Assembly: GCA_035573675.1 (NCBI GenBank)
Contig: DATMAB010000027.1
Location: 124,001-188,000, forward strand
Reading direction: 5' to 3'
DNA length: 64,000 bases
Source: Terriglobales bacterium
Lineage (GTDB): Bacteria; Acidobacteriota; Terriglobia; Terriglobales; Acidobacteriaceae
Below, one piece after another: positions 1 to 64,000 of the stretch (positions are counted from its first letter, which is position 1; each line of letters opens with the position of its first letter). A model generated the notes under the pieces. The model searched no databases. It was not told the origin of the DNA and worked only from the letters and a program-made list of their open reading frames with translations. Position numbers and translations under genes: made by a program.

Positions 1-2
1 AG

Positions 3-2051
3 CGCGACACCGACTCCGGCCGCGTGGCTTCGTTCAGCGGCGCCGTGCCGGTCACCGCCAGTGTGGCCGCGGCTTCGGCTACCGCCGGAACCACCGCAGC
101 GGCCACGGCCCCGGCGGCGGAAGCGCCGCTCGCGGGCAGTTCCCGCGTGGTCGCCGCGGCAAAGAAGAACTGGAAGTGGCTGAGTGCAGGCGTGCTGGCG
201 GTGGCGGCGGTGGCAACGGGCTGGATGCTTCTTTCGCCGCGCCGCTCTCCGGCGCTCACCGAGCGCGACACCATCCTGCTCGCCGACTTCGTCAACACCA
301 CCGGCGACGCCGTCTTTGACGACACGCTCAAGCAGGCGCTCGCCGTGCAGCTCGGCCAGTCGCCCTATCTCAACATCCTTCCCGAACAGCGCATCCGTGA
401 GACGCTCGGCCTCATGGGACGTCCCCCCGAAGAACGCGTCACCGCCAATCTAGCCCGGGATATCTGCCAGCGACAGAGCGGAAAAGCCATCCTCGCCGGC
501 TCCATTGCCAGCCTGGGCTCCAACTACGCCATCGTGCTCGATGCGCAGAACTGCCAGACCGGCGAGTCGCTCGCCCGCGAGCAGGTCGAGGCCGCCGGCA
601 AGGAACAGGTGTTGAGCGCGCTGGGCAAGGCGGCCTCCCGCATGCGCGAGAAGCTGGGCGAGTCCCTCAGCTCCATCCGCAAGCTCGATACGCCCATTGA
701 GGAGGCGACCACGCCTTCGCTCGAAGCGCTCAAGGCCTTCAGCCTTGGCCAGCAGGCCCGCGCCAAGGACGAACTGCAAGCCATTCCGTTCTTCAAGCGG
801 GCCATCGAACTCGATCCGAATTTCGCCCTCGCCTACGCCCGGCTCGGCACGGTCTACGGCAACATGGGGGAGAACGAGCTCGCCGGGGTCTATCGCAAGA
901 AGGCTTTCGAGCTGCGCGATCGCGTCAGCGAACAGGAAAAGCTGTACATCACCGCGCACTACTACTCTTCCGTCACCGGGGAGGTGCAGAAGACCATCGA
1001 GACCTACCAGTTGTGGAAGCAGCTCTACCCTCGCGATTGGACGCCGTACAACAACTTGGCCATCGCCTACATGAACCTCGGCCAGTATGAGAAGGCCATC
1101 GAGGAGGCGCGCAAGTCCGCGGAGCTGAACCCCACCCATCCTTTTCCCGTGGTCCAGCTTGCCCAGGGCTACGCCAGCCTGGGGCGCTACGCCGAAGCCA
1201 AGTCCGTCACGCAACAAGCTATCGCCAACGGCATGGACGTCCCCTACTTGCACTTCGGACTCTACTTTGCTGCCTTCCTTGAGAATGATGCGGCCGGCCT
1301 GCAGCGCGAGTTGGACTGGGCGCGCGGCAAGCCGATGGAAACCGATATGCTCGGGATCGAGGCCGCCCGCGAAGCTTATTTCGGCCGCATGGCCCGTGCG
1401 CGCGATCTTGCGCGTCGCAACGTGGAGGGGCTCGAACGGCGCGGAACCAAAGGCGCTGGAGCTCAGAGCCTGCTGGGGCTCGCTGGCGCCGAAGCCGTGT
1501 ACGGCAACCACGACCAGGCGCGCCGGTTGGTGCAGCAAGCATTGGAGCTGGAGCGCGGCCGAAACACGTTCCCTGCAGAGATCCTGGCTTTCATCGGCGA
1601 CTCGGCGCGCGCCCAGGCTCTTGCCGAGGAACTCGCCCGGCGCTATCCGCAGGATACCTTCGTTAATCAGGTCGGGTTGCCGCAGGCACGCGCCTGGATG
1701 GAGCTGCGGCGTAACAACCCGGCCCGCGCACTGGAGCTTCTTGAGACTGCTCGTCCTTACGAAGGTGCGGTGCTCTCCGCGAACTACGTGCGCGGAACGG
1801 CCTACCTGAAGCTGGGCAAGGGCCGGGAGGCGGCGGCCGAATTTCAGCAGGTCCTGAAGAAGGTCGGTTATTTCCCCATCGACCCCCTGAAAGCGGTCGC
1901 CCACGTCCAACTCGCCCGCGCCTACGTCCTCTCGGGCGACCAGCCGGCGGCCCGCAAGTCTTACCAGGACTTCTTCGCCCTCTGGAAAGACGCCGATCCC
2001 GACCTGCCCATTCTGAAAGAAGCCAAAGCCGAATACGCCAAATTGCAGTGA
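3..2051 (+). CDS. C-terminal part of a TPR-tailed Ser/Thr protein kinase (5' end outside window)
   Basis: The frame is open to the left edge, so the true start lies upstream; the GTG at 24 is probably internal. The visible part has an Ala/Thr-rich linker, one membrane segment (about residues 50-70 counted from 24, rich in Leu/Val/Ala and followed by SPRR), a domain beginning ERDTILLADFVNTTGD, and then a long run of TPR-like helical repeats (NPNFALAYARLG-type and YNNLAIAYMNLGQYEKAIEE-type units). The DTDSGR stretch just before the linker and this layout are common in acidobacterial Ser/Thr kinases with an extracytoplasmic TPR region. The kinase domain itself is not in the window, so the kinase part is inferred. 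The tail would sit outside the inner membrane and could sense or bind a partner. Confidence 0.75.
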   Translation, partial: RDTDSGRVASFSGAVPVTASVAAASATAGTTAAATAPAAEAPLAGSSRVVAAAKKNWKWLSAGVLAVAAVATGWMLLSPRRSPALTERDTILLADFVNTTGDAVFDDTLKQALAVQLGQSPYLNILPEQRIRETLGLMGRPPEERVTANLARDICQRQSGKAILAGSIASLGSNYAIVLDAQNCQTGESLAREQVEAAGKEQVLSALGKAASRMREKLGESLSSIRKLDTPIEEATTPSLEALKAFSLGQQARAKDELQAIPFFKRAIELDPNFALAYARLGTVYGNMGENELAGVYRKKAFELRDRVSEQEKLYITAHYYSSVTGEVQKTIETYQLWKQLYPRDWTPYNNLAIAYMNLGQYEKAIEEARKSAELNPTHPFPVVQLAQGYASLGRYAEAKSVTQQAIANGMDVPYLHFGLYFAAFLENDAAGLQRELDWARGKPMETDMLGIEAAREAYFGRMARARDLARRNVEGLERRGTKGAGAQSLLGLAGAEAVYGNHDQARRLVQQALELERGRNTFPAEILAFIGDSARAQALAEELARRYPQDTFVNQVGLPQARAWMELRRNNPARALELLETARPYEGAVLSANYVRGTAYLKLGKGREAAAEFQQVLKKVGYFPIDPLKAVAHVQLARAYVLSGDQPAARKSYQDFFALWKDADPDLPILKEAKAEYAKLQ

Positions 2052-2080
2052 GCTTTTTTCGGAGGGCACAGCTTCCGTTT

Positions 2081-2178
2081 GTCATGCTGAGCGAAGCGAA
2101 GCATCCCTGTACCCGGACATTCCTACTCGGGCGGGGACTCTCGTCCGCCACGGCCCACTGGAAATGACAAGGGCGGAC
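2081..2178. repeat. Dispersed intergenic repeat, GTCATGCTGAGCGAAG type
   Basis: This non-coding gap begins GTCATGCTGAGCGAAGCGAA and ends near a reverse-oriented ATGACAAG. Related GTCAT...GAG / ...ATGAC elements occur at about 4834-4905, 17080-17120 and 21268-21372. The element lies between the kinase gene and a small secreted-protein gene. Confidence 0.6.
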
Positions 2179-2216
2179 ATGAATTCCGCAGTTGCCGACA
2201 GCACCGGAGGTGACCC

Positions 2217-2570
2217 ATGAAGAGTCTGCTTATCCTGTCAGTGTGCGTGTTCTTGGTCCCGGCGGGCGCCGCTGCCCAGTCACAGCATCCTGCCACGCAA
2301 CCATCGAAATCACCGCCGCCCTCTGCCGCCACGCCCACCTGCGGCGCGCACGCCACCCCCGCGCAACTTGAAGCCTTGCGCTCCGACCTGAAGAAAATGC
2401 GCTCCCTGCTCGCCCAGATGCAGACCAACCTGGCCTTTGTGCAGAACGCGCCCACCCCGCTCAAGCACCAGTTCGAGCTGGAGATCGACATGTGGCGCAC
2501 GCTGCTCGAGCACATGGAGCGCAACGTGGGCAATCCGGCCACAGAAGGCGCGGTCCGCCAGCATCCCTGA
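2217..2570 (+). CDS. Small secreted protein of unknown function
   Basis: This 117-residue protein has a clear signal peptide (MKSLLILSVCVFLVPAGAAA, cleavage near AAAQ). A Pro/Ser/Thr-rich linker follows, then a helical region with heptad-like Leu spacing (LEALRSDLKKMRSLLAQMQ). A strong ribosome site, GGAGGTGA at 2206-2213, fixes the ATG at 2217. It is likely periplasmic or surface-associated. The helical part might form a coiled coil. No family is recognised. Confidence 0.75.
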   Translation: MKSLLILSVCVFLVPAGAAAQSQHPATQPSKSPPPSAATPTCGAHATPAQLEALRSDLKKMRSLLAQMQTNLAFVQNAPTPLKHQFELEIDMWRTLLEHMERNVGNPATEGAVRQHP

Positions 2571-2590
2571 GAGCGCTGATTCCTGCGTGG

Positions 2591-2596
2591 TAGAAT
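2591..2596 (+). promoter_or_regulatory. Putative -10 box of rpe (leaderless type)
   Basis: TAGAAT lies 9 nt before the rpe ATG, with no Shine-Dalgarno between. Transcription would start at or within a few bases of the ATG. No good -35 is visible. The same arrangement precedes gatB, mfd, the DtxR-family gene and the deacetylase gene. Confidence 0.4.
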
Positions 2597-2605
2597 CCTG
2601 CCGCG

Positions 2606-3280
2606 ATGATCGAGCTGGCGCCCTCCATCCTCTCCGCCGACTTTGCCCGGCTGGGCGAGCAGGCGCGCGCCGCCCTCGAAGGCGGCGCCACCCTGCTGCA
2701 CGTGGACGTGATGGACGGCCACTTCGTCCCCAACATCACCATCGGCCCGCCGGTGGTCGCGTCGTTGCGCAAGGCCACCGAAGTTCCCCTCGACGTCCAT
2801 CTGATGATCGAGAACGCCGACCAGTTCATCCCCGCGTTTGCCGATGCCGGCGCCGACTGGATCTCCGTCCATCAGGAGGCCTGCCGCCACCTGCACCGCA
2901 CCTTGGAGATGATCCGCAGCCGCAACCTGTCGCCGGGCGTGGTCGTCAACCCCGCCACGCCGGTCGAGACGCTCGTCGACGTGCTCGATGCCGTGGACTT
3001 CGTCCTGGTGATGTCCGTCAACCCGGGCTTCGGCGGCCAGAAGTTCATCCCCGGCTCGCTGGAGAAGATCCGCAAGCTGGCCGCTCAGCGCACCACGCGC
3101 GGGTTGAATTTCCGCATCGAGGTCGACGGCGGCATCGCTGCGGACACCATCGCCGACGTGGTCCGTGCCGGCGCCGAGATCCTGGTGGCCGGCAACGCCG
3201 TCTTCGGCAAGGGCGACCCCAAAAAGAACGTGCAGGACCTGCTGAAACTGGCCCGCGAGGCCACCCTCCAGCGGGTCTGA
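2606..3280 (+). CDS. rpe: Ribulose-phosphate 3-epimerase
   Basis: This 224-residue cytosolic TIM-barrel enzyme interconverts ribulose 5-phosphate and xylulose 5-phosphate in the pentose phosphate pathway. Family motifs are present in order: APSILSADF at the N-terminus, HVDVMDGHFVPN (metal His and catalytic Asp), DVHLMI, VLVMSVNPGFGGQ (phosphate loop region), EVDGGI with the second catalytic Asp, and AGNAVFG at the C-terminus. Length matches the family. The ATG is preceded by a TAGAAT box rather than a ribosome site. Confidence 0.96.
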   Translation: MIELAPSILSADFARLGEQARAALEGGATLLHVDVMDGHFVPNITIGPPVVASLRKATEVPLDVHLMIENADQFIPAFADAGADWISVHQEACRHLHRTLEMIRSRNLSPGVVVNPATPVETLVDVLDAVDFVLVMSVNPGFGGQKFIPGSLEKIRKLAAQRTTRGLNFRIEVDGGIAADTIADVVRAGAEILVAGNAVFGKGDPKKNVQDLLKLAREATLQRV

Positions 3281-3284
3281 TGGT

Positions 3285-3300
3285 CCCAGGAAATCCTGGG
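3285..3300 (+). terminator. Weak hairpin after rpe
   Basis: CCCAGG-AAAT-CCTGGG forms a perfect 6-bp stem with a 4-nt loop, followed by only TTTC. It sits 4 nt after the rpe stop. It could be a weak terminator or attenuator before the downstream lipoprotein gene. Confidence 0.35.
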
Positions 3301-3386
3301 TTTCGGCTGGCGGTTGAGCGTCCCGCGAAGGTAAACTATTGCCTCTGAGCGCTGTGACCCTCCGATTCTTTCCAGGTGGTGGTTGA

Positions 3387-4757
3387 ATGATGCTTCGTCG
3401 AACTCTGAGCGCGCTTCTCGTGGCGGCCCTGGTGATGTCGTTCGCCGCCTGCAGCAACAAGACCAAGAACCCGCTGGCCGACCTCGACTCCAAACAGCCC
3501 GACAAGGTGCTGTTCGACCGCGCCATGGCCGCTCTGCAGAAGAACAAGTTCGACGTCGCGCGCCTCACCCTGCAGACCCTGATCAATACCTATCCGGAAT
3601 CCGAGTACGTGGCCCGCGCCAAGCTGGCCGTAGGCGACGCCTGGTACCAGGAGGGCGGCTCCGCAGCGCTGGCCCAGGCCGAGATTGAATATAAAGACTT
3701 CATCACCTTCTTCCCCAACATGCCGGAGGCGGCCGAGGCCCAGCTCAAGGTGGCCGACATCCACTACCGGCAGATGGCCAAGCCCGACCGCGACTTCACC
3801 CATGCCAAGCGCGCCGAGGAAGAGTACAAGCAGCTCCTGCTGCAGTTCCCGGATAGCGACCCGGAACGCATCCTGAAGCCCGCGCGCGAGCGCCTGTTGC
3901 AGGTGCAGGAAGTGCTGGCCGAGCGCGAGTTCCGCATCGGCTGGTTCTATTACAAGACCCGCGAGTCCTACGCCGCGGCCGTGGCCCGCCTGCAGTCGCT
4001 GGTCGACACCTACCCGCTCTACAGCGGCGCTTCCGAAGCTCTCTACCTCCTGGGCAACGCCTACGAGCACCAGGTGGAGCTGGTTCGCTCCAGCAATTTC
4101 AGCGAGCTGGCCAAGTCCCGCCTCATCCAGCAATACACCGACAAGGCGGCCGAAGCCTACTCCCGCATCCTCACTCGCTACCCGGTGACCGAGCGCGTGG
4201 AGGACGCCAAGGAGCGCCTGGCGGAGATGAAACGGCCCATCCCCGAGCCCACGCCCGAGGCCATCGCCCTGAACAAGGCGGAGGAAGAAAGCCGCGGCAA
4301 GACCGGCATGGTCGGCCGCATCTTCAGCAACCTGCGCAGCAGCCCCGATATGGCTCGCGCCACCAAGGTGGGCGAGCCCACCATGGTTGAGCCCACGCCC
4401 ACCAGCGCACCGGAAATCATCCGGTCCGCCACCCGCACTGTCGAAGAGGCCGGTTCGCCGCGCGGGACGGTTTCCGCCGAGGTGGTGCGCAGCGGCTCGC
4501 CCCCGCCCAACGATCCCGTGCCCTCTTCCCAGCCGCGCATCAATGACGCCACGCAGCCCGGCGGCGTCTCGAGCGAAGTTCCGGCTGCCCCGCCACAAAT
4601 CAACTACGCCGAGGCCGGCGACACCCCGCCCGCAGAGCCCTCCGCCCAGGCCGAAGATGGCAAGGACGACAAGGATAAGGACAAGAAGGACGACGACTCC
4701 TTCTCCACCAGCAAGAAAAAGAAGAAGAAGGGTCTGCGCAAGATTGTCCCCTTCTAA
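3387..4757 (+). CDS. BamD/YfiO-like outer-membrane assembly lipoprotein with a long charged tail
   Basis: The protein has 456 residues. The N-terminus is a lipoprotein signal (MSFAAC, lipid-bearing Cys about residue 22). A block of TPR units follows, typical of BamD (LFDRAMAALQKNKFDVARLTLQTLINTYPESEYVARA and later KSRLIQQYTDKAAEAYSRIL), covering about residues 40-290. The remaining 160 residues are low-complexity, Pro/Ser-rich, and end in a Lys/Asp run (DKDKKDD, then KKKKKKGLRKIVPF). E. coli BamD has about 245 residues, so the tail is an extra. The role in the BAM complex is inferred from the TPR block. Confidence 0.85.
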   Translation: MMLRRTLSALLVAALVMSFAACSNKTKNPLADLDSKQPDKVLFDRAMAALQKNKFDVARLTLQTLINTYPESEYVARAKLAVGDAWYQEGGSAALAQAEIEYKDFITFFPNMPEAAEAQLKVADIHYRQMAKPDRDFTHAKRAEEEYKQLLLQFPDSDPERILKPARERLLQVQEVLAEREFRIGWFYYKTRESYAAAVARLQSLVDTYPLYSGASEALYLLGNAYEHQVELVRSSNFSELAKSRLIQQYTDKAAEAYSRILTRYPVTERVEDAKERLAEMKRPIPEPTPEAIALNKAEEESRGKTGMVGRIFSNLRSSPDMARATKVGEPTMVEPTPTSAPEIIRSATRTVEEAGSPRGTVSAEVVRSGSPPPNDPVPSSQPRINDATQPGGVSSEVPAAPPQINYAEAGDTPPAEPSAQAEDGKDDKDKDKKDDDSFSTSKKKKKKGLRKIVPF

Positions 4758-4766
4758 GGTTTGTCG

Positions 4767-4820
4767 GCTCTGTTGACATGCCGCTTTGAAAGGGCGCGCC
4801 TTCAGGCGCGCCGTAAGCGG
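4767..4820. repeat. REP-like hairpin element, copy 1
   Basis: GGCGCGCC-TTCA-GGCGCGCC (4793-4812) is a perfect 8-bp stem with a 4-nt loop. It is flanked by TTTGAAAGG and GCTCTGTTGACAT. The reverse complement matches the element at 17141-17186, including the conserved ATGTCAACAGAGC side arm. It lies 10 bases after the BamD-like gene and may also stop transcription. Confidence 0.6.
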
Positions 4821-4833
4821 CCCCCAAGTGAAT

Positions 4834-5038
4834 TGTCATCCCGAGGGCCCGCGAGGAAGCGACGCGGACCGAGCGGGCCCGAGGGACCCTGGCTTTTCCG
4901 CCATTTCCTGCCAAAACCCCTGCTGAGGATGCGATAGAGCCAATCACGCTCTAGTTTCGTAGCGCCGGCGTCTCGCCGGCTGTAGCGTCACCTCACGGCC
5001 GGCGCTGACCGCTGGCCACTCGCCATTGACCACTGCCT
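4834..5038. repeat. Composite of three intergenic repeat families
   Basis: The gap between the BamD-like and response-regulator genes holds three repeats: a GTCATCCCGAGGG-type element (about 4834-4905), a GCCGGCG-TCT-CGCCGGC hairpin in the frame TAGCGCCGGCGTCTCGCC (4961-5003, similar to 59711-59735), and degenerate CTGGCCACT/GACCACTG units (5004-5038). I see no gene here. Confidence 0.55.
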
Positions 5039-5123
5039 TCCCACACCAAAGGTCTAGCACCTTCCTCGGTTGACTTGCGGCGCAGGACACAGTAACTTCG
5101 TCTCCTTCACTGGGGAACCGTCC

Positions 5124-6416
5124 GTGCCGCTGAAGATCCTGCTCGCCGACGACAGCATGACCGCCCAGAAGATGGGCGAGAAGATCCTCGAGGAGGCGGG
5201 CTACGAAGTGGTGGCCGTCTCCAACGGCGCCGCGGCCACCAAGAAGATCGCCTCCGAGAAGCCCGACCTCATCATCCTCGATATCTACATGCCCGGCTAC
5301 ACCGGCCTGGAGATCTGCCAGCGCGTCAAGGCAGACCCCGCCACCGCCAAGGTTCCGGTCGTACTCACCGTCGGCCAGGTCGAGCCCTACAACCCGGAGG
5401 ACGCGGAGAAGGTCAAGGCCGATGGCGTCATCGTCAAGCCCTTCGTCCCCAGCGACCTGGTGGCCGCCATCAAGAAGATCGAGGAGAGACTCTCGGCGCC
5501 GGCCGCGCCGCCGCCTCCGCCACCTGTGGACACCGTGGAGATCACCGCGCCCGCCATCGCCGAGTTCCCCGACGCCTCCTATCAGGAATGGAAGGAATCG
5601 GCCGAGGCGGTCGAAGAACACCCCATCGAGGAAGCTCCGCGCCGCGCCGAGGTCAGCGTGCCGGACGAGATGGCGGCCGCCCCCGCCTTCGGCCTGGACA
5701 TGCTGGGCGAAGAGCCGGCTCCTCCTCCGCCTGTTGTCCAGCCGCCCAAGTCCGTGGCTTCGCACGCGACCGACTCTCTGGTGGAGTTCACTTCTGCGCC
5801 GCAAGCCGGCGACGTGGTCGCCCACGGCAAAGACCCCGCGCTGGTCACCGACGCCAGCGAGATGGCCACCGCCTTCCCCACCAGGTTCGGCGTCGAGGGC
5901 GCCGAGGTCATGCCGGGCGGCTTCACTCCGGAAATGATGGCAGGGGCTGCGCCCGCTGCTGAAGAACCGGCCGCCGCCGAGCCGACCGCCGAGGCTGCGC
6001 CGGCCGCGGAACCCGAGCCCGTGCCCGTCGCCGTCGTAGCTCCTCCCAGCGAAGAAGAAAGGCTGCAGCTTGCGCGCGAGATGCAGGCCGCCGTCGCCGA
6101 TATGCCGGTCGAGCCCGTCCCGGTGGAAGAAGCCGCGCCCGCTCCCGTGCCCGAACCCGAGCCCGCGCCCATCGCCTTCGCGTCCCCGCCGCCCGCCGCT
6201 GAGCCTCACTCCGATCTCGAACTGGCCGCCGCCATGGCGGTCGCCGTCGGCGCCACCGCCGAGCCCGTGGTCGCCGCTCCGGCCGCCGCTACGACTTCGC
6301 TCGACGCCAACGCCATCGCTATGATCGTCCACAAGGTCACCGAGCGCATGAAGCCCCAGCTCATCGAAGAGATCGCCCGCGAACTCGCCGCCGAAGCCGA
6401 ACGAATGCGGCGCTAG
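5124..6416 (+). CDS. Response regulator: receiver domain plus Ala/Pro-rich tail
   Basis: I chose the GTG at 5124 because GGGGA (5112-5116) precedes it and the receiver fold starts at once (VPLKILLADDSMTAQKMGEK). Longer forms from 5070 lack a ribosome site. The receiver covers about residues 3-122, with acidic D9/D10, phospho-acceptor D53 in LDIYMPG, T82 and K105 in VKPF. About 260 residues of Ala/Pro/Glu-rich linker follow, then a short conserved-looking C-terminus (AIAMIVHKVTERMKPQLIEEIARELA). No DNA-binding or enzymatic output domain is visible, so it may signal by protein contacts. No kinase gene is adjacent. Confidence 0.85.
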   Translation: MPLKILLADDSMTAQKMGEKILEEAGYEVVAVSNGAAATKKIASEKPDLIILDIYMPGYTGLEICQRVKADPATAKVPVVLTVGQVEPYNPEDAEKVKADGVIVKPFVPSDLVAAIKKIEERLSAPAAPPPPPPVDTVEITAPAIAEFPDASYQEWKESAEAVEEHPIEEAPRRAEVSVPDEMAAAPAFGLDMLGEEPAPPPPVVQPPKSVASHATDSLVEFTSAPQAGDVVAHGKDPALVTDASEMATAFPTRFGVEGAEVMPGGFTPEMMAGAAPAAEEPAAAEPTAEAAPAAEPEPVPVAVVAPPSEEERLQLAREMQAAVADMPVEPVPVEEAAPAPVPEPEPAPIAFASPPPAAEPHSDLELAAAMAVAVGATAEPVVAAPAAATTSLDANAIAMIVHKVTERMKPQLIEEIARELAAEAERMRR

Positions 6417-6425
6417 CATTAGTTT

Positions 6426-6468
6426 TCGTCTTTTCGCTTATTGCTTATCGCTTACTGCTGATTGCGAC
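6426..6468. repeat. Degenerate CGCTTATTGCTTATCGCTTA repeat
   Basis: Tandem imperfect copies of a roughly 10-nt unit (TTCGCTTATTGCTTATCGCT, then TACTGCTGATTG) lie in the gap before valS. It resembles the other heptad-like degenerate repeats in this window but has its own sequence. Confidence 0.45.
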
Positions 6469-6476
6469 ATTGCCGT

Positions 6477-6506
6477 TTGACCCTCTTTTCTCCCCGCCTG
6501 TAATAT
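6477..6506 (+). promoter_or_regulatory. Putative sigma-70 promoter of valS
   Basis: TTGACC (6477-6482) and TAATAT (6501-6506) are separated by 18 nt. Transcription would start near 6513, giving a leader of about 30 nt before valS. Confidence 0.5.
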
Positions 6507-6542
6507 CGTTCCTTACTCCTTCGTTTTCATATCTCAAGCGGA

Positions 6543-9248
<2,706 letters not shown>

Positions 9249-9257
9249 GGTTTCACT

Positions 9258-9311
9258 GCGTACTGGGTACTCGGTACTTCTGAGAACCGAGAACTGGGAA
9301 CTGAGAACTCG
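9258..9311. repeat. GTACT/GAGAACTGG degenerate repeat
   Basis: Tandem imperfect units (GTACTGGGTACTCGGTACTT, then GAGAACCGAGAACTGGGAAC) fill the gap between valS and nadC. A related unit lies at 59008-59034. The second half is roughly complementary to the first, so a hairpin is possible. Confidence 0.5.
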
Positions 9312-9313
9312 CA

Positions 9314-10192
9314 ATGGACTGGCACAGCCGGCGCATCACCGCGATCCTGGAGAACGCGCTGAAGGAAGACAGCGCCACGCGCGACGCCACCGCGCTGGCC
9401 TGCATCGACGAGTATCAGCTTGCCACCGCGGTCATCGTCGCCCGCCAGGACTGCGTGCTCGCCGGCGTGGGCGCCATCCGCGCCATCTTCGACGTCTATG
9501 CCGCGCTCGACGGCCATGTGGTGACGCATCCGGAAGTCACCAGCCATCCGGAGATCTTCGACGGGGTGCGCCTGCACAAGGGACAGACCGTCGCCGTCAT
9601 CCGCCACAACGCCCGCATCGTCCTTTCCTGCGAGCGCGTCATCCTGAACGTGCTGCAGCGGGTGAGCGGCATCGCCACCCTCACGCGCAAGTTCGTGGAC
9701 GCCATCGCCGGCACGCGCGCCCGCATCCTCGACACGCGCAAGACCATGCCGGGCCTGCGCCTGCTGGACAAGTACGGCGTGCGCTGCGGCGGCGGCCTGA
9801 ACCACCGCATCGACCTCTCCGACGGCGTGCTCATCAAGAACAATCACATCACGCTCGCGGGCGGCATCCGCCAGGCCTTGGAGCGCGCCCATCGCAACCG
9901 CCGCGGCTCGCAGCCGCTGGAGATCGAGGTCCGCTCGCTCACCGAACTCGAGGAAGCCCTGCAGCATGGCGCCGAGGCCATCCTGCTCGACAACATGAAG
10001 GTGGAGGACGTGGCCCGCGCCGTGGAGCGCTGCGGCAACCACACGCGCCGCGTGCCGCTGGAGTGTTCCGGCGGCATCACGCTGGAAAACGTCCGGGCCT
10101 ACGCCGAGACCGGCGTGGACTACATCTCCGTCGGCGCGCTGACGCATTCGGCCGTCGCCGTGGACATGAACATGCGCGTCCAACCGGCGTAG
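9314..10192 (+). CDS. nadC: Nicotinate-nucleotide pyrophosphorylase (quinolinate phosphoribosyltransferase)
   Basis: This 292-residue enzyme converts quinolinate and PRPP to nicotinate mononucleotide in de novo NAD synthesis. Motifs include ALKEDSATRDAT near the N-terminus, ERVILNVLQRVSGIAT, DTRKTMPGLRLLDKYGVRCGGG (substrate-binding Arg/Lys/His), LIKNNHI, and the barrel-end motifs LLDNMKVEDV and ECSGGITLENV with VDYISVGALTHS. It starts directly after a repeat and has no clear ribosome site. Confidence 0.96.
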   Translation: MDWHSRRITAILENALKEDSATRDATALACIDEYQLATAVIVARQDCVLAGVGAIRAIFDVYAALDGHVVTHPEVTSHPEIFDGVRLHKGQTVAVIRHNARIVLSCERVILNVLQRVSGIATLTRKFVDAIAGTRARILDTRKTMPGLRLLDKYGVRCGGGLNHRIDLSDGVLIKNNHITLAGGIRQALERAHRNRRGSQPLEIEVRSLTELEEALQHGAEAILLDNMKVEDVARAVERCGNHTRRVPLECSGGITLENVRAYAETGVDYISVGALTHSAVAVDMNMRVQPA

Positions 10193-10222
10193 GTCAGTGG
10201 CCGGTGGTCGGTGGCTAGTGGC
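10193..10222. repeat. GTCAGTGGCCGGTGG repeat, left of the four-helix gene
   Basis: GTCAGTGGCCGGTGGTCGGT with GGCTAGTGGC starts right after the nadC stop. It is an inverted partner of the ACCACTGGCCACTG repeat at 10635-10663, so the pair flanks the four-helix-bundle gene. Confidence 0.55.
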
Positions 10223-10274
10223 AAGTAAAAGCCAGATCCCTAGGGGAACATAATGCTTGCTGAACGAAGAAGGT

Positions 10275-10643
10275 ATGACCGTTAAAACATATGCGGACCT
10301 GGTTGCCTGGCAAAAGGCCATCGATCTTGTCCTGGATGTGTACCGCGCCACTAGAAGTTTTCCCAAAGAGGAAGCGTATGGCTTGACAGCTCAGGTACGC
10401 AGGGCAGCTGTGTCGGTTCCCAGCAACATTGCCGAGGGCCAGGGGCGCGGTTCCACGGGAGAGTTCTTGCAATTCATCGGGCACGCCAAGGGCTCCTTAT
10501 TCGAACTGGAGACTCAGCTCACAATCGCCGGCAGGTTAGAGTACCTGCACGAAACAGAGCTTGCCCGGCTGCTCCAGTCCTGCTCAGAGCTGGGAAGAAT
10601 CATCAACGGGCTGCTCCGATCGTTGAGGAAGCCTGATCACTGA
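10275..10643 (+). CDS. Four-helix bundle protein (23S rRNA intervening-sequence / S23 family)
   Basis: This 122-residue all-helical protein has the family hallmarks YADLVAWQKAIDLVLDVY, FPKEEAYGLTAQVRRAAVSVPSNIAEGQGR and GSLFELETQL. Relatives are encoded in 23S rRNA intervening sequences or stand alone and oligomerise; the cellular role is poorly known. I start at ATG 10275, where the family alignment begins. A TTG at 10257 with AGGGGA (10242-10247) is an alternative that adds six residues. The gene sits between nadC and birA inside an inverted repeat pair, suggesting insertion as a unit. Confidence 0.88.
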   Translation: MTVKTYADLVAWQKAIDLVLDVYRATRSFPKEEAYGLTAQVRRAAVSVPSNIAEGQGRGSTGEFLQFIGHAKGSLFELETQLTIAGRLEYLHETELARLLQSCSELGRIINGLLRSLRKPDH

Positions 10644-10663
10644 CCACTGGCCACTGGCCACTG
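10635..10663. repeat. ACCACTGGCCACTG repeat, right of the four-helix gene
   Basis: Tandem degenerate ACTGACCACTGGCCACTGGC units lie between the four-helix gene and the open frame of birA. They are the inverted counterpart of 10193-10222. The same family occurs at 5004-5038 and 45431-45470. Confidence 0.55.
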
Positions 10664-10788
10664 TTTAGCTGATAATCTCCCGCATCGCCCGCGCCTCCAC
10701 AATCCGCCGCGCCGCGCAGGAAGTCTCGGCGCGCACCGACGGACGTCTCGGCCGCATCGTCCGCCTGCTCAGCGACCACGCGACCGTA

Positions 10789-11721
10789 GTGGTCAGCGGA
10801 ACCAAGATCGGGGCCGAGATCGGCGTCAGCCGCTCCGCCGTCTGGCGCTTCATCCAGCAACTGCGCGCGCTGGGGGTCGAAGTGGCCGGACACCCCACCA
10901 CCGGCTATCAGCTGAAGAAGGTTCCGGATCTGCTGCTGCCCGAAATCCTCGCGCCGCTGGTCAAGGGCACCATGTTCGCGAAACATCTGCATCACTACTT
11001 CCGCGTCGGCTCGACCAACGAGGCTGCGCTTGCAGCGGCGGCCGCCGGTGAGCCCGCCGGCAGCGCCTTTCTCGCCGAGGAGCAGACCGCCGGCCGCGGG
11101 CGCGGCGGCCACGGCTGGCACTCGGAAAAATCCGCCGGCATCTACTGCTCGGTGCTGCTGCGTCCCGCCATGTCGCCTGCCGAGGTCCTCGGGCTTTCGC
11201 TCGCGACCGGCCTCGCTGTGCAGGCCGCTGTGGAGCAGGTTACCGGTCTGCGCGGCGACCTGCGCTGGCCCAACGACCTGCTGCTCAACGGCAAGAAATT
11301 CTGCGGCATCCTGGCGGAAATGAATGCGGAGGCGACGCGAGTGCGGCATGTGGTGGTCGGCATCGGCATCAACGTCAACCATGACTCCTTACCTTCCGAC
11401 CTTCGTGCGACAGCGACCTCGCTGCGCCTGGAAGCCGGGCATCCGTGGTCGCGCGTGGAGCTGGTGGCGGCTTTGCTAAAATCGCTGGACCGGGAGTACC
11501 GCGCGCTCGAAGGCGTCGAAGCGACGGCGGCACGGGAAGCGGTGCTGCGCCGCTTCGAGGAACGGTCCTCGTACGCTCGCGGCAAGCCGGTGCACGTGGC
11601 CGAAGACGGCGGCTACGAAGGCATCACCGACGGGCTCGACCCGCGCGGCTTCCTGCGCGTGCGCACCGAGAAAGAGTGGCGCACGGTGCTCTCCGGCACC
11701 GTCCGCGCCCTGGAGTCCTGA
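10789..11721 (+). CDS. birA: Biotin--[acetyl-CoA-carboxylase] ligase / biotin operon repressor type
   Basis: The enzyme activates biotin to biotinyl-AMP and attaches it to the biotin carboxyl carrier protein. Visible are a winged-helix DNA-binding domain (IGVSRSAVWRFIQQLRALG), the ligase core with STNEAA, EEQTAGRGRGGHGW (biotinyl-AMP loop), LRWPNDLLLNGKKFCGIL and VVGIGINVNH, and a C-terminal SH3-like domain. GTG 10789 is the first standard start. However, the same frame is open back to 10669, and its translation (GRLGRIVRLLSDHAT) supplies the missing first helix of the winged helix, with no ATG, GTG or TTG. The true start is therefore probably non-standard or displaced. The gene lies 8 nt before coaX. 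Confidence 0.93.
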   Translation: MVSGTKIGAEIGVSRSAVWRFIQQLRALGVEVAGHPTTGYQLKKVPDLLLPEILAPLVKGTMFAKHLHHYFRVGSTNEAALAAAAAGEPAGSAFLAEEQTAGRGRGGHGWHSEKSAGIYCSVLLRPAMSPAEVLGLSLATGLAVQAAVEQVTGLRGDLRWPNDLLLNGKKFCGILAEMNAEATRVRHVVVGIGINVNHDSLPSDLRATATSLRLEAGHPWSRVELVAALLKSLDREYRALEGVEATAAREAVLRRFEERSSYARGKPVHVAEDGGYEGITDGLDPRGFLRVRTEKEWRTVLSGTVRALES

Positions 11722-11728
11722 GCCAGCC

Positions 11729-12580
11729 ATGCTGCTTGTCCTCGACGTCGGCAACACAAACACGGTGCTCGGCCTGTTCGCGCCTGGGGCCGGCAGTGCC
11801 GATGCCGAGGCACCTCATTACGAGCAGCTCATCGCCCACTGGCGCGTCGAGACCAACCGCAGCCAGACGGTGGACGAATACGGGGTGCTCTTCCGCAACC
11901 TGTTCGCGCTGGACGGCCTGGAGGTGGCGCAGGTGCGCGGCATCGTGATCTCCTCCGTCGTTCCGCCGCTCGATTCCACCTTGCGCGAAGTCTGCGAAAA
12001 ATACTTCGGCGCGCGGCCCTTGTTCATCGAACCCGGCGTGAAGACCGGCATGCCGGTGGTGACCTATAACCCGTACGAAGTGGGCGCCGACCGCATCGTC
12101 AACGGCGTGGCCGCTTTCGCCAAATACGGCGGGCCGTGCATCATCGTGGACTTCGGCACCTCCACCAACTTCGATGCGGTCTCCAAGAAGGGCGAATACC
12201 TGGGCGGCGTGATTGCGCCCGGCCTGGGCATTTCCGCGGAAGCGCTCTTCCAGCGCACGGCGCGGCTGCCGCGGGTGGATATCCGCAAGCCGGAAAAAGT
12301 CATCGGCACCGATACCGTGAGCTGCATGCAATCCGGCCTGTACTACGGGTACCTCGGGATGCTGGACGGCATCCTCGAGGGCATGCTCGCCGAGCTCGGC
12401 CGCGAGAGCAAAGTCATCGCGACCGGCGGGCTGGCGTCGCTCATGGCCGGCGGCTCGAAACACATCACCGTGGTCGATGACTGGCTCACCCTCGAAGGTC
12501 TGCGCATCATCTGGGAGCGCAACCAGGCAGCTCGTGCCGGCGAAAACGCGCGCAAGGCCGCTTCCTCCCGCCGCTCCTGA
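11729..12580 (+). CDS. coaX: Type III pantothenate kinase
   Basis: This 283-residue enzyme phosphorylates pantothenate in the first step of CoA synthesis. It belongs to the acetate/sugar kinase fold: N-terminal phosphate motif MLLVLDVGNTNTVLGLF, YNPYEVGADRIVNG, IVDFGTSTNFDAVS (catalytic Asp region), GGVIAPGLGISAEALF and a C-terminal VIATGGLA motif. Type III enzymes resist feedback by CoA (family knowledge). It follows birA closely and probably shares its transcript. panB and panC, which make the substrate, lie at 43.4-45.3 kb. Confidence 0.95.
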   Translation: MLLVLDVGNTNTVLGLFAPGAGSADAEAPHYEQLIAHWRVETNRSQTVDEYGVLFRNLFALDGLEVAQVRGIVISSVVPPLDSTLREVCEKYFGARPLFIEPGVKTGMPVVTYNPYEVGADRIVNGVAAFAKYGGPCIIVDFGTSTNFDAVSKKGEYLGGVIAPGLGISAEALFQRTARLPRVDIRKPEKVIGTDTVSCMQSGLYYGYLGMLDGILEGMLAELGRESKVIATGGLASLMAGGSKHITVVDDWLTLEGLRIIWERNQAARAGENARKAASSRRS

Positions 12581-12584
12581 CCCC

Positions 12585-13277
12585 GTGGAGAACTACTTCA
12601 ACTACTTCACGGAGATCGAAGAGCATTTCCAGAAGCGCCGCGGCACCGTGCTGCTGCTCTCGACGCTCGACTGGGCGCTGATCGAGAGCTGGAAAGAAGC
12701 CGGCATCCCGCTGGAAGCGGTGCTGCGCGGCATCGACGCGGCCTTCGACCGCTACGACCGGCGCCCCTCGAAGACGCGCAAGGTGAACTCGCTGGCCTTC
12801 TGCGCGCAGGAAGTGCTGGCCGCCGCCGAAGAGATGAAGGAAGCGGCGGTCGGCATCGCCCGGCCGGAAGTGGAATCTGCGGGCTTCGAGCCGGCCCGTG
12901 TGGCGGCCTTTTTGAAGGCAAACGCAGCAGCACTCGAGGGCGCCGCGCTGCCGGATTCGGTGCGGCCGGCGGCGCAGGAGGTTGCACGCACCCTGCGCGA
13001 GCTGGCTGCGGGATTCGACGAGGCCGGCCGCTCAACCGCACTCGAAGACCTGGAGCGGCGCCTGACGGTACTCGAGGACAAGCTGTTCGCGGTGCTGCTG
13101 GCGGCCACACCGGATGACGAGGTCATGGCCACGCGCGCGCAAGCTGAGCGCGACCTGGCTCCCTACCGGCGCAAGATGTCCGGCCCGCAGATCGAGCAGC
13201 TGCAGCGCCAGTACATGCACAAGCGCCTGCTCGACCGCCACAAGCTGCCACGCCTGAGCCTGTTCTATCTGACCTAG
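12585..13277 (+). CDS. Conserved-looking helical hypothetical protein
   Basis: I start at GTG 12585, 4 nt after the coaX stop, because the sequence becomes protein-like there (VENYFNYFTEIEEHFQKRRG). Longer forms overlap coaX in another frame. The 230 residues are mainly helical and charged, with LSTLDWALIESWKEAGIPLEAVLRG near the start and RKMSGPQIEQLQRQYMHKRLLDRHKLPRLSLF at the end. No signal peptide, membrane segment or catalytic motif is seen. It is the last gene of the nadC-birA-coaX cluster. Function unknown. Confidence 0.75.
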   Translation: MENYFNYFTEIEEHFQKRRGTVLLLSTLDWALIESWKEAGIPLEAVLRGIDAAFDRYDRRPSKTRKVNSLAFCAQEVLAAAEEMKEAAVGIARPEVESAGFEPARVAAFLKANAAALEGAALPDSVRPAAQEVARTLRELAAGFDEAGRSTALEDLERRLTVLEDKLFAVLLAATPDDEVMATRAQAERDLAPYRRKMSGPQIEQLQRQYMHKRLLDRHKLPRLSLFYLT

Positions 13278-13298
13278 ACGAGGCTGGTTCCGAGGCCC

Positions 13299-13335
13299 GG
13301 TCTGTACCAGTTAGGATACCCACCCCTACCCCTTG
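13299..13335 (-). repeat. G-rich module, left border of the helicase island
   Basis: Read on the minus strand this is AGGGGTAGGGGTGGGTATCC, then TAACTGGTACAGACC. The G-rich part with TATCC closely matches the ribosome site of the small CCCH-GSPA gene (63014-63036), and the GGTACAGACC end recurs in inverted orientation at 17050-17059. The two copies bracket the AT-richer helicase gene. Confidence 0.45.
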
Positions 13336-13351
13336 TTCGGCTTCTCTCGCG

Positions 13352-16300
13352 TCAGTTGTGGCCGACGTTGCGCGTGCCCTTGCAGTTCGGGTCGGAGCAT
13401 TTGAGGTATACGCCATACCGCGCGCGAACTGCCAGCATCGGCTGCCCGCACTCTGTACCGTCTCGCCCGGGACATGCCACATCTGTGCGCAATGAATCAC
13501 CCCGACGGATGGAATAATGTTCTCGACATCGTGGATAGTTCGAACATCCTACAAATACCCCGTGCGGGCCTCGCTTAAGCACCATTGGATGGCCGCAGGC
13601 GCATTTGCGATCCGTCTGAATTGGACGGCGGGTTCCTGGCTCGACTTCCGCTTCGCTGCCGAACTTGTGGAGAGTGATGAGCTCCTCACAGGTCCTGGCA
13701 AACGGCAGCCGCCGCATATGCTCCGTGCTGCGTCCTTCGCTTTGAGAAAGTATGTTTAGGCTTCCTTCCCAAGCGATCTCTCGGTCTATGAATGCGAATT
13801 TTTCGTGAAGTCCCCGCCGTTCCACAATCTCGATGCCGACTCGCTTGAATTCCTCGAAAACTAGCTCGGCCTGCCGGAACATATCGCCTTGTTGTTCACG
13901 CAAGGTTCTTGTAAAGACGCGAATATCAACATCATCCGTATTTTTCGAGCGGAACAGATTAAGGAATTGCTGAGCGCGGCTGGCGGTTAAGAAAGGCGAG
14001 ACGATGATGATTTCCCGCTTTGCCTTGCGTAGATCGGCGAAGAAGGCCGCATAGAAGTTGCGTTCCGTATACAAAGCGCTATCGTTCGGGTCAATCTTGT
14101 CGTCGTGCGGGTCCAGGAGTGCTGCCCAACGCTCCAATTCAGCACAGGAAAAACCATCGACGACCGTTCGAGAATCGAGGATTCTCCCGCGTTCGCAGGA
14201 TTCATTCAGCACCCTTATCAGAACCGCATCCCCACTAAGCTTTGATTTCAAGTACTTGAGATTCGCGACGATGGCAAGCTGAGACTTGGGCCGGGTAATC
14301 GACACATTGATGAGTTTTGCTGCCTGGCTAGTAAGGTCCGTGCCATCGACCAGGCCCGAAGGCCCATAACGAGGCATCGGGCCTTCTGCAACATCGAAAA
14401 TGATTGCTTCCTCTTCAAGCCCTTGAAAGCGGTGAACCGTCGAAACCTTGATTCGCCGCAACTTCGTATCACCGGTATCGTCCAGCATCATCTTGATCAG
14501 TCGCGCTTGCACTGCGTAGGGCGAGATAATCCCGAGATCCTCGATTCCAGCCTGCACCGCTCGTCTCGCCAACTCCGTCGAAACAACCGCGCTGTAGAGG
14601 TTGTAGCGGCCACCTTGTTCAAGCCGGCTGCTCCACGGGTTGACGGACGACACATCGTAGACAGCCAGAGGCGTGTCGCCGAGAGGGGACTTCTCCAGGA
14701 AATCGCGAGTCTCTTGGAGACAAGTATCAGAAACGGAATCGATGAGCTTGCCTCCGTAGACGATGGCATTTGGCAGACGTGAGATTTCGGGATGCATCCG
14801 ATATTGCCGACGCAACATCGTGACGCGAGCCTCGGGTCGACCTTGGTCCACGGCTTGCTGTATGCCTGCTTGGTTGAATATGTCGCGCGCTAGCCACTTC
14901 CTGGCCATTTCGCAGCCGGTCTCTTGTTCCGCCTTGCAAATCGGAGGGAGCTGTCGAAAATCACCGACGATAATTGCCTTTTTCGACGCTCGGCTCGCTG
15001 CAAAATAAACACTTGGCATCGGAGCCATGCTTGCCTCATCGATGACCAGAGCATCAAAGCTCTGGTCATCGAGTTGCTTCGAAATGGTCGCTTTCGTGAG
15101 GCTAGTCGCGATCACCTTTGCTTCTCGCAACACTTTCGCAAGCAGCGCCTCCAGTTCAGCCTCGATTGTGCGGATCTGCGCGAGAAGGTCATTTTCCATC
15201 TCCTCGGCTTGGGCGATCTTCGTTTCGAGCGTAGCAGGACTGACCCCATGACGGGATAAGAGTCTCTCGCCTTCAGTCTCGGCTTTGGCCTGATCTTGGT
15301 GTGCGCGAGTGATGGCTGACCGCAGTTCGTTTTGCTTGGACACGCGAGCAGCAGCACCACGGCGCAGGACTCCAATCTCTGTTTCAATCCTGGCGGCAGC
15401 GATTTGCAGCTTCTCGGGATTCAATCCATAGAAGAAGCGCTTCACCTTGCCAGCGGTTAAGGACTCGTTGAGCTTGACCTTTATCTGGGAGAGATCGTTT
15501 GAGAGCTGCTTTTCACGAGCTGTCGCCTGAAATTGCTCTTGCGTAGACCGCTCCAGATTTGCAGCCAAATCAGCATGTGCTCGCCGGGCCGCATCCCTTC
15601 GGGCGAGAAGCACCTCTATCTCACGCAACGTGCCGAGGGACAAACGTACCTGGGTCAATTCGCGATTAAGCGAATTGACCCGATCCCTCAGAGCCTTTCC
15701 GAGCTTTTCGACGATCTTTTCGGGATCGACCATCGGCGGTAGCTCGACGTTCCCACTCTTGTTGCCGAACCGAACCAGCTTCCCGCTGTGATAATCCTCT
15801 GAGTCCTTCATTAACTCTGCGGCATGTCGAATTGCATGGTCGGTTGCCACATTTGTGTGGGAGGCCACCAGCACACGCAAATTCTGGCGAACCAGAGCCG
15901 CGATCAAGAACCCAATCATCTGTGTCTTGCCAGTGCCAGGCGGACCCCAAATGAAATGCACGTCGCTTCCGAAAACACGTCGGATCGCGTCCCGTTGCTC
16001 GTCATTTAGCTGGCAATCTGAGATCGGCAGATTCAACTCGCCATTTTCTAGTCCTACGGTTGCAGAGGCGAACCCGAATAGACGTAGTGCAAGCTTCGAG
16101 TCGAGAGCGCGCTCTCCGTTGAGAACCTCTTCATATCTTTTGCGAAGCGCCTCAAGCAAATACCAAAGATTTGTGATTAGCCGTGCCTTAGTAATGGTTT
16201 GGCCGAAATCATGTTCGATTCCGACGGCGACCTCGCTGCCTTGAACCGAAATGATCTGGCCGGCAAATCTCGCGCTTCCGATCGCCACCTCGGCTGGGGC

Positions 16301-16564
16301 GTCATCCATGACGATCAGCGGACTCTCGGTCGTGAATACATAGACGAAGAGCGGTCCCTCACGTCGAACAAAAACACCGTCGTAGACGGTGACGATTGAG
16401 CCGCCTCGGCCCTTCTTTATAGCGTCGATTTCTTCAGCAAGGGCCAGAATGAATTCCTGAATGAGCGACCTGTCGTCGACGCTCGCGGCTCTAGCTACAG
16501 CGGCGGCTGACCGGGGTGGCGCCGCGCCGCTTTGTTGACTGAAATTGCGTCGTGCAGAGCTCAT
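13352..16564 (-). CDS. Superfamily 1 helicase with coiled coil, PLD nuclease motif and two zinc ribbons (Mokosh type II-like)
   Basis: I choose the ATG at 16564 (MSSARRNFSQQSG); the frame is open to 16882 but that extension does not look protein-like. In 1070 residues: an N-terminal domain (about 30-180), Walker A GPPGTGKT 207-214, a long coiled-coil insertion (about 290-480), Walker B VIDEAS 507-512, GDFRQLPP 534-541, QYRMHPEIS 587-595, HRFQGLEEEAI (about 711-721) and NVSITRPKSQL 753-763, all typical of UPF1/COG1112 helicases. A PLD motif follows (H920, K922, D927, GSLN 934-937), then two topoisomerase-type zinc ribbons (C988, C990, C1007, C1013 and C1031, C1039, C1056, C1061). A helicase joined to one PLD domain is the plan of the anti-phage protein MkoC; the ribbons are an addition. 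Base composition is visibly less GC-rich than neighbours, suggesting transfer. Confidence 0.88.
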   Translation of the reverse strand: MSSARRNFSQQSGAAPPRSAAAVARAASVDDRSLIQEFILALAEEIDAIKKGRGGSIVTVYDGVFVRREGPLFVYVFTTESPLIVMDDAPAEVAIGSARFAGQIISVQGSEVAVGIEHDFGQTITKARLITNLWYLLEALRKRYEEVLNGERALDSKLALRLFGFASATVGLENGELNLPISDCQLNDEQRDAIRRVFGSDVHFIWGPPGTGKTQMIGFLIAALVRQNLRVLVASHTNVATDHAIRHAAELMKDSEDYHSGKLVRFGNKSGNVELPPMVDPEKIVEKLGKALRDRVNSLNRELTQVRLSLGTLREIEVLLARRDAARRAHADLAANLERSTQEQFQATAREKQLSNDLSQIKVKLNESLTAGKVKRFFYGLNPEKLQIAAARIETEIGVLRRGAAARVSKQNELRSAITRAHQDQAKAETEGERLLSRHGVSPATLETKIAQAEEMENDLLAQIRTIEAELEALLAKVLREAKVIATSLTKATISKQLDDQSFDALVIDEASMAPMPSVYFAASRASKKAIIVGDFRQLPPICKAEQETGCEMARKWLARDIFNQAGIQQAVDQGRPEARVTMLRRQYRMHPEISRLPNAIVYGGKLIDSVSDTCLQETRDFLEKSPLGDTPLAVYDVSSVNPWSSRLEQGGRYNLYSAVVSTELARRAVQAGIEDLGIISPYAVQARLIKMMLDDTGDTKLRRIKVSTVHRFQGLEEEAIIFDVAEGPMPRYGPSGLVDGTDLTSQAAKLINVSITRPKSQLAIVANLKYLKSKLSGDAVLIRVLNESCERGRILDSRTVVDGFSCAELERWAALLDPHDDKIDPNDSALYTERNFYAAFFADLRKAKREIIIVSPFLTASRAQQFLNLFRSKNTDDVDIRVFTRTLREQQGDMFRQAELVFEEFKRVGIEIVERRGLHEKFAFIDREIAWEGSLNILSQSEGRSTEHMRRLPFARTCEELITLHKFGSEAEVEPGTRRPIQTDRKCACGHPMVLKRGPHGVFVGCSNYPRCREHYSIRRGDSLRTDVACPGRDGTECGQPMLAVRARYGVYLKCSDPNCKGTRNVGHN

Positions 16565-16865
16565 CTGTGCCGGTAAGTTTCTCTCCAAAACCCAAAATCT
16601 GCCAGCGAGAAGTCTGTTTCCTATGCTGTGCCTGCGGCAGGCTTCTCTGCGGCTAGTGGGTGAAAGCGGGTGCGGTCGCCTCCCGGACGTGCAGGAACTG
16701 GTCGGCAGGAGCTTCAGCGAGGCCTGAAATGCAGGGAGCGCTTCCATTGCTACGCGGCATGCACAGATTTGCTTTCCTTGCCCAACTTTGACGATTCTCC
16801 ACGGCCCGACCACCAGCACGATGTCAACAGAGCCTCTCGGTCTCAAACTTACAGGCAAATTTCTC

Positions 16866-17062
16866 TTGACAAATAGCAGCACAATGATATAATTGCGTGT
16901 TCGGCATATGCCGAGGGCTAAGTCATTGTGGTTCAGGATTTTGCCTATAAGCTCTTTGAAATCAGGATTTTGCCCGACCCAAACCCGCCAACCCGTTTGT
17001 TTCTAGGATCTTGCGAAAAAATACCGGGGGGAGGGGGTCTGACAAAGGGGGTACAGACCAGG
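16866..17062 (+). promoter_or_regulatory. Consensus promoter plus orphan G-rich leader
   Basis: TTGACA (16866-16871), a 16-nt spacer and TATAAT (16888-16893) form a perfect sigma-70 promoter pointing right. A perfect palindrome TCGGCATATGCCGA (16901-16914) sits at the expected start point. Downstream are two 29-nt units (TAAGTCATTG at 16919 and TAAGCTCTTTG at 16948, each followed by GGATTTTGCC), a third GGATCTTGC at 17006, and GGGGGGAGGGGG (17026-17037). No start codon with a usable frame follows. The layout matches the leader of the small gene at 62693-63013, so this looks like a leader that has lost its gene. The gap 16565-17240 holds no other gene. Confidence 0.6.
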
Positions 17063-17110
17063 CACATTCCCTGACACTGCAGAGGAGCAAGGCCTCAGTC
17101 GGCGTGGCTC

Positions 17111-17186
17111 GGGATGACAAGATCCGGATAGGCCTCGTGCGGCGCGGCTGAAGCCGCGCCCTTTCAAGGCAGGATGTCAACAGAGC
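17111..17186. repeat. REP-like hairpin element, copy 2, beside a GGATGAC repeat
   Basis: GGCGCGGC-TGAA-GCCGCGCC (17141-17160) is a perfect 8-bp stem followed by CTTTCAAGGCAGGATGTCAA and CAGAGC. It is the inverted match of the element at 4767-4820. A fragment ATGTCAACAGAGCC also occurs at 16821-16834. GGGATGACAAG at 17111-17121 belongs to the GTCATCC repeat family. Confidence 0.6.
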
Positions 17187-17240
17187 ACCGAAACAGGCCT
17201 CGCGGGCGGGAGATGCATCCCTATACACTCAGAGACCTCG

Positions 17241-18560
17241 ATGCGCCTCACGGTGGAAAAGCTGATTTACGGCGGCGATGGCCTGGCCCGCCTGCCGGCC
17301 GACGAGCACGGCCGCGGCAAAGCCGCCTTTCTCCCTTTTGTCGCGCCGGGCGAGCAGGTGGAAGCCGAGCTGGTGGAAGACAAGCCCGGATTCGCGCGGG
17401 CGCGGGCCCGAGAGATCGTCGCACCGGCGCCCGAACGCATCACGCCGGCCTGCCCGTACTTCACGCGCTGCGGAGGGTGCCACTACCAGCACCTGGGCTA
17501 CGAAGCGCAACTTGCGGCCAAAGTCGAGATCCTGCGGGAAACGCTGCGTCGCACGGCGAAGCTGGAGTGGAGCGCTGAGATCCGTGCTCACGCCTCGCCA
17601 CCCTGGGAGTACCGCAACCGGACGCGGCTGCGGGTGCGCACCGCGCCCGAGTTCGCGCTGGGCTACAACCGCTTCGGCTCCTCGGAACTCGAGCCGGTGG
17701 AGAAATGCCCCATCAGCTCGCCGCTGGTGCAGCGCGGGATCGGAGTGATGTGGGAGCTGGGCCGCGCCGGACGTGTCCGCGAGGGCATCCGTGAAATCGA
17801 GTTCTTCGCCGATACCGACGACGCACGCATGCTGGTCACGCTGCTGGCCGATGCGCGCATCGAGACCCCGGCAGAAGCCGACGGATCGCTGGCCGAAGCC
17901 ATGCGCAGCGCGCTGCCCAGCGTGGTGGGCGTGGTAGTGGCTCCCGCGCGACCGGTCTCCGCCGATCCCTGGGAAGCGTCCGATGCGCCGCCGAGCGCGG
18001 TGTTCGGCGCCGCCGCCCTTGCCTGCACCGTGCGCGGCAGGGAGTACCACGTGGGCGCCGGGTCGTTTTTTCAGACCAATCGTTTCCTTGCCGGCACATT
18101 GGTCGAGACCGCGTTGAAGGACCGGAGAGGAGCATTGGCGTTCGATCTCTACGCGGGGGTCGGTTTGTTCACGGCGCCGTTGGCAGCACAGTTCGAGCGC
18201 GTCGTAGCGGTCGAATCTTCGACGGCAGCCTGCCGCGACCTGCGGCACAATGCTCCCGCGAACGTGAAGTGGCGGGAAACGACGGCGGCGGAGTTTTTGG
18301 AGCGTGCTACGGCCCGGCCGGATTTCATCATCGCGGATCCGCCGCGCGCCGGATTGGGAGAAAAGGTCGCGCGCGCACTGGGCGAGCTGGCTGCGCCGCG
18401 GCTGACGTATGTCTCCTGCGATCCGGCGACGCTCTCGCGGGACCTGCGCCTGCTGCTAGAATCCGGTTACCGCGTGGAGGAAGTCAGCGTGCTCGACCTC
18501 TTCCCGCAGACGTTCCACATCGAAAGCGTCGTGCAGTTGGTCTTCGTCAAGGGCCTGTAG
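17241..18560 (+). CDS. rlmD: RNA (uracil-5-)-methyltransferase, RlmD/RumA family
   Basis: This 439-residue SAM-dependent enzyme makes 5-methyluridine, most likely in 23S rRNA. It has an N-terminal TRAM domain (about 1-60), a [4Fe-4S] ligand set C71-x5-C77-x2-C80 plus C156, a Rossmann core with FDLYAGVGLFTAPLA (SAM loop) and DPPRAGLG, the catalytic Cys at 393 in YVSCDPATLSRDL, and the base Glu at 428 in FHIESVVQL. The exact site could be rRNA or tRNA; the iron-sulfur ligands favour the RlmD/RlmC type. Confidence 0.9.
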   Translation: MRLTVEKLIYGGDGLARLPADEHGRGKAAFLPFVAPGEQVEAELVEDKPGFARARAREIVAPAPERITPACPYFTRCGGCHYQHLGYEAQLAAKVEILRETLRRTAKLEWSAEIRAHASPPWEYRNRTRLRVRTAPEFALGYNRFGSSELEPVEKCPISSPLVQRGIGVMWELGRAGRVREGIREIEFFADTDDARMLVTLLADARIETPAEADGSLAEAMRSALPSVVGVVVAPARPVSADPWEASDAPPSAVFGAAALACTVRGREYHVGAGSFFQTNRFLAGTLVETALKDRRGALAFDLYAGVGLFTAPLAAQFERVVAVESSTAACRDLRHNAPANVKWRETTAAEFLERATARPDFIIADPPRAGLGEKVARALGELAAPRLTYVSCDPATLSRDLRLLLESGYRVEEVSVLDLFPQTFHIESVVQLVFVKGL

Positions 18561-18616
18561 TTCCCGGTTCCGATCCCAGGGTGCAGTAGGAAGTCGAGAA
18601 GCCATCCGGCTCGGTT

Positions 18617-21253
18617 GTGAGACAGCCTCAAGGAGTGGACGAAGCAGGCGTGCAGCCCACGGCGCAACCGCGTTCCACGACTGTCGCGCGACATCCCATG
18701 CTGGCGGCTGCGCTGGCCTTTTCCAGCGGAGCGCTGTTCGCGACCTACACGTGGCGTCCTCCGCTGTGGTGGCTGACGGCGACGGTTGTGCTGCTTGCTT
18801 CGGCGGCGTGGTGCGCGCGGAGCCGTCCGCGCGCGGCACGAGCGCTGGCGTTGACGGCGCTGGCCGCGCTGGGAGCGCTACGACTGGAGGGAAAGAACCC
18901 GCGCCCGGATCGCGCCCGTCTGGAGGGCTGGACCGACGGCCGCGAATCACTGGTGACCGCGCGGGTGACACGCAGCTTTGCGCCGCGCGAAAGCGCCTGG
19001 GGCGGAGCGCGCCAGCGGCTGGAGGTGGAGACGGAGCGCATCGAATCCGAAGGCGCCGCCGAAGAGGTGAGGCTGGGCGTTCGCCTGACCCTGTACGAAC
19101 CGCGCCGGCGCGGCGACGATGAGGATGGCGAAGAAGACAGCGCCGCACTGCCGTCCCTGGAGTACGGTGAGCGCATTCGCTTTCCGGCGCGGCTGCGCCT
19201 GCCGCGCAACTTCGGCAATCCCGGCAACTTCGACTACCGAGGCTACCTGGCGCGCGAAGGCATTGTGCTACTGGGGTCGGTGCGCGCCGACCGTATCGAA
19301 CTGCTGCCCGGATTCGCCGGCTCTCGTTGGGAAGCATGGCGGAGCCGGGCGCGCCGCAGCCTGAACCAGCGCATGCACGCATTGTGGCCGGAGCGAGAAG
19401 CGTCACTCATGGCAGCGATGCTGGTGGGCGAGCGCACCGAACTGGGCCGCGATCTGCGGCTCGACTTTCAGCGCACCGGCACGTATCACATCCTGGTGGT
19501 CTCCGGGCTGAACCTGGGAATCCTGGCGTGGCTGGTGTTCTGGACGATGCGGCGGCTGCGCGCTTCCGAGCTTGCAACGTCGGTGATCACGCTGCTGGTG
19601 GTGAGCGCCTATGCCTACCTCACCGATGCCGGACCTCCGGTGCTGCGGGCCACGCTGATGCTGGCCGTGTACCTGGGAGCACGCTGGCTGTATCGCGAAC
19701 GCGCGCCGCTGAACGCGGTGGGCGCTGCGGCACTGGTGTTGCTGGTAGCCGATCCGCAATCGCTGTTCGATCCCAGCTTCCAGCTTACTTTCCTGGCCGT
19801 GCTGGCCATCGCGGGAATCGCGCTGCCCGTGGTAGAGCGGACCTCGCTGCCGTACCGGCGCGCGCTGGCGCAACTGGACTCGACGGAGTACGACGCTCGG
19901 CTTGCGCCGCGACTGGCGCAGTTCCGGCTCGACCTGCGCCTGCTGGCCTCACGGCTGGCACGGTTCGCGGGCGAGCGATTGGCGCGCTGGACGCTGGTGC
20001 TCGGCGGGCGCATGGCGCTCGGCCTGTTCGACGTGCTGCTGCTGGCGGCGGTGATGCAGGTGGCGCTGGCGCTGCCCATGGCCATCTACTTCCATCGCGC
20101 GGTGCTGGTGGCGCTGCCGGCGAACGCGGTGATCGTCCCGCTGACCGGCGTGCTGATGCCGGCGGCGATCGCAGCGATGGCGCTTTCCTACGTGTGGCTG
20201 CCGCTGGCGAGGCTGCCCGCCATGACGGCGGACTGGGCGCTCAAAGGGATCACCGGCGTGGTGGCGTGGATGGGTGCGGCACGCGGCACGGAGGTACGCC
20301 TGCCGACGCCGGAGCCGGAGATGATGCTGTTGGCGGCGGCATCGTTCGCGCTGGCGATGCTGGCGGTGCGCCGGCGAGCCGTGGTCGCAGCCGCAGGTTT
20401 GACGGCGCTGGCGGCTTCGGCGCTGGCGCTGGTCGTGGTGCCGCCTGAACCGCAGATCCGGCACGGCGCACTAGAGGTGACGCTGCTCGACGTGGGCCAG
20501 GGCGACGCCATCCTGGTGGTCACGCCGGAGGGCAGGACGCTGCTCGTCGATGCGGGAGGCTCGCTGGGCGGCGAGAACTCTGACTTCGATTTCGGGGAGG
20601 ACGTAGTTTCGCCGTATCTGTGGCGTCGCGGACTCGCGCGGCTGGACGCAGTAGCGCTCACGCACGCGCACGCTGACCATATCGGAGGACTGGCCAGCGT
20701 GCTGGCGAACTTCCGTCCGCGCGAGCTGTGGCTGGGACCGAATCCGCCGATTGCTGCGCTCGAGCGGCTGCAGGCGCGCGCGCGATCGCTCGGCGTGCGG
20801 ATGGTCGAACGTCGCGAAGGCGAACGATTCACCTTTGGCGGAACCGAGATCGAGGTGATGGCGCCGCCGTTTGGGTGGAAGGCCGGGGAGCGCCCGCGCA
20901 ACAATGATTCACTCGCGCTTTACCTCAGATTCGGCGAAACCGCCGTACTGCTTCCCGGCGACGCGGAGCGCCGGATCGAGCGCCATCTGGTTGAGCACCT
21001 GCCACGCGCCGACCTGCTGAAAGTAGCGCATCACGGCAGCGCCACTTCGACCACACCCGAGCTGCTGGCGGCCGTGCAGCCGCATTACGCCGCCATCTCG
21101 GTGGGTTTTCGCAGTCCGTTCGGACATCCCAAGCCAGAGGTGCTGGAGCGGCTGGCATCGCGCGGAGTTCGGACCTATCGCACAGACATGCATGGGGCGG
21201 TGACGTTCTATCTGGACGGGCGAATGGTCACGCCCGAAGGGGATAGGAGATAA
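18617..21253 (+). CDS. comEC: ComEC/Rec2-type DNA uptake channel
   Basis: The 878-residue inner-membrane protein carries single-stranded DNA into the cytoplasm during natural transformation. Domain order: two N-terminal membrane helices (MLAAALAFSSGALFATYTW and following), a DUF4131 OB-like part, the Competence membrane core with HILVVSGLNLGILAWLVFW and FDPSFQLTFLAVLAIAGIA, and a C-terminal metallo-beta-lactamase domain with LLDVGQGDAILV, LTHAHADHIGG and KVAHHGSATST. GTG 18617 is the longest start; its ribosome site is poor, and ATG 18698 is possible. No other com gene is close. Confidence 0.93.
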   Translation: MRQPQGVDEAGVQPTAQPRSTTVARHPMLAAALAFSSGALFATYTWRPPLWWLTATVVLLASAAWCARSRPRAARALALTALAALGALRLEGKNPRPDRARLEGWTDGRESLVTARVTRSFAPRESAWGGARQRLEVETERIESEGAAEEVRLGVRLTLYEPRRRGDDEDGEEDSAALPSLEYGERIRFPARLRLPRNFGNPGNFDYRGYLAREGIVLLGSVRADRIELLPGFAGSRWEAWRSRARRSLNQRMHALWPEREASLMAAMLVGERTELGRDLRLDFQRTGTYHILVVSGLNLGILAWLVFWTMRRLRASELATSVITLLVVSAYAYLTDAGPPVLRATLMLAVYLGARWLYRERAPLNAVGAAALVLLVADPQSLFDPSFQLTFLAVLAIAGIALPVVERTSLPYRRALAQLDSTEYDARLAPRLAQFRLDLRLLASRLARFAGERLARWTLVLGGRMALGLFDVLLLAAVMQVALALPMAIYFHRAVLVALPANAVIVPLTGVLMPAAIAAMALSYVWLPLARLPAMTADWALKGITGVVAWMGAARGTEVRLPTPEPEMMLLAAASFALAMLAVRRRAVVAAAGLTALAASALALVVVPPEPQIRHGALEVTLLDVGQGDAILVVTPEGRTLLVDAGGSLGGENSDFDFGEDVVSPYLWRRGLARLDAVALTHAHADHIGGLASVLANFRPRELWLGPNPPIAALERLQARARSLGVRMVERREGERFTFGGTEIEVMAPPFGWKAGERPRNNDSLALYLRFGETAVLLPGDAERRIERHLVEHLPRADLLKVAHHGSATSTTPELLAAVQPHYAAISVGFRSPFGHPKPEVLERLASRGVRTYRTDMHGAVTFYLDGRMVTPEGDRR

Positions 21254-21267
21254 CACGGCGTAAGGGC

Positions 21268-21415
21268 AACCCCAAGGTCCTTCGCTTCGGGTTTCCCGCG
21301 CCCGCCCCGCAAGCGAAGCCTGCGGGGACCCCGGAAACGCGCGGGAGCCCTCCCTTGCTCAGGATGACGGCAGAAAGTTTTCCGTGTTCTCTGCAGTCTC
21401 GGCGGTGAATGAGCC
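21268..21415. repeat. GTCATCC-family repeat followed by a CTCTGCAGTCTCGGCGGTGAA repeat
   Basis: The gap after comEC holds GGTCCTTCGCTTCGGGTTTC and later GCTCAGGATGACGG, in which GTTTCCCGCGC and GCGCGGGAG can pair. A short TCTGCAGTCTCGGCGGTGAA unit follows (related to 44389-44421 and 47150-47188). I see no gene. Confidence 0.5.
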
Positions 21416-21416
21416 G

Positions 21417-21704
21417 TCAAGCGCTGGCGGCTTGCGGCGGCTCTTCGCCGATGTCTTCTTCGCTTGCTTCGCCGGAGGCGCGGTACTCTTCGATGACGCG
21501 GCGAGCTTCCTCGGCCTGGTCGGCGCGCACCATGATGGTGACGCCTCCCAGTCCGGGCATGACCTCCTGCGGCGCGTCCGGTGAAGTGACCAGCGACTCG
21601 ATGCCTGCGGCCTCGAGCACGCCCTGGACGACCATGGCTTCGGTCTCGTCGGCGGTGTCGAACACGCTTTCGAGTTTTTCGTTGGGGTCGGGATGAACGG
21701 ACAT
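21417..21704 (-). CDS. DUF2007-like small protein
   Basis: The start at ATG 21704 has a GGAGG ribosome site. The 95 residues fit the DUF2007 fold: LESVFDTADETEAMVVQGVLEAAGIESLVT and ITIMVRADQAEEARRVIEEY-like segments, a small ferredoxin-like ligand-binding or signalling domain of unclear role. The C-terminus is acidic. It stands alone on its strand between repeats and a divergent small gene. Confidence 0.75.
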   Translation of the reverse strand: MSVHPDPNEKLESVFDTADETEAMVVQGVLEAAGIESLVTSPDAPQEVMPGLGGVTIMVRADQAEEARRVIEEYRASGEASEEDIGEEPPQAASA

Positions 21705-21892
21705 GGCGCCTCCTTCACGCGGTGGCCGAAGCCGGCTTGCGCGCGGGTGTATGATGCGTCGAGAGCGTGGCGGACGCATCAAGCCGGCCGCGCCGCGCAT
21801 CGAATGGTTCAGGAGCGTACCCGCCGCGCAGCACCAGTGTGGCGCATTCGCGCCGCCGCGGCAAGCAGCGCCCGCTGGGAGGGTCGAGAGCG

Positions 21893-22180
21893 ATGATGCA
21901 GGAAGAACGCCGTGAGCCGGAAAGCGAATCCTCCTCCCTCCAGACCGCGGAAGAGATCGAAGACGAACGACGACGCTTGCGCCGCCTGCAGATCATGATC
22001 TCCATGGTAACGTCGGTGCTGGCGCAGGATCCGGGCCTTACCGTAGAGGAGGCTTCGGAGCTGGTGGCCAACGCGCGCCGCGCCGCCCTGGCGCTGTTTC
22101 CCGGCAAGGAACTGGCCTTCGACCTTATCTACCGCCCGCGCCTGCAAAGGGTGATGCAGGAGCGCTTCCGGCTGCAGTAG
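21893..22180 (+). CDS. Small charged hypothetical protein
   Basis: I start at the ATG at 21893 (ATGATG), preceded by GGAGGG about 11 nt upstream. The 95 residues are hydrophilic and helical: an acidic N-terminus (EERREPESESSS), RRRLRRLQIMISMVTSVLAQDPGLTVEEASELVANARRAALALFPGKE, then FDLIYRPRLQRVMQERF. No signal peptide or known motif. The segment DPGLTVEEA...LVANAR resembles small conserved proteins of Acidobacteria, but I cannot name a family. Confidence 0.65.
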   Translation: MMQEERREPESESSSLQTAEEIEDERRRLRRLQIMISMVTSVLAQDPGLTVEEASELVANARRAALALFPGKELAFDLIYRPRLQRVMQERFRLQ

Positions 22181-22245
22181 CGTCCTTCGCTTGCCCTGAT
22201 ACGAATCCGACCGAGCCCGGCATTCCGCAGACAGCCAGACAGCCG

Positions 22246-23541
22246 CTATTGTCCGTAGCGTTTCTTGTAGAACTCGATCTGCTGCCGGATCTCTTCCGGC
22301 GTCAATCCTTTCTTCCACTTGTGGTAGTCGGACTGCATCACCTCGGCGGTAACGCCCGGCAGGAGGTGTTCGGCTTCCGGGATGAACTCGGTGTAGAAGT
22401 TCTTGGCCACTTCGTAGAAGCCGTGCCACTGGGTGTAGTCGGGACCCATCATGGCGGTGCCCATGCGGGCGCGCCGGCCCTGGTGATGCCAGAGTTCGTA
22501 GTAGGTCCACTCGAGATGCTCGTCGAAGGGCGTCTTGGTGAGCTTGCCGGCGGCGTAGAGCTTGTCCATGATGGACCTGGCCGGCTTGGCGAACTTCTCG
22601 TTGTAGAGGTCGATGGTCCCTTCGTACTGCTTGTAGAAGTTTTCCACCCAGCCGGTGGCGTGGCAGTTGGAGCAGACGTCCTGCATGGCGGCGCGGCGCT
22701 GCTCCCAGTTTTCCAGCTTGATGGTCACCACCGGGCGCAGGGTGAAGCTGATGCGGTCGCCGACGTCGTGCGTGATGGGCTGGTTGGCAGTGGCGCTCAT
22801 GTGGCAGGTGGCACAGGTGGGCGCCGCGGAGTAGTCCTTGCCGACCACCCAGGATTTCGACTCCAGGTTCATCTTGCCGATGTTGGCACGGAACTGGATG
22901 CCGTGCTTGGACTCGTTGTAGATCTCGATCTGCGGGTGATCGGGACCCATGTGGCACTTGCCGCAGTTTTCCGGCTGGCGGGCCTGAGCGGAGCTGAAAG
23001 CGTGGCGGCCATGGCAGGCGGCGCAAGTGCCCTTGCTGCCGTCCGGATTGATGCGGCCGATGCCGCTGTTGGGCCAGGTGGCGTAATCGAACTTGCCCTC
23101 ACCCAGGTACTTCACTTCGCTGCCGTGACACTGACGGCATCCGTTGATGGCCGCCGGACCGCCCTCGACGATCTCTCCCAGCACGTTGTCGAGCGAGCCG
23201 ATGAACTGCGCGCCTTGCGCGTGGCGGCTCCTCTGGAACTGGTCCACCTCACCCTGATGGCAGCGCGCGCAGTAGTACGGCGTCACGATCACAGCGATGC
23301 GCTGGCCGTAGTGGTCGAAGGTGGCCGGGTCCTTCTCGGCGGCGCGGTGACAGCCGTAGCAATCCACGTTCTTGCCGGCGTGCGCGCTGCCCAACCACTG
23401 CTCGACGATGCCCGGCGTCGTAGTGCTGTGGCAGTCAAGACAGGCCTGCCCTTCGGATGAGACCTGGAGCTTGGCGGTTTGCGCCGGCATGGAACCGCAG
23501 GCGAGAACAAGCAGGAGGAGGACAACGAGCACGGTACGCAT
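22246..23541 (-). CDS. Octaheme c-type cytochrome, hydroxylamine oxidoreductase-like
   Basis: The 431-residue exported protein has a signal peptide (MRTVLVVLLLLVLACGSMPA) and eight CxxCH haem sites at residues 34, 61, 91, 135, 173, 193, 243 and 290. The region after the last haem carries WHHQGRRARMGTAMMGPDYT, matching the HAO fold. The family oxidises hydroxylamine (HAO) or acts reductively on nitrite/hydroxylamine (epsilon-HAO). No membrane quinol partner, ammonia monooxygenase or further cytochrome gene is adjacent, so the direction and donor are open. All haems use CxxCH; the CxxCK of pentahaem nitrite reductases is absent. Confidence 0.9.
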   Translation of the reverse strand: MRTVLVVLLLLVLACGSMPAQTAKLQVSSEGQACLDCHSTTTPGIVEQWLGSAHAGKNVDCYGCHRAAEKDPATFDHYGQRIAVIVTPYYCARCHQGEVDQFQRSRHAQGAQFIGSLDNVLGEIVEGGPAAINGCRQCHGSEVKYLGEGKFDYATWPNSGIGRINPDGSKGTCAACHGRHAFSSAQARQPENCGKCHMGPDHPQIEIYNESKHGIQFRANIGKMNLESKSWVVGKDYSAAPTCATCHMSATANQPITHDVGDRISFTLRPVVTIKLENWEQRRAAMQDVCSNCHATGWVENFYKQYEGTIDLYNEKFAKPARSIMDKLYAAGKLTKTPFDEHLEWTYYELWHHQGRRARMGTAMMGPDYTQWHGFYEVAKNFYTEFIPEAEHLLPGVTAEVMQSDYHKWKKGLTPEEIRQQIEFYKKRYGQ

Positions 23542-23639
23542 GGGCGTCTCCTTCGAGAGAATGCTGGTCCACGCCTTCCGGAAAGCGGATGCATTGTATC
23601 GCGGCGCGAAGGGAGGCGTCTGCAGCGAAATAGCGCGGC

Positions 23640-24491
23640 CTAACGCTTTTCAATCCGCTCCAGACGGAAGGTCAACGTGCCGAAGAAGAGGCGGGCGCGC
23701 ATCTGCACCGGGATGCGCTGCTCGTCGTCGGAGTACCAGATCCAGATCTGGCCGCGCCGGCGCACGGCGCCTTCGGGCGCTTCCGGGCGAACGCGCACGG
23801 TAGAGAACGTTCCGGCGGCGGTACGGACCTCTTCGCGGGCTTCGACGCGCGCGGTGACGTCCACGGTGCGGCCGCCATCGTTCAGCGGGAACATGAATAC
23901 GGCGCCGGGTTCGAGCGGCAGCGTGCGTAAATAATAGAGGGCCGAGAGCACGTCGGTGACGCAGCCGGGGATGTCGTGCTCGGCGAACCTGCTTCCACCG
24001 GCGCGCAGGTTCTGCTCTTCCAAGACAGCCTTGCGGCGCGCGGAATCAAAGCGGATGGAGGTCTCCAGGCGCCGAGCCCCTTCCTCGGTGCGCTTGGCGA
24101 TGTGGTGCGAACAGAACGTAGCGGGATCGAAAAAGGATTCGAAGCGATCGTGCACGCGGTAGAGGAGCGCGGCTGCGCCGATGCTGTCGACGGAAGCGGT
24201 GACGCGGCGCTCGTGGCCGGCGGCGTCGGTGCGCAGCGTCGCCACGCCTGCCGGGAAGATGCGCCATTCGACGCTGTAGATCCAGGTGCGGCCGTCGGGG
24301 AAGGCGTAACCCGGCTGCGGCGCGCGGATGCGGGGCAGCGTGTCGCTTTCCGCCGGAGCTTGTACCGCTGAAGCTTCGGGCGCAGTCGCTTCCTGCAGCA
24401 GGAGCGCAGACCGGCCGGAATCAGGCGTCATGACCGCCAGGCAGAAACTGAGCGCCGTGCAGCAAGCAAGAGGATGGAAGGCCGGCCTCAA
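23640..24491 (-). CDS. DUF3108 domain secreted protein
   Basis: The reading frame runs back into the next gene. I place the start at TTG 24491, which gives a typical export signal (LRPAFHPLACCTALSFCLAVM), though this start is uncertain. The mature part shows DUF3108 features: YSVEWRIFPAGVATL, ASVDSIGAAALLYRVHDRFESFF, a single Cys near CVTDVLSALYYLRTLPLEPG, and IWIWYSDDEQRIPVQMRARLFFGTLTFRLE at the end. The family is periplasmic, of unknown role. It lies 19 nt after the ICMT-like gene and closes the LPS operon. Confidence 0.8.
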   Translation of the reverse strand: MRPAFHPLACCTALSFCLAVMTPDSGRSALLLQEATAPEASAVQAPAESDTLPRIRAPQPGYAFPDGRTWIYSVEWRIFPAGVATLRTDAAGHERRVTASVDSIGAAALLYRVHDRFESFFDPATFCSHHIAKRTEEGARRLETSIRFDSARRKAVLEEQNLRAGGSRFAEHDIPGCVTDVLSALYYLRTLPLEPGAVFMFPLNDGGRTVDVTARVEAREEVRTAAGTFSTVRVRPEAPEGAVRRRGQIWIWYSDDEQRIPVQMRARLFFGTLTFRLERIEKR

Positions 24492-24510
24492 CGCTCTCTT
24501 CAGGAATCCC

Positions 24511-25062
24511 TCAGTGAATGAACCACTGCCGCTTGATGGCGAGCGCAGCCAGCATGGCCAGCGTGCCCAAGAGGGCATTGTACTCGCGGTGGCGGCGGTA
24601 GCGTTCCCAGGAAAAACGCTCCGGTGATCCGGCGCCGGAATGGAGGCGCGGCAGCAGGCGGGGCACACGCTTTGCGTAGCCGTCGAACTCCGGGAAGTTC
24701 CGGCGCAGGTAGGCTTCCTCCCAGCGGATGACCGGTAGGTAGATGGCGAGGAGCATCGCCACCAGAGCGACGGCCAGCCATAGACTGCGCGCTGCCATTC
24801 CGAATCCGACAGCGAGGATGAGCGAGCCCAGATAGAGCGGGTTGCGGGTGTAGGCGTAGGGGCCGGTGGTGGTGATCTCGGTGGCCTTGGTGACGTGGCC
24901 GGAGGCCCAGGCGCGCAGCCAGAGTCCGGGAACGGCGACCAGGCCGCCGAGGAGAATCGACGGCCACGTGGGCTGAGCGAGCCACAGATACAGCACGGTG
25001 AAGGCGAAGCCCAGAGGAACGCGGATGCGGCGGGCGGTGGCGTTCCAGTCAGGCACCGGGAC
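24511..25062 (-). CDS. Isoprenylcysteine carboxyl methyltransferase-like membrane protein
   Basis: GTG 25062 overlaps the preceding GT9 gene by 14 nt and starts a 183-residue protein with several membrane helices. The C-terminal half has the ICMT/PEMT signature: VTKATEITTTGPYAYTRNPLYLGSLIL and YLPVIRWEEAYLRRNFPEFDGYAKRVPRLLP (SAM-binding and carboxyl-binding region). Bacterial members methylate unknown lipids or proteins at the membrane. Position in an LPS-core operon hints at an envelope substrate (inference). Confidence 0.85.
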   Translation of the reverse strand, partial: VPVPDWNATARRIRVPLGFAFTVLYLWLAQPTWPSILLGGLVAVPGLWLRAWASGHVTKATEITTTGPYAYTRNPLYLGSLILAVGFGMAARSLWLAVALVAMLLAIYLPVIRWEEAYLRRNFPEFDGYAKRVPRLLPRLHSGAGSPERFSWERYRRHREYNALLGTLAMLAALAIKRQWFIH

Positions 25063-26107
25063 TCTCCAGCAGGCGACGTGAGGCGGCGATGACTTCTGCG
25101 CTCGAAATGGCAAGCAATCCCTGGTCGGCACGCGACACATGTGCGTATGAGGTACGGCTCGCTGCGCTGCGCAACACCTCGCTGCGCGTGCCGAACGGAC
25201 CGTTGCGGGCGGGGTCAGTCGGACCGAAGAGCGCCACTACCGGCACGCCCAGCGCGGCTGCGAGATGCAACGGTCCGCTATCGCCGCCGACGAAGAGACG
25301 CGCACGGCGAGTGAGCGCGATCAATTGCCCGAGAGCCGGACTCACGATCTGAGCCGTGCCGCGACTGGCGGTCACCACTTTCTGGGCCAATTCTTCCTCG
25401 CCCGGACCGGCGTTCACCAGCGAGTACAATCCGGCTTGGGCGAGCGCACGAGCCACTTCGCCGTATCGCTCGGCGGGCCAAAGCTTGGCGCCCCAGCCGG
25501 CACCCGGGTTCAGCAGGGCGAAGCCGGAAATGCCCCGGATATTCAACAGGCCCTCGCACCAGGTTTGCGATTCGGGATCGCGGGGCAGTTCGGCAGGCGG
25601 TGGGGAGCCGAGCGTGCCGCCGGTGAGCGTCGCGACCAGCGAAAGGTAGCGCTCGACGACGTGTGTTCCCCGTGCTTCCAGGCTGCGCGTGTAGAAGACC
25701 GCGGCGGCGCGCTCTTTGGGTTGCGCGAATCCGATCCGGCGGCGGGCGCCGCTAAGCTTCGCGACCAGCGCCGACTTCATCAGACCTTGCAGGTCGAGCG
25801 CGATTTCGTAGCGGGCGGCGCGCACTTCGGACAGCTCGGTGCGCGCAGCCTTCCAGGTTGACGGAGACGCCGGAGTCTTGCGCAGCGCGCGCGTGTCGAG
25901 CACATGCAGGGCATCGACGAGAGGCCGCGATGGGCTGCGCGGGCCGATGCGCGGCGTTCCGGCGGCGCACAGCAGTTCCTGCCAGCGCGGCTCGACCACC
26001 CATCCGATGGTGGCGGCGGGGAAGGCGCGTCGCAGGGCGGCGGCGGCGGGCAGTCCGTGGATGACGTCGCCCATCGCCCCCAGGCGCACGATCAGGATGC
26101 GTTCCAT
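25049..26107 (-). CDS. Glycosyltransferase family 9, heptosyltransferase-like
   Basis: The ATG at 26107 begins MERILIVRLGAMGDVIHGLP, the usual GT9 N-terminus. The 352-residue protein has the two-domain GT-B fold, with WVVEPRWQEL, ALDLQGLMKSAL, RIGFAQPKERAA, LLNPGAGWGAKLWPAERYGEVA, and FVGGDSGPLHLAAALGVPVVALFGPTDPARNGPFG near the end. GT9 enzymes add heptose to the LPS inner core; this one most resembles heptosyltransferase I. It overlaps the heptose adenylyltransferase gene by 16 nt. Confidence 0.9.
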   Translation of the reverse strand: MERILIVRLGAMGDVIHGLPAAAALRRAFPAATIGWVVEPRWQELLCAAGTPRIGPRSPSRPLVDALHVLDTRALRKTPASPSTWKAARTELSEVRAARYEIALDLQGLMKSALVAKLSGARRRIGFAQPKERAAAVFYTRSLEARGTHVVERYLSLVATLTGGTLGSPPPAELPRDPESQTWCEGLLNIRGISGFALLNPGAGWGAKLWPAERYGEVARALAQAGLYSLVNAGPGEEELAQKVVTASRGTAQIVSPALGQLIALTRRARLFVGGDSGPLHLAAALGVPVVALFGPTDPARNGPFGTRSEVLRSAASRTSYAHVSRADQGLLAISSAEVIAASRRLLESPGA

Positions 26108-26586
26108 CGGCGAAGGAGTTCGGAGGTGGAGTGGTCCTTGGGGTCGCCAACGATCTCGACGCGTCCGCCGCATTCGAGGACGACATCGCGCTCGGGCACG
26201 GATTCGGCCGTGTAGTCGGTGCCCTTGGCGTGCACGTCGGGGCGGATCTCGCGCACCAAGGCGCGGACGTCGGGCTCGTCGAAGACGATCACGGCGTCCA
26301 CATCGGCGAGCGCCGCCACCAGTTCGGCGCGTTCGGCGGCAGGCATGCGCGGGCGGCCCTCACCTTTGAGCGTGCGCACGCCGGCATCCGAGTTGATGGC
26401 GACCACCACGCGGCCACCGAGGGCCTTGGCCCCACGCAGGTAGCGAATGTGACCGACGTGCAACACGTCGAAGCAGCCGTTGGTGAGGATGACGGTTTCG
26501 CCGGCACGACGCCATTCCTCCACGCGGCGGCGGAGCGAGGCGCGATCGTGAATCTTGCCGGCGCCGGAATCAGTTGCGGGCTGCAT
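26092..26586 (-). CDS. rfaE2: D-glycero-beta-D-manno-heptose 1-phosphate adenylyltransferase
   Basis: This 164-residue nucleotidyltransferase makes ADP-heptose for the LPS core. It has the cytidylyltransferase-like motif TNGCFDVLHVGHIRYL (HxGH), GGRVVVAINSDAGVRTLKGEGRP, and VIVFDEPDVRALVREIRPDVHAKGTDY. In E. coli this activity is the C-terminal half of HldE; here it is a separate gene from the kinase (27095-28117), with a DoxX-like gene between. Confidence 0.93.
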   Translation of the reverse strand: MQPATDSGAGKIHDRASLRRRVEEWRRAGETVILTNGCFDVLHVGHIRYLRGAKALGGRVVVAINSDAGVRTLKGEGRPRMPAAERAELVAALADVDAVIVFDEPDVRALVREIRPDVHAKGTDYTAESVPERDVVLECGGRVEIVGDPKDHSTSELLRRWNAS

Positions 26587-26589
26587 TCG

Positions 26590-27072
26590 TCATCCTGTGA
26601 TGCACAGCGGTTCGAGGGCGCTCGCGAGGCGGCAAGCGCTGCTCGACCACCAAGTCAGCGTGATGAAAAGAATCTGCATGGGGAGGCGGAGCGCCAGCGG
26701 AGTCGCGGACTTCCCACGCAAAGTCAGACCGCGGCGCGCGGCGTAGACGTTGGCCGGGAACATGGCGATCATCAGCAAGACCAGGCCGAGCCCCGCCCAG
26801 GGCCGGGTCGAGGGCGGCAGCAAGCCGATGGCTCCCAGAATCTCCAGAATGCCGGAAATGAAAACGATCTGTCGCGGGCAGGGGAAGGCCGGCGGCACCA
26901 TGCGCACGAGGTCTTCCTTCATCGTCGTGAAATGCGCCGAGGCCGTGAACAGGAACATGAGGGCGAGCCCCGAGCGTGTGGAGGCGATCCAGGAATCGAG
27001 ATATTGGACGCCCAAGGCGCCAATCGCCCGGCAGGCGAGGAGCGCGCCCAGCAAGACGAGAACCACGATCAT
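26590..27072 (-). CDS. DoxX-family integral membrane protein
   Basis: This 160-residue protein has about four hydrophobic segments. Features include RSGLALMFLFTASAHFTTMKEDLVRMVP and QIVFISGILEILGAIGLLPPSTRPWAGLGLVLLMIAMFPANVYAA, which fit the DoxX family. The catalytic role is unknown. It sits 3 nt before the heptose adenylyltransferase start and 22 nt after the heptose kinase, so it is co-transcribed with LPS genes but probably not an LPS enzyme. Confidence 0.8.
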   Translation of the reverse strand: MIVVLVLLGALLACRAIGALGVQYLDSWIASTRSGLALMFLFTASAHFTTMKEDLVRMVPPAFPCPRQIVFISGILEILGAIGLLPPSTRPWAGLGLVLLMIAMFPANVYAARRGLTLRGKSATPLALRLPMQILFITLTWWSSSACRLASALEPLCITG

Positions 27073-27094
27073 GCGCGCGCTCCGATCCGGAAGC

Positions 27095-28117
27095 TCATGA
27101 GCGCTGAATGGCGTCCAGCAGTTCCTGGCGGGAGACAGTGGCGGTGCCGCGCTTCATCACCACGATGCCTCCGGCGTAGTTGGCCAGGCGGGCGGCGGAC
27201 TCGGTGTCTGCGCCTGCGGCCAGCGCGGCCGTAAAGGTCGCAATGACAGTATCGCCGGCGCCAGTGACGTCGGTGACCTGGTCGGAGCCGAACACCGGGA
27301 TGTGCACGGGGCGCTCGCCGCGCGCGAAGGCCACCATGCCGTCCCTGCCGCGGGTGATGACGAGGGACTCCAGCTTCATGTGCTTGAGCACGGTGCGGCC
27401 CGCGGCGTGCAGACGCGCGGTATCGTCCCCGATGCGCACATGCAGCGCTTCTTCGACCTCGGGTTCGTTGGGCGTGGCGGCGGTCACGCCGGAATACTCC
27501 AGCATGCGGAAGCGCGAGTCGAGCGTGACCGGGATGCCGTTGAGCCGGCCGCTGGCGCGGACGGCTTCGAGCATCTGCGGGGTGGCCGCGCCGTAGCCGT
27601 AGTCGGAAACCAGCAAGGCGTCGGAGGCGCGCGCGTACTTGCGCGCGGCCATCACCAGCTCGCGCTTGTCGTAGCCCTCCAGGTCTGCTTCGGGTTCGCG
27701 GTCCACACGCACCACCTGTTGCCGCTGAGAATGCGTCATGCCGGCGAGGATGCGGGTCTTGGTGACGGTGGTGTAGCCCTTGAGCTTGAGGATGCCGTTC
27801 AACGGGATGCGCTTCTGACGGAAGCGCTGCAAAAGCAGGCGCCCGGGCTCGTCGTCGCCTACCACGCCTACCGGCAGCACTTCGACGCCGAGGTCGGCAA
27901 GATTGTAGATGGCATTTCCTGCGCTGCCCGGCACCACGGTGCGCTCGCGGTGACGCAGGATTAGGACCGGGGCCTCGCGCGAGACGCGCGCGATCTCGCC
28001 GTAGATGAACTCATCGGCCACCAGGTCGCCAAGGACGGTGATGGTGAGGCGCGGGAAGGCTTCGACGAAGCGCGCCAGGCGCGCCTTGCCCTCCGCCGGC
28101 CTGGAGTTGCGAGTCAT
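27095..28117 (-). CDS. rfaE1: D-glycero-beta-D-manno-heptose-7-phosphate kinase
   Basis: The start is ATG 28117 (MTRNSRPAEGKARLARFVEAFPRLTITVLGD). The frame is open far upstream, but that part overlaps lpxK and is not protein-like. The 340-residue PfkB/ribokinase-type enzyme makes heptose 1,7-bisphosphate. Motifs: LGDLVADEFIYGEIARVSREAPV, VPGSAGNAIYNLADLG, a central VTKTRILAG, and the catalytic DVTGAGDTVIATFTAALAAG near residue 285, with the anion-hole GAGD. Confidence 0.92.
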   Translation of the reverse strand: MTRNSRPAEGKARLARFVEAFPRLTITVLGDLVADEFIYGEIARVSREAPVLILRHRERTVVPGSAGNAIYNLADLGVEVLPVGVVGDDEPGRLLLQRFRQKRIPLNGILKLKGYTTVTKTRILAGMTHSQRQQVVRVDREPEADLEGYDKRELVMAARKYARASDALLVSDYGYGAATPQMLEAVRASGRLNGIPVTLDSRFRMLEYSGVTAATPNEPEVEEALHVRIGDDTARLHAAGRTVLKHMKLESLVITRGRDGMVAFARGERPVHIPVFGSDQVTDVTGAGDTVIATFTAALAAGADTESAARLANYAGGIVVMKRGTATVSRQELLDAIQRS

Positions 28118-28139
28118 ACCGCTGGGTCGCCTGATTCTC

Positions 28140-29087
28140 TCATGCCGGGCGCGGGCGGCGCTGGGCAATCCGGGCGAGCATGGCGTCGAGTGCCGCGGAC
28201 GCGTTCTCCAGCTCCATGCGCACGGGAATGACCGCCAGGGGCGCGAGCGCAGAGAGGTATCCGCCCAGGTTGACGGCATCCTTTTCCGTGGTGACGAAGC
28301 CGCCGGCGCGGTTCTCAGCGGCCAACGAGCGCAGGTCGTGGATGTCGCGCTCGCGGTAGAGGTGATGGTCGCGGAACACGGCTTCGGCGGCGGGCTCGAT
28401 GCCGGCCTTGCGAAGTTGCAGGAAGAAAGACTGCGGACGAGCGATGCCGCAGAACACCACGGGGTGCAGCGGAACGTCGCGCGGCAGGATGCCACGGCGC
28501 GCGCGCCATACCAGTTTGCCTTCAAGCGGAAAGGCTTCGGGGTCAGCCCCACCGGCGAGCACAACAACATCGGCGCGGCGCAGCGCGGCCAGCGGCTCGC
28601 GCAGACGGCCGGCCGGCAGCAGGCGGTCGCGGGCGTCCTCGGGAATGACCAGCACGATGTCGAAGTCGCGGGCCAGGGCACGGTGCTGGAAGCCGTCGTC
28701 GAGCAGGTGGAGCTGCGGTCCGAACTTTTCTTCGGCGGCGCGGCCGGCTGCCCAGCGGTCTTCGCCGACGAAGACGGGGCACTTCAGGCGGCGCGCGATC
28801 AGCAGCGGCTCATCGCCGAATTCCTCCGGCAGGCCGCCGGGATCGACCTCGCGTACGCCCTTCGAACGGCGGCCATAGCCGCGTGAGAGGACGTCAAAGG
28901 CGATACCACGAGCAGCCAGCAACTCGCCCAGCAGGATGAGAAACGGCGTCTTGCCAGCGCCGCCGACAGACAGGTTACCGACGCTGACCACTGGCCCCTG
29001 CAGTCTGCGCTGCGGAATGAAGCCGCGGTCGTAAAGCGCATTGCGGCCGCGGACCACGGCGCCGAACAGCGAAGAGAACGCGCTCAC
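28140..29087 (-). CDS. lpxK: Tetraacyldisaccharide 4'-kinase
   Basis: The 315-residue inner-membrane-associated kinase phosphorylates the lipid A disaccharide at the 4' position. It has the Walker A motif GNLSVGGAGKTPF near residues 36-48, LSRGYGRRSKGV, a DEPLLIARRL motif and LLDDGFQHRALARDFDIVLV (the DDGFQH family signature). The start overlaps the waaA stop (ATGA), showing translational coupling. Confidence 0.95.
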   Translation of the reverse strand: MSAFSSLFGAVVRGRNALYDRGFIPQRRLQGPVVSVGNLSVGGAGKTPFLILLGELLAARGIAFDVLSRGYGRRSKGVREVDPGGLPEEFGDEPLLIARRLKCPVFVGEDRWAAGRAAEEKFGPQLHLLDDGFQHRALARDFDIVLVIPEDARDRLLPAGRLREPLAALRRADVVVLAGGADPEAFPLEGKLVWRARRGILPRDVPLHPVVFCGIARPQSFFLQLRKAGIEPAAEAVFRDHHLYRERDIHDLRSLAAENRAGGFVTTEKDAVNLGGYLSALAPLAVIPVRMELENASAALDAMLARIAQRRPRPA

Positions 29088-30394
29088 GTCGTGGGCCTTC
29101 CGGCGGGAGCCGGTTCGCGGGTGTCGGCTGTCGCGGGCAGCAGGGCGGCCAGCGCCTCCAGCGTGCGCTCGGTGGCTCCGGCATGCGCACGCACCACTTC
29201 GGCGGCGCGGCGTCCCAGCGCCTGGCGTTCGGCATCGTTGCCCAGGAGCGAAAGCAGCGTGCCGGTGAGTTCCGCGGGCGCGACGATGCGCACGGCATCC
29301 GCTTGTCTGAAGAGGGTCACGATGTCGCGGAAGTTCTCGGTGTGCGGTCCCACGATGACGGGCACGCCATGCTGCGCCGGCTCCAGAATGTTGTGTCCGC
29401 CGCGCGGCGCCAGGCTGCCGCCCACGAAAGCGAGATCGGCCAGGGCGTAGACGGCGGCCAGTTCGCCCAGAGTGTCCAGCAGGACGATGCCGCAGGAGAT
29501 GGCTTCGTCGACGGCGAGTTCGGAGCGACGCTTCCAGGGCGGGCCGGAAGTCGCCACCATCTGCGCCACGGGAACGAACCGCTCGGGATGGCGAGGCGCC
29601 AGGATCATCACCGCCTGGGCGTGCTGCTGGCGCACGCTGGAGAAGGCTTCCAGGAGCAACTCTTCTTCGCCTTCGACGGTGCTGCCGCAGACGATGACCG
29701 GCCCGCCTCTTTCCAGGGCACGCCGCAGCAGGGCGACAGCGGGCGAAGAAGGCACAGACTTGGCGTCGAACTTCAGATTGCCGCTGACGTGCACGCGCGC
29801 GCCTGGCGCGCCGATTTCCACCAGCCGTCGCGCGTCCTCTTCACTCTGCGCCAAGAAAACGTCGATGAAGGTCAGGACATCACGCAGGAGTCTGCGCCAG
29901 CGCCGATAGCCGGCGAACGAGCGATTGGAAATGCGCGCATTCACCACCGCAATGCGCGCGCCGCCTTCTCGAGCCAAGCGCAGGAAGTTGGGCCAGAACT
30001 CAGTTTCCGCCATCACGATGAGTTCCGGCTCCAGTGCCTGAAGCCACGGCCGGATGGCGAAGGCGAAGTCCAACGGGAAATAGAAGACGTTCTCTGCGCC
30101 GAAGCGCTCGCGGGCCAGTTTCTGGGCGGTCATCGTGGTCGTAGAGATGACGAGGCGGCGTTCGGGGTAGCGCTGCCGGAGCGCCTCGATCAACTGGCTG
30201 ACGGCGAGCACTTCGCCCACCGAGACGGCGTGCACCCAGATCGCGCCCCGGCCCCGGCTGATGCGCGCGGGAACACGTCCCAGCCGTTCGGCGAGCCCGG
30301 CGCGATACTTGCCGTGGCGCAGCATGCCCAGCAGCCACCAGGGGGCGGCTACCAGCAGCGCCACGGCCAGAGCCATGCTGTAGAGCAGGTACAT
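29084..30394 (-). CDS. waaA: 3-deoxy-D-manno-octulosonic acid (Kdo) transferase
   Basis: GT30 enzyme that adds Kdo to lipid A. I start at ATG 30394 (MYLLYSMALAVALLVAAPWWLL), which gives the expected N-terminal membrane anchor; ATG 30433 would add 13 residues. Motifs are IWVHAVSVGEVLAVSQLIEAL, FYFPLDFAFAIRPWLQALEPELIVMAETEFWPN, LKFD with a following CGSTVEGEEELLLEAF, FVGGSLAPRGGHNILEPAQHGVPVIVGPHTENF. It is the first gene of the minus-strand LPS cluster. Confidence 0.95.
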   Translation of the reverse strand: MYLLYSMALAVALLVAAPWWLLGMLRHGKYRAGLAERLGRVPARISRGRGAIWVHAVSVGEVLAVSQLIEALRQRYPERRLVISTTTMTAQKLARERFGAENVFYFPLDFAFAIRPWLQALEPELIVMAETEFWPNFLRLAREGGARIAVVNARISNRSFAGYRRWRRLLRDVLTFIDVFLAQSEEDARRLVEIGAPGARVHVSGNLKFDAKSVPSSPAVALLRRALERGGPVIVCGSTVEGEEELLLEAFSSVRQQHAQAVMILAPRHPERFVPVAQMVATSGPPWKRRSELAVDEAISCGIVLLDTLGELAAVYALADLAFVGGSLAPRGGHNILEPAQHGVPVIVGPHTENFRDIVTLFRQADAVRIVAPAELTGTLLSLLGNDAERQALGRRAAEVVRAHAGATERTLEALAALLPATADTREPAPAGRPTT

Positions 30395-30476
30395 GGAGGC
30401 CAACCATTCTAGCCGCCCGCTCATCCCAGACACGATGCCGGTTGTCGGGCCGCGCGAGAGTGCAGATAATCAGGTC

Positions 30477-31163
30477 ATGGTCCGGATCTTGAAGATGACC
30501 CCGCGCCTGGGCGCCTCGGTTCTCCTTGCGCTGTTGATGATGGCGCCTGCGGCCAGCGAGGAGGCGCCGGTCACGCCCAAGGCCTATCACGCCAAGACGT
30601 ATCCGGCCTGCGACGCGCACGAGCAGGAGAAGCTGGCCATTGCGGCCGATCCCTACGACCTGCCGGACAAGGCCCGCGTGTTCGTGGTGGACTACCGCAA
30701 GGAAGGATTCCTGCCGGTGCACTTCATCCTGTCGAACGACAGCGACGGCATCGTGTCGCTGGCGGAGATGAAAGTGGAGCTGATCACCGTAAGACGGGTG
30801 AAGCTGACCCCGGCGACGCCTAACGACATCTACCGCCGCCTGGCGCAGCAGAAGCGCCGGGGCGATGAGCCCAGCCGCAACCCGCTTCCCATTCCCCTGC
30901 CGCGCCGCAAGGTCCCCGCCAACGTGAAGCCGGAAGCCGTGGAGGAGGTCGAGCGGCTCAACTTTCTGGCCAAGGCGGTGGAGCCGCGCTCGACGCGCGC
31001 CGGCTTCCTGTTCTTCGATGTGGAGGGCATTCCCAATCCGCTGGCGGGCGCGCGCCTCTATGTCAGCGGGCTGCGCAACGAAAAGGGCGAAGAGCTGTTT
31101 TTTTTCGAGATTCCGATGGAGAAGTACCTGAGCTACCAGCCGGGAGCAGCGAAGGCGCAGTAG
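30477..31163 (+). CDS. Secreted protein of unknown function
   Basis: The start is ATG 30477 (MVRILKMTPRLG), which precedes a signal sequence (ASVLLALLMMAPAAS). The mature part, about 200 residues, includes YHAKTYPACDAHEQEKLAIAADPYD, FVVDYRKEGFLPVHFILSNDSDGIVSL, a basic Pro-rich stretch (NPLPIPLPRRKVPANV) and RSTRAGFLFFDVEGIPNPLAGARLYVSGL, which looks like beta-sheet. It is divergent from waaA. I recognise no family. Confidence 0.75.
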   Translation: MVRILKMTPRLGASVLLALLMMAPAASEEAPVTPKAYHAKTYPACDAHEQEKLAIAADPYDLPDKARVFVVDYRKEGFLPVHFILSNDSDGIVSLAEMKVELITVRRVKLTPATPNDIYRRLAQQKRRGDEPSRNPLPIPLPRRKVPANVKPEAVEEVERLNFLAKAVEPRSTRAGFLFFDVEGIPNPLAGARLYVSGLRNEKGEELFFFEIPMEKYLSYQPGAAKAQ

Positions 31164-31188
31164 CAGCGCGAAAGCGCCGCACCGTTTC

Positions 31189-31206
31189 GTCACACACCTG
31201 TGTGAC
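31189..31206. promoter_or_regulatory. Perfect inverted repeat GTCACACA-CC-TGTGTGAC
   Basis: Eight-base arms separated by CC lie between two plus-strand genes, about 100 nt before the DUF4382 lipoprotein start. It may be an operator, or a hairpin ending the upstream gene; no U-tract follows. Confidence 0.4.
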
Positions 31207-31289
31207 AACCGAAGACTTCGCTGCCGTCCGTGCGCATCATAAGTACAAACTAGCCGCAGGCCCTTCTGCGCCCTCTACCGGAGGATCTT

Positions 31290-32684
31290 ATGCGAGCACT
31301 TCGCTTTCTCACTTTCGCCCTTCTCTTTCTGGCGCTGGTTTCGTTGTTGTCCGGTTGCGGTGGCGGAGGCAATTCCAGTGTCACACCTACCCCGCCTCCA
31401 CCTCAGTCGGGAACCAGTTCGGTTTTGGTGAATTTTGGCGATGCGCCGGTGGACAGCATCGTAGCCTTCGAGATCACCATCACTTCGGTGACCCTGACCC
31501 CATCCGGTGGCGGCGCGGCCGTCACGGTGCTTTCCACGCCCACGCGGATCGAGCTGACGCACCTGAACGGGACGGTCGAACCGCTCACCATCCGCAACAT
31601 CCCTGAGGGCAGCTATTCGTCGGCGACCATCAGTGTTTCCAATCCCGAGGTGAAAATCATCGACTCCGGCACCGGCTTGCCGGTGGAATTGAACGCCTCA
31701 CTTTCTTCGACGAGCGCGACCGTCAACTTCAGTCCGGCCATCAGTTTCAGTACGGCTCCCATGGCGCTGAACTTTGACTTCAACCTGGCCGCCTCGGTGG
31801 CCATTGCTCCGCCCAACGCAACCGTAACACCCACCTTCACCGGCTCGCTGTCGGCGATAGCGGCACAGAATGAGCAGGAAGAGGAGACCGGAGAGATCGA
31901 GGACATCACCGGCGTGGTCACCGGCACTTCAGGAAGCTCGTTCACGATTTCCGTGCCGCAAACCGCACAGAACCTGACCTTCACCACCAACAGCAGTACC
32001 GAGTTCGAGGCGCCGCTCACGGGTGTGTCCTCACTCACCACCGGCCTGATCGTCGAGGTGGACGCGCTCACCCAGACCGACGGCTCCTTGCTGGCGAAGA
32101 AGGTGGAAGCGGAGATAGAGAATGACAACGACGCCCTCGAGGTGGAAGGCGTGGTGACGGATTTGATCGGCCTGCCCCCGACCGGCTTCCACATGGTGGT
32201 GCAGGAGGGGGCTGCCTCCGGCACGACCACGCCTGCGCTCGGCGCTACGATCACGGTCAACATCGACGCCAACACGCAATTCCGGATCGATGACGACCAC
32301 GTGGACCTCAGCAACCTGCCGTTCGTTGCCTTCTTCAGTGCCAACGTGCTCTCGCCCGGCCAGAAGGTCGAAGTGGATACCGACACGCCCGCCACCGACA
32401 ACCTGCTGGCTGACAAGGTGAAGTTGAAGGAACAAACCCTGCGCGGCACGGTGTCAGGCCTGGCTACTGCCGGCGGCCAGTCTACTTTCACGCTCACCGT
32501 GCCGGCGGACTCAGTGTTCGCATTGCTCACGGGGCAGACCACCGTGCAGGTGATCCGTCAGCCGGGAACGCGGCTCAAGGGCATCACTACTATCGCCAAC
32601 GGCGACATCGTGCGTACCCGCGGCCTGTTGTTCTTCGACGGCGTGGGCTACCACATGGTGACCAGCCGCATCGCCGCTCCGTAG
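31290..32684 (+). CDS. DUF4382/DUF5666 surface lipoprotein
   Basis: The 464-residue protein starts with a lipoprotein signal (LVSLLSGCGGGGNSS, lipid Cys 23), and GGAGG lies 10 nt before the ATG. Residues about 45-190 form a DUF4382 domain (SSVLVNFGDAPVDSIVAFEITITSVTLTP). After an acidic EQEEETGEIED linker come three DUF5666-type beta modules, with repeated patterns such as GVVTGTSGSSFTISVP, GVVTDLIGLPPTGFHMVV and GTVSGLATAGGQSTFTLTVP. It is probably anchored at the outer membrane. Both domains are of unknown function. Confidence 0.88.
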   Translation: MRALRFLTFALLFLALVSLLSGCGGGGNSSVTPTPPPPQSGTSSVLVNFGDAPVDSIVAFEITITSVTLTPSGGGAAVTVLSTPTRIELTHLNGTVEPLTIRNIPEGSYSSATISVSNPEVKIIDSGTGLPVELNASLSSTSATVNFSPAISFSTAPMALNFDFNLAASVAIAPPNATVTPTFTGSLSAIAAQNEQEEETGEIEDITGVVTGTSGSSFTISVPQTAQNLTFTTNSSTEFEAPLTGVSSLTTGLIVEVDALTQTDGSLLAKKVEAEIENDNDALEVEGVVTDLIGLPPTGFHMVVQEGAASGTTTPALGATITVNIDANTQFRIDDDHVDLSNLPFVAFFSANVLSPGQKVEVDTDTPATDNLLADKVKLKEQTLRGTVSGLATAGGQSTFTLTVPADSVFALLTGQTTVQVIRQPGTRLKGITTIANGDIVRTRGLLFFDGVGYHMVTSRIAAP

Positions 32685-32705
32685 TTCCGGCTTGTGTAGT
32701 GACTG

Positions 32706-32734
32706 AGGCCGCGCTGAGGCGCGGCCTTCGTCTT
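32706..32734 (+). terminator. Rho-independent-type terminator after the DUF4382 gene
   Basis: AGGCCGCGC-TGAG-GCGCGGCCT is a perfect 9-bp stem with a 4-nt loop, followed by TCGTCTT. It lies 21 nt after the stop codon and before gatB. The T-tract is short. Confidence 0.65.
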
Positions 32735-32765
32735 GACGGTGCGGTCTGCTTTTCCAAGCGGACGC

Positions 32766-32771
32766 TATAAT
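32766..32771 (+). promoter_or_regulatory. Putative -10 box of gatB (leaderless type)
   Basis: TATAAT lies 10 nt before the gatB ATG, and no Shine-Dalgarno is present in CAAGCCTTCC. Transcription would begin within a few bases of the start codon. Confidence 0.45.
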
Positions 32772-32781
32772 CAAGCCTTCC

Positions 32782-34257
<1,476 letters not shown>

Positions 34258-34302
34258 CTGCACTGCTTGACCTACGAAACACGCAGACGTATGCTCGCGG
34301 CA

Positions 34303-34527
34303 ATGGACTACACCAAGTACATCACGATCGAGCCCGGCAAGCGCGGGGGGGAAACCGTGCATTCGAGGGTTGCGCATCACCGTCTCCGACGTGCTCGATT
34401 ACCTTGCGGGAGGAATGACGGAAGGCGATATCCTGCGTGATTTTCCCGACCTGACGCGGGAGATATCAAAGCCTGCCTGGCGTTCGCTGCTGACCGCGAG
34501 CGCAAGCTCGCATCTCGTCCGGCGTGA
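34303..34527 (+). pseudogene. Broken DUF433-family antitoxin-like gene
   Basis: The ATG at 34303 begins MDYTKYITIEPGKRGG, then a run of seven G shifts the frame. In the next frame the family sequence continues as KPCIRGLRITVSDVLDYLAGGMTEGDIL and RDFPDLTRE. A missing base near ATATC shifts it back to IKACLAFAADRERKLA and the stop at 34525. The net length is a whole number of codons (75 with stop), so the two indels cancel. DUF433 proteins usually pair with a DUF5615 PIN-like toxin; a GTGAAGCTT overlapping the stop may be the remnant of one. A sequencing error in the G run is possible. Confidence 0.7.
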
Positions 34528-34584
34528 AGCTTCCAAGCTGCCTTCCTGATCCTCTGAGCTGCTGCAGAAGAAACTCGAAAACCA

Positions 34585-34656
34585 GCCACGGATTTGCACG
34601 GATTCTCACGGATGCAGCTTCTGATCCGTGCTCATCCGTGTTGATCCGTGGCTGAT
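34585..34656. repeat. CCACGGATTTGCACGGAT repeat
   Basis: GCCACGGATTTGCACGGATT, then TGATCCGTGCTCATCCGTGT and TGATCCGTGGC form a loose inverted repeat. Related copies are at 37502-37537, 43282-43361, 44346-44380 and 47071-47140. Confidence 0.65.
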
Positions 34657-34660
34657 GTTC

Positions 34661-35608
34661 CTATTTTCCGCCGGTCTTTTCGTTCAGATGCCCGTGCGGC
34701 CGGTAGCCCATAGGTTTCTTGGTGAGGTCCTTGTAGATCATCTCGATGAAGCTGTCGGCCTTGATGAACTCCCAGCTCCAGGAGTCGAATTTCGCCAGGA
34801 CTTTTTCCTTCTTGAGCTGGTCGAGCGACTTGCCCTGTTTGATGCCGGCTTCGACGATGTTCAGGCTCTCGGTCAACATGGCGTGGAAGGTTTTGAGGTC
34901 GTCCACGGTTGCCAATGGACCGTGGCCGGGGATGATTTTCGTGTCGGGCCTAGCTTCCTTCAGCACGCTCTCCACAGCAGCGATGTAGCCGCGCACCGAG
35001 CCGCCGCTATCCAGGTCGATAAACGGGAACACCTTGTTGAAGAAGTCGTCGCCCATGTGGATGACGTTCGACTGGGTGAAGTAGACGACCGTATCGCCGT
35101 CGGTGTGGGCGTGCGGGGTGTGGATGCCGCGGATGTCCTCGCCGTTCAGATGAATAGTGGCGCGCTCGCTGAAGGTGATGACCGGCAGGGCATGTTTTGG
35201 AGTGGGCGTATTGGGCTGGTTGTCGAAGCGTGTGTCCATCTCCATGCGCTTGCGCACGTTCTCCTGCGCCAGGATGGTGGCGGTCTTGCCGAAAACCTTG
35301 TTGCCGTGGGTGTGGTCGCCGTGCCAGTGAGTGTTCAGGACGAAGCGCACGGGCTTGTCTGTGATGCCGGCCAGCGCCGCCTGGATCTTGGGCACCAGGG
35401 GTTCGAACTCGTCGTCCACGAGCACGATGCCGTCCTCGCCCACGCTCACGCCGATGTTGCCGCCGGCGAATCCGCCGACGCCATAAAGCATGTAGATGTT
35501 GCCCGCTACCTTCTGCGCCCTGATCTCGATCTTCGACCAGTCAGGCTGCTGGGCGCCAGCCACCACGCACAGTAGTGCTTGAATGAAAACCGGCACGGCT
35601 TTCCGCAT
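34661..35608 (-). CDS. Exported metallo-beta-lactamase-fold hydrolase, copy A
   Basis: The 315-residue protein has a signal peptide (VPVFIQALLCVVAGAQQ) and a GAGGTGA ribosome site. The MBL fold shows VLVDDEFEPL, the metal motif NTHWHGDHTHGN, HLNGEDIRGIHTPHAHTDGDTVVYF (third His and bridging Asp) and IIPGHGPLATVDDL. Substrate unknown; relatives include subclass B3-like and quinoprotein-associated hydrolases. It is clearly paralogous to 37544-38485 (same order of motifs and similar C-terminal YKDLTKKPMGYRPHGH versus YASLTQQPAGYHNHGH). Confidence 0.88.
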   Translation of the reverse strand: MRKAVPVFIQALLCVVAGAQQPDWSKIEIRAQKVAGNIYMLYGVGGFAGGNIGVSVGEDGIVLVDDEFEPLVPKIQAALAGITDKPVRFVLNTHWHGDHTHGNKVFGKTATILAQENVRKRMEMDTRFDNQPNTPTPKHALPVITFSERATIHLNGEDIRGIHTPHAHTDGDTVVYFTQSNVIHMGDDFFNKVFPFIDLDSGGSVRGYIAAVESVLKEARPDTKIIPGHGPLATVDDLKTFHAMLTESLNIVEAGIKQGKSLDQLKKEKVLAKFDSWSWEFIKADSFIEMIYKDLTKKPMGYRPHGHLNEKTGGK

Positions 35609-35675
35609 TGCGTCACCTCACTAGGTAGCTGACTAAAGCCACACGCTGAGCGTAAACAGTAGAGCAAGCGTCAAA

Positions 35676-36263
35676 CTAGCAGTCATGAATCTTCCGGATG
35701 AGTACATTGAAATACGGGCACACTCGCGAGATGACATCCAATCGGGCTGCGCGAGCAATCTCTGCACATACTTGGGCATCATAGGGAAGTCCCGCCTGTG
35801 AGAGCATATCTGTTAATCGCTGCTTGGGCCCGGATATGTCTTCTGGGTTTTCTCGAAGACCGGTGGCGTCTTTCCCCACCCCTCTCCGTGATCGGCGCAC
35901 AGAATTGATGGCCTCCTCATCGGCCAATAGGAGTGTTTCCATCGCTCGACGGACTGCGTGAAAGCCCACGCCATCCGGAAAGGAAAAAACGCGCCCTTGG
36001 ATTCTGCGCTGTAACGCCTGTTCCACTTCGATTGGGTTCTTATTGTCGGCATCACACACAACCAGTGCCTTCGCGACAGGGCCACCTTGTAGTGAATGTT
36101 CAAGATCTTCCAACAATGCTGGATAGAGCTTCTTTAGATTGGGGAGACCACCGCAAGACCGGGAAACAATCCTGACCTGTGGATTGGCGATTCTTCTTAT
36201 GAGTTCTTCAAATACTGCTGCATCGTAAGCGCCTTCCACAATCAGGCCATAACTATTCGGCAC
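35676..36263 (-). CDS. TOPRIM-like nuclease candidate (DUF4276-like)
   Basis: In 195 residues: the N-terminal Glu in GLIVEGAYDAAVFEELI (E10), LVVCDADNKN (D71, D73), and METLLLADEEAI (109-119). This E...DxD...ExxLLAD order is that of TOPRIM-like proteins of the DUF4276/RloB group. Its start overlaps the end of the ATPase gene by 11 nt, so the two are translated together. ATPase-TOPRIM pairs (OLD-like, AbiL, PARIS) act in phage defence. Base composition is visibly less GC-rich than the flanks. The exact subfamily is uncertain. Confidence 0.75.
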   Translation of the reverse strand: MPNSYGLIVEGAYDAAVFEELIRRIANPQVRIVSRSCGGLPNLKKLYPALLEDLEHSLQGGPVAKALVVCDADNKNPIEVEQALQRRIQGRVFSFPDGVGFHAVRRAMETLLLADEEAINSVRRSRRGVGKDATGLRENPEDISGPKQRLTDMLSQAGLPYDAQVCAEIARAARLDVISRVCPYFNVLIRKIHDC

Positions 36264-37443
36264 TGCTCAGTGCTCCCGTGTAAAACAAACTCCCCAGACC
36301 CACTTCTTGTCTTTCGAGCAACTTGCGGAGGTGGGACTTGTCACTCGGTCGGGAACACTTTGTGATGCCTTGCTGGCGCTCTACAACGATGAGCTCATCC
36401 AAGTCACATAGATCCACGAGTTGGGGGGAGTGGGTGCTTACGATGATTTGCGCCGACTGCCGGGGCCCCAATTCCTGCTGGACCTGTTTTAGCAGCTCTA
36501 TCAGCGTTTCGAGCAGACGAGGGTGCAGATTGTTTTCCGGTTCCTCGATACAGTAGAGCGGTGCGCCGATGCTTGCTGGAGCCAAAATCATTGACAAGAG
36601 CGCTATGAACGCGAGTTGGCCTTCCGACATCTGCCACGCCAAGATGGGCCTCTTCAGGTGCTTTTCGCGAGAGGCCACAAAAACCGTCTGTTGTTGAGTT
36701 GGCCAAGTAAAGAGATCCTCAAGTTCGGGGAACACGTCCTTCGCGACGCTTTTGATTCTCGCGAAGGCGTCTCCATGCCGCGTTTGCAGATTTAAAAGCC
36801 ATGAGGAGAGGTTATCTCCAAATTCACTAAGGAATTCAGTCGCGGCCGTTGAATTCGCTTGCCGCATGAGCGGCGGTACCAAGCGGTAGAATCGCCAAGA
36901 TCTGACAAACTCGCGAACGGCATTTCCATCCCAATCCGGGATTTCAAACTCAAGGGCCGAGCGCTCGGGTTGGACAATACTCGACAAGACGCGCTGGTCG
37001 ATGTTCTTAAGGACTCTGTCTCCACCGGACTTATCGATAAGGCTGTAGGAATTCTCGGAAGTTCTGAGATTCAATTTCTCATCTAGAACTCTCACCCATC
37101 CTCGAGGATCGCCGATGAGTGTTAGTTTGTAGCTCCAAATTGCCAGTTCCTTTGAACCATGTGCAACTCCTTCGACATCTATCGAAATAGATATTGTGGA
37201 CTCATCACTTCCTTTCCAAGCCACCTCCCAGAATCCGTTTCTCAAGTTGAAGGCGTTCGCAACCCCGCTCAATCCTGGTCCGGGTGTGAGCATGTTTGAC
37301 AGAAAGCGAAAGACATCGATCAAATTGCTCTTCCCCGCCATGTTAGGACCGACTAGGACGTTTCGCAGGCCCAGATTGACCTGAAAGTCCCGAAGCGTTC
37401 GAAAGTTCGTGAGGTGAACCGCCTTAATCATCAATCGCGACAT
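36253..37443 (-). CDS. AAA/ABC-type ATPase (AAA_21/RecF-like), partner of the TOPRIM gene
   Basis: In 396 residues: KAVHLTNFRTLRDFQVNLG start, Walker A GPNMAGKSN (32-40), ABC signature-like MSEGQ (272-276), Walker B LYCIEEPENNLHP (296-308) and H-loop STHSP (336-340). A middle helical/beta insertion separates the halves. ATG 37431 is an alternative start. These ATPases sense a trigger and release or activate a linked nuclease. The gene is AT-richer than its neighbours and lies between two paralogous MBL genes. No methylase or transposase is near. Confidence 0.88.
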   Translation of the reverse strand: MSRLMIKAVHLTNFRTLRDFQVNLGLRNVLVGPNMAGKSNLIDVFRFLSNMLTPGPGLSGVANAFNLRNGFWEVAWKGSDESTISISIDVEGVAHGSKELAIWSYKLTLIGDPRGWVRVLDEKLNLRTSENSYSLIDKSGGDRVLKNIDQRVLSSIVQPERSALEFEIPDWDGNAVREFVRSWRFYRLVPPLMRQANSTAATEFLSEFGDNLSSWLLNLQTRHGDAFARIKSVAKDVFPELEDLFTWPTQQQTVFVASREKHLKRPILAWQMSEGQLAFIALLSMILAPASIGAPLYCIEEPENNLHPRLLETLIELLKQVQQELGPRQSAQIIVSTHSPQLVDLCDLDELIVVERQQGITKCSRPSDKSHLRKLLERQEVGLGSLFYTGALSSAE

Positions 37444-37501
37444 CAGGATTTTTCCGACTGATTATGACATAAACCCGCTAATCCGCAGGACCTTAGTAGT
37501 T

Positions 37502-37537
37502 CCATCTATCCGTGTTGATCCGCGTTCATCCGCGGCG
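37502..37537. repeat. ATCCGTGTTGATCCGCG repeat
   Basis: CTATCCGTGTTGATCCGCGT and TCATCCGCGGCGAG match the half-unit at 34622-34655. These repeats stand at equivalent positions, just downstream of each MBL gene. Confidence 0.6.
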
Positions 37538-37543
37538 AGAAGC

Positions 37544-38485
37544 TCAGTTCCCCGCCGGCCTCTCCTCCGCATGCCCGTGGTTGTGATACCCGGCGGGCTG
37601 CTGGGTGAGCGAGGCGTAGAGAATCTCGGTGAAATCGTCAGTCTTCAGGAAGCCCTTGCCCCATTTCTCTTCCCAGGGGCTGAGGACCTTTTCCTGCTTC
37701 ATCTGCTCCAGCGTCTTGCCTTGTTTGAGGGCGGCCTCGACTGCGCCGGAGGTGCCGCACAGCATCTCGACGAAGGCCTTCAGGTCGGCCTTACCGGCCA
37801 GCGGGCCGTGGCCGGGGATGATCTTGACGTCGTCCGGCAGCTCGCCCAGGACCCTCTCTCCGTTGGCGATCATGCCCTTCACGCTGCCGCCGTTATCCAC
37901 ATCGATGAAGGGGAAGATTCCGTTGAAGAAGTCGTCGCCCATATGCACGACGTTGGACTTGGTGAAGAACACCACGCTGTCGCCATCGGTATGCCCGTGC
38001 GGGAAGTGAATGGCGCGGATGTCCTCGCCGTTCAGGTGGAGGGTGGCGCGTTCGCTGAAGGTGACGATAGGCAGCGCCTCGGGCTTCGCCGGCTCCACTG
38101 CGCCGAAGCGGGTCTTGCCGCCCGCGGCCAAGCGTTTGCGCACGTTCTCCTGGGCCACGATGGTGCCCAGCTTGGAAAAAGAGGCGTTGCCCCCGGTGTG
38201 GTCGCCGTGCCAGTGCGTGTTCAAGATGAAGCGAACGGGCCTGTCGGAAAGGTTCTTTAGCGCCGCCTGAATCTTGGTTGCCAGGGGCGCGTACTGGTCG
38301 TCCACCACCACGATGCCGTCTTCGCCCACGCTCACTCCGATGTTGCCGCCGCGCCCGGTCAGCATGTAGACGCTGCCCGCCACCGGCTGCACCTTGATCT
38401 CGACCTTTTCCCAGTCCACCTGCTGCGCGGCCGCCATGCCGGCCAGCATCGCCAGCGCCGCCGCGAGTCTTAATGCTTTGTGCAT
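37544..38485 (-). CDS. Exported metallo-beta-lactamase-fold hydrolase, copy B
   Basis: The start is ATG 38485 (MHKALRLAAALAMLAGMAAAQ signal peptide) with GAGGTGAG upstream. It has 313 residues. Motifs are IVVDDQYAPL, NTHWHGDHTGGN, HLNGEDIRAIHFPHGHTDGDSVVFF and IIPGHGPLAGKADL. It is a paralogue of 34661-35608 with the same signal, ribosome site and downstream repeat. The ATPase-TOPRIM pair separates the two copies. Confidence 0.9.
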   Translation of the reverse strand: MHKALRLAAALAMLAGMAAAQQVDWEKVEIKVQPVAGSVYMLTGRGGNIGVSVGEDGIVVVDDQYAPLATKIQAALKNLSDRPVRFILNTHWHGDHTGGNASFSKLGTIVAQENVRKRLAAGGKTRFGAVEPAKPEALPIVTFSERATLHLNGEDIRAIHFPHGHTDGDSVVFFTKSNVVHMGDDFFNGIFPFIDVDNGGSVKGMIANGERVLGELPDDVKIIPGHGPLAGKADLKAFVEMLCGTSGAVEAALKQGKTLEQMKQEKVLSPWEEKWGKGFLKTDDFTEILYASLTQQPAGYHNHGHAEERPAGN

Positions 38486-38559
38486 ACGCTCACCTCGAAG
38501 TCGACGTAGAAAGCCTGCCATTGTAACGGAATTGCGTTTGGTTTCTGGGCACGTCGGCC

Positions 38560-39030
38560 TCAAGCCACCAGCTCGTAAGCCGACGTAATGTCAATCGCCT
38601 TGTACAACGAGCGGTACACCGGACACTTCCGCGCGTAGATTCCGTGGACGCGCTCCACGGTCGCCCGGGCGTCCTCCGGCGCCTTGAGCTTGAGGACCAC
38701 ATGAATGCGTTTGATGACCAGCACACCATCCTCGGATTCAATCTCTCCGCGGACTTCGGCGATCAGGCGGCCGCCCGAGGCATCGATCTGGCGCGCCTCC
38801 AGCGCGCCCGCAAAGGTGCCCATCATTCAGCCACCGGCCGCGGCCACGACGTAATCGAGCGTAGCGGCATGCGGCTCGCCGAGCATGGCCGGGTCCACCT
38901 TGTAGTGCTCAGCGATGGCGCCGTGCACGCTGAAGATGACCGGCTGTGCCTCGCCGGGCAGATAAGCCACGCGCAGGGGGCCGGCACGGCGCTCAATGCG
39001 GACGTTGGAAACATACGCGATGTTCGACAT
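38560..39030 (-). CDS. OsmC-family peroxidase with in-frame TGA (probable selenocysteine) at the catalytic Cys
   Basis: The frame starts at ATG 39030 with AGGAGAAA upstream and runs through a single TGA at 38829-38827 to the stop at 38560: 156 residues. The TGA stands exactly where OsmC proteins have their peroxidatic Cys (AAAGG-U-MMGTFAGALEARQ). The second, resolving Cys is present (RKCPVYRSL). OsmC proteins reduce organic hydroperoxides. A hairpin 19-37 nt after the TGA fits a bacterial SECIS element. If Sec insertion does not occur, this would be a truncated pseudogene; the intact reading frame on both sides argues against that. It follows the hypothetical gene at 39056-40219. Confidence 0.8.
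38790..38808 (-). promoter_or_regulatory. Candidate bacterial SECIS hairpin in the OsmC gene
   Basis: On the minus strand GGCGCGC-TGGAG-GCGCGCC forms a perfect 7-bp stem with a 5-nt loop containing GG. The loop begins 26 nt after the TGA, within the usual distance for bacterial SECIS elements. Confidence 0.6.
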
Positions 39031-39055
39031 GGTCTTTCTCCTGTCTGTTCCCGTC

Positions 39056-40219
39056 TCAGTTGGCGCTTGCCGCGCCCTCGAACAGCAGCCACAGGCTGTC
39101 ATAGGTGACGCGATAGAGCGCGTAGCTGACGGTGGTTGCGCCGACACGGCGGAACAGCAGTTCGCCGACGCTGTCGCCGTCGGAATCCACAGCGTCCACC
39201 AGTTCCAGCCTCGGCACCGATTCCAGCCGCAGATTGTCCGTCACCTGGCTGAACAGGCGGCGCAGCTCGCCGTGCACGTTGACACGCGCCACCACGGTCA
39301 CGTAGCAGGTGCGCTGTTCGCTGATTCCCCTGGCTTGTGCCTTCGCCGCCTGCCGCGCCGTCAGGATCACCTCGGGCTCGTTGTCGTAGTTGACGTCAAA
39401 GGCGCGCACGTGGATGCCCTCGAGCGGCCCGGCCGCGGCGAGCTTCGGCCCGGGACGCGAGGCCAGGTACCGCGTCAACTGCTCCGCAGCCAGCTTTCGC
39501 ATTTCTGCCGTCAGGCGCTCCTGCTCATCGCGGTTCCAGGGGAAGGGGTAGGGCCGCGTGTCGGCGGGCGATTCGTCGGAAATTACGGCCAGGCGCTCGA
39601 CTTCGACGGAGGGCTTGAACTCGACCATCGGTTCCTCCGCCTGCTTTGCTTGCGGCTTGCCGCGGCGCAGGATGGGCCGGTCGGGATCGGGCGGCGGTTC
39701 CGGAACCGGCTCGGACTTGGTCTGCGTCTCGGATGCGCTGCCGCTGGGGCGCCGCAGGCGCGGCGGCTCGTCGCTGGACTCGCCGGGCGCTCGTACCACC
39801 ACCGGCTTCTCCGGGATGGTGGCGCCCGCGGGCTCCCACTCGCCGAGCGCGAACCAGGCGCGGCCCTCCTCCACGGCGCGCCGGACGGTGAAGAATCCTG
39901 CCGGCTCTCCGGAGCGGAAGGCTTCGTATACGATCCCCGGGTCGAGCGCCATGGGACGCGGCGTGGCCTTATAGAGCCCGGCATCGAAATACTGGCCGTG
40001 ATCCAGAATGGTCACCGGAACCAGCCGCGCGCGCACTTTGCCGGCAGCGTCCTTCTGCAGTTCGAGCACGCCCAGGGCGCGCAGGCGTTCAGCGGGCTTG
40101 AGCCGCCGTTGCGCCCCTAGTTGCGTGCAGAGCAGCGCCGCCAGCAGGAGGATGACGGCGCCGCGCCCCCTGCGGTATAAGGGTTGTCCCCGCTTACGGG
40201 CCCCGAGTGAAACCGTCAT
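39056..40219 (-). CDS. Exported protein with Pro-rich linker, unknown function
   Basis: ATG 40219 gives [20 protein letters not shown], then a hydrophobic export segment (AVILLLAALLCTQLGAQ). The mature part has an N-terminal domain (RALGVLELQKDAAGKVRARLVPVTILDHGQYFDAGLY, FTVRRAVEEGRAWFALGEWEP), a Pro/Glu-rich linker, and a C-terminal domain with VRAFDVNYDNEPEVILTARQ and VDAVDSDGDSVGELLFRR, which resembles VCBS/FG-GAP-like Asp-rich repeats. Its start codon overlaps the divergent peroxiredoxin ATG by two bases (CATG). It lies 25 nt before the OsmC gene. No family recognised. Confidence 0.75.
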   Translation of the reverse strand: MTVSLGARKRGQPLYRRGRGAVILLLAALLCTQLGAQRRLKPAERLRALGVLELQKDAAGKVRARLVPVTILDHGQYFDAGLYKATPRPMALDPGIVYEAFRSGEPAGFFTVRRAVEEGRAWFALGEWEPAGATIPEKPVVVRAPGESSDEPPRLRRPSGSASETQTKSEPVPEPPPDPDRPILRRGKPQAKQAEEPMVEFKPSVEVERLAVISDESPADTRPYPFPWNRDEQERLTAEMRKLAAEQLTRYLASRPGPKLAAAGPLEGIHVRAFDVNYDNEPEVILTARQAAKAQARGISEQRTCYVTVVARVNVHGELRRLFSQVTDNLRLESVPRLELVDAVDSDGDSVGELLFRRVGATTVSYALYRVTYDSLWLLFEGAASAN

Positions 40220-40670
40220 GGACGTGAACGACAAGGCTCCTGATTTTAGCCTCCTCGACGAGAATGGCGCCAAAGTGTCCCTGAAGGACTTCCGCGGAAA
40301 GAACGTCGTGCTCTACTTCTTTCCCAAAGCCGACACTCCCGGTTGAACCATCGAAGCGTGCGGGTTCCGCGACGCATACAAGAAGATTCAGAAGGCGGGC
40401 GCCGTGGTACTGGGGGTTTCCGCCGATACGCCGGCGGCGCAGAAGAAGTTCAAGGACAAGTACGACCTGCCCTTCACCCTGCTGTGCGACACGGACAAGA
40501 AGGTCGCCAAGGCCTATGAAGTCCTGAAAGAGAAAAATATGTACGGTCGCAAGGTGATCGGCATCGAGCGCACCACCTTCCTGATCGACCCGGAAGGGAA
40601 GATCACCCGTGTCTTTCCCAAGGTGAAAGCGGACGGGCACGCGGAGGAGGTCCTGGCCGCGCTGTGGTAG
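40218..40670 (+). CDS. BCP-type peroxiredoxin with in-frame TGA (probable selenocysteine) at the peroxidatic Cys
   Basis: From ATG 40218 to 40670 there is one frame interrupted only by TGA at 40344-40346: 150 residues, the usual length of BCP/PrxQ. The TGA replaces the peroxidatic Cys ([18 protein letters not shown]); the resolving Cys five residues on is kept. Other motifs: [70 protein letters not shown]. The enzyme would reduce peroxides using thioredoxin. A hairpin follows the TGA at SECIS distance. Selenocysteine Prx proteins are known in other bacteria. Confidence 0.85.
40356..40375 (+). promoter_or_regulatory. Candidate bacterial SECIS hairpin in the peroxiredoxin gene
   Basis: GCGTGCGG-GTT-CCGC(G)ACGC forms an 8-bp stem with one bulged G. 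The apical GTT lies 18-20 nt after the TGA, matching the spacing expected of bacterial SECIS elements. Confidence 0.5.
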
Positions 40671-40720
40671 CGCACTCGTTTCGAACCGCCCCACGTCCAA
40701 CGTTGATACAGGAGCAAGCC

Positions 40721-42502
40721 ATGCATCGCCACCTTGTACTTTCTCTGTTCTTCACATCGTTGCTGCCGCTCGCGGTCGCGGCCCAGCATGAAGGCCACAA
40801 CGCGGCCACCCACGCGCTGCACGGGCTGTTCGCGGCCGAATGGGACTACGCTCTGGAGCAGAATCCCACCTGGGCCTCGCAGCTCGGCGACCGTCGCTGG
40901 AACGATCGCTGGGACGACGTCAGCCTGGCGGCCATCGAGGCCCGCCAGCAGCACCGCCTGCAAGTGCTGGAGAAGCTGAAGCAGATCGACCGAGCCCAGC
41001 TCTCCCCCGCCGACCAGCTCAACTACGACTTGTTCCGGAAGGAGATCTCGACCGATGCCGAGATGCACAAGTACCGCTGGTTCCTGCTGCCGCTGAACCA
41101 GCGCGGAGGTCCGCAGACCGATAACGAACTGGCCGATCTGTTGCGCTTCGAGACGGTAAAGGACTACGAAGACTGGCTGGCGCGCCTGAAGTCCTTCCCC
41201 GCATACCTTGACCAGAACATCGCCCTGATGCGCGAGGGCATCCGCGTGCGCATGGTGCATCCCAAGGTCATCATGCAGCGCATCCCGGCGCAGATCGACA
41301 AGCAGATCGTCGACGATCCCGCCCGGAGCGCGTTCTACAAGCCCTTCACGAATTTTCCTAAGTCCATTCCCGCAGCGGACCAGCAGCGGCTGAGCGCTGC
41401 CGCTCGCCAGGCGATTGCCGAGGCCATCGTTCCCGCCTTCCGCAACTTCAAAAAGTTCTTCACCGAGGAGTACTACCCGGCGTGCTTCGACCAGGTGGGC
41501 GCGTGGCAGATGCCCATGGGCCAGGAGATGTATGCGGCGCGAGCGCGGATGTACACCACCACCGACCTCACGCCGCAGCAGATCCACGAGCTGGGGCTGA
41601 GCGAGGTCCAGCGCATCCGCGATGAGATGCAGGCCATCATGGACAAGGTCGGCTTCAAGGGCACGCGTCAGGAGTTTTTCCGCTACCTGCGCACCGATCC
41701 CAAGTTCTATTACAAGACCGGGGATGACTTGCTTGAAGCCTATCGCGCCATGGCCAAGGAGATCGATCCCAAACTGGTGAAGGTCTTCCGGACCATGCCG
41801 CGCATGCCCTACGGCGTGGAGCCCATCCCGGCAGCCGCAGCGCCCGACACGACCACCGCCTACTACAACGGCCCCGCCGCCGACGGCTCCCGCGCCGGAA
41901 CCTACTACGTGAATTTGTACAAGCCGGAAGCGCGGCCCAAGTGGGAGATGATGGCCCTGTCGCTGCACGAGGCCGTCCCCGGCCACCACTTCCAGATCGC
42001 GCTTGCGCAGGAACTGGGCGAGATTCCCAAGTTCCGGCGCTACGGCGGCTACACCGCCTTCGTCGAGGGCTGGGGTCTCTACGCCGAGTCGCTGGGTGAG
42101 GAGATGGGCCTGTACACCGACCCCTACGCCAAGTTCGGGCAGCTCACGTACGAGATGTGGCGCGCTGTGCGCCTCGTCGTCGATACCGGCATGCACTCCA
42201 TGAAGTGGGACCGGCAGAAGGCCATCGACTTCTTCCTGGACAATGCCGCCAAGCAGGAGCTGGACGTGGTGAACGAGATCGACCGCTACATCGCCTGGCC
42301 GGGTCAAGCCCTGGCCTACAAGATCGGCGAACTCAAGATCAAGGAACTGCGCGCGCGCTCCAAAAAGGAGCTGGGCGACAAGTTCGACGTGCGTGAGTTC
42401 CACGAGATCGTGCTGGGTTCGGGCGCCGTCCCGCTCGATATCCTGGAGCGGAACGTGAACGCCTGGATCGAGGCCAAGAACGGCGCACAGAAGGCCGATT
42501 AG
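40721..42502 (+). CDS. DUF885 family exported protein
   Basis: The start is ATG 40721 with AGGAG upstream. A signal peptide ([18 protein letters not shown]) precedes 570 residues of the DUF885 fold, which resembles a zinc metallopeptidase. The key motif is [20 protein letters not shown] (HExxPGHH), followed by [20 protein letters not shown] and [18 protein letters not shown]. Substrate unknown. The double-DUF885 gene at 52146-55580 is related but diverged. Confidence 0.9.
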
Positions 42503-42550
42503 AAGCGCTCAACCACAAACGACACGAAGGACTACAAAGGCAAGAACGAA

Positions 42551-42612
42551 ACCACAGAGGGCACAACACGGAGGAAAGACCTCTGTGCTTCCCCGTGTCC
42601 TCCGTGGTTAAG
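42551..42612. repeat. ACCACAGAGGGCACAACACGG inverted repeat
   Basis: ACCACAGAGGGCACAACACG and GAGG are mirrored by CCTCTGTGCTTCCCCGTGTC and CTCCGTGGTTAAG, so the 62-nt element can fold into a long imperfect hairpin. It is another dispersed-repeat type, between the DUF885 and mpg genes. Confidence 0.55.
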
Positions 42613-42621
42613 TGTTTGGAG

Positions 42622-43272
42622 ATGAAGAAAACCGGGACGCGCCGGATGCGGCTGCTGCCGCGGGCGTTCTACACCCGCGATCCGCGCCGCGTGGCGCGCA
42701 ACTTGCTCGGCAAGCTGCTGGTGCGGCGTCGCGGCCGGAAGCGACTCGCCGGGCGCATCGTCGAGGCCGAAGCTTATCTGGGCAAAGGAGACGCCGCCGC
42801 CCACGCTGCCGTCGGACTCACCGAGCGCAACCGTGTGCTGTTTGGCCCGCCCGGCCACGCCTACGTCTATTTCATCTACGGCAATCACTACTGTCTGAAC
42901 GTCTCCTGCCTGCCGGCGGGAGAAGCGGGTTGCGTGCTGATCCGCGCGCTCGAGCCGGTTACGGGCGTCGAGGAGATGTCGCAGGCGCGCCGCATCCCGC
43001 CGGGTCGCAGCCTGCAGCAGCTCGCCAGCGGTCCGGGGCGGTTATGTGAGGCGCTCGGCGTCACGCGGGTGCGCGACAATGGCAAGGACCTGGCATCGCG
43101 CCGGTCGGACCTGGTGCTCTGTGACGACGGCTTCCGGCCGCGTCGCGTCACCGTCACCCGGCGCATCGGCATTCGCAAGTCAGCCGAGATGCCGCTGCGG
43201 TACGTGATTGCGGGAAATGCGTTCGTGTCACGGGAGCGCAAGCTTGACCGCCGGAAAGGCAAAGAGCGCTGA
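42622..43272 (+). CDS. mpg: 3-methyladenine DNA glycosylase (AAG/MPG family)
   Basis: I start at ATG 42622 (MKKTGTRRMRLLPRAFYTRDPRRVARNLLGKLLVRR). The 216-residue enzyme removes alkylated purines in base-excision repair. Family motifs are GRIVEAEAYLGKGDAAAHAAVG (catalytic Glu region), RNRVLFGPPGHAYVYFIYGNHYCLNV (intercalating-Tyr region) and LIRALEPVTG, with LASGPGRLCEALGV. The upstream part of the frame is repeat-derived. Confidence 0.93.
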   Translation: MKKTGTRRMRLLPRAFYTRDPRRVARNLLGKLLVRRRGRKRLAGRIVEAEAYLGKGDAAAHAAVGLTERNRVLFGPPGHAYVYFIYGNHYCLNVSCLPAGEAGCVLIRALEPVTGVEEMSQARRIPPGRSLQQLASGPGRLCEALGVTRVRDNGKDLASRRSDLVLCDDGFRPRRVTVTRRIGIRKSAEMPLRYVIAGNAFVSRERKLDRRKGKER

Positions 43273-43281
43273 GGAAAACGC

Positions 43282-43361
43282 AGCCACGGATTGGGATCGA
43301 TAGACGCGGATCAAGCTGGGACAAATGGTCATCCGTGTGCATCCGTGAAATCCGTGGCAAA
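43282..43361. repeat. CCACGGATTGGG...ATCCGTGTGCATCCGTG repeat
   Basis: GCCACGGATTGGGATCGATA and TCATCCGTGTGCATCCGTGA, then AATCCGTGGC, form a loose inverted repeat between mpg and panC, which converge on it. It could double as a terminator hairpin. Confidence 0.6.
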
Positions 43362-43368
43362 AGTTTTT

Positions 43369-44232
43369 TTACTGCGCTTCCGGTGAGCGCGGGGGCAAGA
43401 GCAAGTTGTCGATCAGGCGGGTGGAGCCGACGAACGCGGCCACGGCCACCAATGCGCCGGAGGTGACATCTTTTACCGGCTCGAGCGTGTCGTTGTACAC
43501 AATCTCGACGTAGTCCAGGCGCACTTCCGGCTCTTCCAGGAAGATGCGCTGGGCGGCGTCGATGAGCCTGGCGCTGCGGCGCTCACCCTTCTCCCACAGG
43601 CTCTCGACGCGCTTGAGCGCGCGGTAGAGCACAGTTGCGGACGCGCGCTCGGTCGCATTGAGATAGGCGTTGCGCGAACTCATGGCCAGCCCATCGGGTT
43701 CGCGAACGATGGGGCAGGTGACGATCGCGACGGCCATATCCAGGTCGCGCACCATCTTGCGGATGATGGTGCACTGCGCCGCGTCCTTCTGCCCGAAGAA
43801 GGCCGCGTCCGGCTCGACGATATGGAAGAGCTTTGAGACGACAGTCGTGACGCCGCGAAAATGCCCCGGGCGCGAGCGCCCGCACAGCCGCTCGCTCAGG
43901 CCTTCGACCGTCACCCAGGTGACGGCGCCCGCCGGGTACATTTCAGCAACTGACGGAGCAAACACCAGGTCCACCGCTTCGCGTTCCAGCAGTTCGCAGT
44001 CGCGCTCGAAAGCGCGCGGGTACTTGTCGAAGTCTTCGTTCGGGCCGAATTGCGTGGGGTTGACGAAGATGGAGACGGCCACGACGTCGCATTGCGACCG
44101 GGCCGCGCGCACCAGCGAGAGGTGCCCGGCGTGCAGGGCGCCCATGGTGGGCACCAGGCCCAGGCGCTTGCCCGTCTCGCGGGCGGCACGGCAGGCCGCA
44201 CGCATTTCCGAAACCGTGCGAAGGATATTCAT
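43369..44232 (-). CDS. panC: Pantothenate synthetase
   Basis: This 287-residue enzyme condenses pantoate and beta-alanine with ATP. Motifs are LVPTMGALHAGHLSLVRAA (HxGH), VSIFVNPTQFGPNEDFDKYPR, FRGVTTVVSKLFHIVEPDAAFFGQKDAAQ, VREPDGLAMSSRNAYL (KMSKS-like) and a small C-terminal lid. It lies downstream of panB, separated by repeats. The product feeds coaX (11.7 kb). Confidence 0.97.
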   Translation of the reverse strand: MNILRTVSEMRAACRAARETGKRLGLVPTMGALHAGHLSLVRAARSQCDVVAVSIFVNPTQFGPNEDFDKYPRAFERDCELLEREAVDLVFAPSVAEMYPAGAVTWVTVEGLSERLCGRSRPGHFRGVTTVVSKLFHIVEPDAAFFGQKDAAQCTIIRKMVRDLDMAVAIVTCPIVREPDGLAMSSRNAYLNATERASATVLYRALKRVESLWEKGERRSARLIDAAQRIFLEEPEVRLDYVEIVYNDTLEPVKDVTSGALVAVAAFVGSTRLIDNLLLPPRSPEAQ

Positions 44233-44240
44233 GCGAGATT

Positions 44241-44421
44241 CAGCGCCGAGATCGCAGAGACCGCCGAGAAACGCATTCAGTCAAGGATTAACACAAATGA
44301 GGAGATCGAACCGCAATCGCCATTCAGGACGACAATGGACTTTCCTGCGTAAATCCGTGTCATCCGTGCAAATCCGTGGCCGAGCTTTTCTCTGCGACCT
44401 CGGCGTGCTCGGCGGTGAAAG
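44241..44421. repeat. Repeat cluster between panB and panC
   Basis: Three units are seen: GCCGAGATCGCAGAGACCGC (44241-44274), AAATCCGTGTCATCCGTGCA (44346-44380), and TCTGCGACCTCGGCGTGCTC (44389-44421). The first and last are inverted relatives of the GCCGAG/GCAGAG family. I see no gene. Confidence 0.55.
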
Positions 44422-44425
44422 TTCC

Positions 44426-45328
44426 TTACCTTCCCATCGCCCGCTTGCGCGCCGCAATCGTCTCCAGCGCCGACTGCGTTTCCTTGGAGAGGTGATACGA
44501 CTCCGCCTCGGACGGATAGTTGTGCGTCTCGACGTCCTGCTTGAACGCGCGCACAGCATTCGAGATTAGCGCGCCGGCGTCCCCGTAACGGCGCACGAAC
44601 TTGGCCGGCGGACCAAAAGTCAGGTTCAGGATGTCATGGAACACCAGCACCTGCCCGTCGCAATCCAGTCCCGCTCCGATGCCGATGGTGGGCACGCTGA
44701 CCTCGGCCGTGATCATGGCCGCGACCTCGCGCGGAATGCCTTCCAGCACCATGGAGAACACGCCCGCGCGGTCGAGAGCGACGGCGTCGTGCATGAGCTG
44801 CTCGACGGCCTTGAGCGTCTTGCCCTGCACGCGATAGCCGCCCATGCGATGCAGCGACTGCGGCGTCAGCCCGATGTGGCCCATCACCGGGATCTCGGCG
44901 TCGATCAGGCGGCGGATAAGGTCAGCGCGCTTCTCCCCGCCCTCGATCTTCACCGCCTCGGCGCCCGCTTCCTTCACGAAACGGGCGGCGTTGCGCAGCG
45001 CGTCCTCCGCGCCCAGGTGGTAGGACGCGTAGGGCATGTCGGCGATCAACAGGGCGAATTTCACCCCGCGGCGCACCGCGCGCGTGTGGTGCAGCATTTC
45101 TTCCATGGTGACCGGCAGCGTGTTCTCGTAGCCGAGAATCACCTGGGCGAGCGAGTCGCCCACCAGGATCATGTCGATGCCGGCTTCATCCACCAGGCGC
45201 CCGCTGGCGTAGTCGTAGGCGGTGAGGCAGGTGATGGGCTCCCGCCGCTGCTTCTTTTCCAGGATGGTATGAACGGTCACCTTGGCACGGGACGCGCCCG
45301 AAGGCTCAGGAGAAGACGTGACGCTCAT
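44426..45328 (-). CDS. panB: 3-methyl-2-oxobutanoate hydroxymethyltransferase
   Basis: The enzyme transfers a hydroxymethyl group from methylene-THF to ketoisovalerate, the first pantothenate step. Its 300 residues form a TIM barrel: CLTAYDYASGRLVDEAGIDMILVGDSLAQVILG (metal Asp), RGVKFALLIADMPYASYHLG, AVKIEGGEKRADLIRRL, VMGHIGLTPQSLHRMGGYRVQG, and a catalytic Glu in VLEGIPREVAAMIT, then IGIGAGLDCDGQVLVFHD. The N-terminus has a short low-complexity lead. Confidence 0.97.
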   Translation of the reverse strand: MSVTSSPEPSGASRAKVTVHTILEKKQRREPITCLTAYDYASGRLVDEAGIDMILVGDSLAQVILGYENTLPVTMEEMLHHTRAVRRGVKFALLIADMPYASYHLGAEDALRNAARFVKEAGAEAVKIEGGEKRADLIRRLIDAEIPVMGHIGLTPQSLHRMGGYRVQGKTLKAVEQLMHDAVALDRAGVFSMVLEGIPREVAAMITAEVSVPTIGIGAGLDCDGQVLVFHDILNLTFGPPAKFVRRYGDAGALISNAVRAFKQDVETHNYPSEAESYHLSKETQSALETIAARKRAMGR

Positions 45329-45430
45329 GTTCCCTCCAGTGCAGTTCCGGCCCGGCCGGATACCGCCTGTCGCTGCTTATGGGATGCAGCGAAGCGTATT
45401 GTAGACGCAATCCTGCTCGAATTGGAAGTT

Positions 45431-45470
45431 ACTGACCGCTGACCACTAGCCACTGACCACTGGCTACTGC
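45431..45470. repeat. ACTGACCGCTGACCACTAGCC repeat
   Basis: Degenerate CTGACCACTAGCCACTGACC and ACTGGCTACTG units lie just after the stop of the kinase gene at 45475. They belong to the family at 5004, 10193 and 10635. Confidence 0.55.
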
Positions 45471-45474
45471 TTCT

Positions 45475-46140
45475 TCACGCACTCGCCGCCTCCGACGACC
45501 CCAACGGCAGGAAGTACTGCGTGCCCTTGATGGGCTCGGTCAGCCGGCGCAGCAGTTCCTGCAGGTCCTCGTGGCGGTCCACAAAGTCGATGTCGGTGGT
45601 GTTGACCACCAGCAGGTCCGAGGCGGTGTAGTGGAAGAAGAAGTGCTCGTAGGCGCGGGCCACTTCCTCGATGTAGTCGTCGCTGATGTTGTTCTCCCCC
45701 GGTGCGCGTTTCTTGCGCAGGCGCTTCTTCAGCACTTCGGGCGTGGCTTGCAGGTAGATGACCAGGTCGGGCGTGGGCACCTGCTCGCGGAAGGCGTTGT
45801 AGTAACGGTTGTAAACGTCGAGCTCGGCGTCGGTGAGGTTGATGCAGGCGAACAGCTTGTCCTTCTCGAAGATGTAATCGGCCACGATGGTCTTGCGTGC
45901 GTTGGGCCCCGCCTCCAGCGCCTTCAACTGCTCGTAGCGCTGCACCAGGAACGACATCTGTGCCTGGAAAGCCGCTCCCGGGTCGCCCTCGTAAAACGCG
46001 GTGAGGAAGGGATTGTCTTCGGGCTCGGCCACGCGCTGCGCATGCAAGCGCTCGGCGATGATCCGCGCCAGCGTGCTCTTGCCCACGCGGATCGGGCCCT
46101 CCACAGCGATGTACCGGGGCAGTTCGAAGAAGTTGGCCAT
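45475..46140 (-). CDS. Deoxynucleoside kinase family protein
   Basis: This 221-residue P-loop kinase has YIAVEGPIRVGKSTLARIIAERL (Walker A), a substrate segment with MSFLVQRYEQL, VADYIFEKDKLFA, LDVYNRYYNAFREQVPTPDLVIYLQATPEVLKKRL, and a LID-like RKKRAPGENNISDDYIEEVARAYEHFFFHY. It fits dNK/dGK-type enzymes that salvage deoxynucleosides. The exact nucleoside is unknown. Confidence 0.88.
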   Translation of the reverse strand: MANFFELPRYIAVEGPIRVGKSTLARIIAERLHAQRVAEPEDNPFLTAFYEGDPGAAFQAQMSFLVQRYEQLKALEAGPNARKTIVADYIFEKDKLFACINLTDAELDVYNRYYNAFREQVPTPDLVIYLQATPEVLKKRLRKKRAPGENNISDDYIEEVARAYEHFFFHYTASDLLVVNTTDIDFVDRHEDLQELLRRLTEPIKGTQYFLPLGSSEAASA

Positions 46141-46221
46141 AATCCCGAAAAACGCACGAGACAGTCCGCAGCATAGCCCGCCACTCGTCCCCGCACAATT
46201 GCGGAATCAGTAAACCTCTTG

Positions 46222-46299
46222 ATTCATCTGGTTATCTGGTGATCGGGTCTTCTCGTCATCTGCGATACGCGGCATTCCTCTTTCAGATGACCACATGAC
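46222..46299. repeat. GTTATCTGGTGATC / GTCATCTG repeat
   Basis: TTCATCTGGTTATCTGGTGA, TCTCGTCATCTG and an inverted CAGATGACCACATGACC make up most of the gap between the divergent kinase and deacetylase genes. The family recurs at 62661-62712. Confidence 0.55.
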
Positions 46300-46313
46300 C
46301 CGATGCAGCGCGT

Positions 46314-46319
46314 TACAAT
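46314..46319 (+). promoter_or_regulatory. Putative -10 box of the deacetylase gene (leaderless type)
   Basis: TACAAT lies 8 nt before ATG 46328, and TCTCTCCTC contains no Shine-Dalgarno. Confidence 0.35.
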
Positions 46320-46327
46320 CTCTCCTC

Positions 46328-47190
46328 ATGTTGGAAGCCCTGGCCGGAGCCGGCATAGGCGCGGCGGCGATGGTCGGCCTGTACGCTTCGCTCGCGCCCC
46401 GGACTTCGCTTTGCGGCCCTGTCTTCTACGGCAACGGTCGCGCCTCCCGCCAGCTTGCTCTCACCTTCGACGACGGTCCTAACGACCCGCACACGCTGCG
46501 ATTGCTGGAGATTCTGGCGCGCGAGAACGTACGGGCGACTTTCTTCCTCATCGGCATGCACGTCGCCCAGCGGCCCGACATCGTGCGCGAGATTCTTGCC
46601 GCCGGCCATGCCATTGGCAACCACACGCAGACGCACCCGCGGCTGGCGTTCCTGTCCGCGGCGCGTGTGGAGCAGGAGCTGGCAGGCTGCCAGCGAGTGA
46701 TCGAAGATGCCGCAGGCCTGCGGCCCACAGTGTTCCGTCCGCCCTATGGATTGAAGCGGCCGGACGTGGTCGCCACGGCGCGCGCTCTCGGCCTGGCCAC
46801 CGTGACCTGGAGCGTGCTGGCCTATGACTGGTACGGCATCACTGCAGATAGCGTCGAACGCCACATCCGCCGGCAGGTACGCGGCGGCGACGTCATCGTG
46901 CTGCACGACGGCTCCCACCGCCGTATCGGCGCCGACCGCACGCATTCGGTCGAGGCCGCCCGCCGCATCGTCCCGCATTACAAGAGGCAGGGCTTCGAGT
47001 TCCTCACCGTACCGGAGATGATGGAGACCCTTTCACCGCCGAGCACGCCGAGAACGCAGAGAAAGGACTTGGCCACGGATCAACACGACATGGATTGCAA
47101 ATCCATATGGATCCGCGTTTCTCCGCGTAAATCGGCGGCGGGGATTTTTTCTCAGCGCACACGGCGCGCTCGGCTCGGCGGTGAATGCTT

Positions 47191-47194
<4 letters not shown>
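46328..47194 (+). CDS. Polysaccharide deacetylase with a repeat-derived C-terminus
   Basis: I start at ATG 46328 ([21 protein letters not shown], membrane anchor). The NodB domain has [18 protein letters not shown] (catalytic Asp pair), [15 protein letters not shown] (metal His), [14 protein letters not shown], a [11 protein letters not shown] segment and [11 protein letters not shown]. It would deacetylate N-acetylated cell-wall or exopolysaccharide sugars. After EMMETLSPP the last 50 or so residues are encoded entirely by dispersed repeats (47033-47188), so the original stop was probably lost. The stop overlaps the end of hemL by 3-4 nt, convergent. Confidence 0.9.
47033..47188. repeat. Repeat cluster inside the 3' end of the deacetylase gene
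   Basis: In order: ACCGCCGAGCACGCCGAGAA (47037-), GGCCACGGATCAACACGACA with ATGGATCCGCGTTTCTCCGC, and CTCAGCGCACACGGCGCGCT plus CGGCGGTGAATGC. All three families occur elsewhere in non-coding gaps of the window; here they are read as protein. Confidence 0.6.
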
Positions 47195-48513
<1,319 letters not shown>

Positions 48514-48564
48514 GGGGACTCGGAGGAAGGGCAGTACTATACCAGACCGCTCTTACGCGGCTGT

Positions 48565-48570
48565 TAGAAT
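48565..48570 (+). promoter_or_regulatory. Putative -10 box of mfd (leaderless type)
   Basis: TAGAAT lies 9 nt before the mfd ATG. GGACGCCGC follows; its GGA is 7 nt upstream at best, so a Shine-Dalgarno is doubtful. Confidence 0.4.
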
Positions 48571-48579
48571 GGACGCCGC

Positions 48580-51500
48580 ATGATCTTGCCTTTCGTCCGC
48601 CAGCTCTTTGCGGACGTGGAAAAGCTGGACGCCCTGGCGCGCGCCATACCCCACCTCCGGGCCGGCGCGGGGCGGATACGTGTTGCCGGGCTCGTCCCCA
48701 CGGCTAAGGCGCTGTATTTGGTGCTGTTGCAACACCGGTTGATGCGGCCGCTGGTGACCGTGGTCGGCAACAACCGGGCGGCGGAAGACCTGGCTCCGGT
48801 TTTGCGGGCCTTCTGTGAGCTTACCGGCGCAGCCGAACCGCAGTCGGTCCTGGTCCTGCCTGCCTATGACGTTCTGCCCTACGACAACCTTTCTCCGCAT
48901 CCGGAAATCCAGGAGCAGCGCGCCGCCACGCTGTGGAAGATTGCCAGCGGCGAGGCGGCCATCGTGGTCGCACCGGTGGCAGCCGTGGCCATGCGCCTGC
49001 GCGCCGCCGAATACTATGCCGGGCTGGGGCGCGTGCTGCGCCGCGGCGAGGAGCTGGATGTCCAGGCTCTGGTCGGGCACCTGAACGAAGTGGGCTACGC
49101 CCCCGCCGACCTGGTGGAGATGCCCGGCGAATACGCCCTGCGCGGCGGCATCCTGGATGTCTATTCGCCGGAAGCCGATCGGCCCGTGCGCGTGGAGTTT
49201 TTCGGCGACGAGATCGAGTCCATCCGCAAGTTCGAGCCCGCCTCGCAGCGGTCCTCCAACCCGATCGACGCAGCCCTGCTTCTACCGCTTACCGAGACTC
49301 CGGTGCGCCAGGAGATGCTGGCCGCCATCCACGCCCGGCTCTCCGGCAAGCGGGTTGCCGGAGCCGGAGCCGCCGTCCAGGAGGCTCTGGCGGTCGCCGG
49401 TGTCACCGTGTTTCCCGGATGGGAGATGTATGCTCCCCTTGCCGGCAGCGAAGGCACGCTTCTCGACCTGTTGCCGGCCTCGGTCGTCATGCTGGATGAA
49501 CCCTCCGAGACGCGCGCGCAACTCGACCATTGGTGGGAGCGAGTGCAGTCCGCCCATGAACGCAGTGGGGTCGGACGCCTGGCGCCTCCCGAAGACCTCT
49601 ACCTGCCGCCCGAACAACTACTCTCCCGGTTGGAGAGCCGGCCCGGCGGAGCGTTGGAACACCTGGGCATCGAGGCCTCCGATGCAGCACTACAAGTGTC
49701 GTTGCTATCCCAGCCGGCCCCTCGCTTCCACGGCTCCATCCCGCTCATGATCGAAGAGGCCCAGCGCCTCACAACCCAGGGCCAGAGAGTTATCTTCGCC
49801 GCTCCCAATGCGGGCGAAGTGGAACGCCTTGCCGAAGTCCTGGCCGAGTACGGCCTGCCCTACCGCCTGGGTTTCCGTACCGGATCCGGCAGCGACACCT
49901 GGCTGGAAGAGACCGGCTACCTGGCGGAAGACATAACTACTACAACTATAGTCAAAGCCCTCATTCCGGAAGGCGTGGTCCTGCCCGGCGCGGCCCTGGC
50001 CTTGTTCGGTGCCCGCGACCTGTTCGACGAGTCCGAGACGGTCATCGCCCAGCCCATCCGCCGCAAGTCCAAGGTCTCCGCCTTCCTCTCCGACTTCCGC
50101 GACTTGGCCGTCGGCGATTACGTCGTCCACGTGGAGCACGGCATCGGCCGCTATCTGGGCCTGAAAGAGATCACCCACGGCGACTTTTCCGGCGAATTCA
50201 TGGTGCTGGAGTACGCCGAGGGCGCCAAGCTCTATGTCCCGCTCACGCGCCTGGACCTGGTGCAGAAATACCGCTCCGCCGAGGGCGCCCGGCCGCCGCT
50301 GGCCCGCCTCGGCAGCGCCGCCTGGACCCGCACCAAGGCGCGCGTCAAAAAGGCCATGCAGGACATGGCCGACGAGCTGCTCAAGCTCTACGCCCAGCGC
50401 CGCGCCGCCGCCGGCCATGCCTTCCCGCCCGATAGCGAATGGCAGCGCGAATTCGAGGAGGCCTTCGAGCACAGCGAGACCGAGGACCAGGAGCAGGCCA
50501 TCGTCGACGTCAAGCGGGACATGGAGTCCTCCCAGCCCATGGACCGCCTGCTCTGCGGCGACGTCGGCTATGGCAAGACCGAGGTTGCCATGCGCGCCGC
50601 CTTCAAGGCCGTCGGCGACAACAAGCAGGTGGTCGTGCTCGCACCCACCACCGTCCTGGTCTTCCAGCACTATGAGACCTTCCGCCAGCGCTTTGCCGCC
50701 TTCCCTATCACCATCGAGATGCTCAGCCGCTTCCGCACCGCCCGGCAGCAGAAGGAGATCCTGGCGCGCATCGAGGCCGGCAAAGTCGATATCGTCATTG
50801 GCACTCACCGCCTGCTCTCCCGCGACGTGCACTTCCCCAACCTCGGCCTGGTGATTGTGGACGAAGAACAGCGCTTCGGCGTGCGGCACAAGGAGCGGCT
50901 CAAGCAGCTCAAGAAGGAAGTGGATGTGCTCACCCTGTCGGCCACGCCCATCCCGCGCACGCTGCACATGTCGCTGGTCGGGCTGCGGGACATGAGCGTC
51001 ATCGAAACCCCGCCCCGCGACCGCATGGCCATTCAGACCGTGGTTGCCGCCTTTGACGAGCAGCTCATCCGCACCGCCATCGAGCATGAACTGGAGCGCG
51101 GCGGCCAGGTCTACTTCGTCCATAACCGTGTGGACACCATTTACGAAATGGCCGCCCGCATCCAGGAGCTGGCTCCGCGAGCCCGGGTGCTGGTAGGGCA
51201 TGGGCAGATGTCGGAGAACGAGCTGGAGAAAGTCATGCTCCGTTTCATGCGCCACGAGGCCGACGTGCTCGTCTCCACCACCATCATCGAGAACGGGCTG
51301 GACATCCCGTTGTGCAACACCATCGTCATCCATCGTGCCGACCGCTTCGGCCTGGCCGAGCTGTACCAGCTCCGCGGCCGCGTAGGCCGCTCCAACCGCC
51401 GCGCCTACGCCTACCTGCTCATCCCCGGCGCTGACGAGCTCACGCCCGTGGCTCGCCGCCGCCTGGCCGCGCTCAAGGAGTTCTCCGACCTGGGTGCGGG

Positions 51501-52149
51501 CTTCAAGCTGGCCGCGCTCGACCTGGAGCTGCGCGGCGCCGGCAACCTCCTGGGCGCAGAGCAGAGCGGCCACATCGAAGCCGTGGGCTTCGAGCTCTAC
51601 ACGCGCATGCTGGAGACCACCGTGCGCGAGCTGCAGGGCCAGGAAGCGCCGCGCGCCCCGGCTGAGACGCAGATCAACCTCGGCCTGCCCATCCGCATCC
51701 CGCCGGAATACATCCCCGACGAGAACCAGCGTCTGCGCATGTACAAACGCGTCGCCGGCGTGGAATCGGAATCGCAGCTTGCCGACGTGCGCGCTGAGCT
51801 GGCCGACCGCTACGGCCCGCCCCCGCCCGCTGTCGGCTACCTGCTGGACTACGCGGCGCTGCGCCTGCTGGCCGCCGCACAAGGCGTCACCATGATCGAC
51901 CGCCGCCGCAACGAGGTGCAGGTGCACTTTTCCCCGGCGGCATCCATCGATCCCGCCCGTCTCGCCCGTTTCGTCGCCGGCGAGACCGGAGCGCAGTTCA
52001 CGCCCGCCGGTGTGCTGAAGTTTTCGCTCAAATCCACCCAAGCCGCCGATGTGCTGGCGCGTCTAAAAGAGTTGCTGCTGCACCTCGCTCCCGCCGAGGC
52101 CGTTCCCGGCGCCGCGCGAGGCACCCTTGCCGCCACGGAGAAAGCATGA
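48580..52149 (+). CDS. mfd: Transcription-repair coupling factor
   Basis: This 1189-residue ATP-dependent translocase removes RNA polymerase stalled at DNA damage and recruits UvrA. Domain order: UvrB-like N-terminus (YDVLPYDNLSPHPEIQEQRAATLW), RNA-polymerase-interacting CarD-like domain (VGDYVVHVEHGIGRYLGLKEI), RecG-like helicase with Walker A GDVGYGKTEVAMRAAF, VIVDEEQRFGVRHKERLKQL, TLSATPIPRTLHMSLVGLRDMS and QLRGRVGRSNRRAYAYLL, and the C-terminal D7 domain (LGLPIRIPPEYIPDENQRLRMY). Complete. Confidence 0.98.
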   Translation: MILPFVRQLFADVEKLDALARAIPHLRAGAGRIRVAGLVPTAKALYLVLLQHRLMRPLVTVVGNNRAAEDLAPVLRAFCELTGAAEPQSVLVLPAYDVLPYDNLSPHPEIQEQRAATLWKIASGEAAIVVAPVAAVAMRLRAAEYYAGLGRVLRRGEELDVQALVGHLNEVGYAPADLVEMPGEYALRGGILDVYSPEADRPVRVEFFGDEIESIRKFEPASQRSSNPIDAALLLPLTETPVRQEMLAAIHARLSGKRVAGAGAAVQEALAVAGVTVFPGWEMYAPLAGSEGTLLDLLPASVVMLDEPSETRAQLDHWWERVQSAHERSGVGRLAPPEDLYLPPEQLLSRLESRPGGALEHLGIEASDAALQVSLLSQPAPRFHGSIPLMIEEAQRLTTQGQRVIFAAPNAGEVERLAEVLAEYGLPYRLGFRTGSGSDTWLEETGYLAEDITTTTIVKALIPEGVVLPGAALALFGARDLFDESETVIAQPIRRKSKVSAFLSDFRDLAVGDYVVHVEHGIGRYLGLKEITHGDFSGEFMVLEYAEGAKLYVPLTRLDLVQKYRSAEGARPPLARLGSAAWTRTKARVKKAMQDMADELLKLYAQRRAAAGHAFPPDSEWQREFEEAFEHSETEDQEQAIVDVKRDMESSQPMDRLLCGDVGYGKTEVAMRAAFKAVGDNKQVVVLAPTTVLVFQHYETFRQRFAAFPITIEMLSRFRTARQQKEILARIEAGKVDIVIGTHRLLSRDVHFPNLGLVIVDEEQRFGVRHKERLKQLKKEVDVLTLSATPIPRTLHMSLVGLRDMSVIETPPRDRMAIQTVVAAFDEQLIRTAIEHELERGGQVYFVHNRVDTIYEMAARIQELAPRARVLVGHGQMSENELEKVMLRFMRHEADVLVSTTIIENGLDIPLCNTIVIHRADRFGLAELYQLRGRVGRSNRRAYAYLLIPGADELTPVARRRLAALKEFSDLGAGFKLAALDLELRGAGNLLGAEQSGHIEAVGFELYTRMLETTVRELQGQEAPRAPAETQINLGLPIRIPPEYIPDENQRLRMYKRVAGVESESQLADVRAELADRYGPPPPAVGYLLDYAALRLLAAAQGVTMIDRRRNEVQVHFSPAASIDPARLARFVAGETGAQFTPAGVLKFSLKSTQAADVLARLKELLLHLAPAEAVPGAARGTLAATEKA

Positions 52150-55100
52150 AATCCCGCACGTCCGCCCTGTTGCTGTTCATCCTGTTGATGCCCGCGGCTC
52201 TGGCGGCGCCTTCGCCGCAGGCCCTCAAAGTTCCTCGCGCCACCGAGAGATTTCACAAGCTGCTCGACCAGTACTTCGATGTTCGCTACCGCCATCACCC
52301 TACCGAGGCCACCGCCGCCGGCTTCCATCAGTACGACACGCGCCTGGAGGACTACAGCCAGGCTGCCGTGCGATCGGAGATCCGCGACCTGCGCCGGATC
52401 CTCGCGCGCGTGGAAGCTTTCGACCCCAAGTTGCTTCAGCCCGTGGACGCCGCCGACCGCGAGATGGCCATCTCGCTCATCCACGCCCGCCTGCTCGAGC
52501 TCGAAGACGTCCGCATGTGGGAGAAGAACCCGGATGCCTACGCCGGCAGCGCGAGCTACGCCGTGTTCGTCATCATGAGCCGCAACTACGCCCCACCGGC
52601 GGAGCGCCTGCGCGCCGTCATCGCCCGCCTGCGCCGCATGCCGGCCGTGTTCCAGGCCGCGCGCGCCAACCTGAGGAATCCGCCGCGCATTTATACCGAG
52701 ATCGCGCTGCAGCAGTTGCCCGGCATCACCGGCTTTTTCCGTGACGATGTCCCCAAGGCGTTCGCCGATGTGCGGGACGAGGTCTTGCTCAGTCAATTCC
52801 GCCAGGCCAACCGGCAGGTCATCGACGCCCTCACCAGCTACGAAAAGTTCCTCCGCGAAGGCCTGCTGCCGCGCTCCAACGGCGACTTCCGCATCGGGGC
52901 CGAAAATTTCCGCAAGAAACTGCTTTACGAGGAGATGATCGACATCCCGCTCGACCGCCTGCGCGAGATCGGCTACGCCGACTTGCGCCGCAACCAGCAG
53001 TGGTTCCGCAAGACGGCCGCGCGCATCGATGCCTCCCGTCCCGCTCCGGAGGTTCTGGCCGAACTGGGCAAGGACCATCCTGCGCCCGAAGGGGTGCTCG
53101 ACGCCTTCCGCGGCACGCTCGCCGGTTTGCAGGAGTTCATCACCCGGAAAAAGATCGCCACCATCCCTTCGCCCGTTCCGCCCATCCTGCAGGAGACGCC
53201 GCCCTTCGCCCGCGCCCTCACCTTCGCTTCCATGGATACGCCCGGCCCATTCGAAGAGAACGCGACGGAGTCCTACTTCAGCGTCACGCTTCCCGACAAA
53301 AGTTGGACCGCGAAACAGGTGGAAGACCACATGTCGTTCTTCAACCGCAACACCATCATCGCCACTTCTGTCCACGAGGCCTATCCCGGCCACTACCTGC
53401 AGGCGCTGTGGACCGGCCGTGCGCCCAGCCGTTTCCGCAAGCTGTTGTGGACCACCGGCGGCTTCGCCGGCTCCAATTCCGAGGGCTGGGCCCACTACGC
53501 CGAGCAGATGATGCTCGACGAAGGTTACGGCGATAACGACCCCAAGCTGCGTCTGGGTCAGCTCCAGGCCGCGCTCTTGCGCAATTGCCGTTTCCTGGTC
53601 GGCCTCGAGATGCACACCGGCACGATGACCTTCGACCAGGGCATCGACTTCTTCCAGAACGAGTGCCACGCCACCCGCGTCAACGCCGAGCGCGAAACCA
53701 AACGCGGGACCGCCGACCCCACCTATCTCATTTACACCCTCGGCAAGCTGCAGATCCTCGACCTCCGCGAGCAGTACGCCAGGAAACTGGGTAGCGCCTT
53801 CAACCTCGGCAGCTTTCATGACGCCTTCCTCGCCCAGGGCCCCGTGCCGCTGGCCGTCATTCGCAGAGCCTTGGTCGGAGAAGAGAAGGACTCCGCGAAG
53901 CAGTTCCCGGCGCTGGTTGAAGATTTCATCGCTGCCTTCTTCCGCATGAACCCCACGCCCGCGACTGTGGCCGGCATCCATGAGCACGACGGGCGCATCG
54001 AGGACTTCTCGCCCGCCGGCATCCGCGCTCAGATTGACGAGTTGCGTAGCTTCGAGCGCCGCTTCGAGCAGGTTGCTGCCTCGACCGCGCTCGAATCCGC
54101 GGACCGTGAACTGGCCCTCAGCTTCATCCGTGCCTCCGTCCTGCGTCTGGAAAGCGTGCGCATGTGGGAGACCAACCCCGACGACTACTCCTCGCTCGCC
54201 AGCAACACCATGTTTGTGCTGATGAGCCGCGAATTCGCGCCGCCGGAAGAACGCATTCGTCCGGCCACGGCGCGCCTGCGCCTCATCCCGCAGTTGCTGC
54301 AACAGGCCCGCGCCAACCTGAAAAACCCGCCTCGCATCCACACCGAAACCGCGCTCCTGCAACTGCCCGGCATCATCGGCTTCTTTGAGAACGATGTTCC
54401 GGCTGCCTTCGCCAGCGTGAAGGATCCCCGGCTCACGGCCGGGTTTCGCGCCGCCAACCAGCAGGCCATCGCCGCCCTGCGCGACTACGAACAGTTCCTG
54501 CGCAACGACCTGCTGCCGCGCTCGCACGGCGACTTCCGCATCGGTGCCGACCTGTTCCGCAAGAAGCTGCTCTACGAAGAGATGGTGGAAACGCCGCTCG
54601 ACCGGTTGCTCGAAATCGCCTATGCCGACCTGCGCCGCAACCAGGCCGCGTTCGCCCAAACCGCCCGGCAGATCGATCCTGCGCGCTCGCCGCTGGATGT
54701 GCTCGACGACATGGAGCGCGATCACCCCAAGCCCGGCGAACTCCTGGACGCCGTCCGCAAGACGCTTGGCTCGCTGCGCGACTTCGTCGTCCAGCATCAG
54801 ATCATCACCCTGCCTTCGGACCGCAAGCTCCGCGTCGAAGAAACCCCGCCCTTCATGCGCGCCACCAGCTCCGCCTCGCTCGATGCCCCCGGCGCGTTCG
54901 AAAAGCACGTGAACGAAGCCTTCTACCACGTCGCTTTGCCCGATCCGGCCGCCACCCCCGAGCAGATTGAAAGCCACATGCGCAGCTTCAGCTACGTCGG
55001 CGTCGTGGGCACTTCCATCCATGAGGCCTATCCCGGCCACTTCACGCAGTACCTGTGGCAGGACCAGGCGCCCTCCAAACTGCGCCTCTTCCTCGCCACC

Positions 55101-55580
55101 GACTTCAGCACCCTGGGATTCGGCTTCGCCTGGACCAACGTAGAAGGCTGGGCCCACTACAGCGAACAGATGATGCTCGATGAAGGCTACGGCCGCACCG
55201 GCGCCGATCCGGACCTCGGTTTCCTGAGACTCCGCCTCTCGCAGCTCCAGGACGCGCTGCTGCGCAATGCGCGCTTCATCGTCGGCATCGAGATGCACAC
55301 CGGCAAGATGACCTACGAGCAGGGTATTGACTTCTTCCGCCGCGAGGCCTATCAGCCGCAGGTCAGCGCCGAGCGTGAGACCCGCCGCGGCACCTCCGAT
55401 CCCACCTACCTGGTCTACAACCTGGGGAAGCTGGAGATCCTGAAGTTGCGCGAAGATTACCGGAAGGCTCGCGGCTCGCAGTTCAGCCTCCGCGACTTCC
55501 ACGACCGCTTCATGCAGCAGGGCAGCGTACCCATCCCGGTGATTCGCAAGGCATTGCTGGGAGGAACGTCAGCGCCATAA
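52146..55580 (+). CDS. Exported protein with two tandem DUF885 domains
   Basis: The ATG overlaps the mfd stop (ATGA), implying coupling. A signal peptide (ALLLFILLMPAALAAP) is followed by two full DUF885 copies, about residues 30-575 and 578-1140. Each has HEAYPGH (H410 and H959), a GWAHYAEQMMLDEGYG-type motif and a matching KKLLYEEM segment. The copies are collinear and similar but diverged (for example RNPPRIYTEIALQQLPGI versus KNPPRIHTETALLQLPGI). Single-domain DUF885 proteins have about 550-600 residues, so this is a gene duplication with fusion. Probable secreted metallopeptidase; substrate unknown. Confidence 0.9.
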   Translation: MKSRTSALLLFILLMPAALAAPSPQALKVPRATERFHKLLDQYFDVRYRHHPTEATAAGFHQYDTRLEDYSQAAVRSEIRDLRRILARVEAFDPKLLQPVDAADREMAISLIHARLLELEDVRMWEKNPDAYAGSASYAVFVIMSRNYAPPAERLRAVIARLRRMPAVFQAARANLRNPPRIYTEIALQQLPGITGFFRDDVPKAFADVRDEVLLSQFRQANRQVIDALTSYEKFLREGLLPRSNGDFRIGAENFRKKLLYEEMIDIPLDRLREIGYADLRRNQQWFRKTAARIDASRPAPEVLAELGKDHPAPEGVLDAFRGTLAGLQEFITRKKIATIPSPVPPILQETPPFARALTFASMDTPGPFEENATESYFSVTLPDKSWTAKQVEDHMSFFNRNTIIATSVHEAYPGHYLQALWTGRAPSRFRKLLWTTGGFAGSNSEGWAHYAEQMMLDEGYGDNDPKLRLGQLQAALLRNCRFLVGLEMHTGTMTFDQGIDFFQNECHATRVNAERETKRGTADPTYLIYTLGKLQILDLREQYARKLGSAFNLGSFHDAFLAQGPVPLAVIRRALVGEEKDSAKQFPALVEDFIAAFFRMNPTPATVAGIHEHDGRIEDFSPAGIRAQIDELRSFERRFEQVAASTALESADRELALSFIRASVLRLESVRMWETNPDDYSSLASNTMFVLMSREFAPPEERIRPATARLRLIPQLLQQARANLKNPPRIHTETALLQLPGIIGFFENDVPAAFASVKDPRLTAGFRAANQQAIAALRDYEQFLRNDLLPRSHGDFRIGADLFRKKLLYEEMVETPLDRLLEIAYADLRRNQAAFAQTARQIDPARSPLDVLDDMERDHPKPGELLDAVRKTLGSLRDFVVQHQIITLPSDRKLRVEETPPFMRATSSASLDAPGAFEKHVNEAFYHVALPDPAATPEQIESHMRSFSYVGVVGTSIHEAYPGHFTQYLWQDQAPSKLRLFLATDFSTLGFGFAWTNVEGWAHYSEQMMLDEGYGRTGADPDLGFLRLRLSQLQDALLRNARFIVGIEMHTGKMTYEQGIDFFRREAYQPQVSAERETRRGTSDPTYLVYNLGKLEILKLREDYRKARGSQFSLRDFHDRFMQQGSVPIPVIRKALLGGTSAP

Positions 55581-55685
55581 CCGCGGCTGTCGTCCTGGGC
55601 GCGGGAAGGTCCCCTAGCGGCTTGCCCCTGCTGGGAAAACCTGAGCGAAGACCCGGGTTTCTTCATCGATGTGAAATTTGGCGGT

Positions 55686-55691
55686 TATAAT
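55686..55691 (+). promoter_or_regulatory. Putative -10 box of galU
   Basis: A perfect TATAAT lies 17 nt before the galU ATG. The -35 region is weak. The leader would be about 10 nt, without a clear ribosome site. Confidence 0.4.
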
Positions 55692-55708
55692 CGCCGCTCG
55701 CACCTTTC

Positions 55709-56590
55709 ATGCCGCCGCGCATCCGCAAAGCCGTCTTCCCCGCCGCCGGCCTGGGCACGCGCTTTTTGCCGGCCACCAAGGCGCAGCCCAAGGAGATGCT
55801 GCCGCTGGTGGACAAGCCCATCATCCAGTACGGCGTCGAAGAGGCGCTGGCCGCCGGCCTCGACCAGATCATCATCGTCACCGGCCGCGGCAAGAGCGCC
55901 ATCGAGGACCACTTTGATAACAGCTACGAGCTCGAGCACATGCTCGAGCACCGCGGCAAGGCCGACCTGCTGGCCATCGTCCGCCAGATCTCCGACATGA
56001 TCCACGTGGCCTACGTGCGCCAGAAGGAGCAGCTCGGCTTGGGCCATGCCGTCCTCATGGCCAGGGAGCTGGTCAATAACGAGCCCTTCGCCGTGCTGCT
56101 GGCCGACGACGTCATCGACGCGCCTCGTCCCTGCCTGGCGCAGATGGTCGAGGTCTTCCAGGAAACCGGCGCCTCCGTCATTGCTACACAAGTAGTAGAA
56201 GGGCCCGCCATCGCCGCCTATGGCGTGCTCGATGCCAAGCCCACCAACGGCCGCTTCGCCGGCCGCCTGTACGATATCCGCAACCTGGTGGAGAAACCGC
56301 AGCCCTCGGAAGCCCCCTCGAACCTGGCCGTGATCGGTCGCTATATCCTCACCCCCGCCATCTTCGACATCCTGGAGCGGACACCCGCCGGCCGCCTGGG
56401 TGAGATCCAGCTCACCGACGCGATTCGTCTGCTGTTGGAGAAGGAAAAAGTCTACGGCTACGTCTTCGAAGGCCGGCGGTACGACGCCGGCGACCGGCTC
56501 GGCTTCCTGCAGGCCACGGTCGAACTCGCCCTCAAGCGCCCGGATCTCGGCCCCGACCTGCGCGCCTGGCTGAAAGGACTGAAGCTCTAA
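55709..56590 (+). CDS. galU: UTP--glucose-1-phosphate uridylyltransferase
   Basis: This 293-residue enzyme makes UDP-glucose for envelope polysaccharides. Motifs are FPAAGLGTRFLPATKAQPKEM (nucleotide-binding), LVDKPIIQYGVEEALAAG, IIIVTGRGKSAIEDHFD, YVRQKEQLGLGHAVLMARELV, FAVLLADDVID, LVEKPQPSEAPSNLAVIGRYILTP and GEIQLTDAIRLLLE. Complete. Confidence 0.97.
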   Translation: MPPRIRKAVFPAAGLGTRFLPATKAQPKEMLPLVDKPIIQYGVEEALAAGLDQIIIVTGRGKSAIEDHFDNSYELEHMLEHRGKADLLAIVRQISDMIHVAYVRQKEQLGLGHAVLMARELVNNEPFAVLLADDVIDAPRPCLAQMVEVFQETGASVIATQVVEGPAIAAYGVLDAKPTNGRFAGRLYDIRNLVEKPQPSEAPSNLAVIGRYILTPAIFDILERTPAGRLGEIQLTDAIRLLLEKEKVYGYVFEGRRYDAGDRLGFLQATVELALKRPDLGPDLRAWLKGLKL

Positions 56591-56593
56591 CCG

Positions 56594-57097
56594 CTATTTC
56601 ATTACTTCCGTCATCAGAAAATCGTGCTGCCAGTCCTGCTTGTAGCCGGCCTGGCGGAGGGCGGTGGCAATCTGCGCCCAATGACGGATGCCATGCAACA
56701 GGATATGCGTCAGCAGCTTGCGCCGGCTGCTGGTGAACGTACCCGCAGTGCGCGTCTCGAAGGTGATGGTCTCATTGAGTACCGCGTCCGTGGCTCCGGC
56801 CAGGAATGAAGTCATCTTCATGCGGGCCGTGTCGCCCAGACGGAAGATGTCGTCCAGCGATTCCCGGCGCAGTTCTTCCGGCGAAGCCGGCGGCTCGCCC
56901 AGCAGCCGCTGAGCGTGGCGGTATTCGACGGCGCAGATGTGCCAGATGAGTCCGCGCACGGTCGCCGTGTCGCCGGTGCCCACCGGCACCTCCAGCGCCT
57001 TGGGCGGCTGCGTGCGCAGCCATTTTTCCCACTTCTGCGCTTCCTCCTCCTCGTATTCGATCAGCTTGTCGAAGGGCAACGCCGCAATCTCTGCCAT
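56594..57097 (-). CDS. DinB-family protein
   Basis: This 167-residue four-helix-bundle protein has three His positions for a metal site: the first in GLIWHICAVEYRHAQRLL, the others in LTHILLHGIRHWAQIATALRQAGY. The family includes thiol-dependent transferases and many of unknown role. It converges with galU (gap of 3 nt) and lies 18 nt downstream of purE on the same strand. Confidence 0.85.
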   Translation of the reverse strand: MAEIAALPFDKLIEYEEEEAQKWEKWLRTQPPKALEVPVGTGDTATVRGLIWHICAVEYRHAQRLLGEPPASPEELRRESLDDIFRLGDTARMKMTSFLAGATDAVLNETITFETRTAGTFTSSRRKLLTHILLHGIRHWAQIATALRQAGYKQDWQHDFLMTEVMK

Positions 57098-57115
57098 GGT
57101 TCTCTCCCGTCGCTT

Positions 57116-57616
57116 CTAGGTGACAGCTTTCAACTTCGCCGATTTTTCTTCCACGCTGCGCGCCAGCTTCTGCTTGTAGGCGTCCAGCTTCTTGGCCAGG
57201 GTCGCGCTGCTGAGCGCCAGCATCTGCGCCGCGAGCACCGCCGCGTTGGCCGCGCCCGCCTTGCCGATGGCCACCGTCGCCACCGGGATGCCGGCCGGCA
57301 TCTGCACCGTCGCCAACAGCGAGTCCAGCCCGCCGAGCGACGTCGAAGGAATGGGCACGCCGATCACCGGCAGGGTGGTATGCGCGGCCACCACGCCCGC
57401 CAGATGGGCTGCGCCGCCGGCGCCCGCAATGATCACCTTCAGCCCGCGCCGCGCCGCGCCCGCCGCGAACTCCGCCGTGCGCGCCGGCGAGCGGTGTGCC
57501 GAGGTCACGTCCATCTCGTAGGCGATGCCGAATTCATCCAGCACCTTGGCCGCCTCGCTCATGATCTCGAGGTCGGTGTCGCTGCCCATCACGATTGCTA
57601 CCTGCGGTTTTTTCAT
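57116..57616 (-). CDS. purE: N5-carboxyaminoimidazole ribonucleotide mutase
   Basis: This 166-residue class I PurE moves the carboxyl group of N5-CAIR to give CAIR in purine synthesis. It has [60 protein letters not shown]-type sequence, [44 protein letters not shown]. It lies just downstream of purD; purK is not in the window. Confidence 0.97.
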
Positions 57617-57618
57617 GC

Positions 57619-57650
57619 GTTTCTCGTTCCTCGTTTCCCGTTTCTCGAAA
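57619..57650. repeat. TTTCTCGTTCCTCGTTTCCCG repeat
   Basis: Tandem imperfect TTTCTCGTTCCTCGTTTCCC units lie between purD and purE. Short and only one copy here, but of the same heptad-like design as other gaps. Confidence 0.4.
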
Positions 57651-57659
57651 CCGCGACTC

Positions 57660-58937
57660 CTACGCCTTAGCTTTCAGAGCCCTTGCTCCGATGTCCTTGC
57701 GGTAGTGCATGCCCTCAAAGTGGATCTTCGCCGCCGCTTGATAAGCTCTTTCTACTGCCGTTTCCAGGTCGGCCGCGTGGGCGCAGACGTTCAGCACCCG
57801 CCCGCCAGCCGTGAAGTAGCCGCCGTCGCGCCGGACCGTGCCCGCATGGAAGATCTTGACGCCCTCAACCCGGGCCGCATCCTCCAGGCCCTCGATCCGC
57901 TTGCCGCTTTCGTAACTCCCGGGATAGCCGGCCGCCGCAATCACTACACACGTAGTTGACCCGCTCGACCAGCGCAGGTCGCCCTCGCTTACGCGCCCTT
58001 CCACGGAGGCGATGAAGGCGCCCAGCAGGTCGCTCTCCAGGCGCATCAGGATGGCCTGCGTTTCCGGGTCGCCGAAGCGGCAATTGAACTCCAGCACCAT
58101 GGGGCCGCGCGCGGTCATCATCAACCCGCAGTACAGGATGCCGCGGTATTCCGCCTCCTCCGCCCGCATGCCCTCGATCACCGGCCGGGCTACGTGGTGC
58201 AGCAGCCAGTCGCTCATGTGCGGATCGAGCAGGCCGGGCGTCGAGTACGCGCCCATGCCGCCAGTATTGGGTCCGGTGTCGCCGTCGCCGACGCGCTTGT
58301 GATCCTGCGCAGCCACCAGCGGCGCCACGCGCTCGCCGTCGGAAAGCACAAGGAAAGAGAGCTCCTCGCCCTCCAGACATTCCTCCAGCACCACGCGCGT
58401 GCCGGCCTCGCCCAGGCGGGCGCCGCTCAGCATCTCCGCCGCCACGCTGGCGGCCTCTTCCTTGGTCGCAGCGATGACCACGCCTTTGCCGGCCGCCAGG
58501 CCGTCGGCCTTGACCACCAGCGGCGCATGGAAGTGCGGCAGCGCATCCTTCACGTCCGCCGGCGAAAGGCAGACGGCGTAGTGCGCGGTCGGGATTTTCA
58601 TGCGCTGCATGAACTCCTTGGCGAAGCTCTTGCTCGACTCCAGCCGCGCGGCTGCCCGCGTCGGCCCGAAGATGCGCCATCCTCTCGCCTGGAACTCGTC
58701 CACTACGCCGCGCGCCAGCGGCAATTCCGGCCCGACCACCGTCAGGTCGGGACGAACCTTCTGCGCGACCTGCGTCAGAGCCTCCACCGAGCCCGCATCG
58801 ACCGGCACGCATTCAGCGTCCTCGGCGATGCCGCCGTTGCCCGGCGCGCAGATCACCTCCGTGACTTTGGGCGACTGCCGCAGTTTCCACACCAGGGCGT
58901 GCTCGCGACCGCCGCCGCCAATGACCAGGACGCGCAT
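57660..58937 (-). CDS. purD: Phosphoribosylamine--glycine ligase
   Basis: This 425-residue ATP-grasp enzyme forms GAR in purine synthesis. It starts [19 protein letters not shown]. Motifs are IICAPGNGG-like [111 protein letters not shown] and [14 protein letters not shown]. Complete and divergent from the DtxR-family gene. Confidence 0.97.
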
Positions 58938-59007
58938 ACGAGGTTAGATGGGGAATCAAAAGAGTAGGTTCCACGGCGCTGTAAGTCAATCGAATGGAGG
59001 CACGCGC

Positions 59008-59040
59008 AACTCGGTACTCGATACTCTGAACTCGTATAAT
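59008..59040 (+). promoter_or_regulatory. GTACTCGATACT repeat ending in a TATAAT box
   Basis: The degenerate repeat AACTCGGTACTCGATACTCT (same family as 9258-9311) runs directly into TATAAT at 59035-59040. The box lies 9 nt before GTG 59050, with no Shine-Dalgarno, so the repeat may supply the promoter of the regulator gene. Confidence 0.45.
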
Positions 59041-59049
59041 GGCCTCTCC

Positions 59050-59703
59050 GTGATCACCATCTCCAAAGAGGACTACCTCAAGGCCATCCTGGAGGCCGAG
59101 AGCGAGGGCCAGACGGTGATTTCCGCCACCCTGGCGCACTGGCTCGATGTTTCCGCGCCGGCAGTCACCATGGCCCTGCGGCGGCTGCGCAAGGACGGCC
59201 TGGTGCGCGTGCAGAAGGACGGCCGCGTGCAGCTCACCGGCGCCGGTCGCGAGATCGCGCAGCGCACCGCCGAGCGCCATCACCTCATCGAGCGCATGCT
59301 CTCCGAAGTCTTCGGCATGGAGTGGCACAAGGTGCACGACGAAGCCGAGCGGCTGGAGCACGCCGTTTCCGCCGATTTCGAACGCAAGCTGGCGCAGAAG
59401 CTGGGCCGCGGCGGCGTCTGCCCCCACGGCAACCCGGTCACGCCGGAAAACCCCGCCGCCCGCCGCCGGCGCGGGCTCAAGCTGCTTTCGGAAGCCGCGC
59501 CCGGCAGCTACACCGTCTCCAGCGTCTACGAGCGCGATCGCGACCTGCTCGAATTCCTGGAGCAGCGCGGCATCCGCCCCGGCGTCCGCCTCCAGGTGCT
59601 CACCCGCAACTATGACCAGACCATGACCGTCAGGGCGGGGTCGGCCCGCATCTCCATCGGCGGCCCGGTGGCGGAGAAGGTCTGGGTCGCTGCCCGCGGC
59701 TGA
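59050..59703 (+). CDS. DtxR/MntR-family metal-dependent repressor
   Basis: I start at GTG 59050 (VITISKEDYLKAILEAESEG), where the family begins. The 217-residue protein has a winged helix (LDVSAPAVTMALRRLRKDGLVRV), a dimer/metal domain with HHLIERMLSEVFGMEWHKVHDEAERLEH and CPHGNPV (Cys and His ligands, as in IdeR/DtxR), and a C-terminal SH3-like FeoA domain (GVRLQVLTRN, SIGGPVAEKVWV). It binds Fe or Mn and represses metal-uptake genes. Its neighbour is the Nramp transporter gene. Confidence 0.92.
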   Translation: MITISKEDYLKAILEAESEGQTVISATLAHWLDVSAPAVTMALRRLRKDGLVRVQKDGRVQLTGAGREIAQRTAERHHLIERMLSEVFGMEWHKVHDEAERLEHAVSADFERKLAQKLGRGGVCPHGNPVTPENPAARRRRGLKLLSEAAPGSYTVSSVYERDRDLLEFLEQRGIRPGVRLQVLTRNYDQTMTVRAGSARISIGGPVAEKVWVAARG

Positions 59704-59710
59704 CTTCGAT

Positions 59711-59756
59711 GTAGCGCCGGCGTCTGGCCGGCTGTACCGGCGGCATCCTGCCGCCG
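59711..59756. repeat. TAGCGCCGGCGTCTGGCCGG repeat with a strong hairpin
   Basis: TAGCGCCGGCGTCTGGCCGG resembles 4961-4980. It is followed by the perfect hairpin CGGCGGCA-TCC-TGCCGCCG (59738-59756). It may end the regulator transcript. Confidence 0.55.
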
Positions 59757-59809
59757 AGCGCATCTCTCCTCACACTGCCTTGTGATGAATCCCAGGTAAC
59801 ACTGGCTGA

Positions 59810-59823
59810 TTAACCTAGGTTAA
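59810..59823. promoter_or_regulatory. Perfect palindrome TTAACCTAGGTTAA, candidate repressor site
   Basis: A 14-bp perfect palindrome lies 60 bp before the Nramp ATG and directly next to TATAGA (59825-59830), a likely -10. Its AGGTTA/TAACCT half-sites match those of DtxR/IdeR operators, though arranged outward. A bound DtxR-family repressor would block transcription of the transporter. Confidence 0.6.
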
Positions 59824-59882
59824 ATATAGAATCATTGTGTGATTTGTTCCGCGCCTCATTGCGGAAACCACCGCAGCAGCCC

Positions 59883-61217
59883 ATGAGCACTCGTCCCTGG
59901 CGCTTCGAAGTCGACACCCCCAGCCTCCCGGAGGTGCATCGCAGTCTGCCCGTGGCCGCCGCCGGATTCTGGCGCAAGATGCTGGCCTTCGCCGGCCCCG
60001 GCTATCTGGTAGCCGTCGGCTACATGGATCCCGGCAACTGGGCCACCGACCTGGCCGCCGGTTCGCGCTTCAACTACGCCCTGCTCTCGGTCATCATGCT
60101 CTCCAACCTGATGGCCATCCTGCTGCAGAGCCTGGCCGTCAAGCTGGGGATCGTCACCGGCCGCGATCTCGCCCAGGCCTGCCGCGACCATTACTCCAGG
60201 CCGGTCTCCTTCGGCCTGTGGGTGCTGTGCGAGGTCGCCATCGCCGCCTGCGACCTGGCCGAAGTCATCGGCTCGGCCATCGCGCTCCAACTGCTGTTCG
60301 GCATCCCGCTGATCTGGGGCGTGTGCCTCACCGCGCTCGACGTCCTGCTCGTGCTCTATCTGCAGAACCGCGGCTTCCGTTACATCGAGGCGCTGGTCAT
60401 CTCGCTCCTGGGCGTAGTGGGCTTCTGTTTCGCGCTGGAGATCGTCTTCTCGCGCCCCGAGATTCGCGCCATCGCCCATGGCTTCTTCGTTCCCTCGCCG
60501 CAAATCATCACCAATCCCGAGATGCTCTATATCGCCATCGGCATCCTGGGAGCGACCGTGATGCCGCACAATCTTTATCTGCATTCCTCCCTCGTGCAGA
60601 CGCGCAATTTCGAGCGCACGCGCGAGGGCATGCGCGAGGCCATCAAGTTTTCCACTCTGGATTCGACCGTCGCGCTGATGTTCGCGCTATTCGTCAACGC
60701 CGCCATCCTCATCGTCGCGGCAGCCACGTTCTATCGCAACGGCTACGGCCAGGTGGCCGAGATCGGCCAGGCCTACCACCTGCTGACGCCTTTGCTGGGC
60801 GTCACCGGCGCCAGCACCCTGTTCGCCCTGGCCCTGCTGGCCTCCGGCCAGAACTCCACCCTCACCGGCACGCTCGCCGGGCAGGTGGTGATGGAGGGCT
60901 TCCTGCGCATCCGCTTGAAGCCCTGGCTGCGCCGCCTCATCACCCGGCTGGTGGCGCTCGTGCCCGCCGTCCTGGTGACTCTCTACTACGGGGAAAGCGG
61001 CACCGCCCGCCTGCTCATCCTGAGCCAGGTGATCCTCAGCATGCAGTTGAGCTTCGCCGTCTTCCCGCTGGTGATGTTCACCAGCGACCGGCGCAAGATG
61101 GGCGAGTTCGCGGACCCCGGCTGGGTCAAGGCCCTTTCCTGGACCGTCGCCGTCCTCATCGCTGCGCTCAACGCCTGGCTGCTGGTGCAGACCTTCCGCA
61201 TGTGGACGGTCGGGTAG
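59883..61217 (+). CDS. Nramp-family divalent metal (Mn2+/Fe2+) transporter
   Basis: The start is ATG 59883 ([23 protein letters not shown]). The 444-residue inner-membrane symporter has about 11 helices. Metal-site motifs are both present: DPGNWATD in helix 1 ([16 protein letters not shown]) and [15 protein letters not shown] in helix 6; the consensus transport segment [19 protein letters not shown] is also seen. It probably imports Mn2+ under control of the adjacent DtxR-family repressor. Confidence 0.95.
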
Positions 61218-61289
61218 CCGTCGCGTGAACCGGCCGACGGGCCATCGCGTGATTGCAACATCCGCTCCTCAGGCCCACACCGCGTAGAA

Positions 61290-61396
61290 ACGCAGCTTGC
61301 TGCGTCTCGCGAGACGTTGCAAGCAACGTCTCTAGGGCTGCTACCACGACTCGAGCCCGCCCGACTCCGCCACGACGGACGTGGAAGGAGGGCGGG
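61290..61396. terminator. Triple hairpin between convergent genes
   Basis: ACGCAGC-TT-GCTGCGT (61290-61305), GAGACGTTGC-AA-GCAACGTCTC (61311-61332) and CCCGCCC...CACG-ACGGA-CGTG...GGGCGGG (61356-61396) stand in a row. They lie between the ends of the Nramp gene and the beta-helix gene. U-tracts are absent, so they may be repeats that also stop transcription from both sides. Confidence 0.5.
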
Positions 61397-61443
61397 CGAC
61401 AAGGGCAGACACCCGCGCTCCCTCCGAAGCCACCGTCGCAGCC

Positions 61444-62502
61444 CTACGGCGCCGGCTCCGTGCAGTTCGTCGTCCCGCCTCCCAGGTTCGGACTGCTGCT
61501 GTCGCCCACGCCTTCCGTCTTCGCGGTTGACACCGAGCAATTCACGTCCGGCGAACCGTTCCCGCTGATCGTTCTCCCAGCGGCCAAGCGCACAAATGAG
61601 AGGTGGCCAATGCGAATCCCGTTTCCGGTGTTGCCGGTCACGGTTAGGGTTCCTCCTTGCGATTGGAAGGTGGAAGTATTCGCCAGATTCACGCCGTTCC
61701 CACCATTGTTGGTGATTGAAACCGTTTCGCCGGCAGCCTGGATCCGCGCTAATGCACCGCTGATGCTGATGCCATTCCCGGCGTTTGCTGTAATGGTGTT
61801 CGATCCCAGCAGACGCAGAAATGCGCCAAAATTAGCACTCACACCATCTCCATAGGCGTGGCCCTGAACCGTCACCCCAACCAACGTCAGGTTGCTTCCG
61901 TGATTTGCATTGACACCGAACCCTCCATTCTCCTCGGTGCCGTTGTTCTGGATGGTGGTGGTTCCGGGTGTGCCGAACAAGTTGCTACCCAGGATCACAT
62001 TGCTGCTGTTGACTGCCTGGAAGCCGGCAAAGAGCGTGTTCTGGATGGTAGTGTTGTCCACAAACCCGGAGCTTCGAGCGTAGATTACGCCGTCGCCCGA
62101 TTGACCCTGCACGAGCAGTTCCCGCAGATAGCACACACTGAACTGGATGCACGCCACGCCCTCAATACCACCATTGATGGTAAAGCCCTGCACGGTCACG
62201 TTGCGGGACTGGAGGATGTCCACCACGTCGTTGTCTGCCAGGTTCCCCGGCGTGGGGTCGTTGATGCTGGCCCCGGCCGTGCCTATCAGCGTCAACGTAT
62301 CGAACCCGTCGATGACCACATTCTCATTGCACGTACCCGAAACCGTGACGGTGTGCGGCCCTTGCTTGCTGAGCCCGGCCAGGGCTGCATTGATGGTCTT
62401 CTTCTTGTTGCAATCCACGGTGACGTCGGCCGCGTATGCCGAACCCGCTGTGAGCAGCAATACCCAAACCGCCGCAAGCACGTAAGCTGTGCGGAGTCTC
62501 AT
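61444..62502 (-). CDS. Secreted right-handed parallel beta-helix protein, copy A
   Basis: The 352-residue protein has a signal peptide (MRLRTAYVLAAVWVLLLTAGSAYA). Asn/Gly/Val-rich repeats follow (NVTVQGFTINGGIEGVACIQF, SSNVILGSNLFG, GNGISISGALARIQAAGETVSITNNGGNGVNL, TVTGNTGNGIRIG), typical of pectate-lyase-like beta helices. Ligand or enzymatic function unknown. ATG is preceded by GGAGG. The partial gene at 63398 is a close paralogue, pointing the other way. Confidence 0.88.
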   Translation of the reverse strand: MRLRTAYVLAAVWVLLLTAGSAYAADVTVDCNKKKTINAALAGLSKQGPHTVTVSGTCNENVVIDGFDTLTLIGTAGASINDPTPGNLADNDVVDILQSRNVTVQGFTINGGIEGVACIQFSVCYLRELLVQGQSGDGVIYARSSGFVDNTTIQNTLFAGFQAVNSSNVILGSNLFGTPGTTTIQNNGTEENGGFGVNANHGSNLTLVGVTVQGHAYGDGVSANFGAFLRLLGSNTITANAGNGISISGALARIQAAGETVSITNNGGNGVNLANTSTFQSQGGTLTVTGNTGNGIRIGHLSFVRLAAGRTISGNGSPDVNCSVSTAKTEGVGDSSSPNLGGGTTNCTEPAP

Positions 62503-62632
62503 ACTGTCCCTCCTGGGAAACGAATTGTCTTGTGAACGGCGCGCTCCGCAGAGGGGAGTGTGAGCGCGACAAAAGGACCGCGGAGTCGCCCTGTGGGCCG
62601 GTCATGGTATTCCTGCACCTCACGCTTGTCAA
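62503..62632 (-). promoter_or_regulatory. Conserved 5' flank and promoter of beta-helix copy A
   Basis: On the minus strand TTGACA (62632-62627), 17 nt, TACCAT (62609-62604) form a likely promoter. From 62590 to the ATG the sequence (GGCGACTCCGCGG ... ACAATTCGTTTCCCAGGAGG) is almost the same as the flank of copy B (63309-63397). An AAGGAGTTA motif at 62631-62639 overlaps the -35. Confidence 0.6.
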
Positions 62633-62660
62633 GGAGTTACACCTTGCTCTGTGACGTGGG

Positions 62661-62712
62661 CCATCGAGTTATCTGGTCATGTGGTCATCGAGTCATCTGG
62701 TCATCTTGTCAT
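62661..62712. repeat. GTCATCTGGTCAT repeat
   Basis: Units such as TCGAGTTATCTGGTCATGTG and GTCATCGAGTCATCTGGTCA match the family at 46222-46299. The repeat supplies the last few codons (DDDKMTR) and the stop of the small gene 62693-63013. Confidence 0.6.
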
Positions 62713-63013
62713 CGTCACCTCGAAAAGTGGACTTGGCGATCTGCAGCGACCACAGCAAGAGGGACGCGGTGCGCGGGTCGAGGGACTGCTCCGTCAGGGC
62801 GCGGGCGACCTGCATAGCGGCGCAGGCCACGGCCTCGTCGTCCCGGAGGGCGGGCAGGAGGCCGTTTTTCTGCGGATAACGGGCCCGGAGGTGGGCGTAA
62901 CAGAGCCTTTTCCCCTTGATGGCGGGCGAGCCGCAGCGACGGCCATCCGCCTTGAAGTGATTGCAGCGTGGCGCGTTACGGGCCAGCTCGAGTTTTGCCA
63001 AGGAGTCGTTCAT
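62693..63013 (-). CDS. Small CCCH zinc-binding-like protein with a C-GSPA motif
   Basis: The start is ATG 63013. The 106-residue protein has RCNHFKADGRRCGSPAIKGKRLCYAHLRARYP: Cys-x9-Cys-GSPA-x6-Cys-x2-His, a plausible one-zinc site. The rest is helical (DDEAVACAAMQVARALTEQSLDPRTASLLLWSLQIA). From memory, small proteins with C-GSPA-C-H motifs are frequent in Acidobacteria; function unknown. The ribosome site is the G-run GGGTAGGGGGAAGGGGG just upstream. A long leader with 29-nt units and a consensus promoter precede it. Its C-terminal codons lie in a dispersed repeat. Confidence 0.8.
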   Translation of the reverse strand: MNDSLAKLELARNAPRCNHFKADGRRCGSPAIKGKRLCYAHLRARYPQKNGLLPALRDDEAVACAAMQVARALTEQSLDPRTASLLLWSLQIAKSTFRGDDDKMTR

Positions 63014-63182
63014 GGATACCCCCTTCCCCCTACCCAACTAATGGAATCAACGAGTTAGGGTGGCAAAGTCCCGGAAGATCCCCGGAAACAAAGGAGTTAG
63101 AGGCAAGTTCCCCGCAAATAAGGAGTTATATTCTCATAGTCAATACTTCACACAGCATATGACAATGAGATGCAGATGTCAA
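63014..63182 (-). promoter_or_regulatory. Consensus promoter and repeated G-rich leader of the CCCH-GSPA gene
   Basis: Minus strand: TTGACA (63182-63177), a 17-nt spacer and TATGCT (63159-63154). The leader of about 130 nt has TAACTCCTT at 63128-63120 and at 63099-63091 (29 nt apart), TAACTCGTT at 63057-63049, and a terminal G-rich run (63036-63019) followed by TATCC and the ATG. The 29-nt step and the third unit about 42 nt on are the same as in the orphan leader at 16866-17062. Confidence 0.65.
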
Positions 63183-63265
63183 GAGGAAAGTTGCAGGAAG
63201 GCACGAACGATCTCACCTTCGTGAGCGCAGGGGCGCCGCGCATGTCACAGGCAACGGTGCGCGGC

Positions 63266-63397
63266 TTGACATGCGACTCGATGTGTCTATAGCATCCCGA
63301 TTCCACAAGGCGACTCCGCGGCCCTTTCTGTCGCGCTCAAGCTCCCCTTCGCGGAGCGCGCCGTTCACAAGACAATTCGTTTCCCAGGAGAGACAGT
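63266..63397 (+). promoter_or_regulatory. Promoter and conserved 5' flank of beta-helix copy B
   Basis: TTGACA (63266-63271), 16 nt, TATAGC (63288-63293) form a likely promoter. From 63309 to the ATG the flank nearly equals that of copy A in the opposite orientation. AGGAG lies 8 nt before the ATG. Confidence 0.6.
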
Positions 63398-64000
63398 ATG
63401 AAACTCCGCACAGCCTACGTACTTGCGGCGCTTGGCATCCTGCTGCTGGCAGCGGTTTCCGCCCACGCCACGGACGTCAACGTGAACTGTGGCGCCAAGA
63501 AGAACAACTCCATCCAGGCGGCCATCAACTCGCTCAGCAAGCAGGGGCCGCACACCATCACCGTCTCCGGTGTCTGCAATGAGGCGCTGCTGATCGATCA
63601 ATTCGACAGTCTGAAGCTGGTATCCACCACCGGGGCCAGCATAAACGACCCGACACCGGCGGTGCCGGACGATAACGACGTCATAGACGTTGTTGGTTCT
63701 CGCCAGGTCAGGATCGAAGGCTTCACCATCAACGGGGGCGTCGAGGGCATCGCCTGCTTTGCCTACAGCTCATGTGTTCTGTGGAACAACACCGTCCAGG
63801 GAGCCGCAGACTCCGCTGTGTTCATCGGCCGCCAGAGCGCTGCAGAAATCCAAAACAGCACGCTTCAGGACAGCGCAATCGGGCTGACCACGATCTACGG
63901 GGGCGAAACTGTAGTTTTCAACTCCACCATCCAGGACAACCAGGATGTGGGTGTTTACGTGTCGAGCCACAGCTTGTTGCGTATCACAAACGGTGGGACT
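63398..64000 (+). CDS. Secreted parallel beta-helix protein, copy B (3' end outside window)
   Basis: The ATG at 63398 has AGGAG upstream and begins MKLRTAYVLAALGILLLAAV, a signal peptide nearly identical to copy A. The visible 201 residues follow copy A position by position: IQAAINSLSKQGPHTITVSGVCNE, TTGASINDPTPAVPDDNDVIDVVGSR, GFTINGGVEGIACFAYSSC. The frame is open to the window edge, so the gene is cut there. Function unknown, probably extracellular or periplasmic. Confidence 0.88.
   Translation, partial: MKLRTAYVLAALGILLLAAVSAHATDVNVNCGAKKNNSIQAAINSLSKQGPHTITVSGVCNEALLIDQFDSLKLVSTTGASINDPTPAVPDDNDVIDVVGSRQVRIEGFTINGGVEGIACFAYSSCVLWNNTVQGAADSAVFIGRQSAAEIQNSTLQDSAIGLTTIYGGETVVFNSTIQDNQDVGVYVSSHSLLRITNGGT

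Follow-up and report, generated by a model that had tools for sequence, protein, structure and literature searches.

The window, as the whole 64,000-nucleotide stretch of DNA analysed is called here, lies in contig C27 of a Terriglobales genome of 3.16 Mb that is 99% complete, and holds two neighbouring redox genes, each with an in-frame TGA at its catalytic position. The first, on the minus strand at 38560-39030, encodes an OsmC/Ohr-fold protein of 156 residues, in which the TGA at 38829-38827 falls on residue 68 (context AAAGG-U-MMGTF), the predicted peroxidatic selenocysteine (Sec); the second redox cysteine, Cys136, is retained (RKCPV) and the frame ends on another TGA (38562-38560). The second gene, on the plus strand at 40218-40670, encodes a PrxQ/BCP-type peroxiredoxin (Prx) of 150 residues with a single in-frame TGA at 40344-40346 (predicted peroxidatic Sec43, context DTPG-U-TIEACG), the resolving Cys48 being retained. 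A hypothetical gene lies between the two (39056-40216, minus strand), divergent from Prx and lacking any Pfam or NCBIfam match at E 0.001; its start codon and that of Prx overlap in the CATG at 40217-40220, if it uses that ATG. Each TGA is followed by a hairpin. That of OsmC (38790-38808, minus strand) has 7 bp around UGGAG, with the loop 25 nt after the UGA, and that of Prx (40356-40375, plus strand) has 8 bp with one bulged G and the loop GUU, or GGUUC if the closing pair is open, about 16 nt from UGA to loop.

An earlier sequence-only reading had taken both genes for probable selenoproteins, stating that TGA replaces the peroxidatic cysteine in each, that the second cysteine of OsmC and the resolving cysteine of Prx are kept in otherwise intact frames, and that hairpins stand at SECIS distance. 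Frames and homologues bear this out, Cys homologues having their peroxidatic cysteine where OsmC residue 68 and Prx residue 43 have TGA, and the hairpins are present as described. The same reading had called random nonsense mutations at both sites a striking coincidence, and a codon-usage score indeed ranks the two TGAs first and second among the 223 of the window's 1534 TGAs that are flanked by at least 40 open codons on each side; Pfam scans of five of the next eight in rank found nothing at E 0.001.

With cysteine written for Sec, OsmC scores 47.2 bits against Pfam PF02566 (gathering cut-off 27.5) and Prx 150.2 bits against AhpC-TSA PF00578 (cut-off 26). Prx also exceeds the cut-off of 140 of NF006960, at 160.1 bits, and carries the PxxxTxxC/U motif in its Sec form, PxxxTxxU (PKADTPGU), with the resolving cysteine five residues on, which is the spacing from the peroxidatic cysteine that characterises PrxQ/BCP. 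Sequence matches of OsmC to the PDB are weak (none at E 0.01 with the single sequence, best E 0.03 with a profile), so its fold was settled by structure search: the AlphaFold model, of mean pLDDT 89.8, matches OsmC/Ohr structures with a TM-score of 0.75 to 2onf_A and of 0.59-0.75 by query length among the 50 matches listed. Against NF041052, the NCBI model for OsmC selenoproteins, the window protein reaches 19.9 bits, below the cut-off of 95. At E 0.001 this model matches 4 of 21 close members of the subfamily (best E 3.1e-05) and 5 of 15 distant ones (best E 1.7e-07), and over 199 genomes of the phylum its cut-off is passed in one, by a stop-free row. The genome has four more OsmC-family genes, none with an internal stop, so the cell would not depend on the Sec form alone.

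The surroundings of the pair recur in the sister species G272, where the order is panB, panC, mpg, DUF885, Prx, hypothetical gene, OsmC and two MBL-fold genes, and where both frames are kept with a single TGA each; the further disruption in a sister strain that would have spoken against selenoproteins is thus not seen. The two MBL-fold genes, at 34661-35608 and 37544-38563 in the window, are in tandem in the sister species. Between them the window has an AAA_21 and DUF4276 pair (35676-37443) that resembles the PADLOC candidate defence system HEC-01 (193.2 and 33.3 bits) and looks inserted, since no such pair separates the MBL genes of the sister species. The stretch from OsmC to the MBL gene measures about 1.75 kb in the sister locus (G272:C182, 6469-8222) and almost nothing in the window.

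The sequence-only reading went on to propose a Sec-dependent peroxide-defence cluster, with the DUF885 and MBL genes as its neighbours; on such a view the two genes would stay adjacent through joint action, DUF885 and MBL belonging to the unit. Both genomes of the genus seen do share the arrangement, with its DUF885 and MBL genes, and in another family four Sec-OsmC loci (L027, L029, L031 and L032) include a redoxin gene whose in-frame TGA lies in the motif UPFC. However, OsmC and Prx lie on opposite strands, and in 12 Sec-OsmC neighbourhoods besides the window (L123, L124 and L126-L135) this Prx adjoins OsmC only in L123, that of the sister species; L129 has a redoxin of 29% identity beside OsmC, the sole gene of the window's block seen there outside the genus, and, barring frames that overlap OsmC, no neighbour is common to more than two of the 12 loci. 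In G147 the two genes are on different contigs. At six further Prx loci in the family (L125 and L136-L140) the hypothetical gene adjoins Prx every time, gatB and mpg are in reach at four each and panC with panB at three, and OsmC is near Prx at none. Neither the conserved adjacency nor the common strand of a cluster or operon is found, the pair adjoining, among the loci read, only in the window and its sister species, and a cluster maintained by joint action is improbable. With the genes on opposite strands, their closeness looks like a chance event at genus level rather than an operon; the simplest account is that OsmC was added, within the genus, to a Prx block that is older. Neighbourhood was also considered as a clue to the function of OsmC and was set aside, nothing being shared across loci.

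The machinery for Sec insertion is complete in the genome that holds the window. All four components whose search had been suggested as a check are found, namely selA (564.8 bits), selB (357.6 bits), selD (369.2 bits) and a tRNA-Sec with a TCA anticodon (69 bits against RF01852). The selD gene has an in-frame TGA of its own near the N-terminus, which we take to be where other SelD proteins carry a catalytic Cys or Sec.

Conservation of the codon was followed in a class sample of 299 genomes and in a wider scan of named genomes, the site codon being read in fetched rows, while elsewhere one TGA inside a match is a program count. OsmC gives 72 rows in 65 of the 299 class genomes: 65 contain exactly one TGA, four are complete and stop-free with TGC at the site, two are partial and end short of it, and one, in G104, is a decayed fragment with three stops. 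Distinct fetched class loci have TGA in 46 cases and TGC in four. The wider scan adds 79 TGA and one TGT among the best 80 of 193 confirmed OsmC loci, with a bias against TGA in that one of the two search patterns required a Cys codon at the site. By record label these TGA loci span seven phyla (Acidobacteriota 48, Gemmatimonadota 16, Thermodesulfobacteriota 4, Actinomycetota 4, Chloroflexota 2, Nitrospirota 1, Poribacteria 1, unplaced 3) and the lone TGT locus is from Thermodesulfobacteriota, though single labels may be wrong because most of the records are metagenome bins. Nineteen of the best 80 duplicate class-sample rows; with both scans joined and each row counted once, 98 rows reach 50% identity or more, and 97 of them have TGA at the site. 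The second redox cysteine is kept in every row looked at, 50/50 in one set (17 as CPL, read from sequence) and 92/92 in the set compared for the hairpin.

Prx is matched in 296 of the 299 class genomes, and of the 50 rows read at the site 32 have TGA and 18 a Cys codon. Four redoxin rows that are distant (E above 1e-15) were removed from this set before counting, as were repeat copies of the loci of the window and its sister species. The set consists of the nearest matches to the window's protein, Cys forms of other families being under-sampled. Within the family the tree places Cys rows in the midst of Sec rows, which takes four changes at the fewest, two of these Sec/Cys changes being forced by the starred branches alone; the direction of change is left unproved by the tree, because its root was not inferred. 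The resolving cysteine is absent from 22 of the 32 Sec rows versus none of the 18 Cys rows, bare counts that are clustered by descent, and independent pairs in the tree (two starred, four on all branches) give no significance to a link between Sec and the absence of this cysteine. One Cys row, L069 (G233), reads TGT there, and after it comes a Sec-type hairpin that is nearly intact in sequence and in pairs but has a folding energy no lower than its null; this suggests a relic SECIS after a recent Sec-to-Cys change. For both genes, therefore, the alignment of homologues that had been called for finds the position occupied by TGA or by a Cys codon in the rows read, which is the pattern of a selenoprotein, an in-frame UGA at a conserved catalytic cysteine with Cys in some homologues.

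The hairpins are conserved beyond what the encoded proteins impose. In OsmC, positions 18-24 after the UGA pair with 36-30, and folding adds a U-G pair that leaves the loop GGA (-15.9 kcal/mol for the 23-nt stretch). Of the 637 pair cells that 91 distinct Sec rows provide, 582 are kept, against 396 (sd 10, maximum 427) in 1000 synonymous-codon shuffles, and 87 of the 91 rows have all five inner pairs, where 7.7 would be expected (maximum 20). Seven Gemmatimonadota rows have a compensatory change from C-G to U-A, one side of which turns Ala into Val while the other is synonymous; the rows being related, this may be one event. In the lone TGT row of at least 50% identity the stem is gone (2/7 pairs), and four distant Cys rows pair in 19/28 cells (null 15.5, sd 2.0). 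In Prx, 204 of the 256 pair cells of the 32 Sec rows are kept, where synonymous shuffling leaves 159.1 (sd 5.2, maximum 175), and the Cys rows keep 111 of 144 against 102.8 (sd 4.1), 2 sd above their own null. None of the 18 Sec rows below 64% identity forms all eight pairs of the window, and as a group they pair in 105 of 144 cells (null 78.0, sd 3.8). The glycine codon of the Prx loop is GGG in 14/14 Sec rows with Gly there and in 2/15 Cys rows. This conservation of pairs in both genes supports the SECIS role that the sequence-only reading had assigned to the hairpins.

Two other measures of the hairpins were tried and rejected. Published bSECIS rules (PMC13188914) ask for a loop of 3-9 nt with G in its first two positions, a stem of 4-16 bp, a spacing of 16-37 nt and -7.5 kcal/mol or lower, and both window hairpins lie within these limits (-14.5 and -10.0 kcal/mol), Prx at the lower limit of spacing. 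As coded here, the rules pass 17/32 Sec and 3/18 Cys rows of Prx, and in OsmC 44/46 Sec rows and the 4/4 Cys rows too, so that they are a weak classifier of Sec and Cys on these rows and not specific, and pair conservation carries the weight. Folding energy is not unusual for the two 50-nt stretches of the window (z -0.37 and -1.50) and separates Sec from Cys rows poorly when set against synonymous shuffles; tested against dinucleotide or synonymous shuffles it gives no discrimination in DNA as GC-rich as this, and tests of named pairs were used instead.

The TGA state tracks selA, which was called at E 1e-40 in 221 of the 299 class genomes (217 over the family cut-off). It is present in 58/60 genomes with an OsmC TGA, the two exceptions being 79 and 81% complete, and in 0/3 with Cys-only OsmC. 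For Prx, compared in 149 of the 296 matching genomes, among the matches listed, and with G192, which has both kinds, counted as TGA, selA is found in 39/40 TGA genomes (the exception is 75% complete) and in 56/109 whose listed Prx is stop-free, so that selA does not imply a Sec-Prx. Within the window's family, for which 67 of 74 genomes entered the comparison, the contrast is 12/12 with TGA versus 6/55 with stop-free Prx. A reading of UGA as some other residue, or by general readthrough, is very unlikely given this co-occurrence, the SECIS hairpins in both genes, a site that holds TGA or a Cys codon in the rows read, and an OsmC stop that is itself a TGA and must terminate. That both genes are decayed pseudogenes or products of sequencing error, though conceivable for any single TGA alone and exemplified by the decayed OsmC fragment of G104, is scarcely credible when the codon recurs at an identical residue across tens of species, in proteins that are otherwise conserved, beside complete Sec machinery and compensated hairpins.

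With machinery, conserved codon, hairpins and co-occurrence with selA all pointing the same way, as the sequence-only reading had supposed, OsmC and Prx almost certainly both encode functional selenoproteins. In the bacterial Sec pathway SelD makes selenophosphate, SelA converts Ser-tRNA-Sec into Sec-tRNA-Sec, and SelB delivers the latter at a UGA followed by a hairpin. Bound to the hairpin just past each in-frame UGA, SelB would here supply the ribosome with Sec, so that translation continues instead of ending. In Prx, Sec43 would then attack the peroxide, and the selenenic acid would probably be resolved by Cys48 before reduction by a thioredoxin-type donor. Ohr/OsmC proteins work by a two-thiol cycle in which one cysteine attacks and a second resolves; with the Ohr/OsmC fold match and the second cysteine in every row, the pair Sec68 and Cys136 fits this cycle, Sec68 presumably attacking an organic or lipid hydroperoxide and Cys136 resolving. 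We infer Sec insertion itself from the sequences, as we do the substrates, the electron donors and any joint action of OsmC and Prx.

Selenium use in this genome appears to extend beyond the pair. One TGA occurs in five of its nine AhpC-TSA loci, and the four besides Prx (L238-L241) lie at C27:191480-191965, about 3.5 kb past the right end of the window, at C12:111522-112064, near 253759 in C15 and near 88347 in C7, their TGA contexts being TPTU, TGGU, UPNC and UPFG. Among relatives of two of them (L238 and L239), 22/37 and 35/38 match rows have one TGA by program count. From a search that covered selA, selB, selD, tRNA-Sec and the OsmC and AhpC-TSA families, the genome would have at least seven selenoprotein candidates, namely OsmC, Prx, SelD and the four further AhpC-TSA proteins. 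An annotation unaware of Sec would truncate OsmC and Prx at the UGA. The five AhpC-TSA loci with TGA point to a peroxide chemistry that makes wider use of selenium than would be expected from the three selenoprotein genes that the accessible part of PMC12013277 tabulates for an Acidobacteriota genome; PMC1794560, as far as its accessible text goes, gives Acidobacteria four selenoproteins of three families.

OsmC-like proteins and Prx are both listed selenoprotein families in the portions available of PMC1088965, PMC9312934, PMC13188914 and PMC2398784. A full-text search on OsmC selenoproteins and on Acidobacteriota selenoproteins, with subscription literature outside its scope, returned no listing naming the window's OsmC subfamily, and no paper where OsmC, selenoproteins and Acidobacteria were combined. 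The Sec-OsmC redox motif is UxxT in the available text of PMC1088965 and PMC13188914, whereas the window protein has UxxG (U-M-M-G-T), so that it is set apart from the Sargasso Sea OsmC-like protein (PMC1088965) by published motif as well as by its NF041052 score. Sec is the rule in the window's subfamily, whereas the Sargasso table, in the part of PMC1088965 available, has three Sec and ten Cys OsmC-like sequences. Otherwise the Sargasso Sea selenoprotein (PF02566, NF041052) and the window's OsmC are alike in family, in having Sec at the catalytic cysteine and in a SECIS directly downstream. On balance we favour an OsmC subfamily that lies outside the NCBI model, in which Sec is practically obligatory and one common SECIS constrains even the protein sequence, while the Sec-Prx of the same bacteria has been drifting towards a one-Sec mechanism and has reverted to Cys within the family. 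If so, the OsmC subfamily would form a line of peroxidases bound to selenium, and, being near-obligate for Sec and far below the NCBI model, would offer a clean test of the benefit of Sec in a peroxidase; the Sec-to-Cys changes in Prx, one of which has a relic SECIS, would provide natural experiments.

A Sec peroxiredoxin is reportedly known from Eubacterium acidaminophilum. The window's Prx is an ordinary member of the Sec peroxiredoxins (COG1225/Bcp, TxxU), of PrxQ/BCP type. Its PxxxTxxU is the Prx motif given in the accessible part of PMC13188914, and the portion available of PMC1794560 counts five Cys-to-Sec events in Prx and no Sec-to-Cys event. It stands out only in that many relatives have lost the resolving cysteine and that Cys rows are nested among the Sec rows.
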